Shown: positions 1 through 40,847, numbered from the stretch's first letter. The stretch is DNA of 40,847 nucleotides from Gammaproteobacteria bacterium (GCA_022822625.1 JAJEAV010000090.1:1-40847), one strand, 5' to 3'. The notes: generated by a model not told the origin, from the sequence alone. A program made the numbers and translations.

Positions 1-1937
1 TGGGTGAAGGTCAGCGTCGCAGTGTTGGCGAACGAACCGCCGCCGGTCCTGACCTGCGCGGCCGACGTGTCGCCCGAGGTCGCCGTGACCGTCACGTTCG
101 CGCCCGGGTCGGTATCGAGAACAAGGGTGTAGGTCTTTTCAACAGCACTTGAGGCGCCCAGCTCGGTCAGGGCGAGAGAGGTCGGGGAAACCATCACGCC
201 GGCGTCATCGTCAAACCACGCGATCGAACCGATGTGATTCGGTTCCGCAGCCACACGGTAGCCCGGACCCGCGAGCACCTCCACCGTCACCTCGCCGTCC
301 GGCTCGTCCACCGTGTCTTCAAAGACATCCACGGTGTGCCTGACGCTACCCGTGGTCGGCACCGTTACCGTCACCTCGCCCACGCCACCCGGCGTGGGAG
401 ACGCCGCCGCACCGGTCGCGGTCACCCGCAGTCTTACAGTGAGGGGTGCGGCGGGCGCCGGCGTCGCCGTGACAGTAAAAAATAGGCCGCGGTCGCCCTC
501 TTCGAAAAAAAAGCCCAAAGGCATCACCGAGACCACCGGCCTGGGGGCGGTGACCGTCACCGCCACCCCGGAAACCGTCGTCGAGGTCGGATAGTTCGTC
601 GTGTCCGCGGAGGACTGGACCACATGGCTGACGTTGGTCGAACCAGCGTCCTTGCCGGTGACGGTAAACGTCTTCGGCGTGTTCCAGTCCGAGATGCCGA
701 AGGTCAGGGTGGCGGGAGCGACCGTGGCCTTTGGCGTGTCGTCCGACGTCGCCGAAATCACCACGTTCCCCGCGGGCCGGCTCTTCAGCACCACCGTGTA
801 CTCCGCGGTTTGGTCATCGGCCGCCACCGACAGGGCCGACTCCGACACCACGACCCCGTGGCCGGCGTCCGTCGTAGTCACCGTCACCGGGTCGATGGCG
901 ATCCCGTGGTACGGCGCCGTACTGCCCACCGCGGTGGCCGCATGGGTGATGCTGAAGGACTCGTTCGCACCGTCGCCATCGTTCAGCGCCCGCACCGTCA
1001 CCGTCTGCGCCACCGCCCAGTTGCCGTTGCCCGTGCCCGACCCAAGGCCGTTGCCGCCCGCCGTGAAGGTCAGGGTATCCTGATTGCCGTCGGCGCCGGC
1101 GTCAGTGTCCACCTCTACGGCAGTGCTGTCGCCATTCGTGATCGTAATCGTAACATCCGCGACCGGGTCGGAGTCCAGCACCACCGTGTAGGTTTTTTCA
1201 ACAGCACTCGAGGCACCGAGTTCGGTCAGGGCGAGAGAGGCGGTGGAGAGCGTCACCGCGGCAGGGCGCGGGCCGCTGACTGTGAAGTCGGCAGACAGGT
1301 TGCCGGGACCACCGCCGCTTACTCTACTGATGTTGTTCCTCGTCAGGACATCATTGTTGACGGTGACGGTCACCGGATCGTCCGCGGTGATGGCCGCACC
1401 GCTGTACGCCAGGGTGATTTCCGCGGACCGGTGATAACCTTCCGGATTGCCGTGGGCGGCGCCATCCGACTGCGCCAGCAGCCGTCCGCTCGCGATCGTC
1501 AGGCCGGAGGGTGCCCCCGACAGCGTGATGTTCGCAAGGCCAGCCGCGCTGAACCGGACCGCGGAATTGGGGATCCTGTTTCCGCCCTCGGTCAGGTCGC
1601 GGCTGTCAATATAGGACTTCAGTCTGGCCTGCCTCGCGGCAGTGGTAGGCGTACGTGGATCATCCCCGCCTCCTTGACCCCCTGCCGCAAAGAAAGACGC
1701 GTTCTTCGGAATCAGCGTGATCGTGGCACCGTGCAGGGAGTGGTACTCGACCTGCGTCGGATCCAGCGTCAGGCTTGCAGTCTGCGCCTGCACACTGGCG
1801 GCGAAGCCAAGCAACAGCAGGCCCGGAAGAAGTGCGGCTGACCGGAGAAGACCGCCTGCGGCGGAGTGGGCGGAAGAATCAGGCGATGAGGATGCCGGAG
1901 GTGTCGGGCGGAGAAGCCGCCATGTGGCCCCGATCAA
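1..1937 (-). CDS. Secreted Calx-beta/cadherin-like repeat protein, 3' end outside window
   Basis: The minus strand is open from about 1937 to the left edge, so the C-terminus is missing. The N-terminal part has a hydrophobic signal segment (LLPGLLLLGFAAS) with a likely cleavage after VQA. It is followed by long Thr/Val-rich beta-strand repeats. The block ALTELGASSAVEKTYT occurs twice, coded around 138-183 and 1198-1243, and stretches such as DGDGANESFSI and GSIAWFDDD resemble Calx-beta or related extracellular repeats. This points to an exported or surface protein, perhaps adhesive; the function is inferred. The start is unclear: no ATG lies in frame before the signal segment. TTG at 1937 is the first usable codon I see, and it would put about 28 residues before the hydrophobic stretch. 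G+C content is clearly above that of the rest of the window, which suggests transfer or a different assembly source. Plus-strand reading frames across 149-1841 are shadows. Confidence 0.6.
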   Translation of the reverse strand, partial: MIGATWRLLRPTPPASSSPDSSAHSAAGGLLRSAALLPGLLLLGFAASVQAQTASLTLDPTQVEYHSLHGATITLIPKNASFFAAGGQGGGDDPRTPTTAARQARLKSYIDSRDLTEGGNRIPNSAVRFSAAGLANITLSGAPSGLTIASGRLLAQSDGAAHGNPEGYHRSAEITLAYSGAAITADDPVTVTVNNDVLTRNNISRVSGGGPGNLSADFTVSGPRPAAVTLSTASLALTELGASSAVEKTYTVVLDSDPVADVTITITNGDSTAVEVDTDAGADGNQDTLTFTAGGNGLGSGTGNGNWAVAQTVTVRALNDGDGANESFSITHAATAVGSTAPYHGIAIDPVTVTTTDAGHGVVVSESALSVAADDQTAEYTVVLKSRPAGNVVISATSDDTPKATVAPATLTFGISDWNTPKTFTVTGKDAGSTNVSHVVQSSADTTNYPTSTTVSGVAVTVTAPRPVVSVMPLGFFFEEGDRGLFFTVTATPAPAAPLTVRLRVTATGAAASPTPGGVGEVTVTVPTTGSVRHTVDVFEDTVDEPDGEVTVEVLAGPGYRVAAEPNHIGSIAWFDDDAGVMVSPTSLALTELGASSAVEKTYTLVLDTDPGANVTVTATSGDTSAAQVRTGGGSFANTATLTFT

Positions 1938-1971
1938 GGCCGAGGTCCCGACACGGGTTCGGCATCTGTTG

Positions 1972-1984
1972 CCCCCCCCCCCCC
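1972..1984. repeat. 13-base C homopolymer (poly-G on the coding strand)
   Basis: Thirteen consecutive C sit 35 bases upstream of the possible TTG start of the repeat protein. On the minus strand an ATG at 2016 opens a frame that reads through the poly-G but stops at 1879. Removing one G would join that frame to the repeat protein. The tract could therefore be a slippage switch, or a sequencing or assembly artefact at the point where G+C content changes. Confidence 0.8.
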
Positions 1985-2140
1985 AGTTCTTTCAGGTCAA
2001 GCAATGGCAGGTACATGGTTGTCCCAGGAGAAATATCCCGAATCAGCGAAAACAGCCTGAATTGTATGCAAACGAACTCCCGGATGCAATACCCGATCAG
2101 CACCCCGATTCCTGTTTCAGGATTAGGATTCCGATCGAAT

Positions 2141-2169
2141 TTGAAAAAACATGATCAAGTTATTACAAT
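2141..2169 (+). promoter_or_regulatory. Probable sigma-70 promoter for the def operon
   Basis: TTGAAA (2141-2146) and TACAAT (2164-2169) are separated by 17 bases and lie 35 bases before the def ATG. This is a good match to the sigma-70 consensus. It is the likely start of transcription for def-fmt and perhaps for the genes behind them. Confidence 0.55.
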
Positions 2170-2204
2170 AGTCCGCATCTGCCCAATTCCATGTAGTTAT
2201 TCAA

Positions 2205-2723
2205 ATGGCGATCCGGAAAATCCTGATATATCCTGACCCGAGGTTAAGAATGCCTTGCGATCCGATCATTGAGTTCGACAGGACTCTCCAGTCCCTGGTC
2301 AAGGACATGGCAGACACCATGTATGACGCCCCTGGCATTGGTCTGGCCGCAATCCAGATCAATGTTCACAAACGCGTTATAGTAATGGATGTATCAGGAT
2401 CAGGAAATCAGCTCCAAGTATTCGTAAATCCGGAAATCATTGATCTGAATCAAGGGACACGGGAAGTAGAAGAAGGCTGTCTTTCAGTGCCCGGATTCTT
2501 TGTGCCAGTGAAACGCCCCGAAAAAGTACTCATCAAGGCACAGGACATACAGGGCAATCACTTCGAGCTGGAAGCAGATGAAATGACGGCTGTCTGTATT
2601 CAACACGAAGTTGATCATCTGGATGGCAAAGTGTTCGTTGATTATCTGTCAAGAATGAAGCGCGAGAGAATCCGTAACAAGCTCATCAAGGCACAGGCAG
2701 AACCTGTGGCTTGCGTAGCCTGA
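2205..2723 (+). CDS. def: Peptide deformylase
   Basis: Removes the N-formyl group from the initiator methionine of new proteins, using an active-site metal. All three family motifs are present in the 172-residue product: GIGLAAIQ (44-51; the usual form ends in PQ), EGCLSVP with the metal-ligand Cys92, and QHEVDHLDG with His134, catalytic Glu135 and His138. Length is normal for a bacterial deformylase. It is followed after 28 bases by fmt, which adds the formyl group to initiator tRNA; def-fmt is the standard bacterial pairing. The ATG start follows a good promoter-like sequence, although the ribosome binding site is weak. Confidence 0.96.
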   Translation: MAIRKILIYPDPRLRMPCDPIIEFDRTLQSLVKDMADTMYDAPGIGLAAIQINVHKRVIVMDVSGSGNQLQVFVNPEIIDLNQGTREVEEGCLSVPGFFVPVKRPEKVLIKAQDIQGNHFELEADEMTAVCIQHEVDHLDGKVFVDYLSRMKRERIRNKLIKAQAEPVACVA

Positions 2724-2751
2724 CCCGCCCAATCACCAATCCCTGCCTCTC

Positions 2752-3735
2752 ATGCGTGTCGTCTTCGCCGGTACGCCGGATTTTGCAGTACCCTCGCTCG
2801 AGGCTCTTCTCGATTCACCGTTGGCAGATCCGGTTGCGGTCTATTGCCAGCCGGACCGCCCATCCGGACGTGGGCGAACAATTCGCCCGGGCCCGGTAAA
2901 GTCGAAAGCCATGAAAGCAGATGTCCCTGTTTATCAGCCTGAGAAAATTAATACCTCCGAGACAATCGCACAACTCAAGACCCTCAGGCCGGATATTATG
3001 ATTGTGGTGGCCTATGGTGCCCTGTTGAAAAAACAGCATCTGGAAATTCCTCGACTGGGCTGCTTCAACCTCCATGCCTCGCTGTTGCCAAGGTGGCGCG
3101 GGGCGGCCCCGATACAAAGGGCCATTGAAGCCGGCGACAGCATTTCAGGAGTGAGTCTGATGCGTATCGTTGAAGAACTTGATGCCGGCCCGGTTCTCGA
3201 TCAATCTGAAATCAATCTCGACAAACATGAGACTGGGGGCTGGCTTCATGAACGGCTTTCCAAAATAGCCGCTGACCTGCTCATTCAGAACCTCCCTGCC
3301 CTGGCATCCGGGAGACTCGAGGAGCAGACGCAGGATATCTCTCGGGTTACCTACGCAAAAAAACTGGGAAAGGAAGAATCATGGGTGAACTGGACAGACA
3401 GCGCCGAACAGATCGAAAGGCGGGTTCGTGCCTTTGACCCCTGGCCAGGCTACATGTTTTCGATTGAAGGGACAACCCTGAAGCTCCTTAAGGCATCAAC
3501 CACTTCCCATCAGCAATCCGCTGCTCCGGGGCAAATACTGCAAGTCGAACCAGAAGGAATTGTCGTGCAATCCGGACAGGATGCAGTCCGTATTGAAAAA
3601 GTACAAAAATCGGGGGGCAAGGCCATGCAGGTTGCCGATTATCTGAATGGGCATTCGGTACGTACCGGCATCATCCTTGACACAAGGAGAAGGGATAGTG
3701 TCTTCCCCCTGTCGGCGATCGGCAAATCATCATGA
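2752..3735 (+). CDS. fmt: Methionyl-tRNA formyltransferase
   Basis: Transfers a formyl group from 10-formyltetrahydrofolate to Met-tRNA(fMet) for translation initiation. The 327-residue protein begins MRVVFAGTPDFAVPSLE, typical of the family. It carries NLHASLLPRWRGAAPIQ, with the catalytic triad residues Asn106, His108 and Asp144 at the same numbers as I recall for the E. coli enzyme. The C-terminal OB-like domain includes the WVNW and RAFDPWPG segments. It lies between def and rsmB, the usual gammaproteobacterial arrangement. The 167 bases to rsmB contain nothing I can identify. Confidence 0.96.
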   Translation: MRVVFAGTPDFAVPSLEALLDSPLADPVAVYCQPDRPSGRGRTIRPGPVKSKAMKADVPVYQPEKINTSETIAQLKTLRPDIMIVVAYGALLKKQHLEIPRLGCFNLHASLLPRWRGAAPIQRAIEAGDSISGVSLMRIVEELDAGPVLDQSEINLDKHETGGWLHERLSKIAADLLIQNLPALASGRLEEQTQDISRVTYAKKLGKEESWVNWTDSAEQIERRVRAFDPWPGYMFSIEGTTLKLLKASTTSHQQSAAPGQILQVEPEGIVVQSGQDAVRIEKVQKSGGKAMQVADYLNGHSVRTGIILDTRRRDSVFPLSAIGKSS

Positions 3736-3902
3736 AGGTACCTTTCCGGCAAGACTGAAATGCAGACTTCTCCCAGCCACCTTTCGTGCAACGCCCCGGC
3801 GCACGGCGGACAGCTTCCTTCTGGTCATCCAGATTAGGGTAGGGTATCCTCATAACCCCTGCTGTTTCGATCTGGCGGGGAATTCTTCATGGTCAACAGC
3901 TC

Positions 3903-5264
3903 ATGGCAAGCATGATAAAACCCTACAAGAGAAGTACTACAGACTCTGACAAGGGCGCTTTTCACTCCATGGCGGAAGTTGCCGAGGTGGTTCAGCGGGT
4001 CGTTGAACATGGAGAATCACTGGACCGACTGCTTGTCCAGCCCGGTCTGTCAGGCCAGAGAAGCCAACCCGCCTTCCGGGAAACAGCCTATGGAACCTGT
4101 CGTCATTTTCCCCATATCGACTGGCATCTTGGAATGTTGCTTGGCCGACCGCTCCGGCAGAAGGATCGTATTCTGCATTTTTTACTGGCGGTCGGAATAT
4201 ACCAGATTGAGCACATGCATATCCCGGATTACGCAGTCCTGAATGAATCGGTCGAGGCTACTTCCAGCCTGGGTCGCAACTGGGCACGAAAACTCGTTAA
4301 CGGTGTGCTTCGAAGCTATCTTCGTGACCGCAATCATCACGATTTATCGGAAATGCCCGAACATCAGGCCCATGCCTTTCCGGAACTCTTGTTTGATCGC
4401 ATCAAGTCAGACTGGCCGGAACACCATCTAGAAATTGTGAAAGCATCGAATACCCGCCCTCCCCTGACCTTGCGCGTCAATCTGGAGAAGACCTCCCGCA
4501 ACAAGGCGATACAAACCCTACGGGAAAATGCCATGGCATGTGTGGCCACCAGGGATAGCCCGGCTGGTCTCACTTTATCTTCGCCTGTACCGGTCAAGAA
4601 GATTCCCGGATTCAGCCAGGGCGAGGTTTCCGTTCAGGACGAATCGGCACAGCTGGCCTCTTTGGAAATGGAATGTGGCGAGAACCTGAATGTACTGGAT
4701 GCCTGCGCAGCCCCGGGCGGAAAAACAACACACCTGATTGAGCTGTTTCGAGAGAATTGTACTATTACCGCAGTCGATCTGGATTCCCGATGTATGCTGA
4801 TCGATCAGAACCTCGCAAGACTCGGACTTCAGGCAAACATCGTGGCTGGCGACTTGTTAAAGCCCGAGACATGGTGGGATGGTAATCCTTACGACCGCAT
4901 ACTGCTTGATGTTCCCTGCTCTGGAAGTGGCATCATTCGACGCCACCCGGATATCAAGTACCGCCGCAAGCCAGAGGATCTGGATAAATTCCACATGCTC
5001 CAGACAAGCATGCTGGTGGCCGTTTGGGAGTTGCTCCGCCCAGGCGGGTTCGTGTTGTATGTGACCTGCTCCATCTTTCACCGGGAAAATGACGACGTGA
5101 TTGCCAGTTTTGTCAGTCGGGGCGGTGATCGTGAAGTGCAATCTATCAGCAAAATCCCAGGGATTGCAACGCGTTTTGGGATGCAGCGATTACCCGGTTT
5201 TGGGGAGGGTGATGGATTTTATTATTGTAAAATCCGAAAACCGCTTAGAACAGCAGGCGAATGA
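3903..5264 (+). CDS. rsmB: 16S rRNA m5C967 methyltransferase RsmB
   Basis: Methylates cytosine 967 of 16S rRNA using S-adenosylmethionine. The first ~160 residues form the NusB-like RNA-binding domain, and the rest is the Rossmann-type methyltransferase. Motifs seen are DACAAPGGKTTH (SAM binding), DRILLDVPCSGSG with catalytic Cys339, VTCSIF with Cys389, and the C-terminal EGDGFYY. The length of 453 residues is slightly above the E. coli protein. The first ATG was taken; an ATG at 3913 or 3969 is possible because the first residues are not conserved. The stop overlaps the trkA start by four bases (ATGA), so the two are probably translationally coupled. Confidence 0.94.
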   Translation: MASMIKPYKRSTTDSDKGAFHSMAEVAEVVQRVVEHGESLDRLLVQPGLSGQRSQPAFRETAYGTCRHFPHIDWHLGMLLGRPLRQKDRILHFLLAVGIYQIEHMHIPDYAVLNESVEATSSLGRNWARKLVNGVLRSYLRDRNHHDLSEMPEHQAHAFPELLFDRIKSDWPEHHLEIVKASNTRPPLTLRVNLEKTSRNKAIQTLRENAMACVATRDSPAGLTLSSPVPVKKIPGFSQGEVSVQDESAQLASLEMECGENLNVLDACAAPGGKTTHLIELFRENCTITAVDLDSRCMLIDQNLARLGLQANIVAGDLLKPETWWDGNPYDRILLDVPCSGSGIIRRHPDIKYRRKPEDLDKFHMLQTSMLVAVWELLRPGGFVLYVTCSIFHRENDDVIASFVSRGGDREVQSISKIPGIATRFGMQRLPGFGEGDGFYYCKIRKPLRTAGE

Positions 5265-6628
5265 AGAAAATAATCATATTGGGTTCTGGTCAGGTCGGCA
5301 CTTCGGTCGCTGAAATTCTTTCCAAGGAAGATAACGACATCACACTCGTTGACCGCCAGGCATCCATCTTGAGCGACCTCCGGAACCGTATCGATATCCA
5401 GACCGTGCAGGGCGATGCGGCCTCACCCGAAATCCTCAGTCAAGCCGGGGCCGAGGATGCCGACCTGGTGCTGGCGGTAACCGACTCTGACGAAGTCAAC
5501 ATCCTGGCTTGCCGGGTCTCTACACAGATCTTCCATACACCAACCAGGATCGCTCGAATTCGCTCAGCCAGTTATCTGGAACACCCGCAACTGTTTGAGC
5601 AGGATATCGACCACATAATCAGTCCAGAAAATATTTTGACGAACCAGATCATGAAATTGATCGAATATCCAGGTGCCTTGCAGGTGCTTGATTTTGCCCA
5701 TGGAAAAATTCGTCTGGTGGGAATTCGTGCTTACTATGGTGGGGCACTGGTTGGGCATGCCATCAAGGAGCTGAAACATCATTTGCCAAAAGTAACTTCA
5801 AGGATTGCTGCAATCTATCGTGAAAACCGGGCAATCATCCCAACCGGAAAGACCGTTATCGAAGCCAATGACGAGGTATTCTTCATTGCCACCCGAAATG
5901 ATATCTCGTTGATGATGCAGGAGCTGAAAAGTGCCGAAACCATCAGCCGGGACGTATTTATCGCAGGGGCCGGCAATATTGGCTTTACGCTGGCAAGGAA
6001 ACTGGAAGAAGGCGGCTATCAGGTGAAACTTGTTGAAAAGGACGAGGTGAGAGCAAGGCGGGCTTCAGAACGACTCAAGAAAACCATCGTGCTGCATGGA
6101 GATGCTGCCGATGAGGCATTGCTGCACCAGGAAAGCATTGATGCAACCCAGATGTTCTGTGCCCTGACCAACGAAGACGAAGCCAATATTCTGGCTGCCA
6201 TGTTGGCCAAACGCCTCGGGGCAACCCGGGTCATGTCCCTGATCAACAAGACCATGTATATCGAGCTGGTCGAAAGCATGCTGGACATTGCCATATCACC
6301 AAGGCTATCAACCGTCAGCGAACTGTTATCACATGTACGTAGGGGTGACGTAGTGGCCGCACATACACTGAGACGCGGGGCAGCTGAGGCAATCGAAGCC
6401 ATCATCCACGGAGACAGCAAAACATCGAAACTTGTGGGACGCACGGTAAAACAACTGAAATTGCCCCAAGGCGCTGCATTGGGAGCCCTTATGCGTAATG
6501 AGCAATTGATCGAGATTGAAGACGATGTGACCATTGAAGATGGAGATCATGTAATTATTTTCATGGTTGACAAGGCACGTATTCATGATGTCGAGCGGTT
6601 GTTTGAAGTCTCGGCCACATTTTTTTGA
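5261..6628 (+). CDS. trkA: Trk potassium uptake regulatory subunit TrkA
   Basis: Cytoplasmic NAD(H)-binding subunit that gates the TrkH potassium channel. The 455-residue protein has two tandem RCK units, as in E. coli TrkA. The first nucleotide fold starts at residue 2 with IIILGSGQVGTSVAE. The second starts around residue 232 with VFIAGAGNIGFTLA. Each is followed by a TrkA-C domain; the GALMRNEQLIEIEDD stretch near the end belongs to the second. It overlaps rsmB by four bases and is followed at once by trkH, so the whole potassium system is encoded together. Confidence 0.95.
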   Translation: MKKIIILGSGQVGTSVAEILSKEDNDITLVDRQASILSDLRNRIDIQTVQGDAASPEILSQAGAEDADLVLAVTDSDEVNILACRVSTQIFHTPTRIARIRSASYLEHPQLFEQDIDHIISPENILTNQIMKLIEYPGALQVLDFAHGKIRLVGIRAYYGGALVGHAIKELKHHLPKVTSRIAAIYRENRAIIPTGKTVIEANDEVFFIATRNDISLMMQELKSAETISRDVFIAGAGNIGFTLARKLEEGGYQVKLVEKDEVRARRASERLKKTIVLHGDAADEALLHQESIDATQMFCALTNEDEANILAAMLAKRLGATRVMSLINKTMYIELVESMLDIAISPRLSTVSELLSHVRRGDVVAAHTLRRGAAEAIEAIIHGDSKTSKLVGRTVKQLKLPQGAALGALMRNEQLIEIEDDVTIEDGDHVIIFMVDKARIHDVERLFEVSATFF

Positions 6629-6647
6629 CTTACTGTACGACACTACT

Positions 6648-8117
6648 ATGACACCGCATGGCGTCTTCAGGATTCTGGGCATCCTGCTTGCCTACTTTGC
6701 ATTGTCTCTTCTGATTCCTGTAGTGGTGTCCCTGCTTTATCAGGACAATCATCACCAGGTCTTCATCATCGCGTTTGCAATCACCCTGGTCAGTGCATTG
6801 GTATTGTGGTGGCCATGTAGACGTTACAGGAATGAGCTGAGATTCAGGGAAGGATTTCTAATTGCAGTTCTAGTCTGGGTAGTGTTGTCCCTGTTTGCGG
6901 CAATTCCGTTTCTGTTGTGCACTGCATTGAATCTCAACTGGGTAGATGCATTGTTTGAAGCGACTTCAGGACTGACCACGACAGGATCAACGATTCTGGT
7001 CAATCTGGAGGAGCTCCCGCATTCGATACTGTTTTATCGTCAGCAGTTGCAATGGCTGGGTGGAATGGGATTGGTAGTGCTTGCGGTCGCGATTTTGCCG
7101 GCCCTGGGGGTAGGTGGCCTACAGTTGTACCGAGCCGAAACTCCCGGACCGATGAAGGATAGCAAACTGACACCGCGTATTCGTGAGACGGCCAAGGCCA
7201 TGTGGTATATCTATTTATTGTTGACCCTGGCCTGTGCTATCGCTTACCTTGTGGCCGGAATGTCCCTGTTTGATGCCATCTGCCATGCCTTCTCTACAAT
7301 TGCCATCGGTGGGTTCTCCACGTATGACAACAGCCTTGGCCATTTTGACAGCCGGGCGATTTACCTGGTCTCCTGTATTTTCATGATTCTGGCAGGACTC
7401 AATTTTGCCCTGCATTACATGGCAATTCGTTCGGGACGGTTCTCGATCGGCAAATGGATTCGTGTCTATCTTCAGGATCATGAAGCATGGACCTATCTAT
7501 CCATTATCGGAATTGCCGGGATACTCACTATTCTTGTATTGCTGACCCACCAGACCTACGACAATACCCTGGATAACTTTATTCATGGATTCGTACAGAC
7601 CGTATCAATAGTCACCACCACTGGTTTTACCACCCAGGATTTCAGTTTATGGCCAACATTCATTCCGATTTTCCTGATTCTCCTGAGCACTTCCGGAGGT
7701 TGTGCAGGGTCCACCGGGGGTGGCATGAAGACCATCCGAATTATCCTGCTGTTCAAGCAGGGTATGCGTGAGATATCAAAGCTGGTACATCCTCATGCAA
7801 TCATACCGACCAAGATTGGAGATAAGCCGGTTAGCGAGGATATCAACAATGCGGTATGGGGGTTTTTATCCCTGTATATATTTTCCTTCACGGTTTTGTT
7901 GCTGGCAATGCTCGCAACCGGTCTTGATCTGGTCACCGCATATTCATCCGTGATTGCCTGTCTGAACAATCTCGGGCCGGGGCTTGGGGATGTCTCAGAA
8001 AATTTTTCCAGTGTCAGCGATATCGGGAAAGTCATCTTGACTCTGGCCATGCTGTTGGGACGACTTGAGTTATATACGCTACTGGTTCTTTTTGCTCCAG
8101 TATTTTGGAGAGGCTGA
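6648..8117 (+). CDS. trkH: Trk potassium uptake membrane channel TrkH
   Basis: Inner-membrane K+ translocating subunit. With the start at 6648 the protein has 489 residues, the usual TrkH length. The frame is open further upstream, but that part would overlap trkA and is not hydrophobic. Ten or more membrane segments are visible. The four pore-loop motifs are recognisable: SGLTTTGST, STIAIGGFST, VTTTGFTT and NNLGPGLG. It lies 19 bases after trkA. The stop is close to the convergent end of the tolC homologue; only 19 bases separate them, holding a short TCAGG/CCTGA inverted repeat at most. Confidence 0.95.
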   Translation: MTPHGVFRILGILLAYFALSLLIPVVVSLLYQDNHHQVFIIAFAITLVSALVLWWPCRRYRNELRFREGFLIAVLVWVVLSLFAAIPFLLCTALNLNWVDALFEATSGLTTTGSTILVNLEELPHSILFYRQQLQWLGGMGLVVLAVAILPALGVGGLQLYRAETPGPMKDSKLTPRIRETAKAMWYIYLLLTLACAIAYLVAGMSLFDAICHAFSTIAIGGFSTYDNSLGHFDSRAIYLVSCIFMILAGLNFALHYMAIRSGRFSIGKWIRVYLQDHEAWTYLSIIGIAGILTILVLLTHQTYDNTLDNFIHGFVQTVSIVTTTGFTTQDFSLWPTFIPIFLILLSTSGGCAGSTGGGMKTIRIILLFKQGMREISKLVHPHAIIPTKIGDKPVSEDINNAVWGFLSLYIFSFTVLLLAMLATGLDLVTAYSSVIACLNNLGPGLGDVSENFSSVSDIGKVILTLAMLLGRLELYTLLVLFAPVFWRG

Positions 8118-8136
8118 AACCTCTTTGAAACAAGGC

Positions 8137-9474
8137 TCAGGCATCCTGACCTAGCCAATCGTTCACGAGCTGGATATCGTTCTCGTCAAGATCTCCAATG
8201 GCCTGTTCCAGTTCAAGCAGGGATAGGATGTAGCTATAGCGGGAATTCAGGTAATCCGTCCTTGACTGCGAGAGATTTCGCTGCGCATCAAGCACATCAA
8301 TATTCGTAGTCAGGCCTGCTTCGTATCCTTCCTGTTTTGCAGACAATGCACTTTCTCCAGCTGTAATCGCTTCACTCAGGGCTTCGGCCTGGGAAATACT
8401 GCTGTTAATGTCGAGATAGGCCAGGGTAGCTTGAGAGCGTGCATTGACCTGAGCCAGGTCAAGTTCCTCCAGGGCACGGTTATAAAGAATTCCGGCCTGA
8501 TCAGAGCGTGCCGATAGTCCGCCGGTGAACAAGGGTATGTTGACCTGCAAATAGACCGATGCACTGTCCTTGGTATAGTCGTTAATGCCACCTATGGAGG
8601 TTGACCGGTTACCACCAATCGACATTGCGGGGAATGTCGCGTCTTTCAGTTTCTGGATTTCATACTCGGCAATCCTGAGATTCAACGATTTCACCTGAAC
8701 ATTCAGATTGTTCGCTTCGGCCTGATCAATCCATCCATCAATCGATTCTGGATCGGGGGGTGAAAGCGACACATCGCTCAACAGTGGGACCAGCGATCTC
8801 GGTGTCTGGCCAACCATCTCTCGAAGTAACGAAATGCTGTTCTTGAAGGCGTTGTCTGCCTTTATGGCATTTGCTTCTGCCTGCTTGAGTCGGGCTCTGG
8901 CATCGAACAGGTCTGTCTGAGTTCCTATCCCAACCTCAAGTCGTCCCGTGGTCAGATCCAGTTGACGGCGGATGGCAATAATATCGACTCTTGCAACTTC
9001 ACGACGATCCTGTGCCGCAAGTACATTCAAGTAACGCTCGGCAACTCGAAGAATCAGTTCCTGATGCGATTGCCTTAGCATGATTTTGGAAGCCGACTCC
9101 GAGGTTTCAGCCTGACGTAATCGGGTTCGCAACAGGCGATCATAGATCGGTGCTTCGACTCTAAGATCAAGCAGATGATCTTTATAATCCTCCCAATTAT
9201 CCGCAACAGTGTCATCGGTCATTTCATAACCCAGCCTTCCGGCCAACGAGATATACCCTTTCCGTTCGGATCTGATGATTGTTGGATCAAGTGCTACTGC
9301 CTCATGGCGCAACAATTCGGATTGATAGACAGGATCATTCTCGAGTGCCAATCGATACACTTCATTAATATCCCAGGCCGAAGCCCGAACCGGACTTAGA
9401 CAAACCGCGGCCAAAGTGAACAACCACAGCCCCTGCCGCATTTTTTTCACGATATTGTTCACTATATGCAGCAT
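8137..9474 (-). CDS. tolC: TolC-family outer membrane channel protein
   Basis: Outer-membrane exit duct for drug efflux or type I secretion. The 445-residue protein has a signal peptide (KKMRQGLWLFTLAAV, cleavage near RASA). It then shows the two-fold TolC repeat of beta strands and long helices: the first half includes LAAQDRREVARVD and the second LLELEQAIGDLDE. ATG at 9474 was chosen because GAGGG lies 10 bases before it; a TTG at 9480 is too close to that site. It follows a methyltransferase gene by 16 bases, an arrangement common in gammaproteobacteria. No efflux pump or secretion genes are nearby, so the partner is unknown. Confidence 0.9.
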   Translation of the reverse strand: MLHIVNNIVKKMRQGLWLFTLAAVCLSPVRASAWDINEVYRLALENDPVYQSELLRHEAVALDPTIIRSERKGYISLAGRLGYEMTDDTVADNWEDYKDHLLDLRVEAPIYDRLLRTRLRQAETSESASKIMLRQSHQELILRVAERYLNVLAAQDRREVARVDIIAIRRQLDLTTGRLEVGIGTQTDLFDARARLKQAEANAIKADNAFKNSISLLREMVGQTPRSLVPLLSDVSLSPPDPESIDGWIDQAEANNLNVQVKSLNLRIAEYEIQKLKDATFPAMSIGGNRSTSIGGINDYTKDSASVYLQVNIPLFTGGLSARSDQAGILYNRALEELDLAQVNARSQATLAYLDINSSISQAEALSEAITAGESALSAKQEGYEAGLTTNIDVLDAQRNLSQSRTDYLNSRYSYILSLLELEQAIGDLDENDIQLVNDWLGQDA

Positions 9475-9490
9475 GTACAATTGACCCTCA

Positions 9491-10144
9491 TTAAAACGTG
9501 AAGCCTACCGGCTCTTGAACATGATTAAGGCGTGGTGCTTCGGTTTCAAATAAACTCTTGATGGTTCCGTCTTGATCGCAGATAACTGCCTGCGTGGTCG
9601 GGGCATGTCCCTGAATACCGACAATACGACCTGTCCTGTTGACCATCGGCAAAAACAGGGGGGATAGTTCGGGAACGGAACCGGTAATCAGGGATCGATC
9701 AAACTGTCCTGCATTATCCGATTCAAGGGAGCAGTAGTCAAAGCAGTCGGTCTCGACGACCTCAACATTATCAATATTGGCCCTTGCCAGATTGGTTCGG
9801 GCGGACTCAGCCAGCCATGGGTCTATTTCCAGACTAGTCACCCTTTTGCAGAGCCTTGCCAGAACAGCAGCCGAATAACCGGTTCCGGTGCCTACTTCCA
9901 GCACAGCATGCCCGGAATCCAGATCCAGAGCATCAATCATTCTCGCAATAACCTTTGGCTCCAGCATGGTCTGATGTTCACTGATCGGTATGGCCATGTC
10001 CGCATAGGCAAATTCGAGACAGGTCTCCGGTACAAACTGATCACGCACAATGCTGTCAAAAGCTTCAAGGATATTTCGATCCAGTACATTCCAGGCTCGG
10101 ATCTGCTGTCCGATCATGTTGATTTGGGCACTTCGGATGGTCAT
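9491..10144 (-). CDS. Protein-L-isoaspartate O-methyltransferase family protein (divergent)
   Basis: A 217-residue SAM-dependent methyltransferase of the Pcm fold. The SAM motif VLEVGTGTGYSA is at residues 81-92, and the N-terminal helices and LFLPMVNRTGRIVGI match the family. The segment that in classical Pcm reads like TISQPYIVA is here PISEHQTMLEPK (54-64), so the usual Ser/Gln catalytic motif is changed. This variant is typical of the copy found beside tolC in many gammaproteobacteria, and true isoaspartate repair should not be assumed. It probably shares a transcript with the tolC homologue downstream. Confidence 0.85.
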   Translation of the reverse strand: MTIRSAQINMIGQQIRAWNVLDRNILEAFDSIVRDQFVPETCLEFAYADMAIPISEHQTMLEPKVIARMIDALDLDSGHAVLEVGTGTGYSAAVLARLCKRVTSLEIDPWLAESARTNLARANIDNVEVVETDCFDYCSLESDNAGQFDRSLITGSVPELSPLFLPMVNRTGRIVGIQGHAPTTQAVICDQDGTIKSLFETEAPRLNHVQEPVGFTF

Positions 10145-10255
10145 CTCAGTTATCCGCTCTGGCTGGTGATTTCATGACACGCATAACCAGATGGTTGCGA
10201 TATGTAGAGTGGTTTGATTATTATGGCTTGATTTTCGCGTTGAAGCGGGTTGCAG

Positions 10256-10525
10256 TTATGTTTCCAGTATCTCTAATTTTACCGCATTGCACAGAGAAAA
10301 CGGATGTTCAGTGTTGTCCGATGCTTGATAAGGCAAGCTATCGACAATTGATATAGTGTCGATCAGATCTTCAGTCAAATAGTCCGACCACCGCTTTGCC
10401 AAGACACTGCCAGGCTCCCTCGACTCAAGTTTGTGAGGCCCTCCGCCATAGACTCGCCCTTCACCAGGTATTGTCTGGGGGCTTGATTCTGATCCGGATG
10501 TTGCCAGTGAGCCTGCGGAAATCAT
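10256..10525 (-). CDS. Possible small protein downstream of phasin (89 aa)
   Basis: I do not recognise this protein. The frame is open over a longer stretch, but the ATG at 10525 is preceded by an excellent GGAGGG site seven bases away, giving 89 residues starting MISAGSLATSGSES. The composition is soluble and Ser/Gly/Glu-rich, with no membrane segment or signal peptide. It lies just after the terminator that follows the phasin gene, so it would need read-through or its own promoter. It could be non-coding; the ribosome binding site is the main support. Confidence 0.3.
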   Translation of the reverse strand: MISAGSLATSGSESSPQTIPGEGRVYGGGPHKLESREPGSVLAKRWSDYLTEDLIDTISIVDSLPYQASDNTEHPFSLCNAVKLEILET

Positions 10526-10584
10526 ATTTGCACCCTCCAAGACCCGGGTCATTACAGACATTTCTGCTACTAACAACCCCCAAA

Positions 10585-10626
10585 GGAAAATCCCCGACAG
10601 CCTTGAGAAACTGACGGGGATTTTCG
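10585..10626. terminator. Strong hairpin terminator after the phasin gene
   Basis: The arms AAAATCCCCGACAG (10587-10600) and CTGACGGGGATTTT (10611-10624) pair over 14 positions with one mismatch, around a 10-base loop. T-runs flank both sides, so it can act in either direction. It lies about 35 bases past the phasin stop. Confidence 0.75.
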
Positions 10627-10661
10627 GGGTCCAATGCTCCAAAAGCAGTATGATCAGCAGG

Positions 10662-10967
10662 TCATTTGCTGACTGACAGCTTGCGCGCTTCTTCAACAAA
10701 CTTGGCATTCATTTCGCCAAGTGCTTCAAGGTCACGAGTGACCTGTTCGCCAACTTCCTTGATCACATTCTGCTGACTCTCGGCATAGGTCTTGAGATCC
10801 TCGACGGTTTTGATAGCGAGACCGTCATTCAGATTTCTGAAACCCAGATCAGCGTAAGCCTTCAGACTTTCTGACTGCATGGCAAAAACGGTTTTCATGT
10901 TGTTCAGGACCAGACGGTTGAATTCAACAGCCGGAGCCAAAGCCTTGTTGATATTTTCTGTGTTCAT
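10662..10967 (-). CDS. Phasin family protein
   Basis: Phasins coat polyhydroxyalkanoate (PHA) storage granules. This 101-residue protein is amphipathic and helical from end to end. It contains the family pattern FNRLVLNNM...MQSESLKAYADLGFRNL, followed by TYAESQQNVIKEVGEQVTRD. The size fits the short gammaproteobacterial type. AAGG lies nine bases before the ATG. It has its own promoter with operator-like repeats upstream and a strong terminator downstream, so it is probably a single-gene unit. No PHA synthase is in the window; the gene implies that the organism makes PHA. Confidence 0.85.
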   Translation of the reverse strand: MNTENINKALAPAVEFNRLVLNNMKTVFAMQSESLKAYADLGFRNLNDGLAIKTVEDLKTYAESQQNVIKEVGEQVTRDLEALGEMNAKFVEEARKLSVSK

Positions 10968-11003
10968 GAGATATTACCTTTCACTTGATTGGTTGCTTAA
11001 TGA

Positions 11004-11044
11004 TTTTGTGCAGCGCATCATAGCAATTTTTTTGTGCAGTGCAA
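11004..11044 (-). promoter_or_regulatory. Phasin promoter with two operator-like repeats
   Basis: On the minus strand TTGCAC (11044-11039) and TATGAT (11022-11017) are 16 bases apart, a good sigma-70 promoter about 50 bases from the phasin ATG. Two near-identical 14-base copies of TTTTGTGCAGYGCA (plus strand 11004-11017 and 11030-11043) cover the -10 and -35 boxes. The core TGC(A)...GCA symmetry resembles TGC/GCA-type operators described for the PHA repressor PhaR. Repression by a PhaR-like protein is inferred. Confidence 0.6.
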
Positions 11045-11121
11045 CATATTTATACATGATTTATTTTTATTTTTATAATAAATAATATTTATCATTTTGT
11101 TCTGCTGCCCAGATTGTCTGC

Positions 11122-11928
11122 TCAATCGGGCTTGATGGAAGCAAAGTTGAATGCCTGTATATCCGGGTGGGGGTGATTAAAGTCAGGCGAGTTATACATG
11201 AGTGTTGCCGAACCTTCTGTCGGCAACTCGATCTGGATTCCGTACACATGACCGAATCCAGGGCTGTCCTGTACGTCATCAAACAGGCCGGACACTGGCG
11301 ACTTCCAGCAGCATGCCTCTGGATCCTGCAAAAGATTGGTCTGGTTCATGTTATACCGAATTCCGACACCCAGCAATTTGCCGTAGGCTTCCTTGCGCGT
11401 CCACCAGTCCAGTATGGCAACCTGCTGTCTTGTCTTCGGCAGGTTGTCAAAATATCGTTTTTCCGGTTTCGAAAGAATACGATTGCTGAGTCTTCCGACC
11501 TGCACATCTCTGGGATGAATTTCAAGGTCGATGCCCAATTCCCGGTCACGGGAGAACGCATACAGTACGTATCCCGAAGACATGGAATAGTTAAACTGAA
11601 GCCACTGCAAGGGTTTGTCCAGTTCCGGCTTTCCTCGCGGCCCATATTCCAGAGCAATCCGGTCTCTCGGCAATCCGGTGTAGGCTTCAATCAGGATTTT
11701 CAGGCCAATTCTTGCTTCCAGATACAACGCTCGTTGCCTGCCGTCAGACAACCGCAAGGCCCGTAATCGTTCACGTTCGCTTAGCCATATGGAATTATCA
11801 TGACCGAAGTGGCCTGGCGCATTGTCCCCGGGATACGCCAGCCAGAGGTGAACCTTCTCCGAATCAAGATCAGGGTCGTGAAAAGTCGAAGACCAGGACA
11901 GCGGTTGTTTCGCCAGCCCCCGAGTCAT
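11122..11928 (-). CDS. 4'-phosphopantetheinyl transferase, Sfp type
   Basis: Moves the phosphopantetheine arm from coenzyme A to a serine of a carrier protein. Both signature motifs are present: GIDLE (132-136, metal-binding Asp and Glu) and WTRKEAYGKLLG (176-187, with the conserved Trp, Lys179-Glu180 and Lys184). The length of 268 residues fits the two-lobed Sfp/EntD-like class rather than the small AcpS type. ATG at 11928 lies just after the stop of the small upstream gene (TGA 11935-11933); a TTG at 11946 would overlap it. No polyketide or peptide synthetase is nearby, so the target carrier is unknown. Confidence 0.88.
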   Translation of the reverse strand: MTRGLAKQPLSWSSTFHDPDLDSEKVHLWLAYPGDNAPGHFGHDNSIWLSERERLRALRLSDGRQRALYLEARIGLKILIEAYTGLPRDRIALEYGPRGKPELDKPLQWLQFNYSMSSGYVLYAFSRDRELGIDLEIHPRDVQVGRLSNRILSKPEKRYFDNLPKTRQQVAILDWWTRKEAYGKLLGVGIRYNMNQTNLLQDPEACCWKSPVSGLFDDVQDSPGFGHVYGIQIELPTEGSATLMYNSPDFNHPHPDIQAFNFASIKPD

Positions 11929-11932
11929 CCAG

Positions 11933-12163
11933 TCATCTTTCCCCAAATGCCAAACTGAAACTGTTGATTCGAGTCAGGGCATTCTCTTCGACACTGGCGT
12001 TCAGTCCGTTTTTCCTCTTCTCGATAATCAGATACTGCAACCCTTGACGGTCAAACATGTAGGATGCATTGTCAATGCAAAGCTCGGCTACAAACCCTTC
12101 TCCCGGAAGGTTGATAATCTCTATCAAGACAACCTCTTTTTCGATGTTGTAGTCTGTAGGCAT
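11933..12163 (-). CDS. Small hypothetical protein upstream of the Sfp-type transferase
   Basis: A 76-residue protein I do not recognise. It starts MPTDYNIEKEVVLIEI and looks soluble, with alternating hydrophobic residues suggesting beta strands (EVVLIEIINL, FVAELCIDN, YLIIEKRKN) and then a charged tail. The stop is four bases from the transferase start, so the two genes are probably co-translated. GAG in GAGATGAT about 13 bases upstream is a weak ribosome binding site. Its close coupling to the transferase is the best support that it is real. Confidence 0.5.
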   Translation of the reverse strand: MPTDYNIEKEVVLIEIINLPGEGFVAELCIDNASYMFDRQGLQYLIIEKRKNGLNASVEENALTRINSFSLAFGER

Positions 12164-12178
12164 TGAACAAAATCATCT

Positions 12179-12198
12179 CGAATGAATACGAATGAATG
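12179..12198. repeat. Tandem 10-base repeat
   Basis: CGAATGAATA is followed directly by CGAATGAATG, 16 bases upstream of the small gene at 11933-12163. It may be a binding site for that gene's promoter or chance; nothing else in the 269 bases between this gene and rpoH was recognised except the hairpin at 12351-12370. Confidence 0.4.
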
Positions 12199-12350
12199 GT
12201 TGGGATGAACTCCGAACCAGCAGGGAAAATTATAAACGATATCGATAATGCAACTACCCGAAACAATCAGCAGAAGGTAAAAAATCAAGCACGATGAGCA
12301 CTCCGCTCGCCCAGCTACTGACGGTACAGGGAATCACCAGAACAAGAAGT

Positions 12351-12370
12351 ATCCGGCGTTATAACCGGAT
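12351..12370 (-). terminator. Possible terminator hairpin after rpoH
   Basis: ATCCGG (12351-12356) pairs with CCGGAT (12365-12370) across eight bases. On the minus strand it is followed by ACTTCTTGTTCT, only moderately T-rich. It lies 63 bases beyond the rpoH stop. A weak or partial terminator is likely. Confidence 0.35.
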
Positions 12371-12432
12371 GAAACTAGCAGGAATGTGCCGGAAGATAAT
12401 GTGGGGATGAGACTGATACCACTCTCATTCGA

Positions 12433-13293
12433 TCAATGCTGGATCGTAATTACGTGCTTCATCTTTTCCATGGCACGTTTTTCAATCTGGCGAATACGCT
12501 CAGCCGATACGCTGTATTCCTCTGCAAGATCATGCAATGTTGGCTTGTCCTCGTTCAACCAGCGACGAACCACGATATCCCTGCTACGCTCGTCAAGGTG
12601 CTCCAGGGCCCTGCTTAACTGGTCTTGTGATTCCGTCTCATATTCATTCTCTATCAACAGGGACTCGGGGTTGTAACGCATGTCACCCAAATGCTGGGAA
12701 GGTGAAAAAGACGTTTTGTCAGGATCCGGGTCGGCCAGAGCATCAAAGGCCACGTCAGTACCGTTCATTCTTGATTCCATCTCCCGCACAGTCTCGGCAT
12801 CAACATCAAGACTGGTAGCCATATCCTGAACCTCACTGTCATTCATCCAGCCCAGTTTGGGTCTGGATTTACGCAGATTGAAAAACAGCTTGCGTTGGGC
12901 CTTGGTGGTTGCAACCTTGACCAGACGCCAGTTTTTCAGGACATAGTCGTAAATTTCGGCGCGAATCCAGTGCACGGCAAAGGATACCAGACGTACATCC
13001 CGATTCGGGTCAAAGCGTTTTACTGCCTTCATGAGGCCGATGCTTCCTTCCTGAATCAAGTCAGCCATCGGCAGACCGTATCCCATGAATCCTCTGGCAA
13101 CCTTGACTACATGGCGCAAGTGTGAAACCACCAGTTCACGAGCCGCTTCAATATCAGCCTCGTTGCGATATCGAGTGGCAAGCTCATACTCCTGTTCAGC
13201 AGTCAATACCGGTGCAGCATGAACCGCACGAAGATATCCAGCAAGATTGTCGCTTGCGACCATGTGGTAAGTTGCCGATACACTTTGTGTCAT
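12433..13293 (-). CDS. rpoH: Heat-shock sigma factor RpoH (sigma-32)
   Basis: Directs RNA polymerase to heat-shock promoters. The 286-residue protein has sigma regions 2 (DLIQEGSIGLMKAVKRFDP and the -10 recognition stretch around VSFAVHWIRAEI), 3 and 4 (a C-terminal helix-turn-helix around EYSVSAERIRQIEKRA). The RpoH box QRKLFFNLRK, specific to this sigma group, is at 133-142. It is transcribed in the same direction as hslVU upstream, which are classical RpoH targets. A CIRCE-like operator lies 38 bases before the start, so HrcA control is likely. Confidence 0.96.
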   Translation of the reverse strand: MTQSVSATYHMVASDNLAGYLRAVHAAPVLTAEQEYELATRYRNEADIEAARELVVSHLRHVVKVARGFMGYGLPMADLIQEGSIGLMKAVKRFDPNRDVRLVSFAVHWIRAEIYDYVLKNWRLVKVATTKAQRKLFFNLRKSRPKLGWMNDSEVQDMATSLDVDAETVREMESRMNGTDVAFDALADPDPDKTSFSPSQHLGDMRYNPESLLIENEYETESQDQLSRALEHLDERSRDIVVRRWLNEDKPTLHDLAEEYSVSAERIRQIEKRAMEKMKHVITIQH

Positions 13294-13327
13294 CTCAATT
13301 TCTCATTCATATTTATGGAATGTGCGG

Positions 13328-13357
13328 ATTTTAGCACTCTGTTTCCTGGAGTGCCAG
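13328..13357 (-). promoter_or_regulatory. CIRCE-like HrcA operator in the rpoH promoter region
   Basis: The plus strand reads TTAGCACTC (13331-13339), nine bases, then GAGTGCCAG (13349-13357). The CIRCE consensus is TTAGCACTC-N9-GAGTGCTAA: the left arm is perfect, the right arm matches 7 of 9, and the spacing is exact. On the minus strand the arm runs into TAAAAT (13333-13328), a possible -10 box for rpoH; the -35 side is weak. CIRCE is the established binding site of the HrcA repressor. Confidence 0.75.
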
Positions 13358-13387
13358 CATTTGGTACAGATACTGTTCAGGTTTCTG

Positions 13388-13685
13388 TCATGTTGTTTCA
13401 GGAACTGGTTGAACCGGCACAAGACTGCGAACGAACTGCCCTTTGGTAACTTGAAGCACATTTCCGGTTTCCGGAAACCACCAGGGAATTTTCGCCCTGT
13501 TCCTTCAAAACGGAAAACAGGGTATCAACAGGCTTTCCGGACACCATTCCGATCGGTCGAAGCCGACTGACTTCCGTAACGCAGCAGGTACTACCCTGAT
13601 TCCATCCCTTGTTGCACAAGCTGGGAATATCGCCATTGCCGTATTCATCTTCCAGGAAACCTGCCGCATAGCGTTGCAGTACCAT
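13388..13685 (-). pseudogene. Possible frameshifted small gene between hslU and rpoH
   Basis: An ATG at 13685 follows the hslU stop directly and opens a 95-residue frame ending at 13398 that I do not recognise. Its last third looks poor, while a second frame ending at 13388 reads convincingly as protein (KIPWWFPETGNVLQVTKGQF). Removing one G from the GGG at 13495-13497 would join the two, giving KEQAKIPWWFPETG. This suggests a gene of about 99 residues with a one-base insertion, or a sequencing error. The protein would be small and Cys-containing; no function is proposed. Confidence 0.3.
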
Positions 13686-15008
13686 TTACAGGATATAGCG
13701 AGACAGATCCTGATCTTCGGCCAGCTCGGTCAAGTAACGATCCACGTATTCAACGTCAATCTCGACCTTCTGGCCAAAACTGTCCGCAGCTTCGAAAGAA
13801 ATAACCTCCAGCAAGCGTTCCATGACCGTATGCAGCCTGCGTGCACCAATATTTTCAGTCTGCTCATTGACCTGCCAGGCGATCTCGGCAATCCGCCTTA
13901 TCGCACTTTCTGCAAACACCAGTTCCACGCCTTCAGTATCCATGAGCGCAGTATACTGTTCGGTCAGGGACACATCCGGCTCGGTCAGGATACGCACAAA
14001 ATCATCGATAGCCAGGGCGCGGAGTTCAACCCGGATCGGCAGGCGACCCTGCAATTCAGGAATCAAGTCCGATGGCTTGGCCAGCTGAAAGGCACCCGAG
14101 GCTATGAACAGGATATGATCGGTCTTGATCATCCCGTACTTGGTGGAAACCGTAGACCCTTCGACCAAGGGCAGCAAATCCCGCTGCACACCTTCCCTCG
14201 ATACGTCGACTCCTCGATGTCCCTCGCTTGATCGACCGACTATCTTGTCAATTTCGTCAAGAAACACGATGCCCTGCTGCTCTACCTTCTCCAGTGCCAT
14301 GGCCTTGATATCCTCATCATTGATCAAGTTTGAAGCCTCGGTCTCGGTCATTATCTTGAGTGCCTCGCTGACCTGCATCTTGCGCATGGAAGTTTTCTGG
14401 CCCGAAAGATTCTGGAACAGCCCCTGCAATTGACTGGTCATCTCTTCCATGCCGGGGGGAGCCATGATCTCCACTCCGAGACTTGGATTGTTGACTTCGA
14501 TCTCAATCTCATCGTCATCGAGCATGCCTTCACGCAGCTTCTTCCGGAAATGTTGTCGCGCCGCACTTTCATTTCCGGTGTCTTCCTTACGTCCTGGAGG
14601 TACCAGCGCATCCAGCACTCGCTCTTCAGCCACCTCTTCGGCAATCGACATGACCTTGTCCATCGCCTGTTCGCGGATCATCTTGATCGACATGTCCATC
14701 AAGTCCCGTATGATCGAATCAACCTCGCGCCCCACATATCCCACTTCCGTGAACTTGGTAGCCTCAACCTTGATAAACGGTGCGTTTGCAAGGCGTGCAA
14801 GACGCCGAGCTATTTCGGTCTTGCCCACTCCCGTTGGCCCGATCATCAATATGTTCTTGGGGGTTATTTCCCGACGTACTGCTTCATCCAGCTGCATGCG
14901 CCGCCAGCGGTTTCGAAGGGCAATCGCAACAGATCTCTTGGCATCTTTCTGGGCAACAATATGCTTGTCAAGTTCCTCGACAATTTCCCTGGGGGTCATT
15001 TCAGTCAT
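13686..15008 (-). CDS. hslU: HslU, ATPase subunit of the HslUV protease
   Basis: AAA+ unfoldase that feeds proteins to HslV. The 440-residue product carries Walker A GPTGVGKT (58-65), the pore loop [10 protein letters not shown], the I-domain (about 110-240), Walker B IVFLDEID and the sensor/arginine region. It ends in DLSRYIL, the conserved tail that docks into HslV and activates it. hslV lies just upstream with 21 bases between the genes, the standard hslVU operon. Heat-shock control through RpoH is known for the family, but I could not find a convincing sigma-32 promoter before hslV. Confidence 0.97.
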
Positions 15009-15029
15009 GGCAGTGAGTATCTGAACAGT

Positions 15030-15584
15030 TCAGGATGAAGATTCCGGATGACCCAGAATTTCGACAGTTACATTACTATTGGTGTAAATACAAATTCTCG
15101 AGGCGATATCAAGACCGGCCCTGACAATTTGCTCGGCATCCAGCCCGGTATTCTCCATAAGTGCGATCGCAGCTGACTTGGCATAGTCTCCCCCCGACCC
15201 GATCGCCATTACGCCCTGTTCCGGCTCAATCACGTCTCCATTGCCGGAAATAATGAGCGACGCTTCATCGTCAGCAACCGCAAGCAATGCTTCCAGTCGC
15301 CTGAGCAACCGGTCTGTTCGCCAATCCTTGGCCAGTTCAACCGCCGAACGAACCAGTCGTCCCTGGTGTTTCTCGAGTTTGGCCTCAAATCGCTCAAACA
15401 AGGTAAATGCATCCGCAGTTCCGCCGGCAAATCCGGCCAGCACACGATCATGGTACAGTCGACGCACCTTGCGCGCATTGCCCTTCATGACCGTGTTGCC
15501 AAGGGAAACCTGACCATCACCGCCAAGGACAACATGTCTGCCCTTGCGTACCGACAATATCGTGGTGCCGTGGTATTGCTCCAT
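15030..15584 (-). CDS. hslV: HslV, proteolytic subunit of the HslUV protease
   Basis: Threonine protease that forms double hexameric rings. The 184-residue protein starts [15 protein letters not shown]: the catalytic threonine is exposed after removal of a short propeptide (MEQYHG), so it is Thr7 of the precursor. E. coli HslV has only Met before this Thr; the longer leader is common in other proteobacteria. Further family marks are [29 protein letters not shown] and the AIGSGGDYA loop. GGAG lies 10 bases before the ATG. It is co-transcribed with hslU. Confidence 0.96.
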
Positions 15585-15641
15585 CTTGCAAAGTCTCCGG
15601 AGATTAAGCTTGATCGCCGAACAGTCCAGTCAACGGGATGC

Positions 15642-16094
15642 CTACTTGATCAACTTCAAATGCGGAGCTCTGGTTGGGGAGGCCTTCCGAGCCTCCTCGC
15701 CTTCAGCATGTTTTTCGTTTGCCCGGTCCTGCTCGTCCATTGGCTGGAGTTCCTCGTCAAACACTACGCCTTGACCGTTTTCCCGTCCGTAAATCGCCAT
15801 CACCGAAGCAACCGGTATGACTACCTGGAAAGATTTGCCGGAAAAGCGTGCGGCAAAGACAATTTCGTGGTTGCCGATGACAAGCTGATCTACGGAATGA
15901 GGGTGGATATTCAGGATAATTCGACTGTTCTGAATATACTGGCTCGGCACAGCCACACCCACATAGTCGGTATTTACCAGAATCTGTGGAGTATGCCGGT
16001 TATCAATCGACCACTCATAGATCGCACGAATAATGTAGGGCTTCGTGCCTACCGGATACTCGCTGCTGAAATTCTCTCTGGCCCCGATACTCAT
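15642..16094 (-). CDS. sspB: ClpXP adaptor SspB
   Basis: Delivers ssrA-tagged peptides to the ClpXP protease. The folded domain (about 15-115) shows PYIIRAIYEWSIDNRHTPQI, VGVAVP, IILNIHPHSVDQL and ARFSGKSFQVVIPVASVMAIYGREN, all typical. It is followed by a charged flexible linker and ends in HLKLIK, the XB motif that binds the ClpX N-domain. The length of 150 residues is usual. It sits directly after sspA with 28 bases between, the standard sspAB pair. Confidence 0.94.
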   Translation of the reverse strand: MSIGARENFSSEYPVGTKPYIIRAIYEWSIDNRHTPQILVNTDYVGVAVPSQYIQNSRIILNIHPHSVDQLVIGNHEIVFAARFSGKSFQVVIPVASVMAIYGRENGQGVVFDEELQPMDEQDRANEKHAEGEEARKASPTRAPHLKLIK

Positions 16095-16122
16095 AACTCA
16101 TCACTCATTCAGAACACTCTAA

Positions 16123-16770
16123 TTACCGCATCGCCCTCTCGACTTCGCTCAGACTTAGCTGAAACGACTTCCGCCTGAAGAGGTTCTGGGAATACTTGAG
16201 GATCGGACTCGCCGAGGCAGGCAACTGAATACCCATGATCGGCAAACGCCACAGCAATGGCCCCATGTAGGCATCAACCAGTGAATATTCAGAACCCAGA
16301 AAATAGTCCTGATCGTGAACGATTTGCGCCTGCGCCATGGAAACAAATCCGGCAAGCAGGCTTTTCGTGAGCGAACCCGGCAGTGTTCGCAACATTCCCG
16401 TACCCAGATTATGCAGCGGGTTCAACCAGTCACGAGTCATGCGGTAAATCAGCAACCGGGCTTTGGCACGAACCACCGGATCCACCGGCATCAGGGGGGG
16501 GTAGGGATATCGCTCATCAAGATATTCCATAATCACCGGCATGTTGTACAACGAGATTTCCCGATCAATCAGAACCGGAAGTTCCAGAAATGGATTGTGC
16601 ATGCTGATCCGTTCCGCATCTTCATCTTCAGACACATACTCAACCTTGAGTTCGATGTCCTTTTCGTAGAGTGCCGCCCGGCAGCAGTGACTGAATATAT
16701 CGGCCGGGTCCGACAACAGGGTCATCGACGACCTTCGGTCCAGTTCAGAGATATCCTGATTGTCATCCAT
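16123..16770 (-). CDS. sspA: Stringent starvation protein A
   Basis: RNA-polymerase-associated protein with a glutathione S-transferase fold that helps cells through starvation and acid stress in E. coli. The N-terminal thioredoxin-like part has MTLLSDPADIFSHCCRAALYEK and NPFLELPVLIDRE; the C-terminal helical part has SLVDAYMGPLLWRL. ATG at 16770 was chosen because GAGGA lies seven bases upstream; an earlier ATG at 16791 overlaps petC. The product has 215 residues. It follows petC within 10 bases, the conserved petABC-sspAB order of gammaproteobacteria. Confidence 0.94.
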   Translation of the reverse strand: MDDNQDISELDRRSSMTLLSDPADIFSHCCRAALYEKDIELKVEYVSEDEDAERISMHNPFLELPVLIDREISLYNMPVIMEYLDERYPYPPLMPVDPVVRAKARLLIYRMTRDWLNPLHNLGTGMLRTLPGSLTKSLLAGFVSMAQAQIVHDQDYFLGSEYSLVDAYMGPLLWRLPIMGIQLPASASPILKYSQNLFRRKSFQLSLSEVERAMR

Positions 16771-16780
16771 TTGACGATCC

Positions 16781-17527
16781 TCAATCGACATCACGCCAAT
16801 ACTCCCTTTTCAGAAACCATGCCAACGTGGCAAAAAAGAACAGAAAAAACATCGTCCAGACACCCCACCGGATACGGTCTTCCCTCTTGGGCTCGGCCAT
16901 GTAATACAGGAAATTGGTCAAATCCTCCATCGCATGATCAAACTCCTCCCGGGTCAGCGTACCCTCGCGAACCAGCTCGAAACCACTGATTTTCGTAGTC
17001 TCACGACCGACATCATCAACCGATGTGGTGTAAATCGGTTTCTGGATACCCTGCCTGGTCCACAACACATGTGGCATTGCCACATTGGGAAATACCGAGT
17101 TGTTCCACCCGCTAACCGTTGAGTCATCCTTGTAAAAGGAGCGCAGGAAGGTATACAGCCAGTCGGGGTCCCGCAGCTTGCCAATCAATGTCAGGTCTGG
17201 AGGAGCAATGCCGAACCATGCTTCTCCGTCTTCCCTTTTCAGGGTAACGGTCATGGGATCGGCGATCTTGCGATCATCAAAAATCATGTTTTCCCGGACC
17301 ACCTGTTCAGAAATGCCGAGATCTTCAGCCATGCGGTTGTAACGCATGAAATGCGCACTGTGACACGACAGGCAATAGTTGACGAAAAGCCGTGCACCGT
17401 TCTGCAGGGAAGTCTTGTTCCGGAAACTGTATTCGTAATGATCCAGCTTGATGTCAGAACCGCCTGCTGCAGGCACGGAAGCAGGCACCAGAAAGGCTGC
17501 GATCAACAGGAAGAAACGGTATTTCAT
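16781..17527 (-). CDS. petC: Cytochrome c1 of the bc1 complex
   Basis: Heme protein that passes electrons from the Rieske protein to soluble cytochrome c. The 248-residue precursor has a signal peptide (MKYRFFLLIAAFLV, cleavage near PAAG), the heme-binding CLSCH (Cys52, Cys55, His56) and the axial Met151 in NVAMPHVLW. A C-terminal membrane anchor (WTMFFLFFFATLAWFL) ends in KREYWRDVD. The frame is open far upstream, but ATG at 17527 overlaps the petB stop as ATGA and directly precedes the signal peptide. Confidence 0.95.
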   Translation of the reverse strand: MKYRFFLLIAAFLVPASVPAAGGSDIKLDHYEYSFRNKTSLQNGARLFVNYCLSCHSAHFMRYNRMAEDLGISEQVVRENMIFDDRKIADPMTVTLKREDGEAWFGIAPPDLTLIGKLRDPDWLYTFLRSFYKDDSTVSGWNNSVFPNVAMPHVLWTRQGIQKPIYTTSVDDVGRETTKISGFELVREGTLTREEFDHAMEDLTNFLYYMAEPKREDRIRWGVWTMFFLFFFATLAWFLKREYWRDVD

Positions 17528-18939
17528 TTGGTCAGCCTCTCCGGGAGCGGTTTGGGCAGCTCCGGTTTGACGAGAGGTTTGATGCCCAGCACGAACAGTA
17601 CCAGGATCGAGAGCACGGTATAACTGATCTTGTGCATGAAGTTGGGACCACCACTCCATAGAAACCACCAGTACACAATCGTTGCAACAACCGAGAAAAT
17701 CGATATCGCGAGCATCCCTTTTGCAAACAGGGGCAGTGGCTGGCCCGCCGAGCTGAAACACGGAAAGAGCAGAAAAAACAGCATGTACAGCAAGGTAAAG
17801 AACTGCGACATGATGGTAAGACTGGTGGTTGGCGCCTGAATCCCCAGCCAGCCGAGTACCAGAAAGGTAACCACGAACAGGCCGAGGGCCAGACGGGTTG
17901 TCGGCCCCTTGTAGCGAATCGAACGCACCGGACTACGATCCAGCCAGGGCAACACGAAGAACAGTGCAATCGAGACAAACATCGCCAGAACCCCCCATAC
18001 CTGTGTTCCGGCAAAACTCGGGATCGCCCGTAATATCGCGTAATACGGCGTGAAATACCAGACCGGGGCAATGTGTTCCGGAGTCTTCAGCGGATTGGCC
18101 GGTTCGAAGTTGGGCTGCTCGATGAAAAACCCGAACATTTCTGGGATGAAGAAGACAATTGCCAGAAAGACCGCCATGAATACGACGGTTATGAACAGGT
18201 CCTTGACCGTATAGTAAGGATGAAAGGGAACACTATCCCTGGGAGCTTTCCTGCTCCAGCGATTGCCTTTTGGACCTTTCTTGATTTCGATACCGTCAGG
18301 ATTGTTTGAGCCTTTCTCATGCAACGCCGCCAAGTGCAGAAATACCAGCCCGGCCAGAATAAACGGCACCAGGTAATGCAGGGCATAGAAGCGGTTCAGG
18401 GTGATATCCGAAATGACATAGTCACCACGTATCCATTCGGAAAGCGGGCCTCCAATGATCGGCAGGGTCTCAAACAGGTTTACGATAACCTGAGCACCCC
18501 AGTAGGACATCTGACCCCAGGGCAACAGATAGCCCAGAAAAGCAGTGACCATCATGGCCATATAGATGACCATGCCGATAATCCAGATCAATTCGCGTGG
18601 ATTGCGATATGATCCATATAACAAGGCTCGGAACATATGCAGGTAGATGACCACAAAAAACATTGATGCTCCGGTTGAATGCATGTAGCGCACGAACCAG
18701 CCACCCCATACGTCCCGCATGATGTATTCGACGGATGCGAACGCGAGTTCGGCATCCGGTTTGTAATTCATGGCCAGCAGAATACCGGTCACAATCTGCA
18801 GCACCAGGATCAGCAAGGCCAAACTGCCAAAGAAATACCAGAAATTGAAATTCTTTGGTGCGTAATATTCGGTAGCGTGTTCCCGAACGAAGTTGCCGAT
18901 CGGAAACCGGGCATCAACCCACTGTATCAGGGCTTTCAT
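17524..18939 (-). CDS. petB: Cytochrome b of the bc1 complex, with C-terminal extension
   Basis: Membrane subunit that oxidises ubiquinol and carries hemes bL and bH. Heme ligands are His87/His101 and His188/His202, in the usual paired spacing. The Qo motif is PVWYF (292-296), the common beta/gammaproteobacterial form of PEWY. The protein has 471 residues, about 50-60 more than I expect for proteobacterial cytochrome b. The extra part (about 397-460) holds two more predicted membrane segments, around 405-428 and 437-454, before the typical PKPLPERLTK tail. It overlaps petA and petC by four bases on each side. Confidence 0.95.
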   Translation of the reverse strand: MKALIQWVDARFPIGNFVREHATEYYAPKNFNFWYFFGSLALLILVLQIVTGILLAMNYKPDAELAFASVEYIMRDVWGGWFVRYMHSTGASMFFVVIYLHMFRALLYGSYRNPRELIWIIGMVIYMAMMVTAFLGYLLPWGQMSYWGAQVIVNLFETLPIIGGPLSEWIRGDYVISDITLNRFYALHYLVPFILAGLVFLHLAALHEKGSNNPDGIEIKKGPKGNRWSRKAPRDSVPFHPYYTVKDLFITVVFMAVFLAIVFFIPEMFGFFIEQPNFEPANPLKTPEHIAPVWYFTPYYAILRAIPSFAGTQVWGVLAMFVSIALFFVLPWLDRSPVRSIRYKGPTTRLALGLFVVTFLVLGWLGIQAPTTSLTIMSQFFTLLYMLFFLLFPCFSSAGQPLPLFAKGMLAISIFSVVATIVYWWFLWSGGPNFMHKISYTVLSILVLFVLGIKPLVKPELPKPLPERLTK

Positions 18940-19547
18940 GCGGCCTCCTGGTCTGACCCGATCAGAATACGGTTATCGTCAAGATAGCGGTGCGGCGGAA
19001 CTTCAAGGTTGGTTGGTGCCGGAACACCGGCATAAACCCGTCCTGCAAGGTCGAATTTGGAACCGTGACAGACACACAGGAAACCACCGCGCCAATCGTC
19101 GTCGAAGGTAACACTGCCAATCTCGGGGTGATATTGGGGCGAGCACCCGAGATGTGTACAGATGCCAACCAGCACCAGAATGTCTTCACGAATGGAACGG
19201 GTGGGGTTTTGGGCATATTCGGGCTGCTGATCGCTGTTGGAATCAGGGTCAATCAGTCGGTCTACCATGTCGGGCAGCAGTTCAAGTGCCTCCGGTGTAC
19301 GCTGGATAATCCAGACCGGCTTGCCGCGCCATTCAACGGTCACTTGCTGGCCTGGCTCAAGTTTGCTGATATCGACCTCAACCGGAGCCCCGGCCGCCTT
19401 TGCCCTTTCGCTCGGCAACAGGCTTCCTGCAAATGGAACAGCCAGTCCGGCAGCACCGGCCAGACCGAAGCCGGTCGTGGCAATGGTCAGCAGACGCCGC
19501 TTGGCATTGACATTTTCCTGTGTCATTTCGACATCTTCACCTGTCAT
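18936..19547 (-). CDS. petA: Rieske iron-sulfur subunit of the bc1 complex
   Basis: Carries the 2Fe-2S cluster that moves between cytochrome b and c1. The 203-residue protein has a twin-arginine signal-anchor (AKRRLLTIATTGFGLAGAAG). The cluster boxes are CTHLGC (130-135) and CVCHGS (158-163). In the second box Val replaces the more usual Pro, while the Cys and His ligands are kept. ATG at 19547 has AGAGG six bases before it. It is the first gene of petABC-sspAB, and its promoter is at 19571-19599. Confidence 0.95.
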   Translation of the reverse strand: MTGEDVEMTQENVNAKRRLLTIATTGFGLAGAAGLAVPFAGSLLPSERAKAAGAPVEVDISKLEPGQQVTVEWRGKPVWIIQRTPEALELLPDMVDRLIDPDSNSDQQPEYAQNPTRSIREDILVLVGICTHLGCSPQYHPEIGSVTFDDDWRGGFLCVCHGSKFDLAGRVYAGVPAPTNLEVPPHRYLDDNRILIGSDQEAA

Positions 19548-19570
19548 CACGAACCTCTGGATTCTGAAAT

Positions 19571-19599
19571 ATAATGTGGCACTGCAAAAATAATGTCAA
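19571..19599 (-). promoter_or_regulatory. Probable sigma-70 promoter of petABC-sspAB
   Basis: On the minus strand TTGACA (19599-19594) and CATTAT (19576-19571) are separated by 17 bases, 23 bases upstream of the petA ATG. The -35 box is perfect. Confidence 0.6.
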
Positions 19600-19633
19600 T
19601 TCATGCAGTATCAATACCGGACACGATAATTTT

Positions 19634-19688
19634 GGCAGGCGCGATTATAACAGATGCGATAACTGCATTGCCTGCCATCTCTGGCAGG
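19634..19688 (+). promoter_or_regulatory. Competing hairpins upstream of the SDR gene
   Basis: GGCAGGC (19634-19640), GCCTGCC (19670-19676) and GGCAGG (19683-19688) can form two mutually exclusive stems, the middle element pairing with either neighbour. The second stem has a six-base loop. It lies about 70 bases before the SDR start; a leader or attenuator role is only a possibility. Confidence 0.3.
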
Positions 19689-19759
19689 AATCCGGGCAAA
19701 TGAAACTTCTTGGCCTTTCAATCAACTTCTTTTCGATTGATCACGATACGGAGTATTTT

Positions 19760-20575
19760 ATGAATATCAGGAACAAGGTAGCAGTTGTCACTGGTGCAAC
19801 CGGTGGTATTGGGTTATCAGTCGCAAACTACCTGATTGACAAACAGGTCCTGGCCGTTGGTCTGGTCGACCTGTCTGACCAATGTCTGAATCTTCCAGAC
19901 TCTCTCAAGCATACCACAGGTCATCCGAACATCAAGTCTTTTTGCGGCAATGTCTGCGACAATGATTTCCGAAAAAGTGTTTTCAACACTCTTCAATCGG
20001 AGTTTGGTCCGGTCGGTATTTGCGTTACTGCAGCAGGTATATTGCGCGATGGACTGGCCGTACAGACTGCCAGGGAATCCGGTGACATTGAACTTTACAG
20101 TGATCGGCATTTTCGTCAGGTGATGGAGGTGAACCTGATACATCCGGTTTACTGGTCGATGGAGACGATCGCCGGAATTGCTGACAAGCAGCGGCAAGAC
20201 GGAATAGACAGGTGGAACCCTGAAATGGGCGTGCAAGCCGTCAACATCATGATCGGATCGGTATCATCCAGGGGGAATCGTGGACAAATCAGCTATGCGT
20301 CCGCGAAGTCAGGACTTCGGGGTGCCTGTACAACCCTCAACAAGGAAGGGCTGCGTTATGGAGTACTGACCAAGATCATCCATCCGGGATTCGTCGATAC
20401 GCAAATGGTGGATCAGGTTGATGCGGCGTATTATGACAGGTACCTGAAACCGGATATTGGACTTGGACGAAAAATCCGCCCACGGGAAATTGCCGAATGC
20501 ATTGGCGGTATGATAGAGAATGATCCGTTAACCGGCGAAGTCTGGGCTTCGGCCAGTTTTCGGCCATTTGCATAA
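19760..20575 (+). CDS. Short-chain dehydrogenase/reductase (SDR)
   Basis: NAD(P)-dependent oxidoreductase of the classical SDR family; the substrate is unknown. The 271-residue protein has the cofactor motif TGATGGIG (11-18), the AAG segment in VTAAGILRDG, Asn125 and the catalytic SVSS...YASAK with Tyr179 and Lys183. PGFVDTQM after the active site is typical. ATG at 19760 was chosen because CGGAG lies six bases upstream; the frame is open earlier but without SDR sequence. It heads a three-gene set with a pterin dehydratase (26 bases away) and an FAD oxidoreductase. Confidence 0.88.
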   Translation: MNIRNKVAVVTGATGGIGLSVANYLIDKQVLAVGLVDLSDQCLNLPDSLKHTTGHPNIKSFCGNVCDNDFRKSVFNTLQSEFGPVGICVTAAGILRDGLAVQTARESGDIELYSDRHFRQVMEVNLIHPVYWSMETIAGIADKQRQDGIDRWNPEMGVQAVNIMIGSVSSRGNRGQISYASAKSGLRGACTTLNKEGLRYGVLTKIIHPGFVDTQMVDQVDAAYYDRYLKPDIGLGRKIRPREIAECIGGMIENDPLTGEVWASASFRPFA

Positions 20576-20601
20576 TAACTCATGAAACTGGAGAAAAGAA
20601 C

Positions 20602-20916
20602 ATGTCCAGAGAACTTATTGATCAACAGGAAATCGAAACGGTCTTGGTCACTCTCAATCAACAGTCTGTCGGAGAATGGACATTCCGTGACAACAAGCTG
20701 CATCGCAAATTCGTGTTTGGCAATTTCATTCAGGCCATGGGATTCATGATGAGTGCGGCACTGGCCGCCGAGAAGATGGACCATCACCCCGAGTGGTCCA
20801 ATGTCTATAAAACCGTCGAGGTGGCCTTGACCACCCACAGTAGCGGCGGCGTTACACGGCTTGATGTCGATCTTGCTGAACAGATGGAAAGTCTGGCACA
20901 ACCCTATCGCTCATGA
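20602..20916 (+). CDS. phhB: Pterin-4a-carbinolamine dehydratase
   Basis: Dehydrates 4a-hydroxytetrahydropterin, usually to recycle the cofactor of phenylalanine hydroxylase. The 104-residue protein contains the active-site pattern DHHPEWSNVYKTVEVALTTH and GGVTRLD, diagnostic for the family. GGAG lies eight bases before the ATG. No phenylalanine hydroxylase gene is in the window, so the partner enzyme is elsewhere or the protein has another role. The stop overlaps the next gene start (ATGA). Confidence 0.92.
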   Translation: MSRELIDQQEIETVLVTLNQQSVGEWTFRDNKLHRKFVFGNFIQAMGFMMSAALAAEKMDHHPEWSNVYKTVEVALTTHSSGGVTRLDVDLAEQMESLAQPYRS

Positions 20917-22190
20917 GCATTCGTGCTCATTTGCCCAAAGTCGCTGATGCGGTGGTCGTCGGTGGCGGCATTATCGGCTGTTCCACGGCCTATTACCTGG
21001 CACTCGCCGGACTGGATGTGGTGGTTTGCGAAAAAGGATGGGTGGGTTGTGAGCAATCCAGTCGAAATTGGGGGCTGATTCGAAAGCAGGGACGTCATCC
21101 GGCTGAGATTCCCCTGACCATTCACTCCCTCGAACTCTGGCATGAGCTGGCTACAAAGGTCGACCGGGACATCGGGTTTCGGGTCAACGGTACCTTGTAC
21201 CTGTCCGATACTGAAAAACGCTATGATGCCAATCGAAAATGGCTGGAGCATGCACAGGCATTTGATCTCGACACGGCAATGCTGGGCATGGAAGAACTCC
21301 GTACCGTTGCTCCGGGCATCCGGAATCAAGCTCGAGATGCACTGTTTACACCCAGCGATGCCAGCGCCGATCCCCATCTTGCGATGCAGGCGCTTGCTGA
21401 ACTGGTCATGCAAGAGGGTGGGCAGATTCTGGAACAGTGTGCGGTGCGAGGAGTCGATATCGAAGCTGGGCGGGTGGCCGGCGTAATTACCGAACATGGC
21501 CGAATTCGAGCACCTGCAGTAGTCTGTGCCGGCGGGGCATGGAGCGGGTACTTCTGTAGGCCTCTGGGGATTCAACTGCCCCAGTTGAAGGTCATCTCTT
21601 CCGTCATGCTGTCCCAGCCCACTGATCATGTGCTGGGTCCGGCCCTGTGGAGTCAGGGCATGGGACTTCGAAGACGCCCCGATGGCAGTTACATTGTAGC
21701 CCCTGCCGGGAATGCAGATTGCCCGATCACCCCGGATTTTCTGCGTTTTGCGAGATCCTATTTGCCGACCTATCGTGACTCGAAGGAAACCGTCAAACTG
21801 CAATTCACCCGCCGATTCCTGACTGAACTGTCATGGCCCGTAGCACCATCGCATAGACATCGGAGCCCTTTCGAGTGCGAGCGGGTTCTGGACCCGAAGC
21901 CGAATCATTCCCTGATTGAGAGGGTTCGCAGACGATTGGGAGACACCTTTCCGGATTTGGCGGACATCCAGGTTTCAAGAATATGGGCTGGCATGATTGA
22001 CGTAATGCCCGATGAACTTCCGGTTATTGATGAGTGCCATTCACTGCCGGGACTTGTAATCTCGACCGGTTATTCGGGGCATGGCTTCGGTATTGGACCA
22101 GGAGCGGGTCAAGTAACCGCAGACCTGGTGCTTGGCCAAGGCAATTCGTCTTCCCTTATTTCCGGACTGAGGCTCGGCCGCCTAGGTTAA
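20913..22190 (+). CDS. FAD-dependent oxidoreductase of the D-amino acid oxidase family
   Basis: Probable flavoenzyme that oxidises an amino acid or other secondary amine; the exact substrate cannot be read. The 425-residue protein has the FAD-binding motif VVGGGIIGCSTAYYLA (15-30) with Glu40 at the end of strand 2. A second FAD segment is near VVCAGGAWSG, and the C-terminal GYSGHGFGIGPGAG is typical of the DAO/sarcosine oxidase beta-subunit group. It overlaps phhB by four bases, so the three genes from 19760 probably form one operon. It has no signal peptide. Confidence 0.85.
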   Translation: MSIRAHLPKVADAVVVGGGIIGCSTAYYLALAGLDVVVCEKGWVGCEQSSRNWGLIRKQGRHPAEIPLTIHSLELWHELATKVDRDIGFRVNGTLYLSDTEKRYDANRKWLEHAQAFDLDTAMLGMEELRTVAPGIRNQARDALFTPSDASADPHLAMQALAELVMQEGGQILEQCAVRGVDIEAGRVAGVITEHGRIRAPAVVCAGGAWSGYFCRPLGIQLPQLKVISSVMLSQPTDHVLGPALWSQGMGLRRRPDGSYIVAPAGNADCPITPDFLRFARSYLPTYRDSKETVKLQFTRRFLTELSWPVAPSHRHRSPFECERVLDPKPNHSLIERVRRRLGDTFPDLADIQVSRIWAGMIDVMPDELPVIDECHSLPGLVISTGYSGHGFGIGPGAGQVTADLVLGQGNSSSLISGLRLGRLG

Positions 22191-22260
22191 TCTGTTCAGC
22201 CATGATCATTTGGGGAATTATATCGAAAGGTAACATTTGAGATTGTGTTATAATCAGGTC

Positions 22261-23429
22261 ATGATTCGCACCATCACATAGACAGCAAAAGTTGGCAAAC
22301 CTGTTCATATCAGGCTTGACGCATTTCTACGTCAACAGACTGAATTGTGGAATGCAGCGTTGCAGGAAAGGCAAGACTGCTACAAGAAGACAGGTCGGTC
22401 AATATCCTGTTACGAACAGCAGAAGTCGCTTACCGAAATCCGCAAGGACCCGGAGTTTTCGCAGTATCATGCACAGACCCAGTATAGCGCACTGCGGCGA
22501 ATTGACAAGGCGTTCCAGGCGTTCTTCAGGCGGGTAAAGGCGGGAGAGAAGCCCGGTTATCCAAGGTTCAAGAGCCGATTCAGGGGGATTCATTCCTTCG
22601 AGGTTCCGGACCCGAGATTCAATGGTAACAGCATCAGGATAAAGGGTATCGGCACCATACGTTTCAGGGAGATGCCAGAGGGCAAAATCAGGATGGTCAG
22701 GATCGTGAAGTCTGCTCTCCGGGTTTCGGTACAGTTCGTAGTGGAGAAGGAGAACACCTGCACCAGAAAGCCCCTTGAGCCCATCGGGATTGACCTAAGA
22801 CTGAAGGACAGGGCTATCCTGTCAAGTGGCATGACGCTGGATGCCGGGCGCATTGACCGCAGGATGCTCAAGCGTCTGCAACAGAAGGTATCAAGAGCCG
22901 AAGGAAGAAAGTCATGGCCCTGCGGAGGGAGTGCGAAAGAGTGCGAATCATGGAACACGATGAACTCCACAGGGCCACCAGCAAAATCGCGAAGCAAGGC
23001 AACCGTATTGCGGTAGAGGACTTGCAGATTGGCAACATGGTCAGGAACCGCCATCTTGCAAGAGCAATTACGGAACAACAATGGAGCAAATTCGTAAATA
23101 TGCTTACCTACAAGGCTGAAAGTGCCGGTGGGGAAGTAGTACGGGTTGCCCCGCATCACACCAGTGCCGATTGTTCGGTATGTGGCCATCGTCAGAAGAT
23201 GCCTCTGCACAAGAGGCAGTTTGATTGCGGTGGTTGTGGTGTATCACTGGACAGGGATGTGAATGCATCCCGGAACATTCTCAAGCGGGGTTGCCTGCTT
23301 GCCGGGTGGGAAATGGGGCAGGAGTCTGCCCTTCCCGGTGCGTCCGAGAATGTCAGAAAAGATGCCATGGTCAATGCCGGAAGCAATTCCGGGAAAACCG
23401 GGCAGGGCGCAGAACAGTATGTCACTTAA
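22261..23429 (+). pseudogene. tnpB: tnpB (OrfB), RNA-guided nuclease of IS605 type, broken
   Basis: TnpB is a small RNA-guided DNA nuclease, ancestor of Cas12. The RuvC residues are all recognisable: GIDLRLKDRA (first Asp; Gly usually follows Leu where Arg stands here), IAVEDLQ (Glu) and DRDVNASRNI (last Asp). The zinc ribbon has CSVCG and CGGCG. Two lesions are visible. ATG 22261 is followed by a TAG at codon 7 (22279-22281), after which the frame is open and matches the family. A one-base deletion near 22891-22913 then moves the reading from the frame ending at 23016 to the one ending at 23429. Restoring one base after GCC (22897-22899) would give a continuous RRKKVMALRRECERV. Confidence 0.85.
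23328..23408 (+). ncRNA. Possible omega-RNA scaffold at the tnpB 3' end
   Basis: The arms GCCCTTCCCGG (23328-23338) and CCGGGCAGGGC (23398-23408) pair over 11 positions with one mismatch. They enclose CCGGAA-GCAA-TTCCGG (23377-23392), a six-pair hairpin with a GNRA tetraloop. A competing hairpin GGGCAG-GAGT-CTGCCC lies at 23316-23331. TnpB guide RNAs typically come from this position, overlapping the tnpB end. The folding was done by eye and no expression evidence exists. Confidence 0.35.
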
Positions 23430-23538
23430 AGATATAACTCCCATCATTTGATTCTATCTTGAGGCGCATGCTGGTTTTGGAAGACATTTTCTGGTTTATG
23501 TTCATATCATACTGTTTTACAATGACATTCTTTTCTTC

Positions 23539-23626
23539 ATTCGGGTATGAAGCGGGTCGGTGATGGCTGCAGACCCGCAGCCGGTTCGGCAGAAAGTAGA
23601 CAGCCCTGCCTTTTGCAAACCCGAAT
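23539..23626. other. Three-stem foldable element between tnpB and the nuclease-like gene
   Basis: The outer arms ATTCGGGT (23539-23546) and ACCCGAAT (23619-23626) are perfectly complementary. Inside are two hairpins: GCGGGTC/GACCCGC (23552-23558 with 23572-23578) and GGCAG/CTGCC (23588-23592 with 23606-23610). GGCTGC/GCAGCC (23565-23570 with 23577-23582) can compete with the first. The fold could be a structured RNA on either strand, a small repeat element or part of the insertion-element end. The rest of the 454-base gap (23430-23883) shows no gene I can support. Confidence 0.4.
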
Positions 23627-23883
23627 CAAAGCCAGAGCGTTGTCCAATCTTGAAATGGGTGTCCATGTGCAAGGGTCTTGACTCTGGTTCAGGGCCACTT
23701 CACGTTGAAAAACATTACCAGTATAAATAATCAAAAAATCAGTATTGCCATATGAGCACAGGAGACACTTGGAACCTCCCGTCTTGACATGCGTTGCCGA
23801 GGCCCACTGTAGCTCAGCAAAAGGCGACAGCCATGAGCTCTTGACAAAATGCTTGCGGCATAATCTGAAACTTAGGGTCTTGC

Positions 23884-24462
23884 ATGAGGATTAACAGCGG
23901 TGAAATTCATCAGCAGGTGGTCAACCTTTTTGCTGAAAGATACGCAAGACCGCATATAAGCAACTCGTGGCGCGGAGAGTATATTGAAGCAATCGTTGCT
24001 GAAATTTTGGGCCCCAACTGGAAATTGACCTGGCAGCTGACAAACAGTAACTGGTCAGCCTGGGACATAGAAAATGAAAGCACCGGGAAGAAAATCGAAG
24101 TCAAGCACTCCGCGGCCTGCCAGTCATGGCATTCGGGGCAGCCAAACCAGGCCGTCCTGCCAAGATTCGACATTAAGGAGGTTGACGGGTACTATGACAG
24201 TGGAGACAAATGGGTTGATTTGGTGGGGTATCAGCGACCGGCGGACATCTATGTCTTTGCCTGGAACGGAGTGAGTAATCCAGATGAAGCCGATCATCGC
24301 GACCTGACGCAATGGGAGTTTTACATTGTTTCATCTGGAAAACTGCCAAGGGGCCAAAAAACTATCGGCCTGAAATCCGTAAGGAAAATCGCTGTACTAG
24401 CTGATTGCAATACTTTGACTACGGTTGTCGATAGGGTTATTTCAAGCCCGGATACTGATTGA
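23884..24462 (+). CDS. Hypothetical protein with possible PD-(D/E)xK nuclease-type fold
   Basis: A 192-residue soluble protein, not assigned to a named family. The stretch AWDIENESTGKKIEVKHSA contains Asp61, Glu72 and Lys74 in the spacing of a PD-(D/E)xK core (D-x10-E-x-K). Acidic residues in the preceding helix (RGEYIEAIVAEIL, 30-42) fit the same fold. Other notable segments are CQSWHSGQPNQ, RPADIYVFAWNGV and DHRDLTQWEFYIV. It resembles uncharacterised proteobacterial proteins of similar pattern that I recall without a function. It lies alone between the tnpB remnant and the TonB operon, so recent arrival is possible. The gap after it (24463-24751) holds nothing I recognise. Confidence 0.6.
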   Translation: MRINSGEIHQQVVNLFAERYARPHISNSWRGEYIEAIVAEILGPNWKLTWQLTNSNWSAWDIENESTGKKIEVKHSAACQSWHSGQPNQAVLPRFDIKEVDGYYDSGDKWVDLVGYQRPADIYVFAWNGVSNPDEADHRDLTQWEFYIVSSGKLPRGQKTIGLKSVRKIAVLADCNTLTTVVDRVISSPDTD

Positions 24463-24751
24463 AAAATTCCTGGAAGCCAAAACTCATGACAATAGGGTTG
24501 CCGCCTTGTCAAGGACTGGCTTCATCTTTGCCACAGCAAATCTGCAAGTAGCCTGCTTGCCCGGGACTCGCCTGAATCAGGAATTCGTGAAATGCAGATG
24601 GAAGTTCCCATCCGGATTTCGTGATATGTGAATCGTGCAGATTACGTCCAGGATTTCCTGCTGTGCATCAGGACATTGACCTACGACCAGCAACGCACAG
24701 AAGAAGGAAAATTGATCATGAGTGCCGATGTACTCAACCCGCAAAATCCTG

Positions 24752-25789
24752 TCAATTCAATTCAAACACAATTGGAACTTGCAGATCAATCTGGTTCTTT
24801 TGAAGACTTTTCGGGATGGGTGGAAATGGTCTGGCCCTGGATAGCATTCCAAGCGCTTCCCTGTCAAGATGTCTGTTGCCCGAACTTTCGACAAGTTCTG
24901 AAGATTCCATGCTCCCGTCAGCAAGAATGACGAAGCGTACTTTTGCCGCACCTGTTACGCCCCGGAGTCTTGCTGCACTCGGATACCTTTTTTGTGCACT
25001 GATCTTCGACATCAATACTTGCAGGTATTCCTGATGCAATGCAGAATTTCCTTCTTCATTGATTGCCGGACTGACTTCGCCCTGAGGCAGTGCCGTCAGC
25101 TCTTGACCAATGGATTCCTGTTGCGACAATGTACTGTCGTTCTCACTTTCTTCCTGTTTTGCCGACTGGTCAAGGGATGGTCGATCTACAGCCCTTCCCA
25201 ATGCCTCTTCTTTCAGTAATGGGTCCTGCTCCTTGTTTATCGATGGAACAGATTTCTCCAGAGTACTGATTCGTGCCGATTCCGGTTGTTCCATATCAAG
25301 TTGCTCGGGATCTACGGGCTCCGCCCTGACCGGCAATTCTTCGGTTGAAGCTGACTTGACTGCTACTGCAACATCGAATACGGAATCCGTCAAGTTTGAT
25401 ACTTCGGTTGATTCCTCATATTCAACCTCTTCCGAGAGCATATCTTCGTTCAACAGAACGTTCACCGCCTCATCTACATCCGTATGCCTGGGTTGATGGA
25501 CATGGACACCTCCAACCACTTCGCTCAAGACCGAGGATTCGATTGAAACGGATGATGCAGCTGAAGGAATGACTTCTTGAACAACAGGCACTTCTGGAGC
25601 AGTAACCATTCCTCTGGAATCAACAGACAGAGTATGCTCCCATTGTCTCAATGACACACGAACAGTATTTTCTTCAGTAGCCTGGGTTTGAGGGTTGCTC
25701 GACAGAAACAGCCACCCAAAGGTAATGCCCGCATGAACCAAAACGGCAATGGCAAAAGCAGTGAACCAGTTTCGTCCCGAGATTCTCAT
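24752..25789 (-). CDS. tonB: TonB energy-transducing protein
   Basis: Links the ExbB/ExbD motor of the inner membrane to outer-membrane receptors. The 345-residue protein has an N-terminal membrane anchor (FTAFAIAVLVHAGITFGWLF, 10-29). The C-terminal TonB domain (about 255-345) contains QKRYPSAARLRGVTG, VRFVILADGSM, SSGNRHLDREAL and ARPFPPIP. The long middle part is rich in Glu, Ser and Val, not the Pro-rich rod usual in TonB. The start overlaps the upstream exbD stop (ATGA). It is the last gene of the exbB-exbD-exbD-tonB block. Confidence 0.88.
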   Translation of the reverse strand: MRISGRNWFTAFAIAVLVHAGITFGWLFLSSNPQTQATEENTVRVSLRQWEHTLSVDSRGMVTAPEVPVVQEVIPSAASSVSIESSVLSEVVGGVHVHQPRHTDVDEAVNVLLNEDMLSEEVEYEESTEVSNLTDSVFDVAVAVKSASTEELPVRAEPVDPEQLDMEQPESARISTLEKSVPSINKEQDPLLKEEALGRAVDRPSLDQSAKQEESENDSTLSQQESIGQELTALPQGEVSPAINEEGNSALHQEYLQVLMSKISAQKRYPSAARLRGVTGAAKVRFVILADGSMESSELVESSGNRHLDREALGMLSRARPFPPIPKSLQKNQIDLQVPIVFELN

Positions 25790-26187
25790 GGCGATACTGC
25801 GGAAACGGTAACGAGATCAACTTCGCGAGCACCCGCTGATGAGAGTAATTCCAGGACTGCAACAACCTGTGATGCGAGTACCCGTCCGTCGGCCTTTAGC
25901 CGAACTACCCCCAACTCTTCCTTTTCCTGCAGTAGCCCGACCAGCATGGCTTCAGTAACAGGCGTGTTTTCAAGAGCAATCCGGGAATCCAATCCAACAT
26001 AAACCGTTGTTTCAGGTGTTCCTGCCCATCCTTCTCTTGTTGAATGAGGAGGCTTTGTCTGGAACGGGTCGGGAGAAATGACTTCTCCGGTAATCATCAC
26101 GAAAATCAACAGCAAAAAAACCACGTTGACCAGTGGGAGAACTCGCTCGTCGTCTATCTTTGTTACGGGCTTGTCAAACCGTATCAT
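25786..26187 (-). CDS. exbD: ExbD-like protein 2, lacking the channel aspartate
   Basis: A 133-residue single-span protein of the ExbD/TolR family. The membrane segment reads VLPLVNVVFLLLIFVMI; position 21, where ExbD has the proton-carrying Asp, is Asn. The periplasmic part contains the usual late motif (VVRLKADGRVLASQVVAVLELL). GGAG lies eight bases before the ATG. It follows a second exbD gene by 18 bases and overlaps tonB. It may pair with ExbD1, since the motor contains an ExbD dimer inside an ExbB ring. Confidence 0.85.
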   Translation of the reverse strand: MIRFDKPVTKIDDERVLPLVNVVFLLLIFVMITGEVISPDPFQTKPPHSTREGWAGTPETTVYVGLDSRIALENTPVTEAMLVGLLQEKEELGVVRLKADGRVLASQVVAVLELLSSAGAREVDLVTVSAVSP

Positions 26188-26205
26188 GAAACAATCTCCG
26201 GCTTG

Positions 26206-26631
26206 TTACCTGATGAGGGATATCCGTACCATGCCGGAATCCGAAAGCAGGTCTATCAGGGAGACTACCTCCTGCAACAGCACACCATCGACAGGCTTTA
26301 TCAGGACAACCAGATCGGGATGCTCAAGCAATTGACTTTCCAGGTGGGCAATCAAGACATCCCGGGGAATGGTTTCAGCCGACAGTCGTAACTGGTCGGG
26401 GGCAATCTCTACAAGCACCACATCGGAAACGGAATCAATGGCGGCCTCGGCCCTGACAGGAACATCAATCGGAACTGCATGCCAGTCTTCATAATTGGAA
26501 GCCAGCATGAAGAATATCAGCAGGATGAATACGACATCAATCAGGGGTGTAAGCCTGACTGGATTTCGCCAGGGTCTGTCGTTACTGTTGATCCGGTCAG
26601 GAACTGCTGTGCTGTGGAATAGCCCCGGCAT
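26206..26631 (-). CDS. exbD: ExbD-like protein 1 with the conserved channel aspartate
   Basis: Proton-channel subunit of the TonB motor. The membrane segment VRLTPLIDVVFILLIFFML contains the conserved Asp32, which takes up protons in E. coli ExbD (Asp25). The periplasmic domain ends LLSDSGMVRISLIR. ATG at 26631 follows GGAG by six bases, giving 141 residues; a slightly earlier ATG (26637) lies inside the ribosome binding site. It overlaps exbB by 35 bases and precedes the Asn variant of the same family. Confidence 0.9.
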   Translation of the reverse strand: MPGLFHSTAVPDRINSNDRPWRNPVRLTPLIDVVFILLIFFMLASNYEDWHAVPIDVPVRAEAAIDSVSDVVLVEIAPDQLRLSAETIPRDVLIAHLESQLLEHPDLVVLIKPVDGVLLQEVVSLIDLLSDSGMVRISLIR

Positions 26632-27271
26632 GATCATCTCCCACTGAATCTTCAGAAAGATCGATAGTAAAAATTCCTGTGACGATATTGCTCATTTCGT
26701 GGGACAGTCGGTCTATCCTTCTCTCCAGAAAGCCAAGAATGACCACTACCACTATCGCCACAGCCAGTCCAAGTGCCGTTGTGAGCAATGCTTCCCAGAT
26801 TCCTCCCGATAATACCGCCGGGTTGACCTGACTTCCTGATTGCTCCATTTCACGAAATGCATCAATCATCCCAAGCACTGTGCCGAGCAGACCTAGCAGG
26901 GGTGACAACGAGGTGATTATCTCCAGCATTCTGAATCCACTGCGCAGAGACTCCAGTGCATCGTTACCGTAACGCGTGACTTCTTCGCGGATAACCTGAT
27001 CAGGAAGAGATCGCAAATGACCGCGAATGGCTCTTGCCACTGCCAAGGCTGCCGGGTTCCGGGATGTACTGCAGACTTCCAGGGCTTCTCTGGAAAGACC
27101 CTTTCGGTAAAATTCCAGAGCCTCTCGCGCAGTCTGGAAATGACTGACCCGCATGGTTTTGAATTGCCAGATCTTGACCAGAATAATGGTTAATGCCGCA
27201 ATGGAAAGAACCACCAGGACCAGGACGATCGGCCCTCCCAGATCAAGCAGGTTCATAGCCTGTTCCAACAT
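26597..27271 (-). CDS. exbB: ExbB/TolQ-family motor protein
   Basis: Three-span inner-membrane protein that forms the pentameric ring of the TonB motor. The 224-residue protein has a first segment near 10-30 (GGPIVLVLVVLSIAALTIIL). The paired segments carry the conserved SPLLGLLGTVLGMIDAF and LLTTALGLAVAIVVVVIL, with the channel-lining Thr residues present. ATG at 27271 was chosen because AGGA lies seven bases before it; a further start at 27295 is less well placed. It begins the exbB-exbD-exbD-tonB block, with a secreted unknown gene upstream. Confidence 0.92.
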   Translation of the reverse strand: MLEQAMNLLDLGGPIVLVLVVLSIAALTIILVKIWQFKTMRVSHFQTAREALEFYRKGLSREALEVCSTSRNPAALAVARAIRGHLRSLPDQVIREEVTRYGNDALESLRSGFRMLEIITSLSPLLGLLGTVLGMIDAFREMEQSGSQVNPAVLSGGIWEALLTTALGLAVAIVVVVILGFLERRIDRLSHEMSNIVTGIFTIDLSEDSVGDDHAGAIPQHSSS

Positions 27272-27334
27272 GAAAAAATCCTGCCTCATGTCCATATAAC
27301 TCGCTTTGTGTCTGCAGGATATCGCTGTTCTACC

Positions 27335-27355
27335 CCGGAAGCATCATTCTTCCGG
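27335..27355. other. Perfect inverted repeat upstream of exbB
   Basis: CCGGAAG (27335-27341) and CTTCCGG (27349-27355) flank a seven-base centre, 64 bases before the exbB start and 106 bases after the end of the secreted-protein gene. There is no T-run, so it is more likely an operator or an RNA hairpin than a terminator. Confidence 0.4.
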
Positions 27356-27460
27356 AACCGCAACCTTGCTGCAGAAATTCCATGATGTGCTGCCAGATGG
27401 CATTCGATGTCGATTGTTCCATCAACCAGAGATTCATGCGACTGACAGCCTATCCGTTTT

Positions 27461-27892
27461 TTACTTGATCAATTCCACTGGGGCGCGCGAAGACGTGGAC
27501 AAAAAATCCAGACAGTCGGCTCGCATGTTCTGGCTGCCTGCGCATTCTGTAACATCATTGATGAGCAACCGACCGATCTGATTGCACGACAGCTGCAGAT
27601 TAAAGACCTTCACGCTTGTCTTGTCCGGCGGCAGCGGCGCCAGCGATGCCCCTATAACCTTCTCTATAATGCCATCCTCGCGAAAGATCACCAAATCAAT
27701 AATCAACTCGGTGAAGTTTTCCGAAGTCTGATTGTGTGAAACAAGATAGGCGTGACACCCTGTTTCGAGAGATTCCAGTTTATTGAGCTCTAACAATACT
27801 GTACCATCCGCATATGTGAAACCCGAAGGGGCTGAAAGCATCACGAGAAGGGTAGCTGTAAAAGCTAGTCTTTTGAAAAATTTATTCAGCAT
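27461..27892 (-). CDS. Secreted protein of unknown function upstream of exbB
   Basis: A 143-residue protein with a clear signal peptide (LNKFFKRLAFTATLLVML, cleavage near TYA). The mature part begins with short beta-strand-like segments (VLLELNKLESLETGCHAYLV, ELIIDLVIFREDGIIE, TSVKVFNLQLSC). It has four Cys after the signal, which could form two disulfides, and ends SSRAPVELIK. I recall similar unnamed proteins beside ExbB/ExbD genes in Alphaproteobacteria, but cannot confirm it here. It is transcribed toward exbB with a gap of 189 bases and may assist the TonB system in the periplasm. The ribosome binding site is weak. Confidence 0.7.
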   Translation of the reverse strand: MLNKFFKRLAFTATLLVMLSAPSGFTYADGTVLLELNKLESLETGCHAYLVSHNQTSENFTELIIDLVIFREDGIIEKVIGASLAPLPPDKTSVKVFNLQLSCNQIGRLLINDVTECAGSQNMRADCLDFLSTSSRAPVELIK

Positions 27893-28086
27893 GAGAATAC
27901 GGATTGGGAAGACGGCTTCCTGATCACGGGCGGAAAGCCTCATAGATTAACAAGTATAAAGGATATTATAAGCAATACGATCGGCTGCATTTGGATTGTT
28001 GCGTCTGGCTCTGGGAGTACATGGAAAATTTCGACACGCTTCAAGGCTGGTTTATTTTGGCACCCTGACTGCAGGGGGGAAAGGCC

Positions 28087-28141
28087 TTGACAAAATCAAT
28101 AACATGGAATACAACAATTGTCCGTGTGGTTTGTGTGGTTT
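28087..28141 (+). promoter_or_regulatory. Probable promoter and tandem repeat before the PQQ-dehydrogenase gene
   Basis: TTGACA (28087-28092) and TACAAC (28110-28115) are 17 bases apart. Right after them GTGTGGTTT occurs twice in tandem (28124-28132 and 28133-28141), a possible operator in the early transcribed region. The gene starts at 28198. The rest of the gap between the divergent blocks (27944-28086) shows nothing I recognise. Confidence 0.45.
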
Positions 28142-28197
28142 GCTTTTTCTCTAAACCTCAACCCTTCATAAATATTTCAGATTAGGAAAATTTCATT

Positions 28198-29484
28198 ATG
28201 AACAGAAAACTATCAATCCCGAATTATCTGGGGTCGGCGGTTGTTGCATCCATCATGATGTTGACAGGTGCCAGCGCTCTCGCTTCCAAAGATGCCAATC
28301 TGAGCAAGCTTGGAGCATTCAAGACCACAGGTACTGGAGCGGGTGAGATGATTGCCCAGAGTGGTGCCTTTGCTGACAATGTCCGGCAAATTCTGGAGAC
28401 CATCTCGCTACCGGAAGGTTTCAGGATAGAGCTTTTTGCACTGGCTCCCGATGCCCGGCATATGGCTGTTGGACGAAACAAGGGTACGGTTTGGATTGGC
28501 ACGCGCAAGACCAAGGTATGGGCGGCCACGGACCGTGATCTCGACAACATGGCGGATACCGTTGAAGAGTTCAGTCCAAGTGTCCGGTTCGACATCCCGA
28601 ATGGAGTCTGCTATTCACCGGACGGCTTTCTGTTCGTAGCTGAACGCAATCGTGTCCTGATGTTCCCTGCTGCCGAATTCTTCATGGAAAGTCCCGATAC
28701 GGTTGCAATCCCCATTGTACCTCAGGGTGAGCTGATTCCAGCCGAGGAAGAGTCCTACAACCATACAGCCAGGGTCTGCGCCATTGGACCTGACAACAAG
28801 CTCTATGTCAGTCTCGGTCAGCCGTTCAATGTGTCTCCGCCAGAAAAGCAGGAACTGTACGACAGGGTCGGCATCGGTGGAATGCTTCGCATGGATCGGG
28901 ACGGAGGCAACCGTGAGGTTATCGCCACGGGCATCCGGAATTCGGTGGGACATGCTTTCAATCCGGCTGACGGCACTCTGTGGTTTACGGACAATCAGGT
29001 TGATGGCATGGGTGACGAAACCCCTCCCGGAGAACTCAACAAGATTTCCGAAGATGGCATGTGGTATGGTCATCCCCACTATGGTGGCGGTGAAGTGCGT
29101 ACCAATGAGTATGCTAATGAGGAAATTCCTGCCGACAAGCTTGCGCGCTACGTTCCTCCACAAGTGGAAACCATTGCCCATGCGGCTGACCTGGGTATGA
29201 TGTTCTATACGGGAGGCATGTTCCCGGAAAAGTACAAGGGGGCAATTTTCAGCACACAGCACGGTTCCTGGAATGCCGTGGTTCCACGTGGTGCACGCAT
29301 CATGGTGACCTTTCTGGATGAAGAAGGCAATGCGAAGGAAATGGTTCCATTTGCCGAAGGATGGCTACAGCCCAATGGAGTATATTCCGGGCGCCCGGTT
29401 GATGTGCAGCAATATGTGGACGGATCAATCCTGGTCTCTGATGACAAGGTTGGTGCGGTATACCGCATTTCCTACGAAAACTGA
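28198..29484 (+). CDS. PQQ-dependent sugar dehydrogenase (sorbosone/aldose dehydrogenase-like)
   Basis: Periplasmic quinoprotein that probably oxidises sugars and needs PQQ as cofactor. The 428-residue protein has a signal peptide (LGSAVVASIMMLTGASALA) and a six-bladed beta-propeller pattern. Segments typical of this family are LPEGFRIELFALAPDARHMA, WIGTRKTKVWAATDRD, VCYSPDGFLFVAERNRVL, IGPDNKLYVSLGQPFNV, GIRNSVGHAFNPADGTLWFTDNQ, FSTQHGSWNAVVP and GRPVDVQQ. The substrate cannot be told. A c-type cytochrome gene follows as the likely electron acceptor, then a PQQ-receptor-like gene. AGGA lies ten bases before the ATG. Confidence 0.85.
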   Translation: MNRKLSIPNYLGSAVVASIMMLTGASALASKDANLSKLGAFKTTGTGAGEMIAQSGAFADNVRQILETISLPEGFRIELFALAPDARHMAVGRNKGTVWIGTRKTKVWAATDRDLDNMADTVEEFSPSVRFDIPNGVCYSPDGFLFVAERNRVLMFPAAEFFMESPDTVAIPIVPQGELIPAEEESYNHTARVCAIGPDNKLYVSLGQPFNVSPPEKQELYDRVGIGGMLRMDRDGGNREVIATGIRNSVGHAFNPADGTLWFTDNQVDGMGDETPPGELNKISEDGMWYGHPHYGGGEVRTNEYANEEIPADKLARYVPPQVETIAHAADLGMMFYTGGMFPEKYKGAIFSTQHGSWNAVVPRGARIMVTFLDEEGNAKEMVPFAEGWLQPNGVYSGRPVDVQQYVDGSILVSDDKVGAVYRISYEN

Positions 29485-29494
29485 TCTGCAAACC

Positions 29495-29532
29495 AGGTGG
29501 TGCCGGCAATCCGGTGCCACCTTTCTGTTTTT
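29495..29532 (+). terminator. Rho-independent terminator after the PQQ dehydrogenase gene
   Basis: AGGTGGTGCCGG (29495-29506) and CCGGTGCCACCT (29511-29522) form 12 pairs (two G-U) around the loop CAAT, followed by TTCTGTTTTT. It starts 11 bases after the stop codon and lies before the cytochrome gene, so it may lower, not abolish, downstream transcription. Confidence 0.8.
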
Positions 29533-29702
29533 GCGCCGGACAGACCCTGGTCTCGCGATGCTGTGGTGTCAGTATTCAGGAAACCGCTTCGGCTCTGGTT
29601 TTTGATGATTCGTGCCCCTGTTCCTGGTTTTGGCGTGCCTGAAATCTGCAGGGCTTCATAATCAGGAGTAACCAGTAGAGCCATACATGGGATGATTTTC
29701 TG

Positions 29703-30071
29703 ATGAGTACAGGAAGTTTATTTGCAAACAGGGTCCGCCCGGTCCTGATGGGCATGTGCCTGCCAGTTGCACTGTTCTGCATTGGATCTGCCCAGTTGTC
29801 GGCAGACGATGTGCAGGCAGGAAAACGAAAGGCAGAAGTCGCCTGCCAGACATGCCACGGTACTGATGGAGTGGCTACGATGGCCATGGTTCCCAATCTT
29901 AGCGGACAAAGAGAGGACTACACGATTATCCAGCTCGAGGCCTATCGCTCCGGCAAACGGCAACACTCCCAGATGTCCATTATTGCCCAGTCCCTGAGTG
30001 ATCAGGATATCCGGAACCTGGCCGCCTGGTATGCCTCAATCCCAATTTCGGTGACCGTTCCTTCCGAATGA
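29703..30071 (+). CDS. Small periplasmic c-type cytochrome
   Basis: Monoheme cytochrome of the c553/c4-half type, 122 residues. It has a signal peptide (VRPVLMGMCLPVALFCIGSA, cleavage near QLSA) and the heme site CQTCH (Cys48, Cys51, His52), followed by GTDGVATMAMVPNLSGQ. Met residues in the SGKRQHSQMSIIA stretch could supply the second ligand. It ends with the usual LSDQDIRNLAAWYASI helix. Placed between a PQQ dehydrogenase and a PQQ-type receptor, it probably carries electrons from the dehydrogenase to the respiratory chain. Its stop lies 75 bases before the receptor start. Confidence 0.88.
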   Translation: MSTGSLFANRVRPVLMGMCLPVALFCIGSAQLSADDVQAGKRKAEVACQTCHGTDGVATMAMVPNLSGQREDYTIIQLEAYRSGKRQHSQMSIIAQSLSDQDIRNLAAWYASIPISVTVPSE

Positions 30072-30145
30072 GAATGGACGCCCTTCAGGCACGATCTGTA
30101 CATATCCAGAAATCAGTCACGGCAAGATTCAATGGAGAACAAGCA

Positions 30146-32218
30146 GTGAAACACGTAATGATTCCAATAATAAAGAAACCGTTTTTTTTGGGAATGGCAT
30201 TTTCGCTTGCCTTCACCGGCGTATCTGCCCAGACCATCACACTGGAACCGATTGATGTTACCGCCACCCGAGTCGAGAAAAACCTGGCAGAAATTCCATC
30301 TGCAGTCACCAGCATTGGCCAGGATGATATTCAGCTGGGCACCGAACAACTTGGGCTTGACGAATCCTTGGACAGCGTGCCCGGGCTGTTTCTAATGAAC
30401 CGTTATAACTTTGCCCAGGACCTGCGAGCCTCCATCCGTGGTTTTGGTGCCCGTGCCGCCTTTGGAATTCGCGGTATCAAGGTGATTGTCGATGGCATAC
30501 CGGAAACCCTGCCGGATGGTCAGGGATCCGTGGACGGAATCGATATCGGTTCGGCAGAGCAGATAACGGTGATTCGTGGACCGGCGTCATCTCTGTATGG
30601 GAATGCTTCCGGGGGTGCCATCATAGTGGAGAGTGAGCGTGGACCTCCCGAACCCTTCGCCGAAATCAGGTCAAGCGGGGGTGCATACGGACTGCAGAAA
30701 CACCAGTTCAAGTTTGGCGGCCAGGATGGGAGCTTCAATTATCTGGTCAATGTTTCCGATACCAGGACTGATGGATATCGTGACCATGGCGAAGCAGAAA
30801 ACCGGCAGCTCAACACCCGTCTGGAGTACGACCTGTCAAGGGATACAACAATCGTTGCGACCATGCATCATACCGATCAGCCTGTTTCCAATGATCCGGG
30901 AGGAATTAATGCGGCTGGCGTGGCGGCCAATCGAAGACAGGCTCGTGACCGGAACCTGTTTTTCAATACCGGTGAAACCCTGAAACAGAACCGCCTGGGG
31001 GTAACACTACGTACTCAATTGGCCGAAGGGCACTCCCTGCAGGCCCGCGTCCATCACATCAACCGGGATTTTGACGCCAGCCTTCCATTGTCTGGCAATG
31101 GCATCGTGAGACTCGATCGCAGTGTTCTGGGTACCGGTGCCCAGTATACCTGGGAGAGCAGCCTTGGCGGCAAGCCCAATCGCCTTCTCGCGGGACTGGA
31201 TTTCGACATGCAGGATGATGATCGTTCCCGATTCCAGAATCAGGAGGGCGGGATCGCCGGCGACCGTGTACTCGACCAGAACGAGGAGGTGACGTCCCTC
31301 GGCGTGTTTCTTCAAAACGAACTCAGCCTGACCGACCGTTCTGAATTGACCCTGGGTCTTCGTTATGACGAGGTGGAATATGACGTCACGGATCGCTACA
31401 TCACGGACTTGAACGGGGATGATTCAGGAAGCGTTACCTTTGACCAGATCAGTCCCATGGTGGGACTGGGTTATGCATTATCCGAAAATGTTCGCCTCTA
31501 TTCGAATATCTCCAGTGGATTCGAAACGCCGACCACCACGGAACTGGCGAATCCCAATGGCGGGGGATTCAACCAGTCACTCGAACCCCAGAAATCCACC
31601 AACTATGAAGTGGGTATCAAGTCACTCTCGGGACAGCATCGGTACGAGATCGCAATGTTCTCGATTGATGTCAAAAATGAATTGATTCCTTATGAACTGC
31701 AAAGTCAGCAAGGACGTACCTTCTATCGAAATGCGGGTGAATCCAGCCGCAAGGGGATTGAACTGGCATATGCCACAAGCCTTGGCCGGGGATTCGAGTT
31801 TTCATCGGCATGGACTTGGTCAGATTTCAAGTTTGAACGCTTTTCCAACGCAGATGGTAATGTGTTTGACGGAAAACGGATTCCGGGGATTCCGGAACAG
31901 TTACTGCATCTCGAAATATCCTGGTTTGGCAGGGACGGTCATTATCTTATCTGGGATGCAAATGCGACCGGTAGTCTGTATGCCGATAATGCCAACCAGA
32001 CCAGGGTAGATCGTTACACCGTGAGCAATTTGCGACTTGGCCTTGAAAAATTTGTGGGCGACTGGGAGATATCACCATTTGTCGGAGTGAACAATCTCTT
32101 CGACGAGAAATACAACAGCAATATCCGGATCAACGCTTTTGGTTCACGTTACTATGAGCCGGCACCGGAACGGAATATCTATGGTGGGATTACCGTGCGC
32201 CATGTCTTTGGGAGATAA
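30146..32218 (+). CDS. pqqU: TonB-dependent outer membrane receptor, PqqU/YncD-like
   Basis: Probable importer of PQQ across the outer membrane. The 690-residue protein has a signal peptide (PFFLGMAFSLAFTGVSAQ), a plug domain and a 22-strand barrel ending in Phe-Gly-Arg. Motifs that recall E. coli YncD (PqqU) run along the whole length: NFAQDLRASIRGFG, GIRGIKVIVDGIP, LPDGQG, LYGNASGG, GYRDH, NDPGG, NGDDSG, GFETPTTTEL and YYEPAPERN. GTG at 30146 has GGAG eight bases upstream; the frame is open to 30068, but that part is not signal-like. ATG 30158 is an alternative. The assignment is from remembered sequence and needs alignment. Confidence 0.8.
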   Translation: MKHVMIPIIKKPFFLGMAFSLAFTGVSAQTITLEPIDVTATRVEKNLAEIPSAVTSIGQDDIQLGTEQLGLDESLDSVPGLFLMNRYNFAQDLRASIRGFGARAAFGIRGIKVIVDGIPETLPDGQGSVDGIDIGSAEQITVIRGPASSLYGNASGGAIIVESERGPPEPFAEIRSSGGAYGLQKHQFKFGGQDGSFNYLVNVSDTRTDGYRDHGEAENRQLNTRLEYDLSRDTTIVATMHHTDQPVSNDPGGINAAGVAANRRQARDRNLFFNTGETLKQNRLGVTLRTQLAEGHSLQARVHHINRDFDASLPLSGNGIVRLDRSVLGTGAQYTWESSLGGKPNRLLAGLDFDMQDDDRSRFQNQEGGIAGDRVLDQNEEVTSLGVFLQNELSLTDRSELTLGLRYDEVEYDVTDRYITDLNGDDSGSVTFDQISPMVGLGYALSENVRLYSNISSGFETPTTTELANPNGGGFNQSLEPQKSTNYEVGIKSLSGQHRYEIAMFSIDVKNELIPYELQSQQGRTFYRNAGESSRKGIELAYATSLGRGFEFSSAWTWSDFKFERFSNADGNVFDGKRIPGIPEQLLHLEISWFGRDGHYLIWDANATGSLYADNANQTRVDRYTVSNLRLGLEKFVGDWEISPFVGVNNLFDEKYNSNIRINAFGSRYYEPAPERNIYGGITVRHVFGR

Positions 32219-32308
32219 ATTCCGGCCATCCTGTCTACTTCGGCAGATCAAGTGGAATACAGGCTTAAGCCCGGTACCCCGGCTTCGGAGTTGAGCGGGA
32301 ACTGCCGA

Positions 32309-33934
32309 TCAACCGGCAGGGGCCTCGCTTCTCTCAAAAGCGGCCTCAAGCAGCATCTGCGTATAGGAGTGCCGAGGACTTGCAAAGAGCGTTTCTGCAT
32401 CACCCTGCTCGACAACATCACCCGCCTTCATGACCATCACCTCATCGGCAATGGCACGGATAACCGACAGGTCATGAGAAATAAAGACATAGGCCATGCC
32501 ATACTGCTCCTGCAGCCTTGTCAACAGTTCGAGCACCTGAATCTGAACGGTCCGATCCAGCGCTGAAGTGGGTTCATCCAGAAAAAGGATTTTTGGCTTT
32601 AATATCAATGCACGGGCAATGGCGATTCTTTGCCGCTGTCCGCCCGAAAATTCATGCGGATGGCGAAATCGCACGCCTGGGTCGATTTCGACCTGTTCCA
32701 GCATGCGGATTACTTCGCGATCCCGGTCCTCCGGGTCGGGCATGAGTTTGTGCGCATCAAGCCCCTCGCTCACGATATCGGCGATCGACATGCGGGGCGA
32801 CAGCGACCCGTATGGATCCTGAAAAACCACCTGCATGGTACGCCTGATCTGCATCATGGCCGAACCACCTGATTTGCCAAGCAGCTGACCATCGAGCTTT
32901 ATCTGCCCCTCGTAATCAATCAGACGCAGCAATGCGAGAACAAGGGTAGTCTTTCCCGAACCGGACTCTCCGACCACTCCCAGGGTGCGACCGGTCCGTA
33001 ATTCCAGCGTGACCGGATTGAGTGCCTTGACATGGCCGACTGTTCTTTTCAGCAGTCCTCGCTTGATCGGGTACCAGACCTTAACATCCTCACCCAGCAA
33101 AGTGGATTCTACAGGCTCTTCCGGAGACACCCTGACCGGGGGTTCGGCCTCAATCAGTTCCCGGGTATGGGGGTGTTGAGGGTGTGCAAATACTGTTTCA
33201 GTCTTTCCCATCTCGACCAATCGCCCGTTATGCATGACTATGACTCGATCTGCGAACTTGCGTACCATGTTGAGATCATGGGTGATCAACAGGATGCCGA
33301 GATTTTCACTGGTCTGCAGGGATTTGAGTAACGACAGGATTCGACTCTGTACGGTTACATCGAGAGCCGTGGTTGGTTCATCTGCAAGCAGGATATCCGG
33401 CCGATTTGCCAAGGCCATGGCAATCATCACGCGTTGGCGCTGACCGCCCGACAGCTGGTGCGGATAGGATCGGATTCGGGTTTCCGGGTCGTCAATTCCG
33501 ACTTTCTCGAGAAGCGAGAGGATTTCCTCATGTGCCTCCTGACCCTGTATATTCTGGTGGAGCGCCAGTGATTCACCGATTTGCTTCTCGATCAGGTGCA
33601 GTGGATTCAGGGCTGTCATCGGCTCCTGAAAGACCATCGAGATATCATTGCCCCGGACTCGCTCCAGCGTTTCCCGTTCTGCTCCTACCAGCTCGGTACC
33701 CTTGTACAGGATCGATCCCGTGCGGTGGAAGGCATGTGGGTAAGGCAGAAGCTGAAGAATCGAAAGTGCGGTCAGGGACTTGCCGGACCCGGACTCGCCG
33801 ACCAATGCCAGTGTTTCTCCGGCGTGCAGTTCAAAGCCTGCCTCCTGCACTACATCAATGACCTGTTCAACACCTTGTTCGGTGCGTCTGAAACTGACCG
33901 ATAGATTGTCAACGGAGAGAACCGGATCGTTCAT
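32309..33934 (-). CDS. yejF: Peptide ABC transporter ATPase YejF (two ATPase domains)
   Basis: Fused double ATPase that powers the YejABEF importer for peptides and, in E. coli, microcin C. The 541-residue protein has Walker A GESGSGKS (46-53), signature LSGGQRQR and Walker B ILLADEP in the first half. The second half repeats them: GESGSGKT (about 320-327), FSGGQRQR and ILFLDEP. Each half also has the oligopeptide-transporter extension seen after the ATPase core. It overlaps yejE by four bases and is the last gene of the operon. Confidence 0.94.
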   Translation of the reverse strand: MNDPVLSVDNLSVSFRRTEQGVEQVIDVVQEAGFELHAGETLALVGESGSGKSLTALSILQLLPYPHAFHRTGSILYKGTELVGAERETLERVRGNDISMVFQEPMTALNPLHLIEKQIGESLALHQNIQGQEAHEEILSLLEKVGIDDPETRIRSYPHQLSGGQRQRVMIAMALANRPDILLADEPTTALDVTVQSRILSLLKSLQTSENLGILLITHDLNMVRKFADRVIVMHNGRLVEMGKTETVFAHPQHPHTRELIEAEPPVRVSPEEPVESTLLGEDVKVWYPIKRGLLKRTVGHVKALNPVTLELRTGRTLGVVGESGSGKTTLVLALLRLIDYEGQIKLDGQLLGKSGGSAMMQIRRTMQVVFQDPYGSLSPRMSIADIVSEGLDAHKLMPDPEDRDREVIRMLEQVEIDPGVRFRHPHEFSGGQRQRIAIARALILKPKILFLDEPTSALDRTVQIQVLELLTRLQEQYGMAYVFISHDLSVIRAIADEVMVMKAGDVVEQGDAETLFASPRHSYTQMLLEAAFERSEAPAG

Positions 33935-35013
33935 CGAAAAAGCTTTCTGGGATCAAAGGCATCACGCACGCCCTCGCCGATAAAGATCAGCAGGGAAAGC
34001 ATGATTCCGATTACCATGAAACCGGTAATGCCGAGCCAGGGCGCTCCCAAATTGGACTTTCCCTGCTGCAGTAGTTCGCCAAGCGAGGGGGACCCTGGCG
34101 GCAAGCCAAAGCCCAGGAAGTCCAGAGAAGTCAAAACCGTTACCGAACCGGCCAGGGTAAATGGCATGAAGGTTATCGTCGCAACCAGTGCATTGGGCAG
34201 CACATGACGCAAGATGATGCGGGTATCCCCTACCCCCAGAGCACGGGCTGCACGAACGTATTCGAATTTCCGGGTTTTCAGAAATTCGGCGCGTACAACG
34301 CCTACAAAGCCCATCCAGGAGAACAACAGCAAAAGCCCCAGCAACCACCAGAAACCGGGTTCGACAACACTTGCCAGAATAATCAGAATGTACAGTGTCG
34401 GCATGCTCGACCAGACTTCCATAAAGCGCTGTAGCAGGAGATCGATCCAGCCCCCGAAATAGCCCTGAATTGCCCCTGCACCAACACCGATTACGGCACT
34501 GAGCAGAGTCAGGATAAATCCAAACAATACCGATATTCTGAATCCGTAAATCACTCTGGCAACCACATCACGGGCCTGGTCATCTGTTCCCAGCCAATGT
34601 GCAGCGTCTGGCGGTGCCGGGGCAGGATGGTCGAGATCCCAGTCAACGGTGGTGTAGTGATAGGGAATTAATGGCCACAGTGCAAAGCCGTTCCCTTCAA
34701 TATGCTGTTTGAGCCATGGGTCTCGATAAACTGCTTCAGTTGGAAACGGGCCTCCGAAGTCTGATTCCTTGTAATCGACAGCAACTGGCCAGTACGCCTG
34801 TCCGTCATACCAGACAAAGAATGGACGGTCATTGGCGATGAGCTCGGCGAACAGCGAGAAGGTGAACAGGATCAGAAATATCCACAATGACCATATGCTC
34901 CGTCGGTTGGTCCGGAACAATTCCCACCTTCTCTGGTTGACGGGACTCAAACGAAATCGACGATCAAGGCGTGAAGTCATTCCTGAATCGGTCGCGGTGA
35001 CTGCAGTGTTCAT
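33931..35013 (-). CDS. yejE: Peptide ABC transporter permease YejE
   Basis: Inner-membrane permease, 360 residues. The first span ([20 protein letters not shown]) is followed by a long periplasmic loop with ANDRPFF and [12 protein letters not shown]. Five further spans then carry the permease signature [18 protein letters not shown] and [19 protein letters not shown]. It ends [10 protein letters not shown], typical of YejE. It overlaps yejB and yejF by four bases each, so the operon is tightly coupled. Confidence 0.94.
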
Positions 35014-36104
35014 CTTTCGCTACTCTCGAAGTCAATTCTCGGATCAACCCATGTGTAGACCAGATCGGAGAGAATGCCTAGCAAGAGGCCGAGCAGGGTG
35101 AAAAACCACAAGGTCCCAAACATGATCGGATAATCCCTCGCGAGTGCAGCCTCAAAGCCAAGAAGGCCCAGCCCATCCAGTGAAAAGATGATCTCGATCA
35201 GCATCGCTCCGGTAAACAGGATGCTGACCACGGCAGCCGGAAAACCGGCAATCACAATTAACATGGCGTTACGGAACACATGACCATACATCACCCGTCG
35301 TTCACTCAGCCCCTTGGCTCTTGCCGTCAGGACATATTGCTGACTAATCTGATCCAGAAAGGAGTTTTTGGTCAACATGGCCAGAGTTGCAAAACCGCTG
35401 ATGGTAAGTGCTGCCAGAGGGAGTGTCAGATGCCAGAAATAATCGGCGATGCGCTCTGGCCAACTCATTGATGCCCAGTTCTCCGATACCAGACCGCCTA
35501 ATGGAAACCATTTCACATATTCACCGCCCGCAAAAATCACCAGCAACAAAACTGCGAAGAGAAATCCCGGTATTGCGACCCCGATCGTGAGCAGGATACT
35601 GCTTGTCAGATCAAAACGACTGCCATCCCTGACCGCCTTGCGGATACCCAGTGGAACACTGATTAAATAGATTAGCAAGGTTGACCACAAGCCAAGCGAA
35701 ATGGATACCGGCATCTTGTCAAGCACCAGGTCAATGACAGGGGTATCGCGAAAAAAGCTGTCTCCAAAATCAAAGCGAAGGTAATTTCCAATCATGATCC
35801 AGAATCGCTCATGCATCGGCTTGTCAAAACCGAATCTCTTCTCAAGATCTGCGATGAATTCCGGGTCGAGTCCCTGTGACCCTCGATACTGTCCACCGGT
35901 AGCGGCGGTTTGCTCTGCAAGAACGTTCTCGGAAGCATTTCGTGTTATCCGTTCTGTTTCTGATTCTCCGGTTCCGGTCAGATTGGCAATGGCCTGCTCA
36001 ACCGGTCCGCCGGGGGCGAACTGGATAAATACGAAATTCAGTAGCATGATCAGAAACAGGGTCGGGACGACCAAAAGCATGCGACGTACCAGATAAGCAC
36101 CCAC
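35010..36104 (-). CDS. yejB: Peptide ABC transporter permease YejB
   Basis: Second permease of the importer; at 364 residues it matches the E. coli length as I recall it. It starts GTG, after AGAGG overlapping the end of yejA, and reads [20 protein letters not shown], typical of this group. A YejB-specific soluble insertion follows the first span (about 45-100), then [16 protein letters not shown]. The permease signature is near [20 protein letters not shown]. The C-terminus ends WVDPRIDF. Confidence 0.94.
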
Positions 36105-36105
36105 G

Positions 36106-38145
36106 TCAACCTACCTCTCTCGTTCGTTGCCTGATGGTTTTGCGAATGACCATGATTCCAATAACCATGACCCCAATCAACAGGAACAGGCGCCAGCCTG
36201 TCGGGCGAGTTGTGGTACTGGAAGATGTATTGGCTTGTACAACCAGCCCTTCATCCCAAGCCGTTGCAAGCATTCTGTCTTTTTCTTCATCGTACCACCA
36301 CCGGCCGGTATTGACTCCATGCCTAAGAGGGATAGTCGGTCGGTCATATCTGTCCCACCAGAGTATTCGGTCAGCTGCAATATGCCAGTTGGGCACGACA
36401 AAATTGTGCCAGAGAAGGACTCGGTCCAAGGCCCTGGTAATTGCGATCAATTCTTCCCGATCTTCTGCAACCACCAGTTCCTCAATCAACTCGTCAATTA
36501 CCGGGTCGCACACCCCGGACTGATTCCGGCTACTGGGCTGTTCAGCTGCTAGACAGCTCCAGTAGTTTCTCTGCTCATTGCCTGGTGATTCACTTTGCCC
36601 CCAACCCGAAACAATCATGTCGTAATCGAAGGATCGTAATCGATTTATGTACTGGCTTCGATCAACCAGCCGAACACTCATGTCAATGCCCAGACGACGC
36701 AGGTTTGCGATGTAGGGCAGAACAATCCGTTCAAAAGAAGCGCTGTAGAGCAGGAACTCTATCTGCACGGGGCGCCCCTGAGGGTCAAACAGCCTGCCAT
36801 CGACAATTTCATAGTCCGTCTCGCCAATCAGGTCCAGCGCCTCAAGCAGATTTTCTCGTGGCCACCCCTGACTGTCGGTCTCAGGCAACTGGAATTGCGT
36901 ATCGAAGATCTCGCTCGGCAGACGATCCCGATAGGAATTCAGCACTTCCAGCTCCAGTCCTTCCGGAATACCTGATGATGCGAGTTCGGAATTGCTGAAG
37001 AAGCTTTTCGAACGGGTATACTGATTATAGAAAATCTTCTGGTTTGTCCAGCCAAAATCAAACGCCAATATGATTGCCTTGCGGATATTCCTGTTTTTAA
37101 ACTCGGGCCTGCGTAGATTCATCACAAAGGCCTGCATGCCTTGCGGAGCGGAATGATGTACTGTTTCCCGCACCAGCCATCCAGAGCGAACTGAAGGGAT
37201 ATCGAACTCTGTGGCCCAACTCTTCGCAGTATTTTCGAAGTAGTAGTCAAGGTCGCCAGACTTTAGAGCCAGCCTCAGGGGTATCCGATCCCTGAAATAA
37301 CGGGTTCGCACAACATCGAAATTGTTTTTTCCCTGATTTACTGCGAGGTGTGCTCCCCAGTAATCCTCGACACGCTCCTGAACCAGATAGCGTCCTTCTT
37401 CGAAGTCGGTAATTCGATATGGCCCACTTCCAAGCGGTGGTTCAAGCGTGGTCTTCGAAAAGTCCCTGCCGCCGGTTTCCCAATAGTGTTTGGGTAGAAT
37501 GGGAAACGACGAGACAATCATTGGTAATTCGCGATTGCCAGCGAGTTTGAACTGGAACTGGACTTGATTGGGTCCGGTTTTGATCACTTCACTGACATCG
37601 GAGTAATATACCCGCCAAAACGGGGTTCCCTTTTCGACCAGGGTATTGAACGACCAGATTACGTCCTCCGGAGTGATTGGCTGGCCATCATGCCAACGGG
37701 CTTCCGGGCGCAGATAAAAGGTAATCCATGATCGGTCTTCGGGGTATTCGATTTGCTCACAGATCAGGCAGTAATATGTAAAAGCCTCGTCTTCCGAGGA
37801 AATCATCAGGGATTCGTGGGCAGATGATCTGGCGGCTGTACCTTTATCGATCCATGGGTTAAAGCTGTTAAAGGTGCCTGTAGCACCGGTTCGAAATGTA
37901 CCGCCTTTGGGAGCATTTGGGTTGACATAGTCAAAATGCGTGAAGTTCGCGGGATATTTCGGATCGCCATACATGGCAATCCCATGTGATCGTATAATTT
38001 TCGATACCGAATCGGCGTGTGCGAGAGAAGCGATTACGCACAAACAAAGCAGTAACCAGAGCCGGATACCGATCAAGCTTCCGGCACAATCCAATCGCTT
38101 GTGATAGGCCGAACGTGAACAAGGGGATATTGAACAGTATAGCAA
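36106..38145 (-). CDS. yejA: Peptide ABC transporter solute-binding protein YejA
   Basis: Periplasmic binding protein of the importer. It shows [65 protein letters not shown] and GPYRI. A C-terminal membrane segment ([15 protein letters not shown]) follows the binding domains. The start is uncertain: no ATG lies before the signal segment ([16 protein letters not shown]). TTG at 38145 gives 679 residues; TTG at 38094 or 38076 would give a more normal signal peptide. It is the first gene of yejABEF, diverging from mutY. Confidence 0.9.
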
Positions 38146-38202
38146 GTCTATCGCCTACCTTGATTTGCTATAACCGATGAAGGGATGTTCAAGTTTATCG
38201 CC
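38143..38202. repeat. Direct repeat between yejA and mutY
   Basis: CAAGTCTATCGCC (38143-38155) and CAAGTTTATCGCC (38190-38202) differ at one base and are 47 bases apart in the region between two divergent genes. They could be binding sites of a shared regulator, or chance. Confidence 0.35.
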
Positions 38203-38233
38203 AACAGTATTTGACATGATGAACGTTCTTTGA

Positions 38234-39319
38234 ATGACTGATAACACTTTGCCAGATTTTCAGGATTTTACCACCCGGGTTCTCGACTGGCATGATCGAC
38301 ATGGACGCAGAAATCTGCCCTGGCATGCCCAGAAAGACCCTTATCGAATCTGGGTCTCTGAAATCATGCTTCAACAAACCCGTGTCGAAACGGTGATTCC
38401 ATTTTATCAGGATTTCATATGCAGGTTTCCGAATATAGACTCTCTGGCTGAGGCCGACCTTGACGAAGTCATGACTCACTGGGCAGGGCTCGGGTATTAT
38501 TCAAGAGCACGTAACCTTCATCAGGCCGCTCGCAGGATTTGCGAAGAACACGGTGGCCACTTTCCGCAAACCCTGGATGAAGTCATGAGTCTGCCCGGTA
38601 TAGGACGCTCAACGGCAGGTGCGATTCTGGCTTTTTCAAGGAATGATCGGCATCCCATTCTGGATGCAAACGTAAAGCGTATTCTCAGCCGATACCATGC
38701 GGTGGACGGACCTCCGGAAAAACAGGATACCCAAAAACGCTTATGGATACTTGCAGATCAGCATACTCCGGAAGTCCGGATTGCCGAGTACACCCAGGCA
38801 ATCATGGATCTGGGGGCATTGACCTGTCGGGTACGCAACCCGTTGTGCAAGGAATGTCCGGTCGCTTCCGGATGCCTGGCTTATGCCCAGGATCAGGTTG
38901 CAGTCTTTCCAGTCCGAAAACAGAAAAAACCCCGCCCGCTCAAGTCCTGCCGGATGCTGCTCCTGCGCCGCTCTGACGGCTTCATATTGCTGTGCAAGCG
39001 TCCAGTCAAGGGAATCTGGGGCGGACTGTGGAGCCTGCCCCAACTGGATGATCCAGAACTTGACATCATTCAATACTGCAAGGAGATATTCGGGATTGAA
39101 ATTCTTTCAACACATGACCTGACACCGATTCGACATGGATTTTCCCACTATGAGCTGGAAATTGCCCCGATCCTTTGTGACATGCCGCCCCAAAAGGCTC
39201 TGCGGCTTTTCGATGATCATGAATATCTCTGGCACGATCCGAAATACCCTATAGCTATGGGCCTGCCTGCTGCCGTCAAGCGGATTATTGCGCTTTTGGA
39301 CCCTGTTGCCGTTCCGTAG
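38234..39319 (+). CDS. mutY: A/G-specific adenine DNA glycosylase MutY
   Basis: Removes adenine mispaired with 8-oxoguanine. The 361-residue protein has SEIMLQQTR with catalytic Glu43, the helix-hairpin-helix LPGIGRSTAGAI and ILDANVKRIL with catalytic Asp144. The 4Fe-4S cluster is Cys198-x6-Cys205-x2-Cys208-x5-Cys214. The C-terminal MutT-like domain that reads 8-oxoguanine (LLLRRSDGFILLCKRP, GIWGGLWSLPQL, GFSHYELEI) is complete. The ATG lacks a clear ribosome binding site. A probable 8-oxoguanine deaminase follows 94 bases later. Confidence 0.96.
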   Translation: MTDNTLPDFQDFTTRVLDWHDRHGRRNLPWHAQKDPYRIWVSEIMLQQTRVETVIPFYQDFICRFPNIDSLAEADLDEVMTHWAGLGYYSRARNLHQAARRICEEHGGHFPQTLDEVMSLPGIGRSTAGAILAFSRNDRHPILDANVKRILSRYHAVDGPPEKQDTQKRLWILADQHTPEVRIAEYTQAIMDLGALTCRVRNPLCKECPVASGCLAYAQDQVAVFPVRKQKKPRPLKSCRMLLLRRSDGFILLCKRPVKGIWGGLWSLPQLDDPELDIIQYCKEIFGIEILSTHDLTPIRHGFSHYELEIAPILCDMPPQKALRLFDDHEYLWHDPKYPIAMGLPAAVKRIIALLDPVAVP

Positions 39320-39413
39320 TCATTTTTCCGCATCCTGAATTACAATCGCGCAACAAGCTTTTTTTCAAGGTATTATTGCTCCAACAATACACCGCAATAG
39401 GCCCATACATATC

Positions 39414-40766
39414 ATGCGCATATGGATCAAATCCCCTCTTGCCACATTCGACGGACATCAGGAACTCAAGTGCAATGGATTCGTAATCGAGAACAATCGA
39501 ATTGTGCAGATTCCGGAATCGGGGCAACATCCTGACCTGCCCGTCGATGAAATTCATGATGCATCCGATAAAGTCGTCATTCCCGGCCTGATCAATACCC
39601 ATCACCACTATTACCAGACTCTGACGCGCGCGTGCCCCGCAGGACTCGACAAACAGCTTTTTCCGTGGTTGAAGGGTCTTTACCCAATCTGGGCCAACCT
39701 GACCCCCGAAATGATCGATGTTTCCACTCAGGTTGCCTGCGCGGAGCTACTGCTGTCTGGTTGCACTACCAGCGCCGATCACCATTATCTGTATACGGAT
39801 CGGTGCCCGGATGCCCTCGATATCCAGGTTGAGGCAGTCCGAAAAACAGGAATTCGCTCAATGCTGACGCGTGGATCAATGGATCTTGACAGGGACCGAG
39901 GTGGTTTGCCCCCCTCCAGTACGGTCCAGGACACAGATACCATCCTGTCTGATTGCGAGCACAAGGTCGATCAATATCATGATTCAAGTCCAGACAGCAT
40001 GCTCCGCATTGCACTTGCCCCATGCTCTCCATTCAGCGTCACCCGGGAGTTGATGACAAAAACAGCCGAAATTGCGGAAAAGAAGGCCGTACTGTTGCAT
40101 ACACATCTTGCCGAGACCCTTGACGAAAATGCCTATTCCGAAAACAGGCTGGGTTGCCGTCCACTGGAATATCTGGAATCAACGGGCTGGATGCTGGACA
40201 GTACCTGGTTGGCACACGGGATTCATTTCAACGATTCTGAAATCGAGAAACTGGGATACGGGCGGACCGGTATCGCCCACTGTCCGACATCGAACATGAC
40301 CCTGGGTTCAGGGTGTTGCCGTGTTCTACCCCTGACAGAAGCCGGGGCTAATGTTGGGCTAGGAGTTGACGGATCCGCATCGAATGATTGCTCAAACATG
40401 ATACAGGAAGTACGACAAGCGTTTCTGTTGCAGCGCCTGCATTCGGGTCCTGAAAAATTCGGGCATATCAGGGCTTTGAGGCTTGCCACTTCCGGTTCGG
40501 CAGACTGCCTGAGATGGCCCGGGATCGGGCGTCTTGAGGTTGGTGCCCTAGCTGATATCGCCCTGTATCGGCTCGACGAGATTCGATTTTCCGGAGTCGG
40601 CGACCCTATCGCGGGCCTAGTGCTCTGCGGAGGACATCACGCTTCAGACGTGATGGTGAATGGAATCTGGCAGGTCCAGGATGGCCAACTGTTGAACTCC
40701 GACATGGAGAAAATTCACCGACAGCATCGAGATCTTGCCATACAGATCCTGCAGGACAAGCGATAA
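39414..40766 (+). CDS. Amidohydrolase, probable 8-oxoguanine deaminase
   Basis: Metal-dependent deaminase of the amidohydrolase superfamily, probably turning 8-oxoguanine into urate (EC 3.5.4.32). The 450-residue protein has the metal sites PGLINTHHHYYQ (His63, His65), LLHTHLAE (His229 and the acid Glu234), LAHGIH (His268) and GLGVDGSASND (Asp319). The combination FPWLKGLYPIW, SGCTTSADHHYLY and RGSMDLDRDRGGLPP follows Pseudomonas 8-oxoguanine deaminase as I remember it. Hydroxyatrazine-type hydrolases are the nearest alternative. The last 81 bases of the window after it contain no recognised gene. Confidence 0.82.
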   Translation: MRIWIKSPLATFDGHQELKCNGFVIENNRIVQIPESGQHPDLPVDEIHDASDKVVIPGLINTHHHYYQTLTRACPAGLDKQLFPWLKGLYPIWANLTPEMIDVSTQVACAELLLSGCTTSADHHYLYTDRCPDALDIQVEAVRKTGIRSMLTRGSMDLDRDRGGLPPSSTVQDTDTILSDCEHKVDQYHDSSPDSMLRIALAPCSPFSVTRELMTKTAEIAEKKAVLLHTHLAETLDENAYSENRLGCRPLEYLESTGWMLDSTWLAHGIHFNDSEIEKLGYGRTGIAHCPTSNMTLGSGCCRVLPLTEAGANVGLGVDGSASNDCSNMIQEVRQAFLLQRLHSGPEKFGHIRALRLATSGSADCLRWPGIGRLEVGALADIALYRLDEIRFSGVGDPIAGLVLCGGHHASDVMVNGIWQVQDGQLLNSDMEKIHRQHRDLAIQILQDKR

Positions 40767-40847
40767 GGAATTAGCAACCGGTCAAGATGACAGAACGGAA
40801 CCTGGAACATGCGAAGTTTTATTCGAGTATGAAATCACGGTAAAATG

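Follow-up and report, generated by a model that had tools for sequence, protein, structure and literature searches.

A locus that may couple PQQ import to an AA12-like dehydrogenase in a gammaproteobacterium

Does a single locus equip a bacterium to take up PQQ made by other microbes and to use it in the periplasm? The question is raised by a stretch of 40,847 nucleotides from a gammaproteobacterium, referred to here as the window, for which a preliminary description had proposed that the receptor, motor, apoenzyme and electron carrier for scavenging external PQQ lie in one place. The analysis supports that reading, also at the two points where it was most exposed, the family of the receptor and the PQQ-binding residues of the dehydrogenase. 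The locus is very probably a cofactor-scavenging module, through which PQQ would be imported and then used by the neighbouring dehydrogenase. PqqU, AA12 enzymes and PQQ scavenging, which is widespread, had been described before; what is new is the partnership with an AA12 enzyme in so compact an arrangement. The gene identities, signature residues, fold, lack of detectable pqqC and pqqE, and co-occurrence of the genes were all computed here.

Layout of the locus and family of the receptor

Open reading frames and Pfam domains agree with the two divergent blocks described earlier. A minus-strand block with the order HYP160-ExbB-ExbD-ExbD-TonB diverges from a plus-strand block of a dehydrogenase, a mono-haem c-type cytochrome and a TonB-dependent receptor, with a gap of 254 bp between the HYP160 side and the dehydrogenase side. 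All the genes named at that time were confirmed, with two refinements: HYP160 joins the motor block, and the dehydrogenase resembles AA12 enzymes rather than E. coli Asd/YliI. As separate observations on the window, a TnpB-like gene, seemingly broken into two frames (22345-23429), lies between an FAD oxidoreductase and the motor block and is missing from the related genomes G002 and G005, and positions 1-2000 show a GC content of 66%, against about 50% elsewhere, possibly as a foreign or chimeric contig end.

The receptor gene (30146-32218, plus strand; PF07715 and PF00593) starts with a GTG codon, ahead of which lies a GGAG motif. The top NCBIfam model for its product is NF041535 PqqU (3e-132), with a score of 442 bits that does not reach the curated cut-off of 1200 bits; this cut-off appears to have been set for close orthologues of the E. 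coli protein, and the published PqqU survey makes no use of it (PMC12124388). Among PDB entries, the structures of E. coli PqqU (YncD) match best (6v81 and 9c4o; 1e-103), the next family following at 1e-17, and in a maximum-likelihood tree the receptor joins E. coli PqqU with a support of 100/98, apart from FhuA, FhuE, FepA, CirA and BtuB. Alignment with E. coli PqqU, to which the receptor is 32% identical, bears out its description as YncD/PqqU-like and places Q91, F106, R307, R360 and R524 opposite the plug contacts Q84 and Y99 and the carboxylate-binding R304, R365 and R536. The signature used for PqqU by Munder and colleagues, a Tyr, Phe or Trp at position 99 together with Arg304 and Arg365 (PMC12124388), is present in this alignment as F106, R307 and R360. 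The signature residues are kept in the window receptor and 11 relatives, are gone in a 27%-identical non-orthologue, and are borne by 78 of the 80 best public relatives. A siderophore or B12 role was rejected on the tree and the residues; a grouping with such receptors had been named beforehand as an outcome that would refute PQQ uptake.

A receptor that only resembles PqqU might import some compound similar to PQQ, a chelate of a lanthanide or of calcium, or the substrate of the enzyme. The low identity to the E. coli protein and the missed cut-off leave some room for this, as does position 274, where the receptor has Glu (E277) and E. coli PqqU has Lys, an exchange that is inactivating in the latter (PMC12124388). 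However, natural PqqU homologues commonly have Glu at this position, where models give it a part in the co-binding of a metal (PMC12124388), and so do 78 of the 80 public sequences closest to the receptor. Moreover, all three signature residues are retained, and the genes that lie next door or co-occur encode PQQ enzymes from several families. Import of such another ligand is very improbable, and the receptor is taken here as a putative PqqU-type importer of PQQ. The locus differs in its arrangement from that of E. coli K-12, where the retrieved pqqU stretch holds neither dehydrogenase nor TonB genes and yliI lies elsewhere, just as the preliminary description had stated.

The AA12-like dehydrogenase and its neighbouring cytochrome

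The first gene of the plus-strand block (28198-29484) encodes a PQQ-dependent dehydrogenase of AA12-like type, predicted to be exported, with a low match to PF07995 (42.7 bits). An AF2 model (pLDDT 82.6) points to a six-bladed propeller nearest to AA12 structures: Foldseek gave AA12 6jt5 as the best match (1.4e-19), followed by 6i1q (7e-19), with Asd and sGDH ranking lower, and the top 22 PDB matches of the model are all quinoprotein sugar dehydrogenases (with titles of PQQ/AA12 or glucose dehydrogenases), AA12 being first. A single-sequence PDB search retrieved no chain, while the profile search and the structure model did match. Designed repeat propellers, which topped the PDB profile search, gave no significant single stretch and were ignored.

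The PQQ-binding residues of Coprinopsis pyranose dehydrogenase include His363 (catalytic), Arg430, Asn431, His539, His560, Trp563 and Asn564 (PMC6881789), and these map to H189, R247, N248, H328, H355, W358 and N359 of the dehydrogenase, all of them invariant in 16 relatives. By motif only, R87 and R399 are the probable equivalents of Arg273 and Arg621. The mapped residues and the AA12 fold dispose of the second objection anticipated earlier, that PQQ-binding residues might be lacking in a structural model. The best structural match is with the AA12 PQQ-dependent pyranose dehydrogenases of Coprinopsis cinerea (CcPDH) and Trichoderma reesei, the likeness of the mapped residues extending to the equivalent of the AA12-specific His560. 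Whereas these enzymes carry a fused AA8 cytochrome b domain, the dehydrogenase described here is bacterial, consists of a stand-alone domain accompanied by a separate cytochrome c, and is about 17% identical to them.

It is very improbable that this protein has kept the PF07995 fold and lost the use of PQQ. Such a loss would fit the low PF07995 score, the lack of any PDB chain in the single-sequence search and the retention of the gene in some genomes without any detected PQQ source; however, the catalytic His, the Arg-Asn pair, the AA12-specific His and the Trp-Asn pair do not vary among the 16 relatives, and two genomes of the same family keep the dehydrogenase together with a PQQ biosynthesis gene in place of PqqU. 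Continued use of PQQ by the dehydrogenase is therefore the reading followed below.

The next gene (29703-30071, plus strand) encodes a c-type cytochrome, predicted to be exported, with one CxxCH motif (CQTCH) and matches to PF13442 (2e-7) and PF00034 (5e-7). The cytochrome gene adjoins the dehydrogenase gene in relatives wherever the contig reaches, which suggests that the cytochrome would be the electron acceptor of the dehydrogenase. Between both genes, directly 3′ of the dehydrogenase stop codon, lies a GC-rich intercistronic hairpin of 12 bp with a T-rich tail (29495-29522, plus strand), which by stability ranks in the top 0.5% of 71-nt stretches in the window. A strong GC-rich stem of quite different sequence occupies the same place in most relatives (L034, L035, L036, L040-L043, L157 and L158); no stem follows the dehydrogenase stop codon in L045, and L050 cannot be judged owing to its high GC content. 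The hairpin was not taken for a plain terminator, since the stem is kept in most relatives and the T-run in few. The hairpin probably allows more dehydrogenase than cytochrome and receptor to be made from one transcript, through either partial termination or stabilisation of the mRNA.

Supply of PQQ and service of the TonB motor

The genome that contains the window (2.56 Mb) is 94% complete, so that single gene absences are not certain, and all genome-wide statements rest on profile searches. As predicted, the search for PQQ synthesis genes found no pqqC and no pqqE match over the cut-off; the call of PQQ auxotrophy rests on these two genes. No PQQ alcohol/methanol-type dehydrogenase (TIGR03075) was found in the genome, and its single PF07995 gene is the window dehydrogenase. 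In a marine host without detectable PQQ synthesis, this enzyme would depend on the PQQ of other microbes.

The comparison covered 109 genomes of the order, of which 20 carry the dehydrogenase and 14 carry PqqU; 13 carry both, with a Fisher p-value of 4e-11 that ignores shared ancestry. The co-occurrence expected in related genomes was thus found, with the dehydrogenase in 13 of the 14 PqqU genomes and G052 as the case of PqqU without it. The two genes are adjacent in eight genomes, which belong to families f1, f2 and f7. Two genomes of the same family (G021 and G022) keep a dehydrogenase of 82-85% identity with pqqC and without PqqU, the pqqC of G021 lying together with pqqB and pqqE, and import and synthesis therefore appear to replace each other around one enzyme. 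The main weakness comes from five genomes of 75-92% completeness (G028, G037, G038, G077 and G078), in which the dehydrogenase is present and neither pqqC nor PqqU was detected, G028 and G038 having no plug-domain receptor at all. They weaken a strict coupling between the dehydrogenase and a source of PQQ, and could be explained by incompleteness or by diffusion of PQQ through porins.

Transport, holoenzyme formation, the electron route and the substrate class are what we infer from this set of genes. The PqqU-type receptor would bind environmental PQQ, with R307, R360 and R524 on its carboxylates and F106 stacking, and the ExbB-ExbD-ExbD-TonB motor would supply the proton-motive energy that draws the cofactor into the periplasm, where the dehydrogenase, itself exported, would become active by taking up PQQ and calcium. 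Sugars are the usual substrate class of AA12, and the substrate would probably be a sugar or a sugar-like alcohol or aldehyde. Finally, the electrons would pass from the dehydrogenase into respiration by way of the neighbouring mono-haem cytochrome c.

The motor block, on the minus strand, comprises TonB (24752-25789; PF03544 4e-18), two copies of ExbD (the second at 25786-26187, PF02472 9e-14; the first at 26206-26637, PF02472 5e-16) and the ExbB proton channel (26597-27295; PF01618 4e-29). Upstream of ExbB lies HYP160 (27461-27943, minus strand), a conserved secreted protein of 160 aa with no match in Pfam or NCBIfam and an AF2 model (pLDDT 48) too weak to use. HYP160 is 73-74% identical in all five congeners, where it also adjoins ExbB as part of the motor block, is conserved better than TonB, and is possibly an accessory part of the motor. 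The genome contains one TonB; the one other TonB_C match (C69) was rejected as a second TonB because it is TolA inside a Tol-Pal operon. Profile search detected the window receptor as the sole plug-domain TonB-dependent receptor of the genome. On this evidence, the whole TonB system would serve one receptor in this genome, and the predicted imported cofactor has one candidate user. The gene content is like that of other ExbB-ExbD-ExbD-TonB systems with two ExbD; in contrast to these, the motor here is encoded beside a TonB-dependent receptor that is the sole one found in the genome.

The motor could also be a coincidental neighbour of a true PQQ importer, if a TonB system serving the genus in general, which would power any receptor, had happened to move beside the dehydrogenase; to this reading we give a little less than an even chance. 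It draws on the five congeners, since the motor lies beside the dehydrogenase/PqqU locus in only three of them (G000, G003 and G006). The same HYP160-ExbB-ExbD-ExbD-TonB block lies on another contig than the PQQ locus in G002, beside a decayed TonB-dependent receptor, and in G005, beside an ABC transporter; moreover, G002, G005 and G006 have a second receptor that falls with BtuB in the tree and a single good TonB each. However, no further TonB-dependent receptor was found in the window genome, high-identity matches to the motor TonB are restricted to the five PqqU-bearing congeners, G001 and G004, which lack PqqU, having none, and motor genes also adjoin PqqU-type receptors in the loci L068, L071, L073 (Nitrospinota) and L102, an arrangement that is uncommon but recurrent. 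The dedicated motor of the preliminary description holds by default in this genome, with its one receptor and one TonB found, and is weakened by G002 and G005, in which the motor lies apart from the PQQ locus and a receptor of BtuB type occurs as well.

Some further observations concern these systems. The decayed receptor that adjoins the motor block of G002 (L155:6498-7205) retains only the N-terminus of the plug, and the TonB gene of G003 (L037:4011-4807) is split over two frames by sequencing error or decay. The genomes G001, G008, G009, G014, G017 and G020 have one TonB-dependent receptor each, that of the congener G001 being BtuB-like in the tree, and show only weak, TolA-like TonB_C matches (none in G009).

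PqqU loci elsewhere and meaning of the arrangement

The 80 nearest named PqqU loci were compared through their neighbours within about 7 kb. Most of them show no recognised PQQ enzyme over that distance, and co-localisation was accordingly rejected as a general rule for PqqU. The minority with such a neighbour, set against a chance expectation of roughly 1% (a crude estimate), involves three families: AA12-like enzymes (L064, L068, L087, L119 and L135, with weaker matches in L066 and L080), aldose-type or other PF07995 enzymes (L065, L068 and L069, of the aldose-dehydrogenase type in L065 and L068), and PF01011 enzymes (L074, L078, L102 and L108). Two of these loci also hold a motor, with the order AA12 dehydrogenase, cytochrome, PqqU, ExbB, ExbD, TonB, cytochrome and aldose-type PQQ dehydrogenase in L068, and PqqU, PF01011 dehydrogenase, ExbB, ExbD and TonB in L102. 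In G029 (L068/L039), PQQ-type dehydrogenases of different families thus stand on both sides of PqqU, each with its own cytochrome c, and in G047 (L048/L108) the partner enzyme is swapped, a PF01011-type PQQ dehydrogenase beside PqqU replacing AA12. A partial likeness is found in the XoxF3 clusters of soil Verrucomicrobia, Acidobacteria and Gemmatimonadetes, which encode a TonB-dependent receptor together with cytochromes and a PQQ dehydrogenase (PMC10875860); unlike in the present locus, their enzyme belongs to the lanthanide methanol dehydrogenase family, and the part of that source consulted neither identifies the receptors as PqqU nor reports a motor (PMC10875860).

To detect quinoproteins, the published PqqU survey relied on PF01011, PF13360, PF13570 and an additional profile, PF07995 not being among them, and it found no quinoprotein in one third of the PqqU carriers (PMC12124388). 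AA12-type partners could account for part of that third, since those searches omitted PF07995. Our proposal that the lineage keeps ExbB-ExbD-ExbD-TonB because of PQQ, and that AA12 is the missing partner in part of the carriers without a quinoprotein, is a tentative one, which we hold to be rather less probable than its opposite.

The locus presents a cofactor importer that adjoins a likely consumer of PQQ from a family outside the domain searches of the published survey. With no second TonB-dependent receptor found in its genome, it lends itself, as a clean natural case, to the question of what purpose a TonB motor and a cofactor importer serve. Moreover, some genomes of the family keep the enzyme with PQQ biosynthesis genes and without PqqU, so that making and importing the cofactor can be compared around one and the same gene.
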